DNA from: Rhodamnia argentea
Taxonomy: Eukaryota; Streptophyta; Magnoliopsida; Myrtales; Myrtaceae
Reading direction: 5' to 3'
Assembly: GCF_020921035.1 (NCBI RefSeq)
Contig: NC_063156.1
Location: forward strand, 28,196,283-28,260,282
Length of the DNA stretch: 64,000 nucleotides
Shown piece after piece: positions 1 to 64,000 of the stretch. The translations under genes and the position numbers were made by a program. How positions within the stretch are numbered: position 1 is the stretch's first letter; each line of letters opens with the position of its first letter. Below the pieces are notes generated by a model that searched no databases, was not told the origin of the DNA, and saw only the letters and a list, made by a program, of their open reading frames with translations.

Positions 1-7
1 TCTTTGT

Positions 8-617
8 GGAAAAAGCACCAAAAAAGTCACCAATACATTATATTGATACAAATTTAGTCATAAACATTTTGATTGGATTAACTTAGTCTTTAACTTTTTG
101 AATTTGCATTAATTCCGTCCATTCGATTAATTTTGGTCGAAGGTTGTTGACATTATGCTGCCATTCGACGTGGAACTTTTTTACATTTTTTTAAAAAATG
201 AATTTCATTTTATTTTCTTTCATTCTAATATGCAAGGGTAGGGCCAACAAGCTCTCGCTGGCCACTAACGAGGGTCACAGACTTCACCCAAGCCCTCGCC
301 GGATCTAGGCGAGGGCCGCCTTGCCCGTGACCGACGAGGGAGAGGGCTCCGTCGCATCACCGGCCAAAAGGAAAAAAAAAAAAGAACAAAAATTATAAAA
401 TATTTAAATAATTATAAAAAAAAAAAATGTCAACATCCACGTCGATCGTGCTACATAAAATGACCAACGTCTACGTCAGCGTTTTGTGAGCAAAATTGGA
501 TGGATAGATTGAATTGGCATGAATGGAAAAATTTTAGGAATAAATTGATCCAATTTAAAGATTTAGAACTGAATCGGTAACAATACAATACGTTTAAGAC
601 ACTTTTGATATTTTCCC
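8..617. mobile_element. MITE-like element with long imperfect terminal inverted repeats (family A)
   Basis: The left end begins with GGAAAAAGCACC and a run resembling 'rest of sentence' AT-rich sequence; the reverse complement of the right end (about 540-617) reads similarly, with GGAAAATATCAAAAGTG and a comparable series of TTTAGT/TTCAGT words. The middle (about 235-360) is GC-rich with CTCGCC words. It has no coding capacity. The same architecture recurs at 4817-5450 and probably from 63145 onward. No clean target-site duplication was found, so the superfamily is left open. Confidence 0.6.
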
Positions 618-798
618 CCTTTTTTAGGGACTTGACCTATTTTAAGATTTGTGAGACTGTTACAAACTGAGATAGGTCCCATTCCTCATTGTGAAAGATA
701 AGTACCCATATGATATACCTATGCTATCTAGCTTCTAGATATTTGAAATATTATTGATCGACAATTTTCATTGAAAGATAAGGTATGGACACCATTCT

Positions 799-951
799 TA
801 AAAATGACCGCTTGCATCGTTTGTAAAAAAATAAATGAAAAATACTTTCATCGTTAACGAAAATTTTTAGATATATAAATTGTTATTGATAATGAAAATA
901 TTTTCATTGACTTAACATTTCATTCGATATAAGCGATTATTTTTAAAACAA
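799..951. mobile_element. Small foldback (palindromic) element, family B
   Basis: The left arm TAAAAATGACCGCTTGCATCG and the right arm CGATATAAGCGATTATTTTTAA are imperfect inverted repeats around an AT-rich core. Related foldbacks occur at 15469-15643 and 15761-15970. It is non-coding. Confidence 0.45.
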
Positions 952-964
952 ACGCATATTCTTG

Positions 965-1716
965 TATCACAGTTCGACAAAATCCTCACACAAGGATGAA
1001 CCGTGATACGACCAACCGACCATGCCATGATGCATTCAACAAACCAATTCATGACCGGGAAAAAGGCTCGACCAGCATCGATCCATCTTGGCCGAGCAGG
1101 TGAATCGGCGAACGAGTCAGTACATGAATCACTGCATGAATCAATGTTCAGTTTGCATGATCCAACGCACGATGCAACGCATGAGCAGGGCGAACTAGTG
1201 CATCAACCAGCGACTGATCCGCATGGTGTCGTGAACCCTGCAGCGAACCACCCAACGAGCGAGCGGGCAGACGAAGAGGCACAACGATCGCTCGACTCCC
1301 CTAGCCTTCCGGAACGTCCATGGGACAGCCCAGACAATGATCTAGCCATGGGGGAGTCGAAAAGACTCACAATGGGACGAATCATGTAGGACAAAGAATG
1401 GGAAACTCAAACAAGCAAGACAAAGAGAATAAGACGAACAAGAAAAGACAAAATAGAGGAGCCCAATAGGCCATCCGAAAATTTGCTCACCCCTACATTG
1501 TAACTCACATTGTACACATCAATCAGTGCAATAGACCCCCATTTCTCTCCCACGGTTCACTCTCTCTTGGTTCCATCTCTTTCCTCTGCTACTCGAGTGT
1601 GCGCGAGCGAACGAACGAACGAACGATTCTCGGGGCCAAGACGTGACGCCAGCAAAACATCACCCAAATAGCCTCGAGTCAACGCGCGATCATGGTTCGA
1701 ACGCCAGTCTGTGACA
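965..1716. mobile_element. Probable solo LTR fossil
   Basis: An approximately 752-bp block is bounded by an imperfect 8-bp inverted terminal motif (TATCACAG...CTGTGACA) and flanked on both sides by the direct repeat CTTG (961-964 and 1717-1720). Near its 3' part it has a CT-rich leader-like stretch and a (GAAC)n run (about 1609-1624), as often seen in plant LTRs. No internal region or coding domain is attached, so it reads as a solo LTR left by recombination. The family is probably Ty3/Gypsy-like, but this is inferred only from size and ends. The 128-codon open frame inside it has no recognisable domain. Confidence 0.5.
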
Positions 1717-2160
1717 CTTGCCTAATTGCTCCTAATGAAGTAGTGACGTGGCGAGTTGACGAGATGGACGCGTATCGCTACCGCTCAAAGCGGAAGTGTG
1801 GACACAAGAGGGACAAGTGCCGTCGGTGGCGGACAAGACCTGACACATGCCCCCGTACGTTTCCTTTCCCGCTGAAGCCGCCCCATGATGAACCCCAGTT
1901 CCTTCTCTTCCCTAGCCTTTTTTTTTTTATTTGGCGGAGGATAATTGATTTTAAAAATACGTATGTTTTTTTACAAATTTATTATCAATTAGTCAACATA
2001 AATATTTCTCTTGTTGGTTTCGGTCACGAACAACTCAATCCTAAATCCACTATAAGGATGTCATTTCGAGTAACGTTGTCCACGTGTCACGTCAGTAATT
2101 CACTTAGGACTATATTGGCAAAATTAATAATTTTAAGTTTGAATTGACATTCGAAGATTT
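1717..2160. other. Intergenic, no gene seen
   Basis: GC-rich to about 1900, then AT-rich. The open frame 1692-2147 is low-complexity after residue 70 and matches no family I recognise. Confidence 0.5.
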
Positions 2161-2414
2161 TGTGAGCCATTGCCAACTATTTTAAAAACCGAAACTGGTA
2201 GATGAATGCTTGATTTATTTTTTAAACATTCTAACACTCACCCTCACATGTATGTTGGACTTTGGCCTTAGTCTAAAGCGTGGGAATATGAAATTGAAGG
2301 GACAAATAGGAGACTGGAATATTTGAATTCGGGAGCTCATGCTTTGATATCATGTGAGATTTTGTTAGACTGCTGTCAAATAAAGGCATAGTTTATTGTT
2401 TAAACATTCTAACA
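2161..2414 (-). mobile_element. SMART/TRIM-like miniature LTR element fossil
   Basis: Read on the minus strand, a terminal repeat of about 62 bp (2414-2353) starts with TGTTAGAATGTTTAAA. It is followed directly by a primer-binding-site-like TGATATCAAAGC (2352-2341), close to the TGGTATCAGAGC motif matching initiator Met-tRNA. A purine-rich tract lies just before a second, diverged terminal repeat (2236-2161) that again starts TGTTAGAATGTTTAAA. There is no coding region, as expected for the SMART group of very small plant LTR elements. The repeats are clearly diverged, so it is an old, inactive copy. No target-site duplication was recognised. Confidence 0.5.
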
Positions 2415-3354
2415 CGTACATTAAATTTAAAGATTGAATCGGCTACTATCCCTATATTTAAGGTTGGATGCGTGACTCAAATGGCCCATGGCACAAGGTA
2501 CAAGTACAGAGAGCAAAGTGCATTTGGATCATGTTTTCGTGTTGTCTCACGGTCATGTCAATTGAATTTGGTGTCGAAGAGACTTGATTAGAAGATCTGT
2601 AAAATCATAAAGGCTTAATTGTACAAATTAAAAGTACCCGAACTTGATAAGAGAACACGCGAAAGTATAAGGACGAAAAGTTGAATAAATAGATCATAAT
2701 TAACAGCAGAGGAGTACAAGGGACATTAATAACTAATTGATTTTGTAGATTAGTTTTTATGATTCTTGATATTGTTGGACGAAGGTGTCTGGTAAGCGCC
2801 TCAAACTTTATTAGCACAATTACTATTGCATCCTCTCCGGTTATCTCATCTTTGACTAGGACAAAGAGAGACAGTTGCCTTTCAAATTGGGAAATTAGCA
2901 TTAATAATTCATAATTTTTTGCTCAATGTGTAATATCATCTTTTGACTTTTTATTCGTTTAATATGGTCTTAAAACTATTCTCAAATGTTCAATAGGGTC
3001 CTCAAAATTTTAATTTATCCAATCAAATTCCTTAACTTTTCATAATGAAGTCAAGTCATTCGTTCGATACCACTCACAAGTTTTTATAACTGCACGATTA
3101 CTCTAATTTAGGAACATACTTTTCATTTCAATCATTTTCCTAAATCAACAGAGAAATATGCTATCTTTTCTTCGCCTTTTTACTTTTTGGTTCGTATGAA
3201 TAGTAATACTATTCAATTAAAACACGTTTTAGCTTATGATCTCAGTAACGGTGAAAGTAGAAACTTATTTAGAATGGCATCGGGTTGATATTCCTGCTTT
3301 TTTAAGTCTAAGCGCTTCTTTCATCAAAAAAGTCTAAGCGCTTCCATAATAATA
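2415..3354. other. Intergenic, AT-rich; possible inverted-repeat element remnants
   Basis: The stretch 2910-3130 has the alternating words seen in the small inverted-repeat elements of this window (similar in style to 21224-21601), but its ends could not be fixed. No gene is visible. Confidence 0.4.
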
Positions 3355-4626
3355 TCTAGAAGAGATTAGATACTTCATTACAAGGTTGTCCTGTAATGCT
3401 GCAAGATTTACAATTTTCTTTTGTTTGGTTTTATCTCATCTTATTCTATTTATTTTTGTCAAAATCCTATTGTACAAGGCTGTCTTGTAATTTTTTTTTT
3501 TGGGCCGGTTCTGTCTTATCCTATTATATATATATTTTTGTCAAAATCCTATTCTGCAAGGCTGTCGTGTAATTTTTTTTTGTGTTTGGTTCTATATTAT
3601 CATATTTTATTTTACAAGCCACATTGTGTATGCTATGTGCTATGTGCAGGTTCGTTTCCACTCCAATTTCTGAGAAGATGGAGAATCGAACTTCGATCCC
3701 TTCCCATGAAGTGGGAAGGGTGGCCACGGGGGCAAGCCAAAGTGAAATGAAGATCACATAGCTCAATGCTCATAATATTTTCTCCGGACAAAGAAAACAG
3801 TTTGAGATCAAACCTTCTAGAGGTGGCACAACTCCCAACTTAACCGTGATGTTTTAGAGCTACATATCAGAACAAGAATGTTGTTCCATTGATGAAGCAG
3901 CTCAGGGCCTCAGGCTCACGCACAGCTGTGGAGCTAGTTCCATTTTTCACTTTCGTCTTCTTCGGCAAATCGCCGTGAGCATTTCAGGCCACTCATACCA
4001 CACTCTCACGGTCTCGCAGTAGATGTGGTTCCTTGCATGGAGTGCAGCAATGCCTGGCGTGGCAATAGTACGTCAGGATATGAGTACACCCAGGTTATAT
4101 ATGTTCTTCTGTTTTTCCCATGTTCTTCTGCGTTCCCCGGTGATGTGAAGCTCGTCATTTCATCTGATTGAGCATGCATAACGTAGACAAAAGCCCAAAC
4201 GATCACCATCTTAAGGCGCTAATTGAGAAAGTGATGTGAAGGACTGATCCAAGACAATGATATGAACCAAGGAGAAGTCGGGTCCTTCAACGGAACTGAC
4301 TTTAAGTAAACCGAACAGTCTTCTTCCCGAAAAGGTTGCGCGGTATACTCGACAGGTTGAAGCCCGGATAGTCGCTCTACCTGCTCTGCGAATGGTCAAG
4401 GAAAACTACCGTCTGGGTTTGAGGCAACTAACTTTTCTTAATACTTCCTTAGAAAGTAGCTTAGTCGAATGAGACCAGTCATTTCATCTGAACCAACAAC
4501 AGTTATCAATCCCATTAGAAGTTTAATTATCCCGACCCGTCTTCAACTTCGAAATCATGGTTACAGGGAATGAGGAGTTCAGTGAGATAAATGCGAAGCC
4601 AAACCGATCAGAAATCCTAGGTTAGA
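3355..4626 (+). pseudogene. Truncated duplicate of the 3' part of the PPR gene
   Basis: This block is collinear with intron 8 to exon 12 of the PPR gene at 10070-11330. Matches include: 3365-3415 to 10080-10120; 3741-4050 to 10122-10470 (end of intron 8 plus exon 9); 4195-4340 to exon 10; 4346-4435 to exon 11; and 4557-4620 to exon 12. Intron sequence is shared, so it arose from genomic DNA and not from mRNA. Exon 10 jumps directly into the end of intron 10 plus exon 11, about 33 bp of exon 12 is missing, and codons are shifted in several places, so no protein can be made. A block at about 3417-3740 is absent from the parent and includes a tandem repeat. The copy lies about 6 kb upstream of its parent in the same orientation. 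Confidence 0.88.
3379..3620. repeat. Tandem repeat (about 80-95 bp unit) inside the PPR pseudogene
   Basis: The words TACAAGGTTGTCCTGTAAT (3379), TACAAGGCTGTCTTGTAAT (3473) and TGCAAGGCTGTCGTGTAAT (3553) recur. The latter two are preceded by TTTTTGTCAAAATCCTATT and GTTCTGTCTTATCC-like sequence, and a partial unit continues to about 3620. The first word is native PPR intron sequence, so the repeat may have grown from it. Confidence 0.6.
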
Positions 4627-4816
4627 AGTGATTCATCATGCTCAAACATGAGCCCATCGTTTAATCGTAACTTTGAAGGGTACAAAGTCGCCTAGGAGTT
4701 CATTGCACTCCAAGGAGCTTCTCGCCGAAGTCTTACCTCGGTGTCGGTGAGAGGTAAGAGAGATCATGATCAGTCTATGCAAATAGAGTTTTCGACTCCC
4801 TCGCTATACACGCGCA
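4627..4816. other. Spacer without recognised feature
   Basis: This lies between the end of PPR homology and the next inverted-repeat element. I see nothing assignable. Confidence 0.4.
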
Positions 4817-5450
4817 GGAAAAATTACCAAAAAAGTTTTAAATCCATTGCAATTGTGTCAATTTAGTCCTAAATATTTTTTTTTGTCAATTCAGTTCTAA
4901 ACATTTTGCAATTGTGCCAATTTAGTTCATTCGGTGAATTTTGGCCTGCCGGCGCCGACGTGGACGCCGACCTAATATTTTAATATTTTTTGAATTTTTT
5001 TGAATTTTTCTTTTCTCTTTTTTTTCTTCCCTTTCCCTTTCACCTTCCCCTTCCTTGTTATACCTCCAGCCGGTTGTCGGACCTTGGTAATCAGCCGGAG
5101 GATGACCGACAAGGCTCTCGATGGCCTCGCCCAGCAATGGTGAGGTTGAGTCTTGCCATGGCGAGAGCCTAGTCGGTCGTTGGAGGTCGGGAGACCGGCC
5201 GGAGGGAGAACAAGGAAGGGGAACGGAGAGGGGAAGGGAAAAGGGAAAAATTAAAAAGAAAATCAAAAATCAAAAAAATTATTAAAATAATAGGTCGTCA
5301 CCGACCAGCACGCATGTCAGATCTGGCCACCAAAATTTACCGGATGGAATGAATTGACACAATTACAAAAGCTTAGAATTAAATCGGAAAAAAAAAGGAT
5401 TGAATTGGCATAATTATAATAAATTTAGAACTATTTTGATAATTTTCCCC
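4817..5450. mobile_element. MITE-like element with long terminal inverted repeats (family A)
   Basis: The left arm (4817-4940) starts GGAAAAATTACCAAAAAAG and carries repeated TTTAGTCCTAAA/TTCAGTTCTAAA words. The reverse complement of the right arm (about 5330-5450) reads GGGGAAAATTATCAAAATAG with the same words, giving inverted ends of more than 60 bp. The core (5060-5210) is GC-rich. There is no transposase, and the open frames inside are chance. The flanks TACACGCGC and GTACGCACG hint at a 9-bp target-site duplication but do not match well. Confidence 0.65.
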
Positions 5451-6334
5451 GTACGCACGTACATATGTATCGTCGGATTTAAGAAACTATATGGAGGTAG
5501 AAACTATATGGAGGTATGTGCTCTGCTTTTGTGGGGGTTATGCAAGACTTTTACTGTGGATTGACTTGTTTTTTGGGGAATATGAACATATTTGGCATCT
5601 CTATTTCATGATATGATAAGTGTCAAACTGATCAACTGGCCGTAAAAAATGATGTGGATTGCAGAGAGAGAATATATGTGTCATAGCCTATAGCAAATGC
5701 ACAAACACTTGACGAAGTAAAAATCACAAGCCCCAAATTCGGGCGATATGGCCGCCGGACATTGTTGTCGAATGATATGGATAAAATTTAGCCGACGTGA
5801 ACATCCATGTCGGAAATAGACGTTGTTTATATCGGTTAAGATTTTCCACGGACATCCATGTAGGCATCTGTATGTTTGTTTTTTTAAGATCGTATTTTGG
5901 TGGACGGATTTAGCGTCGGAGGAACTTGATAAGAAAGTTTTTGAAAAGACATTTATTTAATTGGATAAATTAGAAAAGGCGTGAAAGCACGTGCACCCAA
6001 AAGTAGAATTGGTAAATCATATTTAGAAGCGAATAATTAGTAATCTCGCAGAATAATTATACTAATCATTATTCGAAAAAGGTGTCTTGAAGGCGGCTTA
6101 AAACTTTATCATGACAATTACTATTTTATCCCCTCAAAGTAATCAAATCTTCGACAGTGGCAAAAAGACAAACCTGCCTGTCAAATTCGATCCCCAATCT
6201 GACCCCAAAAAAAAAAAGATCCCAAATAAATAATAAAAAATCGATCCAAAATGTCCAAAATTGTTTCAAAAGCGCGAATTGCCAACGACTGAAAAACGCT
6301 CACTTCTTGACCACCGGAAAACGGTTGGCTTAGA
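5451..6334. other. Upstream region of the PPR gene
   Basis: AT-rich non-coding sequence with no recognised element. The last few hundred bases should include the promoter and 5' leader of the PPR gene, but no clear TATA box or cap site could be fixed. Confidence 0.4.
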
Positions 6335-9300
6335 ATGAGAGCGCTCGTCATCCTCGGCTCCACCACCACCGCCACCGCCACATCTCCACCTCCTCCCTAT
6401 CGCCACCAACACCACCACCGCTCCACCAGGCCTCCTTCTCTGTCCCGATCACCCCCGCCCTCTATCTCCACCGTCCACTCCCTCCCCCCTCCCTCTCCGC
6501 CCTCCGTTGCGACCCCAAGCCCCAGCTCCGCACCCTCGCGGACCTCGCCTCCCGCCTCGCCGGCGACGGCCGCCTCGACGACTTCGCTGCGGTGGCGGAC
6601 CACGTGGTCGCCTCCGGTGCCGAGGTTTCGCTGTTCGTGGCGGAGCTGGATGCCGAGCTCGTGGGGAAGGGGTTGGCTCGAGGCCTCGGGGAAGGGAAGC
6701 TGTGGTGCTTCGTCGAGGCGCTGCGGATGGTGGAGAAGCTGGGGATTTCGCCGGCAAAGGTTGTTGACGGCGCGGCCATGAATTTGCTGGGGAAGGAGTG
6801 CGATCGGTTGATGGACTGCGGCGATGTGAAGTCATTGGTCCAGGTGATGGAGATTCTCGCAGGTGATTAATTAGGTCATCATGACACATTTCTGTTAATT
6901 CTGAAATGTGGGTTTGAAATGAGATAGCTTTAAGATCGCGAAATCATTACTTGCCTCTACAGAGGCGAACTATAAATGTTGATAAATTGGATTTTGGAAG
7001 CTGTAGTTTCTGATACTAATTGAGACTGAGAGATAGTGTTGGGGGAAAGACAGCGGTTGAACGGAGTAAACTCAGAGAAATTGTCTGCACTCGTAAAATT
7101 CTTTGCAACTTATGATTCTGGTTGTTAATTTTCTGTCAAGTTGTACTCTTGTTATCGAGTGACTGATGTTTCTTCGTTCGCTGTTAGGTTTCAAATTTCC
7201 TGTCAGAGAGTTAGTGAATCCCGCCGATGTAATCAGAGCGTCGATTGATCAACGCAGTCCGAATTTGGCCATTAGGTATGTTATGTAGTTCATTCCACAC
7301 CAGTGGCTCTTATAAGGTTCAAGCTTCTACTCTTGATTCTTGAATATGCTGTTTTAGAGTGTTGGCTGAAATTTTCTTGCTTTGGTTCTTGGTGGGTGAC
7401 TCCGATTATAACTCAAGTTGTCGGTCTGATGCTTCAGCCACTGCCATTTTGCAGATATGCATGCATCTTTCCACATGCACAAATATTGTTCTGCACTATC
7501 ATACACGAATTTGGGAAGAAAGGGGATCTGGTATCCGCATTGAAAGCCTATGAAGCCTGCAAGAAAAGCTCGAACGGCCCTAATATGTTTGTCTACCGCA
7601 AAATAATTGATGTTTGCGGTCTATGTGGTGATGCTGAGGAATCCAGGCACATTTGTGAGGTAACCGACTTGCCTTACCCTCTGAAATTTAACTTAACATG
7701 ACATGTGTGCTACGAAACTCTTGTTAATGGTTCTTCTTATCCATGATCTATATTCTTCTTAAATGACGTAAACTTAACGCTTTAAGCATTTTGAGCTTTT
7801 TAATCAATAAGATACAGACTGAGGCGAAGGCTCTTTCAAAAGCCACTTGAGGAGTTTTTGCTCGTTGATAATAGGATTTTTGTTTATCCGAGATCCAGAA
7901 AGGATATCAAGGGCTTTCAATCATAGGAATGAAGAATATGAGCAAAGTTCATAAGATTGCGACAGTAGTCATGGTGACAGGAGTTGCGAGAAAAACTACA
8001 CAGTTGACCATAGGAAAGTTGATCACTTATCATACGACAGCTAGAGCAACCATTTCCATAGCTGTTCACGGTGTTACGTAACTACTAAAGCTGATGAGCA
8101 CAACCTAAAATGACCAAGGCAATTGGTTTAAGGGTTCGTGTAGTTTTCAGAGTGATAGAAGTGCATTTGGCAATTTGCAAGTTTGCTCTAGGTTTCGTTG
8201 TATGATCTTTTAATTCGGAATTCCTCAAACACATCCAGGCTCGATGTGTGCTCCATGAATCACAGCTTTCTCATGTTTGCCATGCTGCTGCAGGAATTGC
8301 TTAATCAGGGTATCGTTCCAAATATCTATGTTTTCAACAGCTTAATGAACGTTAATGCCCATGATTTGAGCTACACATTGCACATATACAAAACTATGCA
8401 GGTAAATCAGCTCTCTCTCAATTTATGAGAGAGCTATTTTTTCTCTAATTAAGTCGACAAGAAATTTATTGGTCATACCAACGGAAAATCCTACCGACCA
8501 AATTTATTAGCGCAGAATGTTGGTGTCGCTCCGGACATGGCAACCTATAATATCCTTTTGAAGGCATGCTGCCTGGCTGGAAGAGTTGATTTGGCCAAAG
8601 AAATATATCAGGAAGTGCGTGACCTAGAATCGACGAGGGTGTTAAAGTTGGACGTATTCACATACAGCACGATTATTAAGGTCCATCTTCTCAAGTGACT
8701 GAAGGTTCCCACCCATTAAAAGTGAAATTTGTTCTGGTCGATTCTCCATGAAGTATCTGATATTTGGATTATATAAATTTTCAGGTATTTGCAGATGCAA
8801 AAATGTGGCAGATGGCTCTACAGATTAAGGATGACATGCTTCGTGCGGGCGTTACTCCTAATACAGTCACGTGGTCATCACTGATTAGTGCCTGTGCTAA
8901 AGCTGGTCTGGTAGAGCAGTCAATTCAGTTGTTCGAGGAAATGCTTCTGGCTGGTTGTGAACCAAATTCACGGTGTTGCAACATCCTCTTACATGCTTGT
9001 GTTGAGGCATGCCAGTATGATAGGGCTTTCCGTCTGTTCCAGGCCTGGAAGGACAGGAAAGTGGCAAAGACTTCAGGTAGAGACCGTGGCAGCAGAAAAC
9101 AGAGCCTGTTGAGCATGGTTCGCCAGAAAGAAAATTCTAGTCATACACTGGAAAATGCATCCAAGACACGTCACACAAGCTTTGTTAAGAGATATCCTTT
9201 TTCACCTACAACAGCCACCTATAATATCTTGATGAAAGCCTGTGGAACTGACTATCGCCGTGCAAAAGCTCTGATGGAGGAAATGAAGGCAGCTGGACTT

Positions 9301-11523
9301 ACTCCTAATCACATAAGCTGGTCAATTTTGATTGATCTATGTGGAGGCTCAGGGAATGTGGAGGGTGCACTGCAGGTAGAGAATCATTTCATCTGATATA
9401 CTCAGTGCGGATGCATCATCTTTCACATAGCTGACAGGGCACAAATGTTAGGTAGGGACTAGAATTGAACATTAACGAGCCCATTAACCTCTTGTCGTGT
9501 GTCTATTTTATTAACTGTTGCATATCAATGCTAATTGGGTGCAACAGATGTTCCAATCAATCTTCTATCATAATGTTTATCAAATGTTAAAGTCTAAATT
9601 TTTTCTGTTTATTAAGTCGACACTGATATGATTCACATACTTATAGTGACGACTAATGTCTTGCGCATATGATGCAGCTCTTGAAAATGATGCGTGCTGC
9701 CAAGATCCAACCTGATGTAATTGCCTATACAACAGCTATTAAGGTTAGAGTCTTTTCACCATTTATGTTTAAACTGTTGTCCTTAATAGGTTTGCACCTT
9801 GAAGTGCTCTATTTGATTTTGAACTCCCCAGACTTTGATGCATCACATTCCACAGATTTGCGTGAATGGCAGACAGCTAAAGCTGGCATTCTCTTTATAT
9901 GAAGGGATGAAAAGGTATCAAGTTGAGCCAAATTTGGTAAGTGGCTTTATGCTGGTAGATGATAACTTGACACGTGTCTTTTCTCTAGTATGAATATTCA
10001 CTGTCCTGCTGCTGAAATTAAACAAGTTTCAGATGATTCTGAAAACTGATCTGATTGAGCAGGTCTAAGGAGAGATAATATACTTCAAGACTAGCTGTCC
10101 TATAATGCTGCAAGATTAACAATTGAAATGAAAATGAATATCTCAATGCTCATGTCATTTTCTCCACATGTGTCGATAGAAATGAGGACTCCATTGAATC
10201 AATCATTGGCAAAAGGAAACAGTTTCAAAGCAATCTTCTAAATGAGGCACAACTCCCAACTTGATCGTCATGTTTTGAAGCTACATATTACAATAAGCAT
10301 GTTCAATTGATAGTGCAGCTCAGGCTCACATGTACTTCTAGAGCTAGTTCCTACTATTTTTGTATCGTTAGGTAAATTGCTGTGAGCTTTTCAGGTGACA
10401 TATAACACACTTTTGAGGGCTCGCAGTAGATATGGTTCCTTGCATGAAGTGCAGCAATGCCTGGCAATATATCAGGATATGAGAAAAGCAGGGTATGTTC
10501 TTCTGTTTTTTCCCAGTGATATGATGCTCATTATTTCATCTGATTGAACATGCATACTGTAGGTACAAGCCCAATGATCACTACCTTAAGGCACTAATTG
10601 AGGAGTGGTGTGAAGGAGTGATCCAAGACAATGATATGAACCAAGGAGAAGTCAGTTCCTGCAATGGAACTGACTTAAGTAAACCGAACAGTCTTCTTCT
10701 TGAAAAGGTTGCAGTATACCTGCAGAGGAGCATTGCTGAAACCTTAGCAATTGATCTCCAGGGACTTTCAAAGGTACAAACTAAACCTGCCAACCAGAGC
10801 ACTCGCAGCAATATTCTTTTTTTTCTTTGGCAAATTCAAGCATTGGCTAATAATAGTATTATTGGCTTGTAGCATATGAGAATCAATCAATCAGTGCTAA
10901 TCTCTGCTCTGGTACACCTAGAATTAATTAGCTTCTAATGATTCAGTTACTTTTCTTGCTTGGACTGATTGGTCGGTCAACAAGGAGAAGTGACCTCTGT
11001 ATTCTCCTAACGAAAGTGTGGAATAATTTTCGACAGGTTGAAGCCCGGATAGTCGTTCTAGCTGTTCTGCGAATGATCAAGGAAAACTACAAACTTGGTA
11101 TGAGCCAACTACTTCCTTAAAACTTCTTTAGAAAGTACCTTAGTTTAATGAGATCAGGTGTTTCAGCTGAACCAATACCAGGTATCCATACCATTAGCAA
11201 TTTAATTATTCTGAGCCTTCTTCAACTTCGAAATCATGGTTACAGGGAATGAAGTCAATGATGACGTTTTGATCATCTTAGGAGTCAGTGAGATAAATGC
11301 AAAGCCAACCGATCAAAGATCCGAGGTCAAAGATGCAATTGTCAAATTACTAAAGAATGAGTTGGGGATTGATGTTCTCTTGATAGAACCCAGGTCAGGC
11401 AGGACTCCTCCCAGGGAGTCGGAAACCTCCACTAGGAGACCAGTTGTTCTCCAAAGACTAAAGTTGACTAGAAAGTCGTTGCATGACTGGTTGCGTGGAC
11501 GAGCAGTAGCCACTAGCAAGTAA
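6335..11523 (+). CDS. P-class pentatricopeptide repeat protein, chloroplastic (At5g02830-like)
   Basis: Twelve exons: 6335-6862, 7188-7275, 7455-7659, 8294-8401, 8516-8680, 8785-9375, 9678-9743, 9856-9936, 10395-10492, 10563-10773, 11037-11097 and 11246-11523, all GT-AG with matching phases after exon 1. The N-terminus is Ser/Thr/Pro-rich and fits a plastid transit peptide. From exon 3 onward there is a run of PPR motifs, for example NTVTWSSLISACAKAGLVEQ, ATYNILMKACG and DVIAYTTAIKICVNGRQLKL. The family binds organellar RNA, and P-class members usually stabilise or process transcripts. The start ATGAGAGCGCTC lies in frame 2, while the conserved sequence SLSALRCDPKPQLRTLADLA lies in frame 1. 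About one base appears to be missing in the C-rich stretch between about 6440 and 6490. With that base the product would be about 826 aa, the expected size. The gene faces SPO11-3 tail to tail, 551 bp apart. Confidence 0.92.
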
Positions 11524-12074
11524 GATTTATTCTTTGTAGAATCGTGAATTTTGGTGTATAGTTGCGTCTACATTTGTCCTGTGCTTTTAGTGAGTGATCA
11601 GGAAGAAAGATCAATAACAGTGTAGCTCCCAAAATATGAAATAAGAAAGATCCCCTTCTGTTCAACCATTTCCTGCTTATTTCCATTTATTCAGCTCTTT
11701 TTCGCTGTAAGCATCAGACATACCATTATAGTTCATCAGCGTTTGTCTATGCTAAAAATGAACTTTCAGAACCTCATTCACTTGACCCTGCTGCATAAGT
11801 GCAGGGGGGGCATTTGCTCATACTCGCATTACAACAAGGTTGTGGTATTGCTGGCTTACCAAAAGAGAGTTCAACACACATTTCAATAGACTCAAAAGAA
11901 GTTGCCCAGCTTCCAATTGATTTTCTCCTCCCATTCCAGTCAAACTAAACACAGTACCACGAAATCAAGTTCAATTATCTAAAGACATACAGAAGATAAG
12001 CCTCTCAACGACAACACTTTTCCATGAGCAAACACTATAATTACCAGAGCAAATGAGAATTGATCTCACTCTCC
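11524..12074. other. Shared 3' region between convergent PPR and SPO11-3 genes
   Basis: This 551-bp stretch must hold both 3' UTRs and polyadenylation sites. No other feature was seen. Confidence 0.5.
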
Positions 12075-13337
12075 TCAGAGCCAGTCCTGCTGCTGAAGCT
12101 TGAGGGGCAAATATACCTCGGAAAGATACTGAAACCCGAAAGTGCTCAGAGCCTGAATCTCTGCCTTCTGCTTCGTCTTCACCATCAAGCTCAGCTCCTC
12201 GACCCACCCCGGGTTCTTCTTCACGAAATCCTCCTCCAACAAGTCCTTCCCCGTCTTTATATCCTGCTCCGTCATGGGCAACCTACACTGCTCCGGTATC
12301 TTATACTTATCCAGGTCGCTCGGCCTTATACCCAACCATTTGATGTCAGGGGTCGTCAGGTTGGCACTGTCGTACGACATGTTCTTCGACCCGCACCCAT
12401 AAACCGACAAGATCTTCAATCCATAAGGGTCGCTGTCCACAAGGGCGAGCACAGGCAGCTTCAGCTCCATCTTCATCTTCCTCAAGAAGAGCCTCGTGGC
12501 CACGTCCGGTTGGCCCTTAGCCGTGACAATGATGCACGGAAACCTGTTGTAGAACCGATCCTCTGCCAATCGGATGTAGGCAGCGTCCTTCTCCACCAAG
12601 AGTATGAACAAAGCATCGCTCTGCATATCGCCAACCCGATCAATGTTCGGTGGTATTGCCTTCCCTCCCATCCCCATCTTCGTGCAATCGATCATGTCGC
12701 CGTTGTCGCTGAAAATGAGCCGGCCCACAACGACTCCCTTCTCGGCAGCAATCACATTGAGGCTCGACCGAGTGCACCCCAGCATACAGGACACGTCGTC
12801 GAGGACCGAATCGGACTGTGATTGGTCCTGGAAGAGCTTGACGTCGGTGTAGAAGAGGTCACGCTTGGTGACGTGGATGCTCTTGGCGCAGAGCTGGTGA
12901 ATGAGCTGGAGGATGCGGGTGGTGATGGTGGACTTGCGGACGCTGGAGACGTTAGCGAAGGGGCGGAGGGTGTTCTTGTCCTTGAGCACGATGCGGTCGA
13001 GCTCGGGGACGTAGAGCTGGTTCGCCGAGGAGCGGGAGGGGACGTCGAAGGCGAAGCCATCGCCGCCGAGGATGGAGCGGGCGATGCGGAGGATGAGGGA
13101 CTCGATGGAGGACTGCACGGAGGAGAGGGAGAGGTCGGCGACCTCGCGGCAGGTGGAGGAGAGGGCGAGGTCGGCGAGGGTTAGGGTTTTGGCGCCGGAG
13201 GAGGAGGAGGCGGTGGCGGCGGAGCCAGTGAGGGAACGGAGTGTCTGGAGGATGACGGAGTCGGGCTTGAGGCGGTTCTTGAAGGGGAGATCGTCGTCAT
13301 CGGCGTCGGCGCGGCGGCGTTTCTTCTTCTCGGCCAT
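12075..13337 (-). CDS. SPO11-3: DNA topoisomerase VI subunit A (SPO11-3/RHL2/BIN5)
   Basis: A single uninterrupted frame of 420 aa, close to the roughly 427 aa of the Arabidopsis protein. It starts with a basic patch ([10 protein letters not shown]). A winged-helix 5Y-CAP domain carries the catalytic tyrosine in KRDLFYTD (Tyr163), which makes the covalent 5'-phosphotyrosyl bond. The Toprim domain follows, with the metal-binding acidic residues in LLVEKDAA (Glu249) and [10 protein letters not shown] (Asp301, Asp303). With a B subunit it forms plant topoisomerase VI, a type IIB enzyme in the nucleus that decatenates chromosomes during endoreduplication. It is distinct from the meiotic SPO11-1 and SPO11-2, which lack this exact C-terminal sequence. 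All key residues are present, so it should be functional. The start is the first ATG, with a purine-rich codon run directly after it. Confidence 0.96.
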
Positions 13338-13644
13338 TTAGGAGGGCGGGGGAGGAGTGGAGGGAAAATGAGTGGGAGTTCACAGCTGGGAGAGGATCTC
13401 TGCAGTTAGTCCTCCAACTTTGGTGTAACGTATAATGAGATTCTTAAATTTTTAGCTTGTTCGATCTTATATCTAAATTTTAGTTTGACATTCAAAGTGT
13501 TTCTCAAATTTTTAATTTATTTAATTTTTTTTAAAATTTTGATATATATTCAATATACTCTTTGAATTATATTCAATGTAGTCTTTCGATTAAATTAAGA
13601 TTCAATATTGAATAGTTCCGTTTGATTTACATATTAAATTAAAT
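13338..13644. other. SPO11-3 upstream region with inverted-repeat-like AT-rich sequence
   Basis: The first 80 bases are the likely 5' leader of SPO11-3. From about 13410 the sequence shows the alternating AT-rich words of the small inverted-repeat elements. No gene is visible. Confidence 0.4.
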
Positions 13645-13784
13645 ATATATCAAAAGTTTAATGATTATATTAAACAAATCAGAAGTTGATAGATCATTTG
13701 CGTTAAAGTTCAGTTATCACATTAAATAAATTGATAATCAAATATTTTAAAATAAAATTCATAGATTATTTGTTTAATTTTTCC

Positions 13785-13874
13785 ATGGCTAAACACCTTA
13801 CGAAAATCCAGCAAGAAAACGAAAGACCCACAGGGCTCAAAACATTTAAGGCCCAAATCAAAAAGCATGCCTAA
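13785..13874 (+). other. Micro-ORF 1 of the tandem array (29 codons)
   Basis: Open frame beginning MAKHLTKIQQENER and ending KKHA. The same frame is open in the other four units. No known protein matches from memory. Part of it overlaps the site II-like promoter words, so it may be coincidental. Confidence 0.35.
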
Positions 13875-14132
13875 ATAGGCGCAATCACATCTAAACTAGG
13901 GCTGGGATTTGTTCTTATAGCTGTCGCACCGTCTTCATTTTCTCAAACTTCCTCCAAAGTCGCACACCGCCTAGTCAGTCACCATGCAATACTAAAGTTT
14001 AGGGATTATATTAAACAGATCAGAAGTTGATAAATCATTTGCATTATAGTTCATATATCACATTAAATAAATTAATAATTAATCGTATTATATTTTAGAC
14101 CAAAATTCAAAGAATATTTGTTCGATTTTTCC

Positions 14133-14222
14133 ATGGCTAGACCTCGTGCAAAAATTCAGCAAGCAAATGAAAGCCCCATTGAGTTCAAAGCATTCAAGGC
14201 TCAAATTAGAAAGCATGCCTAA
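14133..14222 (+). other. Micro-ORF 2 of the tandem array (29 codons)
   Basis: Begins MARPRAKIQQANESPI and ends RKHA. It has the same length and stop position as units 1 and 5, with several missense but no length-changing differences. Confidence 0.35.
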
Positions 14223-14478
14223 ACTGGCACATTCACTTCTAAACTAGGGCTGGGGTTTGTTCTTGCAGTTTTCGCACCGTCTTCAACCTCTCGAACTTCC
14301 TTGAGTAGCTCGCCGCGTCCGCTCAGTCACCATGGGATACTAAAATTTATGGATTATATTAAACAAATCAGAAGGTTGAGGAATTATCCGTGCTAAAGTT
14401 CAAATATCATGAATAAATTAATAATTAATCATATTATAGTTTAGGCCAAAATTGAGATATTATTTGTGTGATTTTTCC

Positions 14479-14562
14479 ATGGCTAAACCTCTTGCAAAAA
14501 TCAAGCAAGCAAACAAAAGCCGCATTGGACTGAAAACATTCAAGGCCCAAATAAGAAAATAG
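14479..14562 (+). other. Micro-ORF 3 of the tandem array (27 codons)
   Basis: Begins MAKPLAKIKQANKSRI and stops two codons early relative to units 1, 2 and 5. Confidence 0.35.
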
Positions 14563-14827
14563 GCCTAAACAAGCGCAACCACATCTGAACTATGGTTGAG
14601 GTTTGTTCTTGCAGCTAGCACACTGTCCTCAACCTCTAGAACTTCCTCCAGAGCCACACAGTGCCTACTCAGTCTCCATGCTTGCTCAGTCACCGTGGGT
14701 ATCAAATTTTGGGGATTATATTAAACAAATCATTTGCGTTAAAATTCAAAAATCACATTAAATAAATTAATAATTAATCGTATTATATTTTAGGCCAAAA
14801 TCCAGAGATTATTTGTTTGATTTTTCC

Positions 14828-14974
14828 ATGGCTAAGCCCCTTGCAAAAATCCAGCAAGCAAATGAAAGCCTCATTGGGCTCAAAACATTCAAGGCCCAAA
14901 TCAGAAACCTTCTTCGATCTTTCGAACTTCCTCCGGAACCGCACAGAGCCTGTTCGGTCACCGTAGGGTACTAA
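14828..14974 (+). other. Micro-ORF 4 of the tandem array (48 codons)
   Basis: Begins MAKPLAKIQQANESLI. A deletion of about 60 bp in this unit fuses it in frame to the leader-derived part, giving a longer frame that ends SVTVGY. Confidence 0.35.
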
Positions 14975-15111
14975 AGTTCGGGGATTATATTAATCAAATC
15001 AGAAGTCGAGAGATAATTTGTGCTAAAGTTCAGATATCACGTTAAATAAATTAATAATTAACCATATTATAATTTAAGCCAAAATTAACAGATCATTTGT
15101 TTGATTTTTTC

Positions 15112-15201
15112 ATGGCTAAACCCCCTGATAAAATCCAGCAAGCAAACGAAAGCCCCATTGGGCAAAAAACATTCAAGGCCCAAATCAGAAAGCGGGCCTG
15201 A
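15112..15201 (+). other. Micro-ORF 5 of the tandem array (29 codons)
   Basis: Begins MAKPPDKIQQANESPI and ends RKRA. After it the array ends and CDC123-like 5' sequence begins. Confidence 0.35.
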
Positions 15202-15210
15202 AGGTTTTGC

Positions 15211-15455
15211 ATAATTGATGCATAGAGGTTCTTGGAGCTAAAACATCTCAAGACTTTGTTTCTTTAGGAGTCTCTGTTTGGTCTAGGAAATGTTTAACTG
15301 ACCGTTGACAATGTCTTTCTTTCTGCGATCAATCTTGTTGACTTCTTTTCGTACTTCATACCATATTTTTGCTTGCTGGTGGTAATCAATGCTAGTGCGT
15401 TTTCTTCAGCTCTCTGCAGGTATCTACTTTAGAAATCAGTGAACTGGCTTAGTGC
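15211..15455 (+). repeat. Truncated copy of the sequence preceding the CDC123 coding exon
   Basis: ACTTTGTTTCTTTAGGAGT, AATGTCTTTCTTTCTGC, GGTAATCAATGC, CTCTGCAGGTAT and AGAAATCAGTGAACTGGC follow in the same order as at 17218-17405 upstream of CDC123. The copy stops before the coding exon. Confidence 0.8.
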
Positions 15456-15468
15456 TTGTTCCTTTTTC

Positions 15469-15643
15469 AAAAATATTTTCCTAAAAATAATTTTTTGTAT
15501 CGCTCAAAATATTTAGTTAATTGAAAATTATATTCATTCTCGATAATAATTTATGTTTGAATAACTTCGTGGACAATGGAAATATTTTTTGTTTATTTGT
15601 TTTAATAAGCAATATAAGCGATCCTTTTTAGGAAAATATTTTT
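15469..15643. mobile_element. Foldback element, family B
   Basis: The left arm AAAAATATTTTCCTAAAAAT and the right arm GGAAAATATTTTT with AGCGATCCTTTTTA are inverted repeats about an AT-rich core. It interrupts the CDC123-like 5' copy. Confidence 0.5.
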
Positions 15644-15760
15644 CATATCCCGCATTTTCTGGCGGTTAGTACTTTCACCTTCTTGCTTGCCCATGAAGCA
15701 CCAATTAATATACACCTTGCCACCTTTTAAGATTTTAACCACAAAAAAAACAGATCTATG

Positions 15761-15970
15761 GATTCGTTTGTTTTGCAAAAAATGAATGATTTGATTTGTA
15801 TTTCCTAAAAATAATCTCTTATATCGGTTACAAAAAAAAACAAATTAAAAGTATTTTTATCGCCTCCAAAAGTATTCGAACATAAATTATCGTTGATTAT
15901 GAAAATATTTATTATTGACTAACTATTTTAATCGATACATGCGATCATTTTTAGAAAAATGACTTTTAAA
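15761..15970. mobile_element. Foldback element, family B
   Basis: It begins GATTCGTTTGTTTTGC, with an internal TTTCCTAAAAATAATC and a matching inverted GCGATCATTTTTAGAAAAAT at the right end. It is similar to 15469-15643. Confidence 0.5.
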
Positions 15971-16139
15971 CCATTGCCCCAATAACCACTTTTCCCATTT
16001 GAAAAGAGGGAGGTAGGGGGTTCGAATCTCCACCTTCAGGGGGAGTGTGGTGGGGACGCATGAGGAGGGAGCAGGGTTTTCGTAATCTACACACGGCGTA
16101 TAGCGCACGCAATGCGGCTCGTATAATAGAATAAGATAG
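15971..16139. other. Spacer upstream of the CDC123 leader
   Basis: Contains GGTTCGAATCTCC, reminiscent of a tRNA-derived B box, but no tRNA fold or SINE ends could be shown. Confidence 0.3.
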
Positions 16140-17427
16140 GGACCAAAGCTCGAGCGAGAGGAACGGTCCGCCCATGGTAACTGGAGGCTCCCCTCTCATG
16201 CGATTAGTATTGGCCTTATTAAGGCGGTGCGTGGGCTTCATGAAGAGCCCAAATCCGAACCACCGAAGCCCAAAACATCCAAGGCCCAATTCGGAAAGAG
16301 GCCTAAACAAGCATGATCACCACACACCCACAGAGTTGTTTATGCCATCGTGATGAGCGTGTGGTAGGGGCTAGGGCTTCTTGTAGCTGCTGCCACTCCG
16401 TCTGCAACCTCTCGAGCTTCCGCCAGAGCCGCGCAACGCCTACTCGGTCCCCACGGGGTACTATACTGCGACTCTACTTCCTCTCGTCTTTGAAATTGTT
16501 CTAGTTTTCGATTGTCGAACGTGTGTTTCGGGTTCCTGGGGTTTGCGTTCTCGTTTCAGATTGAGAGCTGGATATGTGTTGATGTCGTCTTTAGAGGAGG
16601 AGAAGATTCGAGGTTGCTTTGAGGTTGCGTTGTCCTTAAGCAGACGGTGAAATGGAGGCACTGCTGCTTTTTTTGTTTGTCGTTCTTTTTTCTTCTCTTT
16701 GAGCGAAGAAAAAGCAACAGTATGCGATAACCGAAGTCGAGTCCTCCATCTGATTTTGGCCTGCGTCAATAATCTGGGCAGATTACGATATTAATGTCGA
16801 ATTTGAAATTTACATCTTTGTAATTGAGTTTTTCTCAGTATCACAATGGCTAAATAACTACGAGCGGCTCCATAATGTCGGAAAGTTGGGTCCTTTTTTT
16901 TTTTTTTTGTGTTCTTCAGCATTTTTCGGCTCTGCTAATCTTGATCGTATACTGATGCAAACTTATTTTTCGGGTGCTTTTACTTCTGTTGCACTGTCGT
17001 GGTTTTCAGAGTTTTGTCTCATGAAATTCTTGTGACGATGCGCTTAGGGTTGTGGGGTAAAAATTTGCACTTTTAATCTGTAAAGCCACATGATATTACC
17101 TCTACTGCTTTGGAACGCTATGCCACATTTGTATTTTCTGTACATTCTTTTACGCCCTCCAATAGCAATGCTAAGCAGGTTTTAAGCCGGAATACAATAG
17201 TTAGAGTTTGTTAATGACTTTGTTTCTTTAGGAGTAGGAGATGTTTGACTAACAATGTCTTTCTTTCTGCCATCAATCTGCTTGATTTTTTATTTTTATT
17301 TTTGGTATTTCACACCTAATTTGTGCATGCTGGTAGTAATCAATGCGATTGCATAATCTTCAGGCTCTTGCAGGTATATGCTTCAGAAATCAGTGAATTG
17401 GCCTAGTACTTGTTTCGTTTTCTCCAG
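16140..17427 (+). promoter_or_regulatory. RPS23-derived promoter, leader exon and leader intron in front of CDC123
   Basis: From AAAGCTCGAGCGAGAGG (16144) to about 17215 this is homologous to 21648-22700, the promoter, first exon and intron 1 of RPS23. Site II-like GCCCA words sit at about 16250-16290. The leader ends at 16457 with the same GT donor (GGGGTACTATACTGCG), but the RPS23 start ATG reads ACG here. The probable acceptor is TTTTCTCCAG at 17418-17427, giving a non-coding exon joined to the CDC123 coding exon. Splicing is predicted, not proven. The TATATATA box of RPS23 is not present in this copy. Confidence 0.75.
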
Positions 17428-17462
17428 CCTTTGGAACGAGCTTTTTTGAAAGTTACAAAGCA

Positions 17463-18464
17463 ATGAGGCAAGAAGAAGTGGATCGATGCCAGATTCAAGA
17501 GTGGTATCCTAAATTCAAGTTGGTGTCCATCAAAACGCATGTTCATCGGCTTCCGGAGTCCTTCGTTGAGTACCTTCTTGGTGACACTGGACCATTTGTT
17601 CTACCAAATTCTGTCACAGGTGAAGATGCCCTTCCCAACAGGGTCTGTAATCTTGTGGACGAAGATTATCTTGCAGTTTCAGAAGAATCTGGAGATGAAT
17701 CCGAGGAATTCCCACCTCCTTCTTTTCCAGAACTCGAGTTGGAGGTCAAAGAGTCAATTGAATCGCTCGGGGGTGCCATTTTCCCTAAGCTGAACTGGAG
17801 CTCGCCAAAAGATGCTGCTTGGATTAGTGGTAGTGGGAATCTTCGGTGCACGTCGCTTAGTGAGATCGCGCTCCTGCTACGCGCATCCGATTCATCGACC
17901 CACGATCTCTGTCATGCGTATGATTCTTGCAGCAACAAGTCCTTGTCGAGGCCACAGAGCTTTTTCCTTGCTCTACGGAAGTGGCAGCCGGCGCTTCGAC
18001 CAGAGATGGAATTCCGTTGTTTTGTAAGGAACAAGCTTCTGGTTGGCATTTGCCAACGTGAGGTTACCACATTTTACCCGGTCCTCCTCGAGAAGAAGGA
18101 GCACCTTAAGGTTTTGATCGAGGATTTCTTTGAAAGTGAAGTGCGTCCGAACTTTGAATCGGATAACTACGCGTTTGATGTTTATGTCACCAAGGATGGG
18201 AGGGTTAAGGTACTGGATTTCAACCCTTGGGGGGTGTTTACGCTGCCACTCCTCTTTTCATGGGACGAACTGAGCGAAAGGGACGATGAAGAGGTGGATT
18301 TCAGAATTGTAGAGAGTCGGTGCGCGGTCCGACCAGGTTTGAAAACGGCTGTGCCGTACGATTACTTAGATACAAGTCCTGGGAGCGGTTGGGACCAGTT
18401 CCTGAGAAATGCTGATGAGGAGATAAGGAAACAAGCTAAGGAGTCTCCAGAAGCGGGCGCTTAG
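17463..18464 (+). CDS. CDC123: CDC123 (D123 family) eIF2 assembly chaperone
   Basis: A single-exon frame of 333 aa that covers the D123 domain from end to end. Its motifs are CQIQEWYPKF near the N-terminus, KLNWSSPKDAAW (residues 109-120), HDLCHAYDSC (147-156), LRPEMEFRCFV (178-188), GICQREVTTFY (195-205) and the ATP-grasp metal site VLDFNPWG (Asp252, Asn254). The family binds eIF2 gamma in the cytosol and promotes joining of the eIF2 subunits in an ATP-grasp-dependent way, so it controls translation start. The Arabidopsis counterpart is EDA35. The start ATG follows AAAGCA and matches family length. Its leader region is copied from RPS23, so it may be driven like a ribosomal-protein gene. The lack of coding introns could mean a retrocopy, but this needs comparison with other plants. 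Confidence 0.95.
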   Translation: MRQEEVDRCQIQEWYPKFKLVSIKTHVHRLPESFVEYLLGDTGPFVLPNSVTGEDALPNRVCNLVDEDYLAVSEESGDESEEFPPPSFPELELEVKESIESLGGAIFPKLNWSSPKDAAWISGSGNLRCTSLSEIALLLRASDSSTHDLCHAYDSCSNKSLSRPQSFFLALRKWQPALRPEMEFRCFVRNKLLVGICQREVTTFYPVLLEKKEHLKVLIEDFFESEVRPNFESDNYAFDVYVTKDGRVKVLDFNPWGVFTLPLLFSWDELSERDDEEVDFRIVESRCAVRPGLKTAVPYDYLDTSPGSGWDQFLRNADEEIRKQAKESPEAGA

Positions 18465-19439
18465 CGATCGAATTTCGATCAGTTTGAATGCACAGACGAT
18501 AACCCTATTGCTCCTTCCTAGGCATGTTTTCTGTGATTCCCTGAGGTTTGAAGTCGTTCCTTTTCGTGTTCTTGTTCTGATATTGTAAATTCTTCTCTGT
18601 TGCTTCCTCCTCGGAAAGGACATGTGGTCCGTGGAGTCCTAATCAGGGGAACACATCGTCGAATGCACCCGAGTAGGTGTGTCGACATGAACTCGCAAGC
18701 CTAGTCATGCAGAAGCCGAAGGAAAATGATTTTGACTATGTTTTAATTTTTAAATGATTGTTTGTATTGTTTAGAAAAATTAATTAGGAGAAAATGCTTT
18801 CCATCGTTAACATTTATTTCTTATAGACATTTTCGTTGATGACTTGGTTAATGAGCTTCTGTGAGCAATCGAGCTGAATAGATTTCAGATTGGTGGCTTT
18901 CCGCAAATTTAATACATCCTTATTTTTAAGTGCACTCTTTATGCATAGGGTGCAAATGGACAAGTACGTCCATCGGTTTTAAATTCGGATGAGGCGTTGT
19001 TGCTAGCATTATTGGTTTAGCACACGGTGGAATCCACGTGTATGAATCGGTTCTGCCACGTCAGTTCAGTATAAATCGGTCGTGCCACGTCAGCTCAATC
19101 CCTTAAAGCCATAATCATCCTAATCAAATCTATTAAAAAAGCGACACATTCAAGGCGACGTAGTTTGAATCGCTGAACATTTTTCTACTTAAAGCCAATT
19201 CGAAAGTGTTGTACCAAGGCTCTCTAATGGACAGGAAAACCAGAACATCCGAGACAAATTATTGATGCAAGTCGATGGAACGACTACTGGTCATGTGATG
19301 CAAGTCGTCGTATAAAATGGCTTTTTTCTTACGGTGACCAAAGTTCGACCCCGTCTTATGGATTACAGTTCCGTATATCCAATGCGAGATTCCTTACGGC
19401 ATATTCGTAACCTCGTATATCAATTAAAGCTCCGTTTAA
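18465..19439. other. CDC123 3' flank
   Basis: Holds the 3' UTR. The part 18630-18860 (ACATCGTCGAATGCACC, TGTCGACATGAACTC, AGAAGCCGAAGGAAAAT) is repeated at 20025-20240. No other gene is seen. Confidence 0.5.
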
Positions 19440-20240
19440 ATGAGCTTGTCTTGTTATGACAATGGCTAAATAACTATGAGCAGCTAGTAATTTTCGAAAA
19501 TTGGGTCTCTTCTTTCGGTTCTTCAGCATCATTTGTCGACTATGATAGTCCTCTTAAGTACGTTGTAAAAAGCTCTTGCTTGATTGTATACTGATGCGAA
19601 CTTATTTTTCGGGGGTGTATCTTTACCTCTGCCGTGTGCTGTCGTGGTTTTCAGAGTTTTATCTTCTGAAATTCTTGTGCCGATGCGCTTAGGGTTTTGA
19701 GGTATAAATACGCACTTTTAACCAGCAAAGCCATACGAGATTACCTAGGCTGGTTTGGGACGCTACGTCATGAATCTTCTGTACATTCTTTTGCGCTCTC
19801 CGATAGCAATGCTAAGCAAGTTTTAAGCTGGAAACACAATAATTAGAGTTTGTTAATGGCTTTCTGTTTGGCGAAGTGGTAGCCTCCGTCGGCTTCAAAG
19901 AGTAGCAGTCATTGACAGTGGGTAGAGGAGATGAAAGTAATTAGTACAAAATATGGTCGACATAGCGTGATCGGATGTGTCTTCCTCGACTGATGCAATA
20001 GTAGCAGGTTCTCTGTCCTAGAAAAGCGTGAACCACATCGTCGAATGTACCGAGTAGCTGTGTCGACATGAACTCTGAAAGCCCAGTAATCCAGAAGTCG
20101 AAGGAAAATCGAGATTAATTCATTAATTTATTAGTTAGAAAATTGTTCGTTGTTAACATTAATTTGTTAGACATTTTCGTTACGAATTTGTTAATGGAAT
20201 TTTGTAAGCAATCGAGATGAAAGCACTTCGATAGGTGGTT
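19440..20240 (+). repeat. Rearranged copy: RPS23-type leader intron joined to CDC123-type 3' flank
   Basis: 19447-19985 matches the leader introns at 16850-17220 and 22265-22800 (ACAATGGCTAAATAACTA, TTCTTCAGCATC, CTGATGCGAACTTATTTTTC, TCTTCTGTACATTCTTTT, AGCAATGCTAAGCA). Then 20025-20240 matches the CDC123 3' flank at 18640-18860. No CDC123 coding sequence lies between them, so this is the remnant of another copy that lost its coding part. Confidence 0.8.
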
Positions 20241-20423
20241 ATTGGCGAAACAAAGGCTTTTCTTATGTTCTAGTTCAATCTTTATCCTTATTTATAGTTC
20301 ACTCTTTATTTGCCACGTCAGCTCAGTTCCTTAAAACCAATTCACATGGATGAATTAGGGCTTGCTAGGGCATCCGAGACAAATTATTGATGCACGTCGA
20401 TGGAGCGACAGATCGGTTATTAC

Positions 20424-21149
20424 GGCTCCGTTTATTTCACGGAAAATAATTTTTCAAATTTTGTGTCGTTTGGTTCTTGGAAGATAAGTTAGTCCATGAA
20501 ATCATTGTTCTCCCATTAAAAAAACTCTTTCGAAAATGGGAAAAATGTTTTGTCGCTTTTTGAGAAGTGAAAAATATTTTCCTCGTTCTTCTTTCCACCT
20601 CTCCTTCAAATCTTTTTTCTTTTTAATTATCTTTTCAACTTTCTTTTCGTTTTTATTTATTTTTTCAAAATTAAAAAAATTACTTTTTAATATTTCTCTT
20701 TTTCTTTTTCCTTCTTCTCCTTTGGCCGGTCGTCGGCCTTGCCAGATCTGGCGAGACTAGGCGAGTCATCGCCGGCTTGTGGTAAGGCTTGAGCTCGGCG
20801 GTCACCGTGGCGGGCGACCGACAAAAACAACAATAGAAAAAAGAAGAAAAACATAAAATGAAAAAAGAATAGAGAAAAAAGGAAAAAAAGATAAAGATAA
20901 ATAATTAAAACATTAAAAAATTGATTTTTTTAAATAAAAATAAAAATAAAAAACATAAAAAAAAAATGGCGAATGAAGTGCATGGAGAAAAATTAAATCT
21001 AATTTTTCATACCAAACAACAGAAAATATTTTTCGAGTATTTTTCATATTTAAGCCAAACACCGGAAAGATGCGGCCATTTTCTTGAAAATTGACTTCCC
21101 GGAAAATATTTTCCAAAAGCGACTTATTTTTTGCAAAATAAACGGTGCC
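20424..21149. mobile_element. MITE-like TIR element, 726 bp, with GC-rich core
   Basis: The left end is GGCTCCGTTTATTTC and the reverse complement of the right end is GGCACCGTTTATTTTGC. A further inverted GGAAAATATTTTCC-type sequence lies inside both ends. Both ends abut the trinucleotide TAC (20421-20423 and 21150-21152), a possible 3-bp target-site duplication as in PIF/Harbinger-type elements. The core at 20725-20820 is GC-rich (GGCCGGTCGTCGGCCTTGCC). It has no transposase. Confidence 0.7.
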
Positions 21150-21223
21150 TACGTATCATCACTTTTTCTGTGATTCAATTGCCACATAAAATGCTTTCTC
21201 CTTATGGTGATTAAAGTTATGAC

Positions 21224-21601
21224 TTGATGCATAATATAATCCCCGAACTTTTGACTTTTTCATTGTAATCCTTGAACTATATCCAAATGTGCAATGCCGT
21301 CCCCGAATTTTAATTTATTTATGGCTCCGTTCTGGCTTATGTTCAATTTAACCCTTAAATTATTTGAAAATATTCAATGTTGTCCTTAAACTTGAATTAA
21401 TATCGGGACAACATTGAACAATGTTGAACACGTGTCAAAAACGGAGCATAAGGACTAAATTGAACACGTGTCAAAAGTTCATGAAGTACATTGAACAAAT
21501 TTAAAGTTTCTGGATCACAACGAGCATATTAAAAATTCAAGAATCACATTCCATATTGGATTATAGTTCATGGACCATTTATATTATTTTTTCCAATATT
21601 T
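21224..21601. mobile_element. Small inverted-repeat element
   Basis: The left end ATAATATAATCCCCGAACTT and the reverse complement of the right end AATAATATAAATGGTCCATG form imperfect arms. Inside are paired runs such as CAATGTTGTCC and GGACAACATTG. It is non-coding and lies just before the RPS23 promoter block. Confidence 0.5.
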
Positions 21602-21647
21602 ATCCAATGCGAGATTTATTATGAAATCGTGCTATCAATAAAGATGC

Positions 21648-21868
21648 GAACCGAAGCTCGAGCGGGAAGAATGTCCGCCCTCGTAAGCAAGAGCCCACCA
21701 AATCCGAACCACTAAAGCCCAAAACATTCAAGGCCTAATGAGGAAAGAGGCTATATATACGGTCGTTGATGAGCCTGCGACAGGGGCTAGGGTTTCTTGT
21801 CGCTGGTGCTACTACGTCTTCAACCTCTCGAGCTTCCGCCAGAGCCGCGCAAAGCCTACTCGGTCACC
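21648..21868 (+). promoter_or_regulatory. RPS23 promoter and leader
   Basis: A TATA box (TATATATA, about 21751-21758) lies about 110 bp before the start codon. Site II-like GCCCA words are at about 21689 and 21717. A telo-box-like AGGGTTT (AAACCCT on the other strand, 21789-21795) is followed by a CT-rich leader. This combination is typical of plant ribosomal-protein genes. Confidence 0.7.
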
Positions 21869-23520
<1,652 letters not shown>

Positions 23521-24807
23521 GTTTGGATGATGGCTTTTGCCCGTGATGTCAGTTTATAAGCTTTTATCACATTTTTGGATGTTGAATTCTGATTTTGGCC
23601 CTTTCGAACAATCCGCTATGATTTGTCTAGCTTATTGTACTGGTTTCACTTCAAGTGACTTGAGTTGGAGGTCTCTGTCTCTATCAATTTATCGATTACT
23701 CACTTCTCTTTGGAATCATATGATTCTAGATCATCTTTAAGAATGTGTATTGCTTTCATAATCCGAAGTGCTCTCTATATAATAAGGGAAATCGCAACTC
23801 AGACAAATTTCAAAGTCCGAAATCACCAATTCCCAGCTCCCCCACCAGAGAAGAGTCGAATTTCTGCACGGATAAACTCTTCCAAATATTCCGACCATTT
23901 CCACTTTGCTTCTATCTTCAGAGAAAAGAAAAATTTCACATGAGTCCCCTCTTATCTCGGACGGGTTGAAAGGGCCGGCCAAACTCGACATTGGATGCTC
24001 TGCCCCACAACTGTACATATATCGCAAGCCCTACCTCATTTCTCAGCAAATCCACTGCACCAACTTTGTTGCCGGCTGCCATGGCCGCTCAATGCGAAAG
24101 ATGCGACATCTTCAATTACACTATACAGCGATTGTTGGTTTCATAATCGGTCCAATTGCTCCAATGCACGTACTTTGCTAGAAACACCTAGCTTGAATTG
24201 GATAAAATCCACAAACCTCATGTTCTTTTCCTTTTCTTTTGTTCTCGGATAAGGCCCCGAGTCATGTCGCCTTGTTTTTTATGCATATGAAAAATCCTAG
24301 CCTGGCATACAAGTTGCCTAGCATTGATACATATCAGTGGTCATTTAGATTGTAGTGACCTGCATTATTTCAGTAAAATTCTGATGCTAGATATGTATTC
24401 GATAGTTTACAGGAGAGCTGCAAAACCTCTGTTATGTACATCAAAGTTTAGATACAAGGTGTAAAGCTGAGAGGCATTCAAGATTATTCTGTATCATTGC
24501 ACGTTTCACCAACGATATGGTTCCTAGCTCTCTTTTTTTGTCCAAAGTGTAGAATCTGTCGGCGTTTCTACAGTAGACAGAAAGCTCCTAGTAATATAAG
24601 ATGACATTGGGTATATGCCAAATTTCCCTCTATGAGAGAATGCTTGTAAACGTCGGGAGATACTACCCGCATACTGCTGTTCGATTTCGAAGGCCGAGCA
24701 TCACTATTTCTGGAAGCTTGAAGCAGATTCGTATGGCTTAGATAGAGGAGGGTACATGCCTCAGGGTCAGAGAGACATCATTGAAAGCAAAAAATACGCC
24801 TCTCTGT
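23521..24807. other. 3' regions of RPS23 and AAED1 (convergent)
   Basis: Holds the RPS23 3' UTR and, on the other strand, that of the thioredoxin-like gene. Small open frames at 23737-24250 have no recognisable domain. Confidence 0.45.
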
Positions 24808-27800
24808 TTAGGAGCAACACGCTCTCATGATTTCTTCAATGGGTGGGTCGTCCCCTGCCTCTTTATCCTACTCATGATACAACATACAAAAACGATATTA
24901 CTAAGTCAGAATCAGATGAAACTTTGCGAGTACTAGTAGTATTTGGAATTTGTGATCTTACTTCACTAACTATGAATTGATTACGCTTTACCTCCTATGA
25001 AGGGCTTTCTATTTATCCTATGTGGTTATCAGAGAGCCGAATTAGCACCACTGTAACTAAATCATAGGCATGTTGATATGCATTGTGCGTTTGAGGTCAC
25101 AGCAATTAGGATGAGGATACGCGCAAAGATCATAACCTGGATGAGAATTTACTCGAGGATATACTGGAATTTCTGATGAAATTACATGCAAAAGAGGACA
25201 AGGATCTGATGGTTCTGACCTTGTGTATATAAGAGATGATGTTTTTCCCAGGACCTGCAACAATAATACCACCTTGTTGCCTGACAAAGTCACGACAATA
25301 GCTCAATTGTCGATGTCAGGGAAAGAATAAGAAAGCTTGCTAACTCATGAAAGCTGAGAATGCATGATCAGACATGGACAAAAGGATGCTAGGGCACTAG
25401 AGACGTGCATATGTATTGCCTGATGCCAAGATTTGCCAGCATTGAACATTAGCTCAGAAGAGAAAGATGCCTCAACTTACATTATGAACTTCGGTAATTA
25501 AAACTAAAGAACATGTATTGAAACACGTTGAATATACGAGCGGATAGCATTGAGACAACCATTTATACTGAGGTACCAAATTGGGAGATCCCATGAGCAT
25601 TAACATCTGAGAGATCAAATGACAATGTAAAACTGTTTATCCAACATACCAGCCTCCTCTAGACACAGTATCCTTCTCTGAAGAAAGCTTCCAGTCTTGT
25701 CGATAACCTTCCATGTATGACTGGATTATCTTGAGACCAGCCTAGAGTTATGTACAAGTAATTAGAGCCATTCATTTCTGCTAACACATGCAAGTGCATT
25801 TGCATCACATATGCATGAAAATGTAGTAGTGGAAGCAAATCAGGAAATCAGATAAATTAATACAATCCTGTACATACCCCAGGAGTAAATGTTGTTGTGA
25901 CTCCGGAGACAAATCTTAATGCCTCGTATGACGAATGACTAGGGTCTGCATACACTTCTGAAGGAAACGAAAGTTTTTTCCTTATAAGATGAACCAAAGA
26001 AAGGCATAGTGTCTAGCTACATGAAAACAAAGATAACAAACTGAAAGGAAGTCCAACAAGAGAACATCTCAAGACAAATTACAGATGCATACTGATAAAA
26101 CTTTCCAACAGGAAATCGTCTCTTTTTGCAGACTGTTAGAGCAAAAAAAGATTACCAAAGGTAGTCTTTCATATACTCTCAAATGCTCTTTAGCTTATTC
26201 TGCATTAAGCACTTCATATATTATTCCCTTCAAGAGAATGCCCTTCACCATATTATTCCCTAGGATTTCAACTAATGATTCTCCATTCCTACACGTTTTT
26301 GTTTGTTTTTTTTTTTCCTGACGAACTTCATCCTACACTATGCATTTAACGTCTGTAGCATTTCAATGGCATTTTGACCATTTTTCTGAGAACTGGAGAA
26401 TATCCTCATACCTTGCCTCACGGAACATGAATACTCATGCATGACTTTTAAATTCTCAACGAAATAATGCACTTTCTTGGCACTAGACCTCATTACACTA
26501 GTAGTAGCAGCATATTGCAACTTCTACAACTTACAATGAATGATGATTTTCTTGCATAACTTCCTCTGACAATAACAGCATCGTTTTAATCATCTGCCCT
26601 TTCTCTAGAACAGCCAAAAAAACATCTATTTCAGATATACTACGTTCACTACTGCATTTCTAGTTAAATCTTGATAGTTCAAGAGAAAACTAAATGCGAC
26701 ATCTCATTTTTCAACAATCTCTTAGCAATTTCATGTTTTTTTTTTTCACCACATTCTGCTAAACTTTTATTATTGCTAAAGTCACTTCATTCATCATACA
26801 CGCACATTTAACTAAACCACTGACACAGACTGCTACTGACAAATGCAGGCACAACGCAAAATACTCTAGCTTCTTTGAATCTCACCTCCTTGAAATTTTG
26901 TTTGCTCCGAGAAAGCTTTTGCCTGCAGAATATTAAGCCAATATTCAGCCAATGTCTAGCATAAGGAAACACAGAGTCATCACTAAAAGTAAGTTGCAGC
27001 AGGAGCCCACCAGCTTAAAGAACAGAAAAAAGAAAATGTCGACAATTTTGTATGATAGATTACAAAGAAGTTCATTTTCAATTTTTGTAATCAAATGAAC
27101 AAACATTGCACTGGCATTGGCATCATGTGTAGAAGAACAATTTTAACTCAATAAGCCCTGAGACTGTTAGCCGCATTGTTGTCCAGACAGATAGCATAAG
27201 AAACAGATTTGCAGAAGGAATTCAAAAGCTGAAAGAGAGAACTAGGCATAATCAGCAGATGCGTTGCTGACAGTTGCTTGACCGAGCATAATCACAACTC
27301 AAATATGCAATACCAGCACAACCTAACCAAATTCTTTTGCCAGAAGTACCTGCTCAACTTTTCCTGGTCCAATCAGCACAAGTGCCACGCCAGATGCATC
27401 CATTATATCCTGTTAGTATATTACAACATTCTCATTGACAAACAAACAACCATAAGAAGAAATTTCAGCATAATGACGAGGAAAAATTGGAGTGCATTTC
27501 TCCAACATAAGCAATTATAAGAGGGGAATCGTGTGCAAGAAAACACAAGCTAGCATAGTCATATTGATCAACCAGCATCTTTTTTCCATAGAGCAGTTAC
27601 ATCAGGTTTCCCTTACAGATACCCATACCTCAAATAAATCAGGGAATTTACTTGAGACTGGGTACCGTTCAAAATTAGAAAATTAAATGCATCGACGGGA
27701 AAAAGGAAAGAAAGGTCCATTCACAGTAATGCTGTTTGGAAAGAAAGTCTTTCTAATTCATGCATCCCTAAGGTATTTATGGGTTTAGGTGGTGGAAAGG

Positions 27801-28859
27801 GGCCGCAAATCCCTCGGCAAACAGTAACTGTGGTACTACAAAGCTCGCAATGCTCCGACTCCTGTCTCCATGTAATTGGCCCATATGACTTATTTTCAGA
27901 CCAGATGCATATCTAACTAAGAATATTCATATCATGTTAAGGTTTCGCCTTTCGGATATCCAATGAGCACTTTAAGTAATACATTAACTGGGAATGAATG
28001 AGAGCGATTGCTGAATAAGAAGAATAAGATCTCTCAGCAACTAATAGCCACACACAGTAGCAACGTGCCTGGTAAATCAAAATCAGCGCATTATACAGAT
28101 GTAAACAACTTATTGATTTAGTCAAGCCTTAAAGCAAGCATCCTTTTTCGGGGTTCTTTGCCTATAAGCTTCATGCAATTAGTATCAGGAATTACAATAC
28201 TCCTCACCTTCTTAGCGGCTAGATAATCGGCGCGTTTCCGGCAGAGCACGCACCTGAAAGCAAATGCCGAATCACGATATGCAATGAAAATTTTTGTGGG
28301 AGCTTAATACCTAATCCGAAAGCACGAGCCAGGGGTACAATCTGTTTCACAGGTGAATGAGAACTCCGGTCATCCAGAGAGTGAACAAGGAAAGAAGATG
28401 AAATCACCCGAAATGGCGAGCGAATGCAATCACGGCCTTCCTGTCTTTCCACAGATCAGAGATCGGAATGGCATTGCCGCTCAAATCAAACACCAGTACA
28501 TCATCCAATGAATCTACCGTATCTTCACCGACCGCCGAGGTTTCCACACCTGCTAGCCAACAGCGGAACACACACCGGAAAACAGTTTCATCCAGAAATT
28601 CAATACAAAAAAAAAAATAATAATAACCGAAATGAAATCGCTTCGGAAACTCACCAGCAGAGCCAGAAACGGCAGAGGCGGTGACGCGGCTCCTCCGCCA
28701 TGACAGCACGAGATGTTCCCTCGAGCTCCGGAGATTGCGACCGGGTCGGAGAGAGCGATTCTCGGATTGCCGAGGGAACGAAAGAGCGGAAGCGCGGTTG
28801 GCGGTTCGGCTGTGTTGGAGAGGGTCGAACAGGAGCGTCGAACCGACGGAAGCCGCCAT
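24808..28859 (-). CDS. Chloroplast thioredoxin-like AAED1 / AhpC-TSA family protein (At2g37240-like)
   Basis: Nine exons on the minus strand: 28859-28655, 28549-28408, 28253-28208, 27409-27350, 26922-26886, 25957-25878, 25741-25650, 25280-25220 and 24867-24808. All have GT-AG borders and fitting phases, giving 260 aa (Arabidopsis about 248). The N-terminal 60-70 residues are Ser/Arg-rich, as for a plastid transit peptide. The domain starts VLVFDLSGNAIPISDLW and continues AVIAFARHFGCVLCRKRADY with a CxxC pair (CVLC), then VALVLIGPG, EVYADPSHSSYEALRF, SYMEGYRQDWKLS and GWQQGGIIVAGPG. The family is peroxiredoxin-like in fold, and its substrate in plastids is not settled. The start is Met44 of the open frame (28859), chosen because the upstream part looks like leader. 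It is divergent from adenylate kinase, 1.5 kb apart. Confidence 0.93.
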
Positions 28860-30399
28860 GGATGCTCTGTGGAAGTGAAAAAGCAGAAGCCGCCGGTGAA
28901 AGTATGACGACTGAAAAGGCCGTTGAGCCTCTTCCGACGGCGAGGAGCCAACGGGGGTAACTGTTTCTGTGAAACGCGGGCCTTCCACGTGTCCAGCGGC
29001 GAGCCTCGGGCCTCTTCCGCTTGGGTCAGCAACTGGTTTGTCCTATGTCCGCATCACGTGCAATTATGCCTATCCTATCTTTGTTTAACTGAAAGCGTTT
29101 TCCGGTGAAATAGTTTTCTGAAATTAGGTTCTTTTTGACTCGTCGAAAACGATTTAATCAATAAAAAATTCATGCATGAAATTAAATAAATAAGTTTAAA
29201 AAAAAAAGATAAAATTTGTTTTTGATATTGTAAATTTCGAATTTTTTTAATGTTTTTATTGACCAAGAAAATTATTCTAAAATCGGATGTTTTTATGTTT
29301 TTCTTCTCCCTCCTGTTGGTAACACAAGGTCGGGCCTTGCCATGTCCGGCGAGCTCGAGCTCACAAGATCTCGATAAGGCCAAGCTACTAACGAGAGCAT
29401 GGATAGATAAGGGATTCATTTGTTTCGAAAAAAATAAATAATTTAGATAATGTTTCAAAAAAGATTATTAATATTACTTGAAATAATTGATAATGTTGTC
29501 ATTATAATTGATAACAACTTATGCCCAAATCTAATGCCCAATTTTTTTTTTTTTTGGACGATTGAAAGAATTTTTTGTTGGTTTATTCCGGTAAGCGACA
29601 CAAGCGATAATTTTCAAGAATATATTATTCACATTATTTATTTTTCGCAAAACAAACGGGGCCTTAGATGCACTTGGATTTGACATTTGATTTTGAATTT
29701 TATCTATTGTTCCTAGTAGATGTAGCTTGGTATTTGTGAATCGTACTATACATGATCCGCACATGACACAAACACGAAAGGCATGAAAAGAGGTCAGGTA
29801 CCCTCGAAGCCAATAGAGAGAAGTGTCACTCGCTTGGAGCAAGGCTCGGGAGTACACGAACCAACCCTTCGAACTGCAAGAAACTCCCATGAGCGTGCTC
29901 GTCGTGCCTCCCAAAGAGTTCGTTTTCAACTCTTTGTCATCTTACAGACAAGCTATTTCTCGACTGCTGCTTGCCAGTGCCATCATTTTCGCTTTTCTCG
30001 ATTCTCTTCATTCTACTTATCGTCGTCTTTCACCTTCTTCATTGCATTGCTTATCCCCTCGACATCATCACGGCGGCGGAGGACATTATCAAATAATCGA
30101 ATCAGCTGAAAAGTTTATGATTACGTTATATTTATGATTGAATTTTAAGGTTTAAACCTATTATTACATTCCATACTTAAAAGAGGTTTCAGACATGGTA
30201 AGACGACACGATTTTTCTCATTTCTCGCGAAATTTGGAGGGGAGGGAGTGGGGGCCGCCCCAGAAGAGAACTCCAGAGTCCCAGACGCCATTACATTTTT
30301 ACTACTAGGGTTCTGCTTCCTGTTCCTGTTCCTCTTCCCAGAGTCACGCGTCCTGCCGCCTCCTCTGCATTCGCTCTCCTCTCTCTAATCCCTCCTCCA
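28860..30399. other. Divergent intergenic region between AAED1 and adenylate kinase
   Basis: Both promoters must lie here. A possible short inverted-repeat element lies at about 29408-29665 (left TAAGGGATTCATTTGTTTCG, right TTTTCGCAAAACAAACGGGG). Open frames at 29531-30137 on either strand have no recognised domain. Confidence 0.45.
29408..29665. mobile_element. Short MITE-like element
   Basis: The left end TAAGGGATTCATTTGTTTCG and the reverse complement of the right end TAAGGCCCCGTTTGTTTTGC are imperfect inverted repeats that continue with AAAAATAAATAAT. The right end resembles that of 20424-21149, so the two may be related. Confidence 0.5.
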
Positions 30400-30727
30400 A
30401 TGGCAGCCTCGATCCCCCTCTCCTCGAGACCATCCCTCTCCGCCATCTCACGCGTGGCCCGATGCTTCACCTCAGCTTCCCCATCCCAACCCACACCTTC
30501 CTCCCCCTCCTCCTCGCCTCCGCTGTTCGCCTTCTCCACAAACCCTGATTTGGCTCGCCGCCAAGATGCCGAGCGCAGGAACGTGCAGTGGGTGTTCCTC
30601 GGCTGCCCCGGCGTCGGCAAGGGCACCTACGCCAGCCGCCTCTCCACTCTCCTCGGCGTCCCCCACATCGCCACGGGCGATCTCGTCCGCGAGGAGCTCT
30701 CCGCCTCCGGCCCTCTCTCTCATCAGG

Positions 30728-30768
<41 letters not shown>

Positions 30769-33047
30769 CTTTCTCTGTCTGATCTTCTGTTTAGAGCTTC
30801 GTACTGGCATTTGTGCCTTTTTTTGTGTAGCATTTGAATTTGGAGTTGTTTGGTGATCCGAGCTGCATTGGCTGATTGAGTCCTGTATTAGGAACTTCTT
30901 TTTCGTTTGATTTTGTTGTGAGCGTGATTGTTCGAGCATATTCTCTGGTGGCATTCTTTCTCTGGTCTCTTCTTGTGGAAATTCTTGGCTTTTTTACTTT
31001 CAGCATACTTTACACAATCGACTAGTTTTAAGCATTGAAGCTATGCCCGTTATGGTATAGCCATCGCTCTCGAAGTGAAGGCGCATCTCTAATTGTTTTG
31101 CATGATAAGAGTGGATATCGAGGTAAGAAGATAGGATTATGAGTTGGCGAGGGAGTTGGACGTGCTTGGGAAAATCAATGTTTCTTTTTCATCGTCCATG
31201 TCAACTCATACTGTGAGATACTGTATCGTTACATATCAGGTATTGAGAGGTGCAATGATGATGAGATTATCTATCTCGTTAATCTGAACTTAACTTGAGG
31301 ACAAAAAGTCTTCCATTCATACTCATTCTGAGCACCTCCTCTCTCTTTGTTTGCGCAGGAAAATGCCTGAACTTTGTGAGATTCTCTCCTTTTTAAATTT
31401 TTTTTTGTGTTTTGGTCCGTCTCTAATTACGCGTTACCATTAGAAATGAGGTTTTTGTGTTTCCCATTTTTCTCTTTCTGTACTTGTTAGTTGCTATTGA
31501 CATATTGCTGTTGCGGATCATCTAGTGGATTTAATTAGCTTGGGGTGGCTGTGGTCTTTATAGTTCTACAGTTGGTATTTACTGTGTTGGTCTATAGGCA
31601 GAATGCTAGAGCAAATTACATACTCGTAGATAATTGATATCTTATCATCTATTCTCTGCTGTTCCTCTACAGACGCATCACTTCCCTAACTATTCTTGCA
31701 GCTGAAGGAGATCGTGAATCAAGGTAAATTGGTATCTGACGAAATAATCATTAGCTTATTGTCCAAGAGGCTTAAGGCTGGAGAAGCTCAAGGCGAATCA
31801 GGATTTATCCTTGATGGGTTCCCACGTACGACAAAGCAAGCAGTAAGCTCCATGGTTCTTGAAGAAAAAGGAAAAGAAAATGTTTTACTGCCCTTTATGG
31901 TTCCTTGACTTGAGTTCGCATGTTCTGCAGAACTTGCAATGCAAGATTTACTGTTTGTCAGCTTGTATATCTGATATTATTTAAATAGACTCTTTGGAGC
32001 ATGTATATGATGTGTTCACTAGACCTTGTGGTTAATTTGAATTGCCCTTTATCAAAATATCCAAACTGAGGGTGATCAAAGAGCAATCATAAGTCCTGAT
32101 GCCTATTTATTTTGGTTTTCTGGTAATAAATCTTTATTTACTCTTCTTTCTGATTTGTTGCAGGAAATACTGGAAAGAGTGACAGACATTGACTTGGTGG
32201 TCAATTTGAAACTCCGTGAAGATGTTTTAATGGAGAAATGTCTTGGAAGAAGAATATGTGGTCAGTGTGGCAAGAATTTTAATGTGGCCAGCATTAATGT
32301 CAAGGGAGAGAATGGGAATCCTGGAATTAGCATGGATCCTCTTCTACCCCCTGCACATTGCATGAGAAAGCTCATTTCTCGGGCCGACGACACGGAAGAA
32401 GTAGTGAAAGAACGGCTTAGGATCTATTGGGAAAAGGTATCTGTTATTGCCTTTTCTTCATTCTTCTTACACGAGGAGTCTGAATGTGGGGAAGCTTTAG
32501 GGACTTCCTGTTTGATATCTCATTTTCTAGCCCTTTCCTTGGATATCTCCACCCTTTTTTTTATAAAAAAAGGCAAACTGAAAAAGTCATATTAACGGCT
32601 AAGATCTGTGTCATCTGGCATTTGAAGGTTTTATTTTTTATTTTTCATAGTTGGATTCTCCATTTTTTCTCTTACGAACTTGCTAGAAAGTTTGTGGTTA
32701 GTGGGTGGATGGTAAAGTGCTTTTGATTTTACTTGTTTTGTCACAAACTTCCTATCTATTTGTGCTAGAGTCTTTTTTGCATTTGTTGGGACGAGTTTTA
32801 GTGAGGGGGAGGGCAACTACTTCTTGGACGCCTTTTCCTGGAGTAGTTTTCAGCTGGTTATGGTCCATAAGTAACTAACTCATATGAAATTGGTTGCGTG
32901 CAGAGTCAACCTGTAGAAGATTTCTATCGGAGGCAAGGAAAGCTTATGGAGTTTGACCTGCCAGGCGGGATTCCAGAATCATGGCCAAAGTTGCTGGAAG
33001 CTCTTAATCTTGATGATTTTGAGGAAAAGCAGTCTGCTGCAGCATGA
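30400..33047 (+). CDS. ADK1: Adenylate kinase, chloroplastic (At2g37250/ADK-like)
   Basis: Four exons: 30400-30726, 31702-31842, 32164-32436 and 32904-33047, giving 294 aa (Arabidopsis about 284). A Ser/Pro-rich leader of about 60 residues fits a transit peptide. The P-loop is [16 protein letters not shown]. The AMP-binding part follows ([11 protein letters not shown] and [10 protein letters not shown]), then a LID with CGQCGKNF, and the conserved arginine motif [19 protein letters not shown]. The enzyme interconverts ATP plus AMP and 2 ADP, balancing adenylates in the plastid stroma. The C-terminus [19 protein letters not shown] matches the plant plastid type. Intron 1 starts with a CT microsatellite a few bases after the donor. 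It sits next to AAED1 as in Arabidopsis (from memory). Confidence 0.95.
30735..30765. repeat. (CT)n microsatellite in ADK intron 1
   Basis: About 15 CT units lie about 8 bases after the donor site of intron 1. Confidence 0.95.
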
Positions 33048-33249
33048 GTATGTCGCGCACTTAAATAATCGAAGTGCCATTCTTTGAACTGACATTTGTG
33101 TGTGTTGAGCAATTTTACATGGGGAAATCTTTTCCCTTCTTTTTTTCCTTTGGAATAAAGGAACTTAGAAATTTCACCTGTTCATTTTTTCAAAAGATGA
33201 CCAGTGCCTTATTAGGTCTGGATTTTGTGGGGACGGTTTTTGTCCTGTC

Positions 33250-33290
<41 letters not shown>

Positions 33291-34019
33291 CTGGAACTTA
33301 AGTTTTTTTGTTTTTTTGTTGACTTTGAGAGGTTAGTAAGGATCTATGAAGGTAAGTCATACCTTAGATAGGTGGAAGCTATGTAATCTCTTCACTTTTC
33401 TTTTTCTTTACAATGGAATATCAAGACATGCAATGTGATGTTTAATTATAAGAATAAGAAAAGCAGTAGCATGCAGGTTGCTGGACGCATTGCTCTTTAT
33501 TTTTGCATCCTTCGTAATCATTGCTTTAAGCAATTGTTCTTAATGTTAATGATTGTTCTCTCATAGATGTGTAGTGTCAAATGTGATAATCATTGCTATC
33601 AAAATATTTCCTTCTAGACAGTGCTTTGTTTCCTTTTTTCAGCTTTTATGTTATCCTATGGTATGCTTCTAATGGATAAAGTAAAATGAAGAGATGGTAG
33701 ACCAGTTATGGCATTTTTCTGTGGTGTTTCCACTTCTTTTGGCCATATCAATGTCAACAACGCTCTACCCGAACCATCACTTTCCCATTATAGCACTTTG
33801 CTTGATGAAGCACGGGCCTTGCAGCTGCTTAATGTGCTGAGAGGAGTACAGAGCTAAGAGAGCGGGGGGACATTGCAGCTGGCCGAGCTGGTTGGCCCTA
33901 GTATGGCCAGGCAGTAAGTTCATACAGCTGCATAAATCAATGGGCACATATACCAGCTCTTCACTGCAAGAGTTCGAGCAGTGCAAAGATAGATGGTGCC
34001 TTACACTATCTCAAAATAC
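33048..34019. other. ADK 3' flank
   Basis: 3' UTR and spacer with a GA microsatellite. No gene is seen. Confidence 0.5.
33257..33288. repeat. (GA)n microsatellite
   Basis: About 16 GA units, in or near the ADK 3' UTR. Confidence 0.95.
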
Positions 34020-34143
34020 TTGCAAGGATCTAGTTCACGGTGAACCGGGTTAGTCGGAACCATTGATCACGATTGGTTCCATGTGAACTTGGTATGATCA
34101 ATGGTTGTGATTGACTCGGTTCATAGCGGATTAGGTCCTTGAA
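34020..34143. mobile_element. Small foldback element
   Basis: The left arm AAGGATCTAGTTCACGG...ACCATTGATCAC and the reverse complement of the right arm AAGGACCTAATCCGC...ACCATTGATCAT pair over about 48 bp, forming a near-palindrome. Confidence 0.7.
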
Positions 34144-37100
34144 AGAATTTCCCCCTACGCCACACATTTGCTAGAATGTTTGTTTTTTTTGGGTATAGAT
34201 TTGCTAGAATGTTTGTTTGACCTTCACTTTTTGCAAAGCATGTAGAATTGCGGGCTCGATTTGCTTTCCTAGGTGGAGTCACAATAATGTCATGTGGTCA
34301 GGTTGAATGTCTGGGGGTTAGGGTTCTTGTTTTTCTAACAAGTCGCAGTTGCCCAACTATGACACAGCCACAAAATACTGGGTTGGAGGTTTGGAAATTA
34401 GACTTTCGACGTGCGTTTTCGGAGGAGTAAACACGGACCGTGTGGTGACGGAGCAAGTAAATGCAACTTATACTGGGTATCTTGCATTTAGAATTGTAGT
34501 TAGTTCTTTATGCTAACAAAAACTATTTAGTTTTTTTCACCTATTTTACAATTTGAATGGATTCTCAATTTGTTTGTTCATGAATTTGAGATTTCAATTC
34601 GTCATGCTTATCTCGATTCAATGACTATACTTTGCACATTTGCATCAATATTTCCCCGTATCCCTCTAAATGAAAATGTCATTCTCTTTCTAAGAATGCC
34701 CGTCCTCAACTATAGAATGCGCCCTCACCAACGCAAAACATTTAAACTAACCACTCCAAGCAACCCAAACTCTAACGAGATGCTACGATAAGTTTGCAGA
34801 CCGGAGCAAAAGTATGAAAAATTGTTCATGAAGTCATAAATTTTATTTAGTGGTAAGTTGATGATTTGTCAATGTAACATTGTCAACTAATTTAGGCTGA
34901 AAATCTCCCCGTTTCAGCGCCAACTTGGGATGACCGGAAGGTGATGTGGACAAGCTGAATCAAAATGAGTCATTTTGATTTCTTCTATCCTTTCCTTGGT
35001 TTTTTCCTTTGTGTTCGCGGTTCATCATCTTCCTTAACCCAGTCTCACGCTTTCCCCTTCCATCTCTCCGAAAAGTTTCGCTTCTGGATTAAATCGGACT
35101 CAATGTTGGATCTGCCAAACCAGAAAATGCAGACTTCTTGCTCGCAGATGAGCCAAACAGTGCTCTGCGTCAAACTGCCAAGCATAAAAGTGCTATTTTT
35201 TTTTTTTTTTTGTGCAATTCTAACTTGAAAGACATCTACAAAAAGACAAAGCAAAAGTTGGTGAGATGATAATTAAAGATAGGACAGGTCAAAAAGAAAA
35301 CTTTAAGGTGATAAAAAAGGATACTTGAAGGTGAGAACTACAACTTGAGTCGATTTTCAAGAGCATATGATGCATAATAGACTTAGGTATTAGTCGTATT
35401 ACACATTGGGATGAAAAATGTGAAAAATAAATGATAGAATAAAGGAAATTGCGAGTCGATTTCGGGGAGCACAATGGCTTAACCCAACTCAAGGTCGACG
35501 TGCGGCGGAGCTGGCGGGTTGTCCAGCTTGGTCGAGATCTCGAAGATGCCAAGCTCGACGGCTTTCTCCAGGCAAGGATGGAGGACGGAGTAAGAGGAAG
35601 ATTGGTTCGCTTTTTTTGTTCAAAGATGCCAAGCTCGACAACATTCAGCGAACGCGGAGGACAGGGAAAGGAGGAGAAATACATAAATAAAGGTATAATG
35701 TCGATACTTTTTTTTGTTCTTCCTTTTTCATTTCCTCAACTAGCTTTCTATTTTTTTTCCGACAGGACTTGGGTCTCCTCAGAATACAGTTAGCTGCGGC
35801 ATTCGACACTAATTAGGAAGGAAGCTCCAACTCGACCTCTCCGATGACGACGACGACGTCCTTGTTCCATACCATCTGAACGGCCCCTCACGTGCGACTT
35901 TGACAATGCACGCATCTTAGACCCTCCAAGCTCCGTCCGACGGAGGGTGGCCAGCGGTCATATATTCAGAGCCGAACCGTTGTCCACGAGATTACCATCT
36001 TCCCACGGCATTTGACTGCAATATGCAGCGCCACTCTCGAATGCGACCGGCTACCGGGCGAACTGTCTTCATCGGCGAAGGATATGTGGTCTTTAAGCTG
36101 AAGAGTGTAACTGTTAACGACATCCTTGGCTCTCCTCAACTTGCAAAAAAAGCTAAACTCGAATATTTCCGAATGGAGAACTCCGAGTTTCACAGCCACG
36201 TGTTATTGTTGTTGGGGATCCAACTACCGTTCCGGTCCTTTGGGTGACATTGTCGCTCTTTATTTACTCATTCATTTATTTATTTATTTTGAAAAAAACG
36301 ATACAATTTTAACGGAAATTGCCAGCCTGATAGTTTAACAAGAATGTCGGTTATTTCCGATCACGTGATTTTTCAATCGATGAGTCTTTTACGCAAAACA
36401 TACGATAATGATGTGTGAATCTATAATTGATACTGTATCGTTTTCGACAGTACTGTCGGAGAAGAGTTTCTTAATTTTATATATTTGGCCTCGCACGCGT
36501 ACACCGCCATCGCCATTCCTAACCCAACTACCCTTCCTAAGTCCACACGTACATCAACCATAAAAATATAGAAGTTTTAGTTATCTTCTTTCTATTTTTT
36601 AAGAAATATTAAAGAATACCAAGAAGATTTGTCTGAAAACCACTTTTTTTAAATAAAAAAAAAAACTGAAACCTAAATGGTTAGAACCCATTAATTACGT
36701 GGAATTTCGCTAGGTAATTCTTCTGATTATGGTGAATAAATCAGGGATTTTCAACCAAGAGATGCGAAAAACATTGTCGAATCTTAAATTGAGAGAGCCA
36801 GGACAACGTATTTTACGTGAATTCTCATTTTATATGTTTGCAGTTTATATAGAAAATCACAAGAAAAAACACCGGACGATCAATTTATCTGAGAAAATTG
36901 ATCAAATAAAGTTTGGTGGGAAGAAGAGCCCGTAAAATCTAAAATCAACTACAAATTTTACCGGTAAAAAAGTCGGTAGACTTAACACATTAGTAAGCTA
37001 TCTGAAAAGAAAACAAAAAAAAAAAAAACTGGCAATTTGTTGAAACTTTTTGGTAATTTCTAGATGATCAAATATAGTAATTCGTCAACATATAAATCAG

Positions 37101-38950
37101 TTTCTATCTCTCTCTTTTTTTTTCCTTAGAATTTGGGGTTCATGAACGTGAATGGCGCGATCTTTCCAAGTCAAGTTACCAGGAAGTGATTTACCACAAA
37201 TATCTCAATCTCTACATGGTTTCATCGGTTGCGGCGGCAGTCGGGCCACTATGGCGGATCGGTAGGTCGGCTCTTGGGTGGTGGTTCTGTTTGAGTGTGG
37301 TTTATACTTCTCATTGGTCGATAGCGCTCACGAGTCGCCATAGAGTTTTTATAGTTTGAGTGTATAATTTTTCATTAATAGTTTGGGCTTTGGCACATGA
37401 ATAGCTATTGCAATATAATATATCCTTCTCTTGTAATTGAGGGATATAACAAGAGGCGCGATGTGCTAATTATAATAAAATTCTTTACTAAACATAACCC
37501 TAGTTTAAGGATAAATCAAAATATAACTTTGTATCTCGATTTTTCTTACTCGCTTTCATAATTTATTTCGTTATAATTTTGCGTCAAATTATAGTAAAAT
37601 GGACTTAGCACGGGGGGCTGTTTCGGCTGGATCTATCCCGAGGCTTGAGCCCCACTATTGATAGCTCCTGCCTCCTTCACGGCCCTTCTGCTCTCGTCCA
37701 TCGTTTTCCCATGCAATTATTTCTGATGATGCCGTTTCTTTCTTATCCTCGATTTGGAGGAGCTTGTTTGGGTTGACAATGTCGAGCATCATCAGAAGGC
37801 GATTGATTGAATATGCGATATTGTCCCAAGAATTTCAAGGATATGCATGGCTCGGGATCTTAATATACCATAGGATTCGATAAAAAAAAAAAAACTAAAC
37901 ATAACATAGGATATCCAAGCTTTCATTTCGACCAATTCCTACACAGGTAGATGTCCTTCCGTTTTCACTTTTTTTTGGGCCGGGGCATTTGTTCGGCAGA
38001 TGACTCTCGCGCAATCTTGAACGAGCACTGCACATCTTAAAGTCGTGGAAGCTCGAGCTAGCTGCGACAAAAGCAGACATACTGGTGGTGATGGCAACCG
38101 GTGGGCGTGGGGCTAGCTCTAGGGTTTTCGGAATGGATGGGTGCTTTGGGGCTGCCTCGTATGTTCTCAGACTTGACATGGTCTAGTCGCATCGGAGCCG
38201 CTATTACGGTAAAACAAGGTCTCGGGTAACCTTAAATTAGAGCGGCGTGTGTTAGGTGTGCCCACCTAGTCGAGGGTATGCCGTCTCGCGACGCGTCTAG
38301 ACAGGAGCCGCTCGATTCACCGGTCACCCTCGGCTAGGCTGTGGTCACTCCATCGATGTGAGTTTACTTGGACATGGACAGAGGGCGGCCTCCTCTGACC
38401 AGCACGCGCCTCTCTCAGGTATACTGTCCAAGCATCGTCGAGAACTTGTAAGGCTCATTAAAATTTGCTTCCGAAGATGCAGTTCTTTTGTATCTGAACC
38501 AAAGTAAGCTCTATTCTGGTCAAGGGTCAAGACTCGTGTAAGTTCTAACCCACAAAAGTTTAATAATGTTTCTAACTTTTAACGTGTTGAATTTATCATG
38601 TAAACACGTACTTATGAAATAAACCGAAAACAACTTTCGTCTTTTAATGTTGGTGGGAAACTCCCACTCGGAAGGAATAAGAGAACCAAAAAAAAAAAAA
38701 AAATATCGTTTTCGAGATTAAATCTGAAGCAGGTCCGGTTTCAGGTTCGAGTGAACCGGTTTCACAAGCTAGAAATCGACCTGCCCGGTTCAGTTTCAGA
38801 TTTCTGGATGAGAACCTATCCGAACTGGAATCGATCGCCCGGGACCATTGCCAGGAGTTTTAGGTTTTAAATGCCCGAAATGGCTTAAGGACGCAAAATG
38901 TATAATTTCGACTAGTTTGTCAAAATGACTGGCCATTGTGGACCTTGTGG
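34144..38950. other. Long gene-poor stretch upstream of WRKY44
   Basis: AT-rich with several short open frames and no domain that I recognise. It includes a GC-richer island at 37895-38400 with a 94-codon minus-strand frame, and CCGGTT-rich sequence at 38720-38830. Confidence 0.45.
37895..38179 (-). other. Unassigned 94-codon open frame
   Basis: Starts MSSLRTYEAAPKHPSIPKTL and is Ser/Pro-rich without recognised domains. It lies in a GC-richer island unlike the surrounding DNA. It may be part of an unrecognised mobile element or a small gene. Confidence 0.25.
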
Positions 38951-41900
38951 TACTTCTTACATCATTGAACTACTAAGGAAAAAAAATAAAATATCAACAG
39001 TTGTCTTCTTCTCCTCTCACATCCTCGGCATCGGAGAGTCAAACCACAGAAGCGGACACAGAGACAGTTAGTTGGGCTCGGTTGGTTCCGCAGCACCAGG
39101 TCCAGGACCAGAACAGGCGCCATGGCCGTCGCTATTACCCTTCTTCCCCTCATTGTCATCCCCTCCCGATAAGCTCTGACTCTCGAGCGAGGACGATTCA
39201 GAGAACCTCCACGTCCACAAGCCTTTGCTTGGGGAAGAAAGAAGAAAGCAACTTGAAAAAAAAAGGGGCGGTCGCTCCGATTTCGTCGATTCTTTCTTGG
39301 CTTTTCCTTTTTCTGCTTCATTTCTTGCAGCTTTTCTTCTCCCGAGGTGTGAACTCTTCCTCTCTCTCCCCTCTGGTTTTGGCTTTTGGGACTTTGGAAA
39401 CGGCGCTCAGATTCAGAAGTTCGCTGTTCAAGGAAGACGTCGAAGCTCCGGACTAGTCAAACCTCTCTGTACGAGTTGTCTTTGTTTAGTCTTAAGAAGA
39501 TACAAATTTGTCGGGTTTTTTTTTTTTTTGCCTGTTTTTTCTCTCTTTTTGTGTCTTTTTGCACTTCTACCTGATTTTCACGAGCTTCGCATTCGTGCTG
39601 AGCTCGGGTTTCTTGTCTATCCGAGGTCAGGTTTGATTTTTTTTCACGCTTTCTGACTTTCGTAAACACCAGATTTTCTTCTCTTTTCTTTTTTCTCTGC
39701 TCTTTTTTGGTGTCTGGGTTTCCAGATTTTTGACTTGTCTATGGTTTTCAATGTTGTTTGGTTTGCAATGCAGATTAAGATGGGCTCGTAATTAGTTGCT
39801 GGAATGTTGTGGAGGTTGAGCAATTCCATTTCGTGCTGGTTGCGACTGACGTTCTGCTTAGGTGCTTACGTTTTCCTGTGTTTTCTTGTGCCATGATGAT
39901 TCCTGAACCAGTTTGCTTCATTTGGTGTTCTTTTTGCTCGGGTGATATTGTTCGTGGTTCCATGTTTGTTTCATTTGGCGCATCTTGTGGATTGTTGGGT
40001 ATCCAGGAAGTCGAAATTGGGCTTGTTGCACGCTTCTCTGGCACTGACTGATTACTTAGGATGCACTGTGATGCTTTAGTTTACTCTTATGGAATTGGAA
40101 ATGTCAATAGTGGAATAAAGAGCATTTTATTGTCCCTGATTACTTTTATGGCAGAGAATCAGTTTCGCCGAGATTAAACGGGTGGACTGTGAGAATATAT
40201 ATATGTGTGTGTGTGTGTGTGTGGCTCTTAGTAGGGGCGATGATGCAGAGGAAAGATTTGATGATTATAGGGGGAGGTTTTCTTATCTGTCCACATCATA
40301 AGCTACTAGAATGTCCGTTGTGGCCGCACATGTTTATGGTTCCAGAGTTATCGGGTTCTCAGTTTAGAAACTGTCATCTGAAGCTGCTAGCTAGAACTGT
40401 AATTCATATCAGGCATGGTTCAGAGAAATTGATTCAATGTGTCCCATGATGTTTGTTGGTGAAAAACTAAGACTTTTGAAAAGGAAGAATGTCTGTCCTT
40501 ACAATAACTGGGTCAACATCTACTCTTTGATCGAGGTGGGTTGGAGGATCTGATTTGTTAGTTCACAGCCTACAGACAAATGCAGTCTGCCTCCTATATG
40601 TTGTCTTTAACTCGCAATTTGGTGACAAAAAGATGAAATGAGGTTGTTCTTTCGTTTCACTAATCTTCCCTGATAATAGTAGTGAAGAGCATGACAAAAC
40701 GAAGCTGTGTGCAGTGCTCGAGTAGAGAGCTAAAACTCTCACAAAACTATTGTTTTGCTCTGTTTGCTTTTTGTTTGCCGCAATGTTACTTGTTTGACCA
40801 CCTGATTCCTCGTACTTCGTCTTCACGTATGATATTAATGCATTAAATAATGTAATAGGGTTTGAACGAATTGACAAACGAGGAACAATATTAACAAGAA
40901 CCCAATGCTAAACAGAACATTAAATGGGGCATGAACAAGTTAAACTTGACTTTCATACAATGTTTGAATTTCCGACACAACAGTTTTAAGTTATTGGATG
41001 GAGGGAGACCACAGTATGAGGCCTAGTCAAACCCTGTAGAAGGGCAATGGGGGCTATTTTAACAAAGCATTTGAAAATGTTGCGCTATATTTGTTAACCA
41101 ATCTTTCGTGGTGCACATTTATGCATCTAATTTTGGGATTGGGGCAGCTTAATCCTTTTGTTTTTGGTTTGATAGATTGCAATAGCAAGGCAGTGACTTA
41201 ATGACAAGTTTTTATATATCATTAGTTACTGTTTGTGCGGCATCAGTCTTATCCCTTAGTAGGCCCTGACTCCTGATGTATATTTCGGAACTTGTGTTTT
41301 TTGGGATTTGCATATCTTCTAGACTGTATGATAGTTATCTGTTTAGATATTCTTAAAGTTGCTGCATGACCATTTCTTCTGTAAATCAAACCAAAGACCA
41401 GTACTACGACAAAAGTTAAGTGTGCAACCATTTGTTCTAAAAGTTTTAGCCGTTAGAAAATGATTCCCATTATATTTTACATATGCTAACTTATATAAAA
41501 TGAACCTCTTCAACCTAATACCAGTGACAATGCCTTCTCAAATTTATTCTGAGAATATCCTGATAGTGGTTTTATATCTGTTAAACTATTCTTGGTTTTT
41601 TCCTTGCTGCAACTTTTTATTGTGGCCTCTGTTTGTTGAAGAAGCTCTTGTGAGTTCGAGATTTGTTGCTTTTCTTTCTTGTGTGGGATCTCACTTAGTT
41701 TGACCAATGGAATCCACGTGCAATTTACTTAATTATTCTAATATGCAACATGACTATGTGAGCTCTACTTTTTTTTCTCCTCTTTCAAGGGAAAATACAA
41801 TATACTTACTATTTCCAATATTATGCAGGTTAGAAGACATTATACTAAGCTCAAGTTGTTAGTTGGTTGAGTGTGGAGGCTCTCGAAGGATTGTTCTATC

Positions 41901-42054
41901 CCTTCAGTAAAGTCAACTAAACTTCTGCCACCTGAATCTAAGACTATAGAACGTTCTGGGCACAAGATAGATTAGAGTACCTAATCATCCTGAATCTTGA
42001 ACAAGCTAGCCATGCATTGAGTGAATACGATATTTATTGCCTATACAAGTACGA
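38951..42054 (+). promoter_or_regulatory. WRKY44 upstream region, probable leader exons and leader intron
   Basis: A CT-rich, leader-like block lies at about 39000-39480. The last leader exon probably starts at 41829, after TATTATGCAG. A minimal upstream ORF (ATG CAT TGA, 42012-42020) lies 34 bases before the start codon. The upstream donor could not be fixed. A (TG)n tract is at 40205-40223. Confidence 0.45.
40205..40223. repeat. (TG)n microsatellite
   Basis: About nine TG units following an AT run. Confidence 0.9.
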
Positions 42055-44278
42055 ATGGAGACTAAAGAGGCAGAGAGAACAGTGATCGCAAAACCAGTTG
42101 CGTCGCGGCCTACGTTTTCCACTTTTAGGTCTTTCTCAGAGCTCCTTGCAGGTGCAATCAATGATTCAACCCCTAAAATAGGTTCTGAAAGTGGTGTTGC
42201 CCCAATTAAACCCAAGACAGTGAGGTTCAAGCCCACAGTGAATCGCACTTCAGCTGCCATATTCTCATCCCAGGTGACCCCGCGACTCATTTACTTGTTT
42301 AAACCTTTTCCAATCTTTTCCCATCTAATATTTATTGTACCGGACAAATTCAGGCTGAAATCTCTGGCACAGCAATCTGCGATTCAGTGGATACCCTTTT
42401 GTATTCGGACAGTCAGCGGACTGTAGTATATAAACCTTTGGCAAAGCCGGTCTCAAAAGCTGCTGCTTCACTCTTGGCTAATATAGTAAGTTTTCAGCCT
42501 ATATGATTGCTGTTTCATGCTTATGGTTTCCCTTTCAGTAAAGATCGTATAGTACTAGTAAGTAACGTGCCTGAATACAGGCAACTTTTTTGGGTGATAT
42601 TTAGTTCCAATGTCCAGTTAGATCCGTGAAAACGAAATTCTCTATTTTCAACAGGGGAACTTCAATGCTACTCAACCAGTGATACAACCATCTGAAAATC
42701 CGACCCCAGAAAAACGCCATGTGAAATCAAAAAGGAGCTCAAATCCTCGTCAAATTACACCACGTGTGGCAGAGACCAAACAGACGAGTGAACCCTTGAA
42801 ATTGGCAGCTCAGGACGTTGAGGAAGACCCAAAAGCTTTACCATCCACAGCTAGTGTGGATCGTCCTTCCTATGATGGGTATAACTGGCGGAAATATGGA
42901 CAAAAGCAGGTAAAGGGGAGTGAGTACCCACGAAGTTACTACAAGTGCACCCACCCAAACTGTCCGGTGAAGAAGAAGGTTGAGCGATCACTTGATGGAC
43001 AGATAGCAGAAATAGTCTACAAGGGTGAGCACAACCATTCGAAGCCTCAGCCTCCTAAACGCAGTTCATCAGGGATGCAAGGGCCTGGGACCATACCTGA
43101 TGGAACAGAACAAGACAAAGCCAACCCATTATGGAGTAGCCAACTAGGCGAAAAGAATGAAGGTTCTATAGGTAGAGTAGAAAATCAGACTGAGGTAGGA
43201 TTAGCTGCAAATACGTCTTATCAGGGCAAGGGCCTGATAGTTCACGACCCAGCTGCTGCAAATGAGGCATTTGGTCCTTCTGGTGGGACTCCTGACAGTT
43301 CGTGTAATATTAGCGGGGCAGAGGATGGAAGCAAGGGAAAGGAACTGGGTAATGATGAACGAAGGAGTAAGAGAAGGTGAGAGACCAGTACTATACAATC
43401 AGATATTGCTAGTGTTTAGGTCACTCAGAACTGGGGTACCTCAAGTTTTCGTCATTTTAATAAGTAGCGTTGCAATGAGAAACTTGAACGGCTATTTACC
43501 AACCGCTAATATCCTTTCATTATTTGTTCATGCTTATTTACGTTGGTCCTAGCAAAATGGAGAGCAACTGTTGTTGATGTGTGAACACTCTGCGATTTCT
43601 GAAATCACGTGTGATCTCTCTTCCAGGAGAACTGAGAGTGGACCCAGTGAAGCCGGCATCGTCACCGAAGGGGTACAAGAGCCCTGCACTGATCGGCAAA
43701 ATTCAGCCGAGCCTGAGATTCTGGGTGATGGCTTTCGCTGGAGGAAATATGGCCAGAAGGTTGTCAAGGGAAACTGTCATCCCAGGTGAGGACTTGTTTC
43801 CAACCCAATAAGCTTAAGTAGTCGGGTAGAAAAGGAACTTGTGGAATTTTAGTTAAATCATATTAGTAAGGGATATTAGAAACTCAACACTCTTCATGTT
43901 CAAGTAAGAAAAACCTACAAACAATCTTGCACGTTGATCATGCTAGGGCGGCTTAGATAAACAGAACCCCACCTGTGCAGTGGATAATTGAATGATGATT
44001 AACCATTCTCCAACGAGAAAGCAACCTCACGTGATGCTTTATAAGGGAGAGATAGTTAGCAACATGCACAGTGTTTTCGCCTGAATCTCTCATATTTGAG
44101 GTTGAACATGTTCTGCAGGAGTTACTATAGATGCACGAGTGTCAAGTGCAGCGTGCGTAAGTACGTCGAAAGAGCAATGGATGATCCCAAATCCTTCATA
44201 ACAACATATGAAGGGAAGCATAACCATGAAATGCCCGTCAAGAGCTCAAATCCAGCTGATCACCAGGCCAACAAATAA
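42055..44278 (+). CDS. WRKY44: WRKY transcription factor, group I (WRKY44/TTG2-like)
   Basis: Five exons: 42055-42273, 42354-42485, 42655-43376, 43627-43785 and 44119-44278, encoding 463 aa. It begins [19 protein letters not shown], like TTG2. It has two WRKY domains: [20 protein letters not shown] with C-x4-C and H-N-H ligands (KCTHPNCP...EHNH), and [20 protein letters not shown] with RCTSVKCS...KHNH. A basic stretch RRSKRR lies between them. An intron splits the second domain after PR, the conserved R-type position of WRKY genes. TTG2 acts in the nucleus on trichome fate, seed-coat mucilage and tannin, downstream of the MYB-bHLH-TTG1 complex, and binds W-boxes (TTGACC/T). The first open-frame codon upstream (TTG at 42037) is not used; the first ATG is 42055. 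Confidence 0.95.
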
Positions 44279-45164
44279 GCCAAGGCAAAGGCTCGACGTT
44301 TCGACGCGTGATTTGCCTGCCTTCTCGCCGATCTGACCGGAAATCGACGCATTCAAGACCGTATGACCTCCATTTTGTCTAGTCATTAAAGAACACGATA
44401 TTTCACAGGTAATTTCCATCACCTCATGGGAGCCACGCTGCTGCCATCAGACAGGGTTAGCTGTTCCCCTTTTCAGTGTGATCGACGGACTAGGGACACT
44501 GATTGTAGTAACATGTGCACTCGCAACTTCTTTGAAGTTTAGGTGAAATTTTGTCTGCTGCCAGATAGCACAGAAAATTCATTCGGCTTCGACGCGCCCC
44601 TCCCCCCTCCCCTCTTCTTTTCTGTTCACACTAATCCAAACAACTTGCGCAGCGCGATCCTGTCAACTCTCCCCGAACTCAACTAAATTGCGCAATCATC
44701 GTGAATGCTGTACTTCCATGGTATCCTAGGATCGAAACACACGCCGTACCATAAGTTGTATGGCGTATGCATGCAGAAGCGAATTAGACTCGACTTATAC
44801 GTGACTGAACTTAATGGCGCGGGAAATCTTGTTCACATAAAGATGCATTCGCCAACCTCAATGCAATCATTGCACGTGTGTAAACAAAGCACCATGAAAG
44901 CTTCATCCTTTTCAACACACCAGTTTCTTTCCGTTTCTTTTCAAGAGAAGGTGGGTCGAAGGCATTGATCAGGTGGGGACCTGTTTCAAATGTCGTTTCG
45001 AATCACTATGGACGTTTTTTGCGTGGTGGGTGGGAGTAGAAAAGGTTCTCGCAAATCAGCCGTCTCGGGTCGTGGATTGTCCTCGTCCCCCGCTCATCTT
45101 CTCGTCCGAAGAATCGACGAACGCCCACGCGTCGTTCGTAGAGTTGGGTCGGCGGTCCCTGATC

Positions 45165-45264
45165 TTGACCGCTTCGTCGCTGTTTGCTTGACCGCGGTCA
45201 ACGATTTGCGAGAATCTAGATATTCGCAGGTCACGGTCGAGAGAAGCAGAGGCGCGCGTTGACC
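45165..45264. promoter_or_regulatory. W-box cluster with palindrome
   Basis: Four TTGACC cores lie within 100 bp: 45165-45170, the palindrome TTGACCGCGGTCAA at 45188-45201 (one core on each strand), and 45259-45264. The first and last are parts of a longer direct repeat (TTGACCGCTT..TCGCTGTT). W-boxes bind WRKY factors. Confidence 0.65.
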
Positions 45265-46693
45265 GCTTACTCGCTGTTCCTCCGCGTGATTGTCGCGTTG
45301 CGGTAGCTTGATCACAGGCCGTGGCTGCAAAAAGCAGTGAGTGAATAGCGCCGGAATTGGGATATGGGTGCGTCATTTGATCTGCATCCGGAAGAATAGT
45401 CATAAAATTGTCGATTTCATGACTTCAAATGGGGACCAAATTGAACTTGGATTCGTGCGAGAACTAATTTATTTTCTAGAGTTCTTGTGAACTTATCGAT
45501 ATGAGTTGGGCTCGGTTCGGGACAGCACGTGTGTGGATCGTTATTACATAAATATGAGTTGATTTGAGTTAAATAGATTAATTTGGAGCGGGTCATTTTT
45601 GAACCGACCCGAGTCGATCATTTTGACTAGAGGTGATCGGTTACCGATTCGGTCCGATTCTAAGAAGGTCTAATCATTGGGTCAATTGCATATTTTTTGT
45701 GATTTTTCGTTAAAATTTTCATGTTAATAACATATTTACCGTACCATTTCTCGTTAATTGCATCGCGTTGTTGCTAAATCTATAAGTCATAGTAAGCAAA
45801 TTAGGCTTAAGTTTATATTTACGTTTGGGAAATTTCCTTTAAGAAAAATATTATTCGATCCGATCCGATTGGTCCGAAACCTCCTAGAATCGAAAACCGG
45901 ACTGACCGTAATCGATTCCAATTCTAACTCGAAATGGGACCAAATCGGCCGATCAAATCTACTTTTGACGAATCGGCCGATCAAATTCGATTTGGGTGGC
46001 TCTCATTTCGGTTGATCCGTTATGGTCAATGTACTTTTGACGAGCCTAGCTACAGTGGGGCCAAATGGCACGCCTAAGGATTGCCGTCTTTTCGAGCACC
46101 TGGTTGGCGTGGCAATAAAGGAATTATTGAATAATATAAAAGAGACAGAAAAAAAAAAACACAAAAAGGGAGAGATTCGGTCTCAAGAGCACAAGACGAT
46201 CTCTCCGAATCTCAGATCATCACCCAATGTGGCCCCCACAGCGGTGGCCGATCGTGCGTCCATAAACATCCGTGTCCCCGCGGAGACGAGAAATCACAGC
46301 CGTCCGTTTCCCCTTGGACGAGTCCCTCTCCGACGCTCCGTGATTCGACCTTCTCGTCCACCGACGTGCACACGATCCAACTCCCGCAGACCCCGCGTAA
46401 AATTATCAGACTCGGTCAAAGCTTTGGTAATGTTAAGATGACGGAGGGGGCGGGGAATGGGGATAGATCAACAGTGCGACGAAATCCCCGACACGACATC
46501 GTTTGCCCGCCCCGAGGGGTCGAAAACGACACCCCGTTTTTGTCCGCTTCCGCACTTTCCATTATACCGGGCCGTTTCGCTGCGCGATTCCTGCGTGGAG
46601 GAAGAAGAAGAAGAAGAAAGAATAAGAAAGGAGGAGGAAGGAGTTCGCAGGAAACAGAGAAAAGAAGGAGCTCACTCGCGCACACACACACTC

Positions 46694-46696
<3 letters not shown>

Positions 46697-46731
<35 letters not shown>
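46697..46731. repeat. (CT)n microsatellite in the kinase leader
   Basis: About 17 CT units lie about 120 bp before the kinase start codon, after a short CA run. Confidence 0.95.
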
Positions 46732-46733
<2 letters not shown>

Positions 46734-46849
46734 GCCCGCGATTCGAGATTGTTCGGTACGCGCGGTGGTTCTGATCGGAGCTGAAGAGTGGAGCAACTGG
46801 CCAGTTCGGTGCATCTGTTCGAGTGGCGGAGGGACGGAGGAGGGGAGCG

Positions 46850-49800
46850 ATGGGTTGGATTCCGTGCTCTGGCATTTCGAAGTCGAAGAAGAAGCAGATG
46901 AGCCCACGGAACCGGCCCTTCGATCATCACGGCAAATCTTCCTCAGGTACGCGCGATCGTCTCCTGGTGGAACGCATGAAGCACATTTCCGACAGTGTCG
47001 CGAGGATTTTGGCGGGCGCAGTTTCGCCGTCAAGAGAATCGGTCTTGTTTCTGGTCAAGTGAAGCCTAGTTTCAGGTCCGGTTGTGGATTCGCCTGCCTT
47101 TTGTGCTGCGCCATTTGTTAAAGGGGAGAGGAAAAAAAATCGTCGCCTGCTTACGCGTGTATTCTTCAAGCTCCTTTTTTGTCGGTGGATGTTATATGAA
47201 GGCGCGTTAACGAGGATATTGAGAAAAATCTTGTGTAAAGTTACTTATCGATGTGTTGTTTCGTTTAATTTAGTGACAAAATGTGGAGTTGACGGTAGAA
47301 TTTCACTTCTTACTGTGGATTGCTAGTGCTCTGCCTTTTGCGTTTGGTTCTGCTCAACCTTATGTGGTTAATTTCGTTTCCACAGTCTGTTTTGTATCGT
47401 ATTTTCTGTGATTCCTGATGTGGTGATTGTCATCTGTGGTGTTCAGAGAAATTGAAGTCGAATTCTTCACTGAGTGGAACTGAGACCTCGCGAGGGGGTG
47501 GGTCTGACCAGATTGCAGCGCAGACATTTAGCTTCCGAGACCTAGCGGTTGCAACTAGGAATTTCAGAGCAGACTGTCTTCTGGGCGAGGGAGGTTTTGG
47601 TAGAGTTTACAGAGGCCGTTTGGAAACTAACCAGGTAGATTGAAGTGAACTCAATGTCAAGTGTTTATTCCAAAATTTCCAAGTTCAGGAGTCTTGAGTG
47701 TAGTAAAAACACAGTTTTGTTTGCGAGGTTGGTCCTTTTCTGATGCTAGTACGGTGCTTGTTGTGCAAAGCTTGATTTTCTCAGCCTTTTGCTTTCGCAT
47801 TTTCTTCAGATTTTTTATTTCTTGTGATGATCACTTGAAGCAGCAATTTTGCATTCCAAAGAGTTTCACCCTTTGTATTTCCTCAATCTTAATAGTTACC
47901 TGAATCATCATCTCTGCACAGTCAAGGTTGTAGCTATCTATGAAGTGCTCATGCATTATCTGTGTTCATTTAGCAGCTACAAAAACAATCCTTGAATTAA
48001 CTTGAAGTTTGTCATTTTACAGGAAGTCTAGATATAAGTACTTCTGCTCACTGAAGACTTGTAACTCTTGACACCTACACTGTGGGGCAATTTGAACCAT
48101 CTTTTGTTTAATGTAGGTTGTGGCTATCAAGCAACTTGATCGAAATGGGTTGCAGGGGAACAGGGAGTTCCTTGTTGAAGTATTGATGTTGAGTCTGCTT
48201 CACCATCCTAACCTTGTCAATCTTATAGGCTACTGTGCTGATGGAGATCAGAGGCTTCTGGTCTATGAATACATGCCATTGGGATCTTTGGAAGACCATC
48301 TACACGGTATAGACATATGCATCACAAATATGTCTATATATATGGGCAGAATCTCGTTTTAACTTTATCCATATCGATGAGTCAGCTCCTGCTGATTATG
48401 TTCTCTCAACTGCTTGACTGTCTCTCAATTCTCATGTTTTTGCTTGCAGATAATTCACCTGGTAAGAAACAACTTGACTGGAATACTAGAATGAAAGTAG
48501 CAGCTGGGGCGGCAAAAGGTTTGGAATACTTGCATGACAGAGCTAGCCCTCCTGTGATCTACCGAGACTTGAAATGTTCTAACATTTTGCTTGATGAGGG
48601 ATTTCATCCCAAGCTATCTGATTTCGGCTTAGCCAAACTTGGCCCCGTAGGGGATAACACTCATGTATCTACAAGGGTTATGGGCACCTATGGATATTGC
48701 GCTCCAGAGTATGCTATGACTGGTCAACTGACACTCAAATCAGATGTCTATAGCTTTGGCGTCGTCCTTTTGGAAATTATAACTGGCAGGAAAGCAATAG
48801 ACAATTCAAGAGCTGCGGGAGAACAAAACCTGGTTGCATGGGTAAGAGATGCTATAGTTGACACCTATATTTTTCCTGTCAAACTGCAAAATGATGTTCC
48901 CATGTGTCGAAGTCTACTGAAAATCTTCCATTTGGTGAACTTTTAAGTAAACGGTGTCTCTAATGTCTGCAGACATAATTACAATTTCAATGACAAGTGG
49001 AAGCAGTGAAGCAACATGCATACAAATGTGTTTGGTATAACTGGTGTTGTGCTGTAGCTATGTTGTAGCAGCGTATTTGCTTGGCAGCACATTGCATAAA
49101 GGTGGTGTCCTGTGATGATTAATGCGTTTGACAAACACTGTTGCGAGATTGTTGAGACTATTAAAATGATGAAAAAAAGACCCATAACATAATATTTCGT
49201 GTCCGTATTATGAAGTTTTTGGTACGTACCATTGTCACCATATGATACAAATGACTATTATCGTTATATGATGACCACTCTAACATCTGTATGTCCTTAA
49301 AACGACAACAACAGTAGTAATAGCACTAATTTTTTTATTTTTATACTAGTGTAATTGTAATGATGACTATAACATTTGTGTGCCCTTATAGTCCTGATTA
49401 TAATGTTAATAGAAATAATGATAATAGAAGCCTCATATATTATAATCATTACCATCGATATTTTATTACTATAACAACTATTTTTTATGTCATTATTAAT
49501 GTAGTTCTAATTTTGTTATTGTAAATTATCTTGGTAATGTTAGAACTTCCTTGATTTCATATTTCCAGATAAATTGCTATTGCTCTCAGCATCTCAAAGC
49601 TATCAGGGGTAGCTTTGTGGAAGCTGCTGTGGAAGCTTGTGCAATTTTCTCTTTATCGCACCCAGCAACTTCGTGTTGGATTAGTCTAATGTAATTTTCA
49701 TCTGAAAACTGCAGGCAAGGCCATTGTTCAAAGACCGAAGGAAGTTTATGCTTATGGCTGACCCGACGCTCCAAGGTCAGTACCCTCCAAGGGGGTTGTA

Positions 49801-50038
49801 TCAAGCTCTTGCAATTGCTGCAATGTGCGTCCAGGAGCAGCCTAATTTGCGTCCAGTCATCGCTGATGTCGTCACGGCTCTGACATATCTTGCTTCCCAA
49901 AAATACGATCCTGATACTCAATCAGCTCTGAGCAACTCCTTTGCTCCTCTCACCCCTCCTAGAGTAAAGAAAGAGAGTTTCAAGAAGCTCAATGGTGTTA
50001 AATTATTAGATAGAGAGAAAACCAAGAAGATTAAGTGA
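46850..50038 (+). CDS. Receptor-like cytoplasmic kinase, RLCK-VII (CDL1/PBL7-like)
   Basis: Five exons: 46850-46946, 47447-47634, 48117-48306, 48450-48841 and 49715-50038, encoding 396 aa. The N-terminus [10 protein letters not shown] has Gly2 for myristoylation and Cys6 for palmitoylation, so the kinase should sit on the plasma membrane. The kinase domain has [13 protein letters not shown] (Gly loop), VAIKQL (Lys), [10 protein letters not shown] (catalytic loop), SDFGLAKLG (Mg-binding), an activation loop [20 protein letters not shown] and [19 protein letters not shown]. Members of this group relay signals from membrane receptor kinases; CDL1/PBL7 is linked to brassinosteroid and immune signalling. 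A basic tail ends DREKTKKIK. Intron 4 is long (873 bp) and AT-rich. It lies next to a lambda GST as in Arabidopsis At5g02790-02800 (from memory). Confidence 0.95.
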
Positions 50039-51199
50039 ATCCTTTGGTACCTGGTTTAGGACAGAACTTTTCGGGATACTCTGGTGTCTGAGGGTCACTC
50101 TTTTGACCCAGCCAATGCAGCTGCTGGTCTGGAGCGCTCTGTTTTACTTTCGAAGCAATTGCACTACGGATTACATTCTATCGATCAAAGTTGACTTGTT
50201 TTTTATGCGATGCCATCAACTAGATTCTTTATGGTTTTCTTGTAGGGGTGGCTTCCAAACTTTCCCTGCCATAAGTGCATGCACATAGCCTTGTAAGTAG
50301 TTTCACCACATTCTCGGCCCTTCTGTCTCTTCACCAATGTATATAGCCTACCTATTTCTTTGTGGCTTTCTCATGGATCTGCTGTTCTTCCTTAAGCTGT
50401 GGTGTGGTTTTGACCCTGATCTTACTTGATACATCATGTGTTTGATACCCCTTAGCCTTGTATTTTGGAGAGCAAGGAAACATTATCTGTCTGGAGTACA
50501 CTGAACGTAATAGACTTATTTTCAATTGTGCTAGAGTGAAATATAGATCTGTATACTGGTATAATATCTTCTTTTTGGCTTCATTCGGTTTCAACAAGCT
50601 GCGTGTATGCAGTTAGTATTCGGTCTTCAATCAGTTTTTGCTTATATGGCTTGAACACCATTTTATATTCAGTAACAGTTGCTCTTCATGATTATCCTCG
50701 CATTTACATTGGAATTTGCCGTAGTTGTTTCGTATATCTGAGCGTTTTATGCTGACTACCTTGAGTTCTAAAGTGATCGATCATTCCCCTAGTAATCATT
50801 CTCCTCCTCATTCTTTGCTTGTGTAATGTATTCATGTGGAAGACGGAAACCATTGGAGCCTTGTTGGGGTCTGAAGTGTTCAGGATAGAAAAGATGGTAA
50901 TAACCAAATTAAAGGAGAAGGAATGATGATGCAATCTCTAAAGTCTTGGATTGTATACATTCGTAGGGTAAAGCAAAAGTGTACTGATACAGTACACTCA
51001 TTATTTATCCAAATATTATTCAAGCACGAATGCAATACAATGTACGGAACCGAGACTTCGGCCTTGGTAAAAGGTACAGCGGCATCTTGCAAAGTCAAAA
51101 CTCACACCCACCAGACAGAAAAGTTACAGCTGCTATGCTCAGGTCTTAATGCCTCGCCTGCAAAGTAAAGTTCTTGTGAGAAATAAAAACACGAGTTGC
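50039..51199. other. Convergent 3' flanks of the kinase and GST genes
   Basis: Holds the kinase 3' UTR and the GST 3' end. No other gene was seen. Confidence 0.5.
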
Positions 51200-53416
51200 T
51201 TAATTTCCGACAGGAAATGATGTCGGCAAATGTGGGTGTCTTAGAAGGAATGGTACCAAGAAGCGAGTCTTCAAATACGTGACGATGTCTTGAGGATCAT
51301 ATTTGGTCTGTGTGTAAGCGTCGATCTTGTTCATCTCCTGCACAAAATCTCTTGGTCTGGTAAGAATCTCTCAGCTTATTACGTTGAGCACATCGCCCAT
51401 GTCTGAGTGCGAGCAGTCACACGTTCAAATCGGTGAGTGCATGAATGCCAGCATACAAGAAAGGTGAAAATGAACATCAAAGGCCATGACAACTTGTTGC
51501 AATGTTGCTGGGTTCGGCTTCCGGGACTACTTAAAGCTTGCTTCTTTCTTGTTTAAGGGCTGCTCCCCTTTTTGAATTGGAGGAAAGTAGTATGTGTACC
51601 AAGTATGTCAAATTCGTTCAAACAAGAGTCGGCAAATATTTACCTCTATCCAGGAAGCTAAGTTCGGCCTCCCCGACGTGATGTCATGATTCCATACGTC
51701 TGATAAGAGCAACTGGATTCTTTCGACAGACGGTATGAAAGCTATGTCCACCTATATTGTGAATCAGTTGTGGAAATGAGGATACAATTCGGTTGCAAAA
51801 AGCACGTGTATGCGAGGCATCATTATGTGAAGCAACATTTTGCCAGATGGATGTGTCCTCTCCTGTAACTTGTTTTGTGTACTCTCTTAAGAAGGTGGCT
51901 TACCAAACTGAACTGGCCGAGGAAGAACGGCCCGTCGTCGAATTGTTTGAGGGCACGGTCTAAGTGATCGAGAGGAGGACCTGACATGAAATTCATCATC
52001 AGTATCATCTGAAAATGGACTCTCTTCGACATATGTACGCATGCTAGTCTGGAGTTCTCTGAGTTCCTCAGCAAAGACAGTTTCTGTTCTTAGTCTTACC
52101 CAGTACTTTGACTGTTTCTCCTTTCAACGCGGAATACATCAGATCGATGAACTCGAGGGAGTAAGACCATAACTCTTCGCCATAATCTCTTTTCGCGGGA
52201 TCCTGCGGAACCAAAGTTTACCCAAATCTAAATTAGTCGAATCCAGGGACAAAATAAAATGCGGGTTTAACCCGTCCAGATGTTTTTAGACCCCCCAAAA
52301 AAAATTGTGAACAGACTTACAGTGGGGTAAAGAGATGGCCCTTCAAATTTGCTATCTAAGTACTTCATCAGATCAAGAGACTCTCCCATGACCTTGTTGT
52401 CATGTTCCAGAGATGGGACCTAACGGAATTGATTCAAGAGAACAAAAATGTCATCTGAGCAACAGAAATTCGATATCCAACTTGTTATATCCGATCACCA
52501 ACATAATATGTCATTAAGCAACACTCTACCAATTCATCTCCAGTTATTAAAGAGTAATCTTTTGCTGAACTTTGCGGTGTCAAATGCAATCAGGTGTTGC
52601 GTAATGAATGTGAGGGGATCGTCGAACAGTGCGTGGCAAGACATGCAATCTTTTGGTTCGACTTTCAAACGGAATTCTTAAACAGAGTTCATCAAATGAC
52701 ACAGAGCTCCATACAGGAAAACTCGATGAAAGAGAAGGGGAGAGAGGAGTGCCTTGTCGACGGAGTAAACTTTCTCTCTGTACCAAGCCGGCTTGTCATG
52801 GAGAGAGAGAGGGACCAATTTGATCTTGTCTTGCAGTCCCTGCAACGACTCAACAGTAGGACTAAGAACCATGCGCAAGTCACAGAATACAGGACAGAGA
52901 ATCAGAAGAAAAGCAATAGCAGAGAGAGAGAGAGAGGGAGAGACCTTGCAATTCCTAGTGATCCATACACGCTGGGCAAAAGGGCTTCTATAAGTTATAT
53001 ACAACCTACAAGACAGGGAGAAAGCTTTTAGAATCTTATTGTCAAATGGTTGGGTGTTCTACAGCACAGTTCAAACGAAGCTGCAGATACTACATAAACT
53101 GTACTCATTCAAGAGAAATTTTTTTGAGCCTGATGTGATGTGGATGAGAGAGAGCTGAATAAGAATAGGAAAGATGGGGACATGTTAAGAGTTACCTGGT
53201 GGTTCCATCAAAAAGAGGAGGTGGGCTTGAAGTAGAATCCAGTGGTTGAGGGAGAGTCTCTCTGGCTTTTCTGCATTAGGGCAACAAGGGTAAGAAGAAA
53301 AAGAGAAGGCACAAGCTCATGTTGTTGAACCCAAAGCCATAGAGTAAAATGAAATAGAACAAAAGAGGTAAATAGGTGAGATGAAGATGGGGGCTATCTT
53401 ACGGATCAGTGGCCAT
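51200..53416 (-). CDS. Glutathione transferase, lambda class (GSTL-like), Cys-to-Ser at the active site
   Basis: Nine exons on the minus strand: 53416-53403, 53270-53196, 53005-52945, 52839-52753, 52419-52321, 52202-52100, 51980-51904, 51751-51644 and 51337-51200, encoding 253 aa. The thioredoxin-like N-domain has LYITYRSPFAQRVWITRN, then PAWYREKVYSVDK and VPSLEHDNKVMGESLDLMKY. The helical C-domain has FDDGPFFLGQFSLVDIAFIP. Lambda GSTs usually read CPFAQ and use the Cys as a thioltransferase nucleophile. Here the residue is Ser37, so the reaction may differ. The intron after exon 4 appears to use a GC donor (AAG|GCACTC), and the following exon is in phase. The C-terminus runs about 15-20 residues past the usual end. 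All other motifs are intact, so a working but altered protein is likely. Confidence 0.9.
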
Positions 53417-55292
53417 TGGAGCACTTTTGGCCTAGCGTCTTGTGAAATTTGAGTGAAGGGTATAGGCTTTCTATGGAGAATGATGTAGCGGATTCAATGC
53501 AAGATCATTGCGAGGTTGAAGTGTGCGTCTGCGTGTAAATTTATACACCACATGAGGAAGTGTTTGGATTGGTCTTTTCCTTTGACGATGTATGACCTTA
53601 GAGAGTTGCTCAGCAGTGACGTCAGGTTTTTTCTGTTTCCAAGACATTATCATCCGCACCCGAGTAGATACCGTTCGATCCCAACCGGTATCCTCAACGG
53701 TTCAATGCCCTCAGAGGGCATACACTCGGTCTATGTATAATAAACCTTTCCCTTCGACCTCACGTTCGAGCTAAAAGTACGTATAATTATTGTCTAGACT
53801 TATTTTCCTAGATCAAATCAATCAAATATCGAAAATTTCACGAAATCTTATACTGTATCCCGCTGAAAAATAAAAGGTTCTTGTGTGGTCGCACAGTTCA
53901 TGCGCCAGGAATATGTTCGTCACATCACCATTTCGATGACTTGGACACGATTGGAAGTGGTCAAAACTCAAAGCAGGCAGTCTGATTAACGTCATGATTT
54001 TCCATTCAAGCACGTAAACAGAACTTTCATCAGTTTCTGCTCAGAAGTCAGGACTGCTTTAGATTTAATATAAACATGGAGTAGATGCTGCAGATTTCAT
54101 CAGTGGTGACGCACACCAATGCCCCCGGCTTTGTATCCAAATGGAAACTCCACGAACCCTTGCTGACGTTCGACGTTCAACCTTATGCGTTTAGCCCTTT
54201 TCCCCTGGCCAAAAAGTTTTAACCTGCTCTCAATATAAATTTAGTGTAAACAAATGCATGTAATTTTCTCCAAAGCAATTAGGCTTCACTGGAGTGGTAG
54301 AAACCTCAACAGCTCAAGCCACAGTCAAAGGAGGTTCTTTTCAGTGGTCCACCGGTATCGCGAGCATCTTTGTTGTAATTCCTATGTAAAGTTTCGTACA
54401 AGGTTAGTGATCTAAGGGTGAGATTCTTTCCTTCGATCCAATGGGCACCACCTCCCCGAGGATTAAATCAACCCTTTTCTAAACAAAGAAACATCTCCAA
54501 TTTTTTCCACAAGGAACTGTTCCCTGAGCTTGGGGTTCAGCATAAAGCAAAGCAACAAATTTTTGGCATCAACACTAAAAAAGAATTGCCACCACGCAGT
54601 TCTTTGGACATCTTATTCAAATACCTGAACAGTAACCAAGAAACACATTGGATCAGCGAGGGCATCATGTATGCTTCACCAATCAATGTAAAAGCGCTCT
54701 TGCACTTTGAAGCATTGAGCCAGTTACACAAGTGAAATTCAACCTATCAACTATGTTCTCTATCTTCACTTCCTCACGTGTTCTCCCTTTTGGAAGGGCA
54801 AAAGGAGTTCCTGGAAATCTGTGGACATCTGGTGGTACCGACGCGATTGTATATTCATAATGCAGGGTCATGTAATTCTGAAAATTCCCCCCAAATGTTT
54901 ACCGCCATTTCCAGAGGAGCTCAAGAATGTTGGAGAGTCACCGCACCACACAAAAAACCTAAAGACAAGCATCTTATCACCATCATGTTAATTAAGAACG
55001 ATAGTGGACATATAGCAAATAAGCTGAAGATAAGGCTGGAAAGTCTCCTAGCCACTATCTAAGTGCATCTTAGCTCCAAAAGGGGAAGAATGTGGGGGAA
55101 AGTATTTTTCTTTCAAAACAAAGGATCCGTTCTTTGGCAATAACCTCACAGTTTTGGAGTTCACAACTCTCATGTCATGATGAACAAAGGATGGCTAGAT
55201 GTGTGAAATGAAGGAGCACCGTTTACTCAGATGCAATGTCAAGAAGCAGATTTCTCACCTGAGGCAGCTATATGCTTAAACTGCATGTTTGG
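53417..55292. other. Intergenic between GSTL promoter and TerC 3' end
   Basis: GSTL upstream region and TerC 3' flank. Open frames at 54418-55062 show no domain that I recognise. Confidence 0.45.
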
Positions 55293-58200
55293 CTAATCAG
55301 ATTTCTTGAGAAGACTTAACACTACTCCAGCACTTAAGCATGTTGCTACAACACCGAGAGAAGCCTCTGTCGATACATTGAAACCTGCCATGGAAAACAT
55401 TTAGCTATTCCTCCTAATAGCAGGCATTGCGTGGAAAACAAAGCAGAAGCCCAAAAAGGCTTACCAAAATAATCTAGGATCATTTTAGACCCGATGAAGC
55501 CCAGCACAACAGCGATGGATGGCTGAAAAAGACAAAAAACCAATTCAAAAGAAACCCGAATGAACCAACTCAAAGAGCACGCATAGAAACTCATTGATCG
55601 TAGGAGATGCAGCTGTCGAGGAAACACAATATCAAGCTGGAAATTTCGCAGAACATGGATGCCATGCATGCTTCCTATCTAACACTACTGCAAACAACCA
55701 ATATCATAATATTAATATGTTAGGGACATTGTGAGAATGCTATCAAACTAGATAATGAAATCCATTTTAACTATGTAATTAAAATACTATATAAGTGGCC
55801 CAAAAGATGGTGAAAAGGGAAGCACAAAGAACTTCTTGATGAGAAAAATGGAGGAGAATTACCAAGTCATATGCACTCCCTTTTTTAGCTAAAACAGATT
55901 TAGTTACAAGGGAGGATAATTATTAATTATTAATGAGATAATCTTATAAGGAAGCCTTTGATCATAGATAATCAAAACTGTAATTACATTAACTATTAAT
56001 ATTGTTAATTCTTATTTGTTAACTTTAATTAATACCATCCACTATCAGAGATGGATATTTTGTGAATACTCTAATATGTAATAACCAAAATAAGCATGTT
56101 AGGTAATAGGTAGTACCGCAGCCAAAAGTGCAGTAAGCTAGTTTAAACTTCCTGCATATCCAACAAACTGGTAATTGAAGACAACCCTAAAGACACAGAA
56201 ATTTTTTTTAAAAAAAAAGACCATCCTATTACTTTGATTGGTGCTCCATTGCCTCTAAGTAAAGACTCCATAATGAACTCAGTAGCATAAATCACACTTT
56301 CAAGTTTCAACTGCACCTGGATCTTCATAGCAGTGTGTAACTAATTGCACATCTGAAGGGTATTCAAGTTGCATGCTTTCTGACACATGAAGAGATCAAC
56401 TTTCTATTTTTAAGGATATACATATAAAGAGACCAACTTGAATGTGATTCAATACCAGGACATGAAGAAGTTCACTATATCTGGAAAGGGATGCATAATG
56501 TGCATCAATCCAGCGAGAATCACAAATAAAGCACCTTAGCTATTAGACAACACATGATTCAGATGATAAGATTACCATCACAAGGTGATCACACAGGACA
56601 GTAGAGCCAGCAGCCCAATGAACATTGATTCACACTTTCCAAAAGGAATTTTATTTTTTACAGATAAAACAAACCACGAAATAAAGGTTTCGTAAAAATC
56701 ATCCGATGCAGAAGGCAATCACTCACTAGTTCTCTGTCCTAGGAGTCTCTTACAGAAACTTTTAAGCCTATAGCACAGTCTGGGCCCCAATGAATAAATG
56801 GAGCTCGAACAAGGTGATATCTCACACCAGGAAAATCTTTACATTTTCACCATTACTTTGTTTTGGATCCTATCTTGATTACATCCAATTACCTTATTCG
56901 TTCAACACAACATGAAATATTAATTGAGTTATTCTTAAAAAAGAAAAAAATTGTCCCCAGTCTTGCTAATCCAATAGTGGACACTACTTGTGAAATGAAG
57001 ATGGCATGGATTGGTACCCCAGAAGTCTTAACACTTATGTAATTCCCTTTATTTCATACTAATTTCATACTACTCTTTCGAAATGCCTAAAACTTTTCAG
57101 CAGAGCAATTAACTGCTAAATCTTTTATCATACTATCAATTAATGCCTGTTAAAAATATGATACAAATCCTGACTCTGGCATTGCAAAGCACAGCCATGT
57201 ATGATTATACTTGGTTATTTTAATGATTATACTTAGGTGTCTTCAAAGAAAGCATCACACACACAAGCACGACTTACATCCTGATAAATGTTTAGGACAT
57301 GAGGTAATGAGAAGACTTCGCAAGTATCACTAAATCCAAGCAGACAAGTGATTTGTCTTTACCTGTAAATATTCCAAGTCTGACATACCCTCAGAAATGA
57401 GTCTGTAAAGTGACCTTAAACCTACAATTGATAAAAACATAAATTATTCTCCTAGCAGTAAAATTCAATATAGGAGTTCATTCAAAGAACATTGCACTGT
57501 GTTATCCTCCTTTCTCATCCAGTCAACAGTAGAGAAAACTTTAAGTGTGCTTTTCCACTTATGTATACATCAACTGCTTGCTGTGATATCCTTGCTCAAA
57601 AGTAAACATGCTACCTATTGGAGCTAAGATAATCAAGCTTGAGTAAACGCTCTCATTCAACATATTCAGAAAAAGACTGAATCCGAGGTTTTATCTCTAC
57701 ATGCCGGTGAGAACACAAATTTTACTGCACCAGCCAGAGCAGTTTGCATAAAACAACAAGGGTTTATGAGAATCAATAAAAAGTCCATACTGTTAGAATT
57801 ACCTAATATCGCAAACAGATTAGATGTGAACACAATGAAAGGATCCCGTGTAACACCAAACACTGCCGGTATTGAGTCAACCTAAAAGAGAGTTAAATCC
57901 GTCAACGCTTCCACACAACATTTAGTGGAAAAACCCATGCATGCAAGTGCGCATACAATCTGCACTGCCAGCTGCATGCATATGCATTGTTTGAGGATAT
58001 AGCCATGTCAAAATATGCATGTCTACTAAGAGAGATGGAGAAGGAAACATACTGCAAATGCTATGTCACTGAGCTCAATGACTGCTACTGTGAGAAGCAA
58101 AGGAGTGGCCTGCCCAAAATGTGTGATGCCTGTTATTAATAGAATCCAGATTAAAAAATCCTGTGAAACGTGTATAAATGTTTTAGAGATGCCACGGAGA

Positions 58201-61200
58201 TATACTTTTTAACAATGTGTTTATGCAAACCATAAAATTCAAGAATGGAATGTTCCGTAGTAAGTACTAGCATAGATACCTGTTAAAATATTAAATATTA
58301 AACTACGCTTTCATCTAACAGCTTAACTTTTAGAAGAGTTGGCAGTAGTCCTACAAAATCTAACATGGTATTAGAGCAGGAGGTTCTGAGTTCGAATCTT
58401 TACAGGCCCCAATTTGCCGCACCAAGACTAGACTAAGCGTGAGAGGGAGTGTTAGAATATTAAATATTGAACTACGCCTTCATCTAACAACTTAAACTTT
58501 CAGAACGGTTGGCGGTAGCCCCACAATATCTAACATTAACACGTGACGCCAACGAACAACTAAAAGCTAGCACAACTAACTGCGGATGTTATCAAGACTT
58601 ACTTTCCACAAGCCATTCTGATTTGTTATAAATCGGTCACCATCATAGCTACCTGCAAGAGGAAACGAAAATTTAAGCTCCTCTTCAAGCAAATATAGCA
58701 AAATAATCCATCAAGAGGACAAAACTAAAACTAGCTTAAAAAAGTTCACCAAAAATCGCCAGATATACGTTCTATTAAGACATAAAATAGTCTTCTGCAA
58801 ATTTGCATATACTACTTTATTGTGCAGGATCACAATGACTGTTGATTTTTATAGCAATGTCTTCTTTAGATAGAGAAATGTATTGATGATCTTTCATTAG
58901 AGACTGATAAACTGAATAGACTGTGGATCATGATCTATTACCAAACGAAAAGAGAGACTTCATACACCCTGGCAAACTAAAATTCAGCAAAAATGCAGTA
59001 TCATCCCTGACCTATAAGGTCTGTCACATTTCAACCCTAAAGTTCAGAAAGTAAGAGTTTTCTTAATGATAAGTAAGATTTCATTAAGAAGGCACCACCA
59101 AGAGGGTACTAAGGGAGTACCAGCTCTATACAAAATACTTCGGGTTGAAGCTACACATTTACAGAATTATACACAAAATACAACTTCTAACATTCTCAAC
59201 AAACTAGATGTGACGAATTGAACTTTCCTGCCACACCAAAAGTGAGGAGAGTAAAACCAAATATTACTACAAGAATCACAAGAGGATTCAACTCCTTGAA
59301 ATGCCCTTTTGTTCCTCTCTCCAAATGAGTCAAAAAACAAGGAGAGGAATCATCTCGGTAATCTATTTCTTTCCATTATACAAACTGATAGTCCCTCTCC
59401 AAGCCCAAAGTTCAGGTCACACTGAGCCTGAGGTCACTGAATTTACTTAAAATTTCAAGAATTGTAGTGCCGATCTTTCTGGTCTAGCTGCAATGAAAAA
59501 GTAAGTGATTCACTCTCTTATTCAGTCTTGCACAGAAAACACCTAATAGCCATTATTATTTTCTCTCTGCTTAAGATTACCCAACGTGAGAAAACGTCCC
59601 CAAGCAGCATCCCAAGCAAAAAACAAAAACTTCTATGGAAACTTGACTAGACTTTCAAAAAGTAAAACTTCACTAACCTAGACTTCCATATCTATGGGTT
59701 AGCGTGGTCTATCAGCTATTTGGTCAACATTCATGACACAACAATGGTTAGGTCCAATCTTACTCACCCCAAATTTCGAAATTTTGGCAATTGAGTCTCT
59801 AACAATATAGTTGTTCAGTTGAATTGTTCAGTAACTAACCATTAATAACACTGTCAAATTTTGGATGTGACATTATTGACAAACATATCAAAAGTGGGGG
59901 GGCTGGTGGCAAACTATCTGTCCCCCAGCTACCAGCAAGAGCATTGACCCTAAGTGACAGGCTTAGGCAAGGGTCGAGGATCTTCTCTCTCTCTCTCTCT
60001 CTCTCCTTTTTTTTTTTCTTTCTATTGCTCTGTGCTTTGCTAATATGGTGCCTCAATTTCACATGACAATTTGGATATGCCAGAGACTGCATGTAGATGA
60101 ACATCAACGGAAGGACTAAATTGCATGAATAAGTAGTGCTAGAAGACTTAATTTCAAAAGAAAACAAAGAAAGAGGACAAATTATCAGGAGTAAGACTAA
60201 GGGGAAAAAAGGAAATTATCTGATAGGCAAAACATTACTTGTGACTGGGATAAATTTCCGGCATGTCTTCACTATAAAGTTGTCAGATAGGTCGCTGTCA
60301 TCTTCTTCACTGGTCAACAACTATCATGGAAGAGAGAAATTTCTATTGGTTAGAGAACTGAGAATGAAAAATTGTAAGTACAAATACACTAAAAGATAAG
60401 TGTGAAAGGAATTATATAATAGCACAAGATCAGGCGAAGGAGACTGTACAGCAAAAAAACAGAAAATAAAATCATCGTTTTATTAACTGATTAAAAGAAA
60501 TGAGACATTTATTGCTGTTTTTCATAAGAAAGACTGCAGTTGTCACCAAGGTTCTGCAGATATTTTTTTCAACAACATCCCAAATTGGTTCTCTTGCTTA
60601 ATCCTAAGCCATAAGAGAAATAGTTGAGCTCTCGTTCAGCCTTGACAAGAACCTATAGTATTCATAACTGTGAGTTGAGCTCTTTTTTGTTCAGATAAAA
60701 AAACCAACGTGGATCATCATCAGTTGTGACTGAAAGTGAAATAGACATGTCAAAATAACATTGCAGGATTTTTCAAGATGAACAAGGTACCTTAAATGAC
60801 GAGTACAGAAGTATTGCAGCCAGAAGTAGGTTTACTCCCTCAAACCTCTGGAACAACATTGTAGACTATCAATAATCATCCCAATAAGAATTCTGTTGAC
60901 TAATAAAAGTCACATGCAGACCCAAGTATTGCACCAAAAATATTTACCTGTAAGGTGGCTGACCCAAGTATTATTAATGTCAGACGAAAAATTATAGCCC
61001 CGGCAATGCCATAAGAAAGTACCCTGTTCTACTTTTGTTAATGCAGGTCAAATGATGAGATGTTCAAGGTAACAAACAACAGTGAGGAACGTGATACAAA
61101 CACTTAAATCATCCGTAGAATGAGAATGTGAATGGGTAAGAGGTTAACAAAGGACCTGATACATGATTGGCACTTTGAAGTACTTGAAAACAAGAACAAA

Positions 61201-62906
61201 GACAAACAGATTGTCTACAGACAAACTCTGCTCCAATATGTACCTGAAAGCAGTGCATCCACGTCACCAAGGTGGAGAAAATTCAGAAATTTAGACAAAC
61301 TTAGTTGAACCAGCGGAATGTGTACTTCGACTGTGATTTGTGAAGATGCTTGGAGTAATGTATGAATTCAACAGATTGACAGAGTCAACTATAAAGGTAA
61401 CAGCAGACCAACATTTCGAAATCATAATGAAGTATCTTCAATCTCGGTGTCATTAATTCAGAAGTACGCCAATGTCATCCAAACAATAAGTCTTCAAAGC
61501 AAGAGGACAAACCATGAGGCCTGTGGCAGTGAAGTGAAGGAACAAGGATAACAAAATTGAGAAAAGAAGAGAAAATGCTTGGAAGCCTGAGTTCGTGAGT
61601 AATCAACAATAAAGAGGAAACCGCTCTTGCTTTGCATAGTATTTCTTCCAGATGCTAATGAGGTACCTATCGATGTATTTTTTTATGAGCACTAACAAAA
61701 TGTGCAATGCCCCAAATTGGTCATACTTTGGACAGGCTACAGAAAAACTAGTCTTGTCCAATGTATACTTGAGCATACCCAGCAAAAAACTCAGATGCCT
61801 TGCCAACACCATCCTTCAAGCCTATACCAACCCCAAAAGCCACTGCAGTGCTTACCTGTAGAATGCATATCATGAATTGAGCGAAGAATCTGCAGAAGTG
61901 TAAACTGAATATGAAACAAAAGCAAATTAAACTCACACATAGAGCAACAGTTCCAACAGATGAGATATAGTTTTCCTTCTCCTGATCCCTTTTCTTTGGC
62001 AATTGACGCTGGTCAGCATTGTTTACGTCATTGTACAACTTGCTCTTTTTTGCATCTCCTGCATCGTTCAAAGAAGGGAAATTGCTAATTAGGAAAAAAA
62101 GCTTCTTAAACAGACTACAAATGCATGACTTGGTGAAAGGACATTGAACATATCAGCTTTGCTAGAAGAAAGAGCTCCATAAAATCTAATATTAACATCT
62201 AATAGTATCATATAGACTCGAAATGCCTCCAATGCGAGGAGTAAGTACTATAGACGTAATCAAACATATATTGAAAGGGCCCATTGCTGCAGCCACTTTG
62301 TACCAACATGCTCCGTTCCATGTAGGCGAAGCCCCAACATTTACTCAGGGTAGAGACCATTTAGAAGTGGGTATCCAAGGGGAACTTGGGGTGTTGCACA
62401 ATTATTCTATAAGCTGACACACAACACATCCAAATTCGCAATTCGAGTTTAGCAGGAAGGTACTGCCGGTCATATTCTCAAGTCGGACAGTTCAACGCCA
62501 TTATTATTCACGGTGCTTATCCACGCAGGTATACAGAACATGCACACACGAGTGAAACCAGGAGGCAGTGCCACAACGCCAAAATCTTACCAGAGGTGGA
62601 TAAATCGTCCTCCTGCTCAGTCTTTCTCAAGCAAGAGACAGGAGCGCAGTGGCCATGGCGGGTTCGATTATCTGCAAAATCAAGAAAAAAGGTATATTCA
62701 GACCACTTAAAGAAAGCTAAAGCAGGGGGGCGGGTAGCGATGACGGAGAGACCTGCGATCAGAGAGGGAATGCGAGCGCAGGCGGACCGAGACGAGAGCT
62801 GAACCGACGGCGACGGCGACGGCGGCGGCCGTGAAGTCCCGCGCGGCAGCGGAGAGAAGAGACGAGGGCTTCGCGCGCAGCTCTGAATGGCCGAAGCGAA
62901 TCCCAT
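55293..62906 (-). CDS. TERC: Thylakoid membrane TerC protein (PDE149-like)
   Basis: Fourteen exons on the minus strand: 62906-62753, 62671-62591, 62058-61937, 61855-61779, 61243-61156, 61028-60948, 60847-60791, 60320-60239, 58652-58603, 58109-58053, 57881-57803, 57421-57363, 55522-55465 and 55384-55293. All phases fit, giving 378 aa (Arabidopsis about 384). The leader is Ser/Arg/Pro-rich, as for a plastid transit peptide. The membrane domain begins [20 protein letters not shown] and has [20 protein letters not shown] and [19 protein letters not shown], with the acidic residues typical of TerC metal-linked proteins. It then has [19 protein letters not shown] and [20 protein letters not shown]. 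In Arabidopsis it is needed for thylakoid membrane protein insertion and chloroplast biogenesis. Introns 8 and 12 are long and contain mobile-element fragments. Confidence 0.95.
58281..58535 (+). mobile_element. SMART-like miniature LTR element fossil in a TerC intron
   Basis: An 85-bp terminal repeat (58281-58365, TG...CA ends) is followed at once by TGGTATTAGAGC (58366-58377), close to the initiator Met-tRNA primer site. About 70 bp of internal sequence ends in a purine tract (58440-58449) directly before a second terminal repeat (58450-58535). It is non-coding, about 255 bp in all. The two repeats are similar but clearly diverged, so it is old; no matching target-site duplication was seen. 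It lies in intron 9 of TerC. Confidence 0.75.
59040..59690 (-). mobile_element. LINE fragment (zf-RVT and 3' end) in TerC intron 8
   Basis: Minus-strand translation around 59580-59640 reads [19 protein letters not shown], like the zinc-binding RT-associated domain of plant LINEs, which has FFAWEAAWGK.LT. Further on (59280-59400) come weak matches to the PLLVF-LIWRE part (family IPLCIFWTIWKERN). The segment 59040-59160, with AAGATTTCATTAAGAAGGCACC, resembles LINE 3' ends. The reading frame is broken, so it is a dead 5'-truncated copy. Confidence 0.65.
59983..60005. repeat. (CT)n microsatellite in TerC intron 8
   Basis: About 11 CT units followed by a T run. Confidence 0.9.
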
Positions 62907-63144
62907 GGCTTTCGATCGAGGTCCGTCTTCAGAGTTTCAATGGCGAGAAGGTGAAGACGACTCGGAATCCATTCTTATCCATTGACTTTGCCAGAGAAGA
63001 GCGACGGGAGATGCTGCGCAGGTTATGGTTCCAGGGTACGTCGCCACGAGAAGCTCTGTCCTGTTGCTGTTGTGGCCAAAAGAGAATTGAACGAGGACGA
63101 CCGTTCATATTCTAAAGTTTATCGACAATTAATTATATTTATTG
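62907..63144. other. TerC promoter region
   Basis: Upstream of the TerC start. No TATA box could be fixed with confidence. Confidence 0.4.
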
Positions 63145-64000
63145 AAGGGATAACTGCCCTAAAACCTTAAAATTTATTGCAAAAATATAGTTAAATCTTA
63201 AAATTTTCAAAAATTTAAAAATTAAATTCTGAAATATGTCAAATTGAAAAAATATAATTAAATTTTTAAAGCTCTAAAAAAATACAATTAAATTTTAAAA
63301 TATATCAATTTGGTACAATCAAACCCTTCCATTAATGTGGACGATTTTCTTAACAGAAAAAGCTGATGTGAAATTTTAAATTAATGTCTCTTTCCTACAT
63401 TGCATTTTTTTATTATATATTTTCTCCTTCAAACCTTATTTAAACTATATTAAAAAACTAAAATTTTATTTAAACAAACAAAGCTGGAAAAATAAGATAA
63501 TAACAAGGTCTCGCCGATGGACCATTGTTACTGCCGCCTTTCACCAAAGGGGCTGGCCTGAGATGAGCCGGTCGATCCTCACCAATCCCAGGCAAGGCCC
63601 CAGTGAGCCTTGCTTAAATTTTGGTTACACCAGTCTTACCTAAGTTTAGCGAGGTTCACTGATCCCGGTTGAAGGTTGGCATCACCCAAACTGGGGCGCC
63701 CGCAACCCACATTTAGGTAAGCGCTGGTGAAGCCTCACTCGAGCTTGGTGGAGCTAGCTACAATTGCTCAAGGCCTGTGATGGGCGGTGGCACCCACTGT
63801 CCGGGGCCCGCCATTTTTTTTCTAGCGTTTTTTCTTAAATAATCTTTTTAGCTTTTTTAGTTTTTTAATCTAGTTTAAATAATATTTGAAGAAGAAAATA
63901 CTAATAAAAATACCATGTGGGAGAGAGAAATTAATTTAAGAATGTCAAGTTAGCATTTTCCATAAGACAAATTGACGTGTTAGTAAAAGGATTTGATTGT
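63145..64000. mobile_element. Possible family A inverted-repeat element, cut by the window end
   Basis: It begins GGATAACTGCCCTAAAACC with repeated AATTAAATTTT/AAATT words, and the GC-rich core at about 63505-63815 includes CTCGCC-like words. The layout equals the left half and core of the elements at 8-617 and 4817-5450. The right arm was not clearly seen before the window ends. Confidence 0.4.

Follow-up and report, generated by a model that had tools for sequence, protein, structure and literature searches.

A CDC123 gene in Rhodamnia argentea lies behind a copy of the RPS23 promoter, first exon and partial first intron

In Rhodamnia argentea, the gene for CDC123, a factor that assembles eIF2, carries a front that derives from another gene. 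Ahead of its coding sequence, at about 16110–17216 of the window (the whole 64,000-nucleotide stretch of DNA that we analyzed), the promoter and exon 1 of RPS23 are repeated, together with 759 bases from the start of RPS23 intron 1. The CDC123 chimera is real as DNA: the chimeric gene claimed in a preliminary description of the window holds anatomically, with an RPS23-derived 5′ part, a sharp joint at 17216/17217, and a donor and acceptor that are plausibly placed. On balance, we think it probable that a DNA-level tandem duplication of the CDC123–RPS23 neighborhood, with breakpoints in introns, gave rise to a chimeric CDC123 that has an RPS23-type promoter and a 16457–17428 splice. The homologies, both joints described below, the motif content, the splice-site sequences and the ATG-free leader are features of the DNA itself; within the duplication model, we infer the ancestral gene order, the order of events, the loss of the parental gene, and the usage of promoter and splice sites.

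The CDC123 coding sequence (17463–18464, plus strand) occupies one exon and encodes 333 amino acids plus stop. Its assignment to the D123 family is clear (Pfam D123, E 1.4e-91, 307.2 bits versus a cut-off of 24, profile positions 1–299 of 300), and the Met of human CDC123 in PDB 8phd aligns with its residue 1 (E 1.2e-59). RPS23, on the same strand, is intact, with 142 amino acids in four coding exons (21869–21873, 22910–23065, 23156–23282 and 23380–23520). The first of these consists of ATGGG only, after which the intron begins (ATGGG/GTACTATAC, the slash marking the splice site), a structure also known from the RPS23 genes of other plants. Using tblastn, we found no further coding copy of CDC123 or RPS23 in the window (next best E 4.6 and 0.53); in the CDC123 search, the gene itself was the sole match better than E 4. 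No CDC123 relatives were confirmed in viral_contigs, where one stretch matched the pattern. On the minus strand, Pfam identifies a topoisomerase VI subunit A/Spo11-like gene at 12075–13337, and a tandem array (13653–15202) lies between its start and CDC123.

We label the copies A (the relic), B (the copy in front of CDC123), C (a third copy of the intron) and D (RPS23 itself). Between 16243–17216 and 21689–22699, B and D differ at 142 of 931 aligned sites (84.7% identical, K80 0.172 ± 0.015), and a wider alignment that includes the weaker upstream part has 182 differences over 1029 sites. The similarity fades upstream and can be traced to about 16110. The local alignment score of the block against RPS23 is 542, whereas none of 300 first-order Markov shuffles exceeds 24. 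RPS23 homology had previously been claimed for all of 16140–17427; this is correct up to 17216 but not for 17217–17427, which matches 15253–15468 instead. The earlier suggestion to align 16140–17427 with 21648–22800 does recover homology, but it left unlisted the other copies, namely relic A, 19408–20290 and the array at 13653–15202.

At the joint, similarity switches from RPS23 to relic A within one base: the RPS23 alignment ends at 17216, and the relic A alignment starts at 17217. RPS23 reads GTTTGTTAATG/GCGCAG, the CDC123 front GTTTGTTAATG/ACTTTG and relic A CATCTCAAG/ACTTTG, such that RPS23 similarity extends through GTTTGTTAATG and relic similarity opens at GACTTTGTTTC. Given these sequences, the CDC123 front is a recombinant of RPS23 and relic A, with an overlap of about one base at most. 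The 211 bases of 17217–17427 do not resemble the remainder of RPS23 intron 1 (score 12, null maximum 24); with 15253–15468 they align at a score of 101 (null maximum 26). This latter stretch is relic A, on the plus strand, where the leader intron of the CDC123 side occurs again. It is 82.7% identical to 17217–17422 over 196 sites (K80 0.199) and ends 5 bases short of the acceptor AG; it therefore contains no exon. We favor relic A as the parent over its having been copied later from the chimera, because in that case the RPS23 part would need to have been lost exactly at the joint. The 49 bases that separate relic A from the last array unit (15203–15251) match neither the RPS23 intron (score 9, null maximum 17) nor, with any clarity, the array exon 1 (score 12, null maximum 13). 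On its other side, relic A adjoins a self-complementary fold-back element (15466–15970), which we label MITE-like. This element has relatives at 795–951 and 29382–29669.

The predicted leader intron of CDC123 (16458–17427, plus strand, 970 nt) would thus be chimeric, with 16458–17216 coming from RPS23 intron 1 and 17217–17427 from the CDC123 side. The intron had been proposed before, and its boundaries are in place: the donor is identical to the RPS23 donor, and the acceptor at 17427 is present. The CDC123-side stretch resembles the 3′ end of an intron, being 43% T and 22% A and ending in TTTCGTTTTCTCCAG; 61 of 1276 window positions have at least as strong a skew of T over A. By a simple score, the acceptor at 17427 ranks second of 52 AGs, and the true acceptor of RPS23 intron 1 comes seventh of 65. 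The donors fit four of nine consensus positions and rank 14th of 30 before CDC123 and 13th of 29 in RPS23. Judged on the true RPS23 intron-1 sites, such simple scores discriminate poorly. A small RNA within the intron, considered as a reason for the intron's upkeep, was rejected, as Rfam gave no match at gathering score over 13300–24000.

Joining 16457 to 17428 would give CDC123 a leader composed of the RPS23 exon 1 copy (16380–16457, plus strand; 8 differences from RPS23 over 78 sites) as its predicted first exon, and 35 nt (17428–17462, plus strand) that contain no ATG. No ATG occurs in the 134 nt from 16360 through this splice to 17463. An ATG at 16353 enters the leader if transcription starts upstream of it, and the leader is ATG-free if transcription starts after 16355. 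If the intron were retained, the leader would hold 19 ATGs. As described previously, the RPS23 start ATG is replaced by ACG before CDC123 (16453–16455; ACGGG/GTACTATAC), with the donor unchanged. CACCATG still stands at the place of the start codon in RPS23 and in two of the four array units (u1 and u2); ACG is therefore derived. The accompanying claim that ACG stops initiation in the leader is borne out in that an 8-codon upstream ORF of the joined exons is removed; with the ATG kept, this leader ORF would end before the CDC123 start. The loss is weak evidence of selection: in the absence of constraint, it would be expected with a frequency of 22–43%, at assumed per-site changes of 0.08–0.17.

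The RPS23 promoter copy (16110–16379, plus strand) has site II motifs at 16232, 16251, 16272 and 16288. In plant ribosomal-protein promoters, site II motifs (TGGGCY) recur redundantly ahead of the leader (PMC3022908), and the same holds for the CDC123 copy: with two or more as the threshold, 16119–16457 has four, a number attained in 3 of 500 shuffles (mean 0.67). The RPS23 promoter and leader (21625–21868, plus strand) contain two site II motifs, a telo box at 21795 on the minus strand and TATATATA at 21752. Plant ribosomal-protein genes typically combine a telo box with site II (PMC3022908); in this respect the CDC123 copy differs from them, since neither the telo box AAACCCTA nor a TATA has a match in 16119–16457. 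Because the copy is without the TATA and telo box that RPS23 keeps, CDC123 expression need not resemble that of RPS23. Judging from the sequence, use of this promoter by CDC123 is likely, and CDC123 and RPS23 may be switched on alike.

Beside TATATATA, at 21740–21760, RPS23 is missing about 34 bases that are present in the CDC123 copy and partly common to array unit u3. The CDC123 copy and u3 share GGCCTAAACAAGC, which is absent from RPS23, and so RPS23 seems to have undergone a deletion close to its present TATA. The copy in front of CDC123 may therefore predate the RPS23 TATA region.

It is possible, although rather unlikely in our view, that the RPS23 block is an inert passenger and that the CDC123 promoter lies inside 17217–17462 or further upstream. 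The stretch 17217–17462 has no site II, telo box or TATA match and looks like the 3′ end of an intron, which does not suit a promoter of its own, whereas the missing TATA and telo box of the RPS23-derived copy would suit an inert block. The array and copy C also point that way, being pieces of the RPS23 front that multiply and decay, mostly with no gene behind them. However, exon 1 together with the first 120 intron bases is closer to RPS23 than the remaining intron (19 of 198 versus 107 of 630 sites differ, Fisher p 0.012), which is not what an inert passenger would lead one to expect; exon 1 alone versus the intron, the second of two such tests, is not significant (p 0.25).

A second joint is found downstream of CDC123. 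Copy C (19408–19970, plus strand) matches RPS23 intron 1 at 22214–22799 with a score of 276 (null maximum 26), is missing the promoter and exon 1, and differs from RPS23 by K80 0.178 over 509 sites of 19440–19970. It is joined, at 19970/20015, to a duplicate (20015–20290, plus strand) of the CDC123 3′ flank (18636–18947, plus strand; score 101, null maximum 26), with 39 nt between them (about 19976–20014) that match neither side. Both joints pass from RPS23 intron 1 into the CDC123 neighborhood, so the second implies the same gene order as the first. Such joints would be expected if a unit of CDC123 followed by RPS23 had been tandemly duplicated twice.

Relic A and copy C fit as tandem flanks, in the same orientation and order, but the spacer is missing upstream of the CDC123 promoter copy. 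The spacer before RPS23 (20371–21624, plus strand) has pieces in common with 19246–19434; the match of the spacer end in copy C (score 18, null maximum 17) is marginally above chance. None of the spacer was detected upstream of the CDC123 copy's promoter, in 15970–16118 (score 7, null mean 6.4), and so a deletion or replacement between relic A and the promoter must be assumed. The fold-back element now occupies the stretch between the two. The spacer before RPS23 also holds two self-complementary insertions, within about 20430–21160 and 21220–21595, that are missing from the duplicated spacer ahead of copy C (19246–19434), a difference that speaks for the duplication model.

The distances suggest that the copies are similar in age: K80 is 0.172 for B–D, 0.178 for C–D and 0.199 for A–B, and for the CDC123 3′ flank it is 0.193 in the core and 0.306 over the whole flank. 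A three-way intron alignment gives 0.196 (B–D), 0.214 (C–D) and 0.237 (B–C), distances that favor no particular branching order. Plant neutral rates are commonly quoted as 2.5e-9 to 7e-9 per site per year, at which K80 values of 0.17–0.2 would correspond, very roughly, to 12–40 million years.

Directly upstream of relic A, the proposed remnant of the parental CDC123, lies the older tandem array (13653–15202, plus strand, period 346–348 bp), in which each unit has a decayed RPS23-like promoter/exon-1 stretch. TRF reports it at 13653–14907 with 3.6 copies, BLAST carries it on to 15202, and the last unit (15133–15202) consists of promoter sequence only. Four units match the RPS23 promoter/exon 1 with scores of 37–51 (null maximum 18), and K80 between the units and either later copy is 0.46–0.56. 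It is tempting to speculate that CDC123 took RPS23-type fronts more than once, with the array as an earlier front and the present front as its replacement, repeatedly selected, but we regard this as unlikely. If it were true, ribosomal-protein control of this eIF2 assembly factor would have been maintained by selection time and again.

These diverged RPS23-like pieces near CDC123 are also what one might expect if the same front had stood before both genes since long before, conserved by gene conversion or constraint. An intron of such age should be saturated, yet K80 is only 0.178, and copy C and relic A are equally young; we consider an ancestral arrangement very unlikely.

We are still less inclined to accept the retrocopy suggested in the preliminary description, in which a reverse transcript of spliced CDC123 mRNA would have landed behind a copy of the RPS23 promoter. 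While the single coding exon would agree with it, CDC123 of Arabidopsis (EDA35, BICE1; AT4G05440) also assembles eIF2, belongs to the D123 family and has no intron in its coding region, lying in ‘intronless genomic regions’ (PMC10898606). The joint, for its part, falls in T-rich, intron-like DNA of which two copies exist, 211 bp ahead of the exon, and it is on these two grounds, non-exonic joint and intronless Arabidopsis coding region, that a retrocopy is disfavored. Moreover, duplication at the DNA level has taken in, together with RPS23 sequence, CDC123 3′ flank that lies outside the gene, and no trace of poly(A) remains (18464–19134 has no A-run of 6 or more). The window shows no parental copy with which to compare the exon structure. 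Homology by itself is directionless, but that RPS23 took over CDC123's own front is just as hard to credit, since RPS23 exon 1 holds its start codon and two of the four older units keep CACCATG there, and the ancestral front would be that of the gene starting there.

Under the tandem duplication that we favor, the starting state would have been CDC123 followed by RPS23, head to tail, an order deduced from the window alone. The breaks would have fallen in two introns: in RPS23 intron 1, past the site corresponding to 22699, and in the CDC123 5′ leader intron, ahead of the site corresponding to 15253, that is, 17217. In the product, the CDC123 3′ intron and coding exon would follow the promoter, exon 1 and 5′ intron part of RPS23. 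A site-II-rich promoter of the ribosomal-protein type would drive the chimeric CDC123, its leader would be spliced from 16457 to 17428, and the first ATG, at 17463, would serve as its start codon. Of the parental CDC123, everything save the relic at 15253–15468 would have been lost afterwards, and loss of the RPS23 ATG would have removed the upstream ORF.

Duplication of this kind is an ordinary mechanism, and both mechanism and outcome have precedent in Drosophila yakuba, where tandem duplication produced chimeric genes and recruited 5′ ends (PMC5460883). Those cases are young, polymorphic and accompanied by RNA-seq, whereas the CDC123 copy is old (K80 about 0.17) and known from DNA alone; in addition, the CDC123 coding sequence is unchanged, with the front alone exchanged. 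A duplicated front in a plant is known from PEP1 of Arabis alpina, which, like the CDC123 locus, has a tandem-duplicated proximal promoter, first exon and part of intron 1 (PMC3527215). At PEP1 both first exons serve one gene, whereas at the CDC123 locus the duplicated front would serve a different gene. Searches of open-licence PMC papers turned up no mention of an RPS23-front/CDC123 arrangement, and the open-licence PMC papers with both RPS23 and CDC123 are unrelated by title and the start of their abstracts.

The locus thus presents a well-marked exchange of promoter and leader via intron-to-intron breakpoints, in which the RPS23 parent is intact and the other parent a relic. Plant CDC123 has been linked to translation in immunity (PMC10898606), and so changed control of CDC123 could have consequences. 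If the gene is transcribed as predicted, a single duplication would have coupled the dose of an eIF2 assembly factor to that of ribosomal proteins, with neither protein changed.
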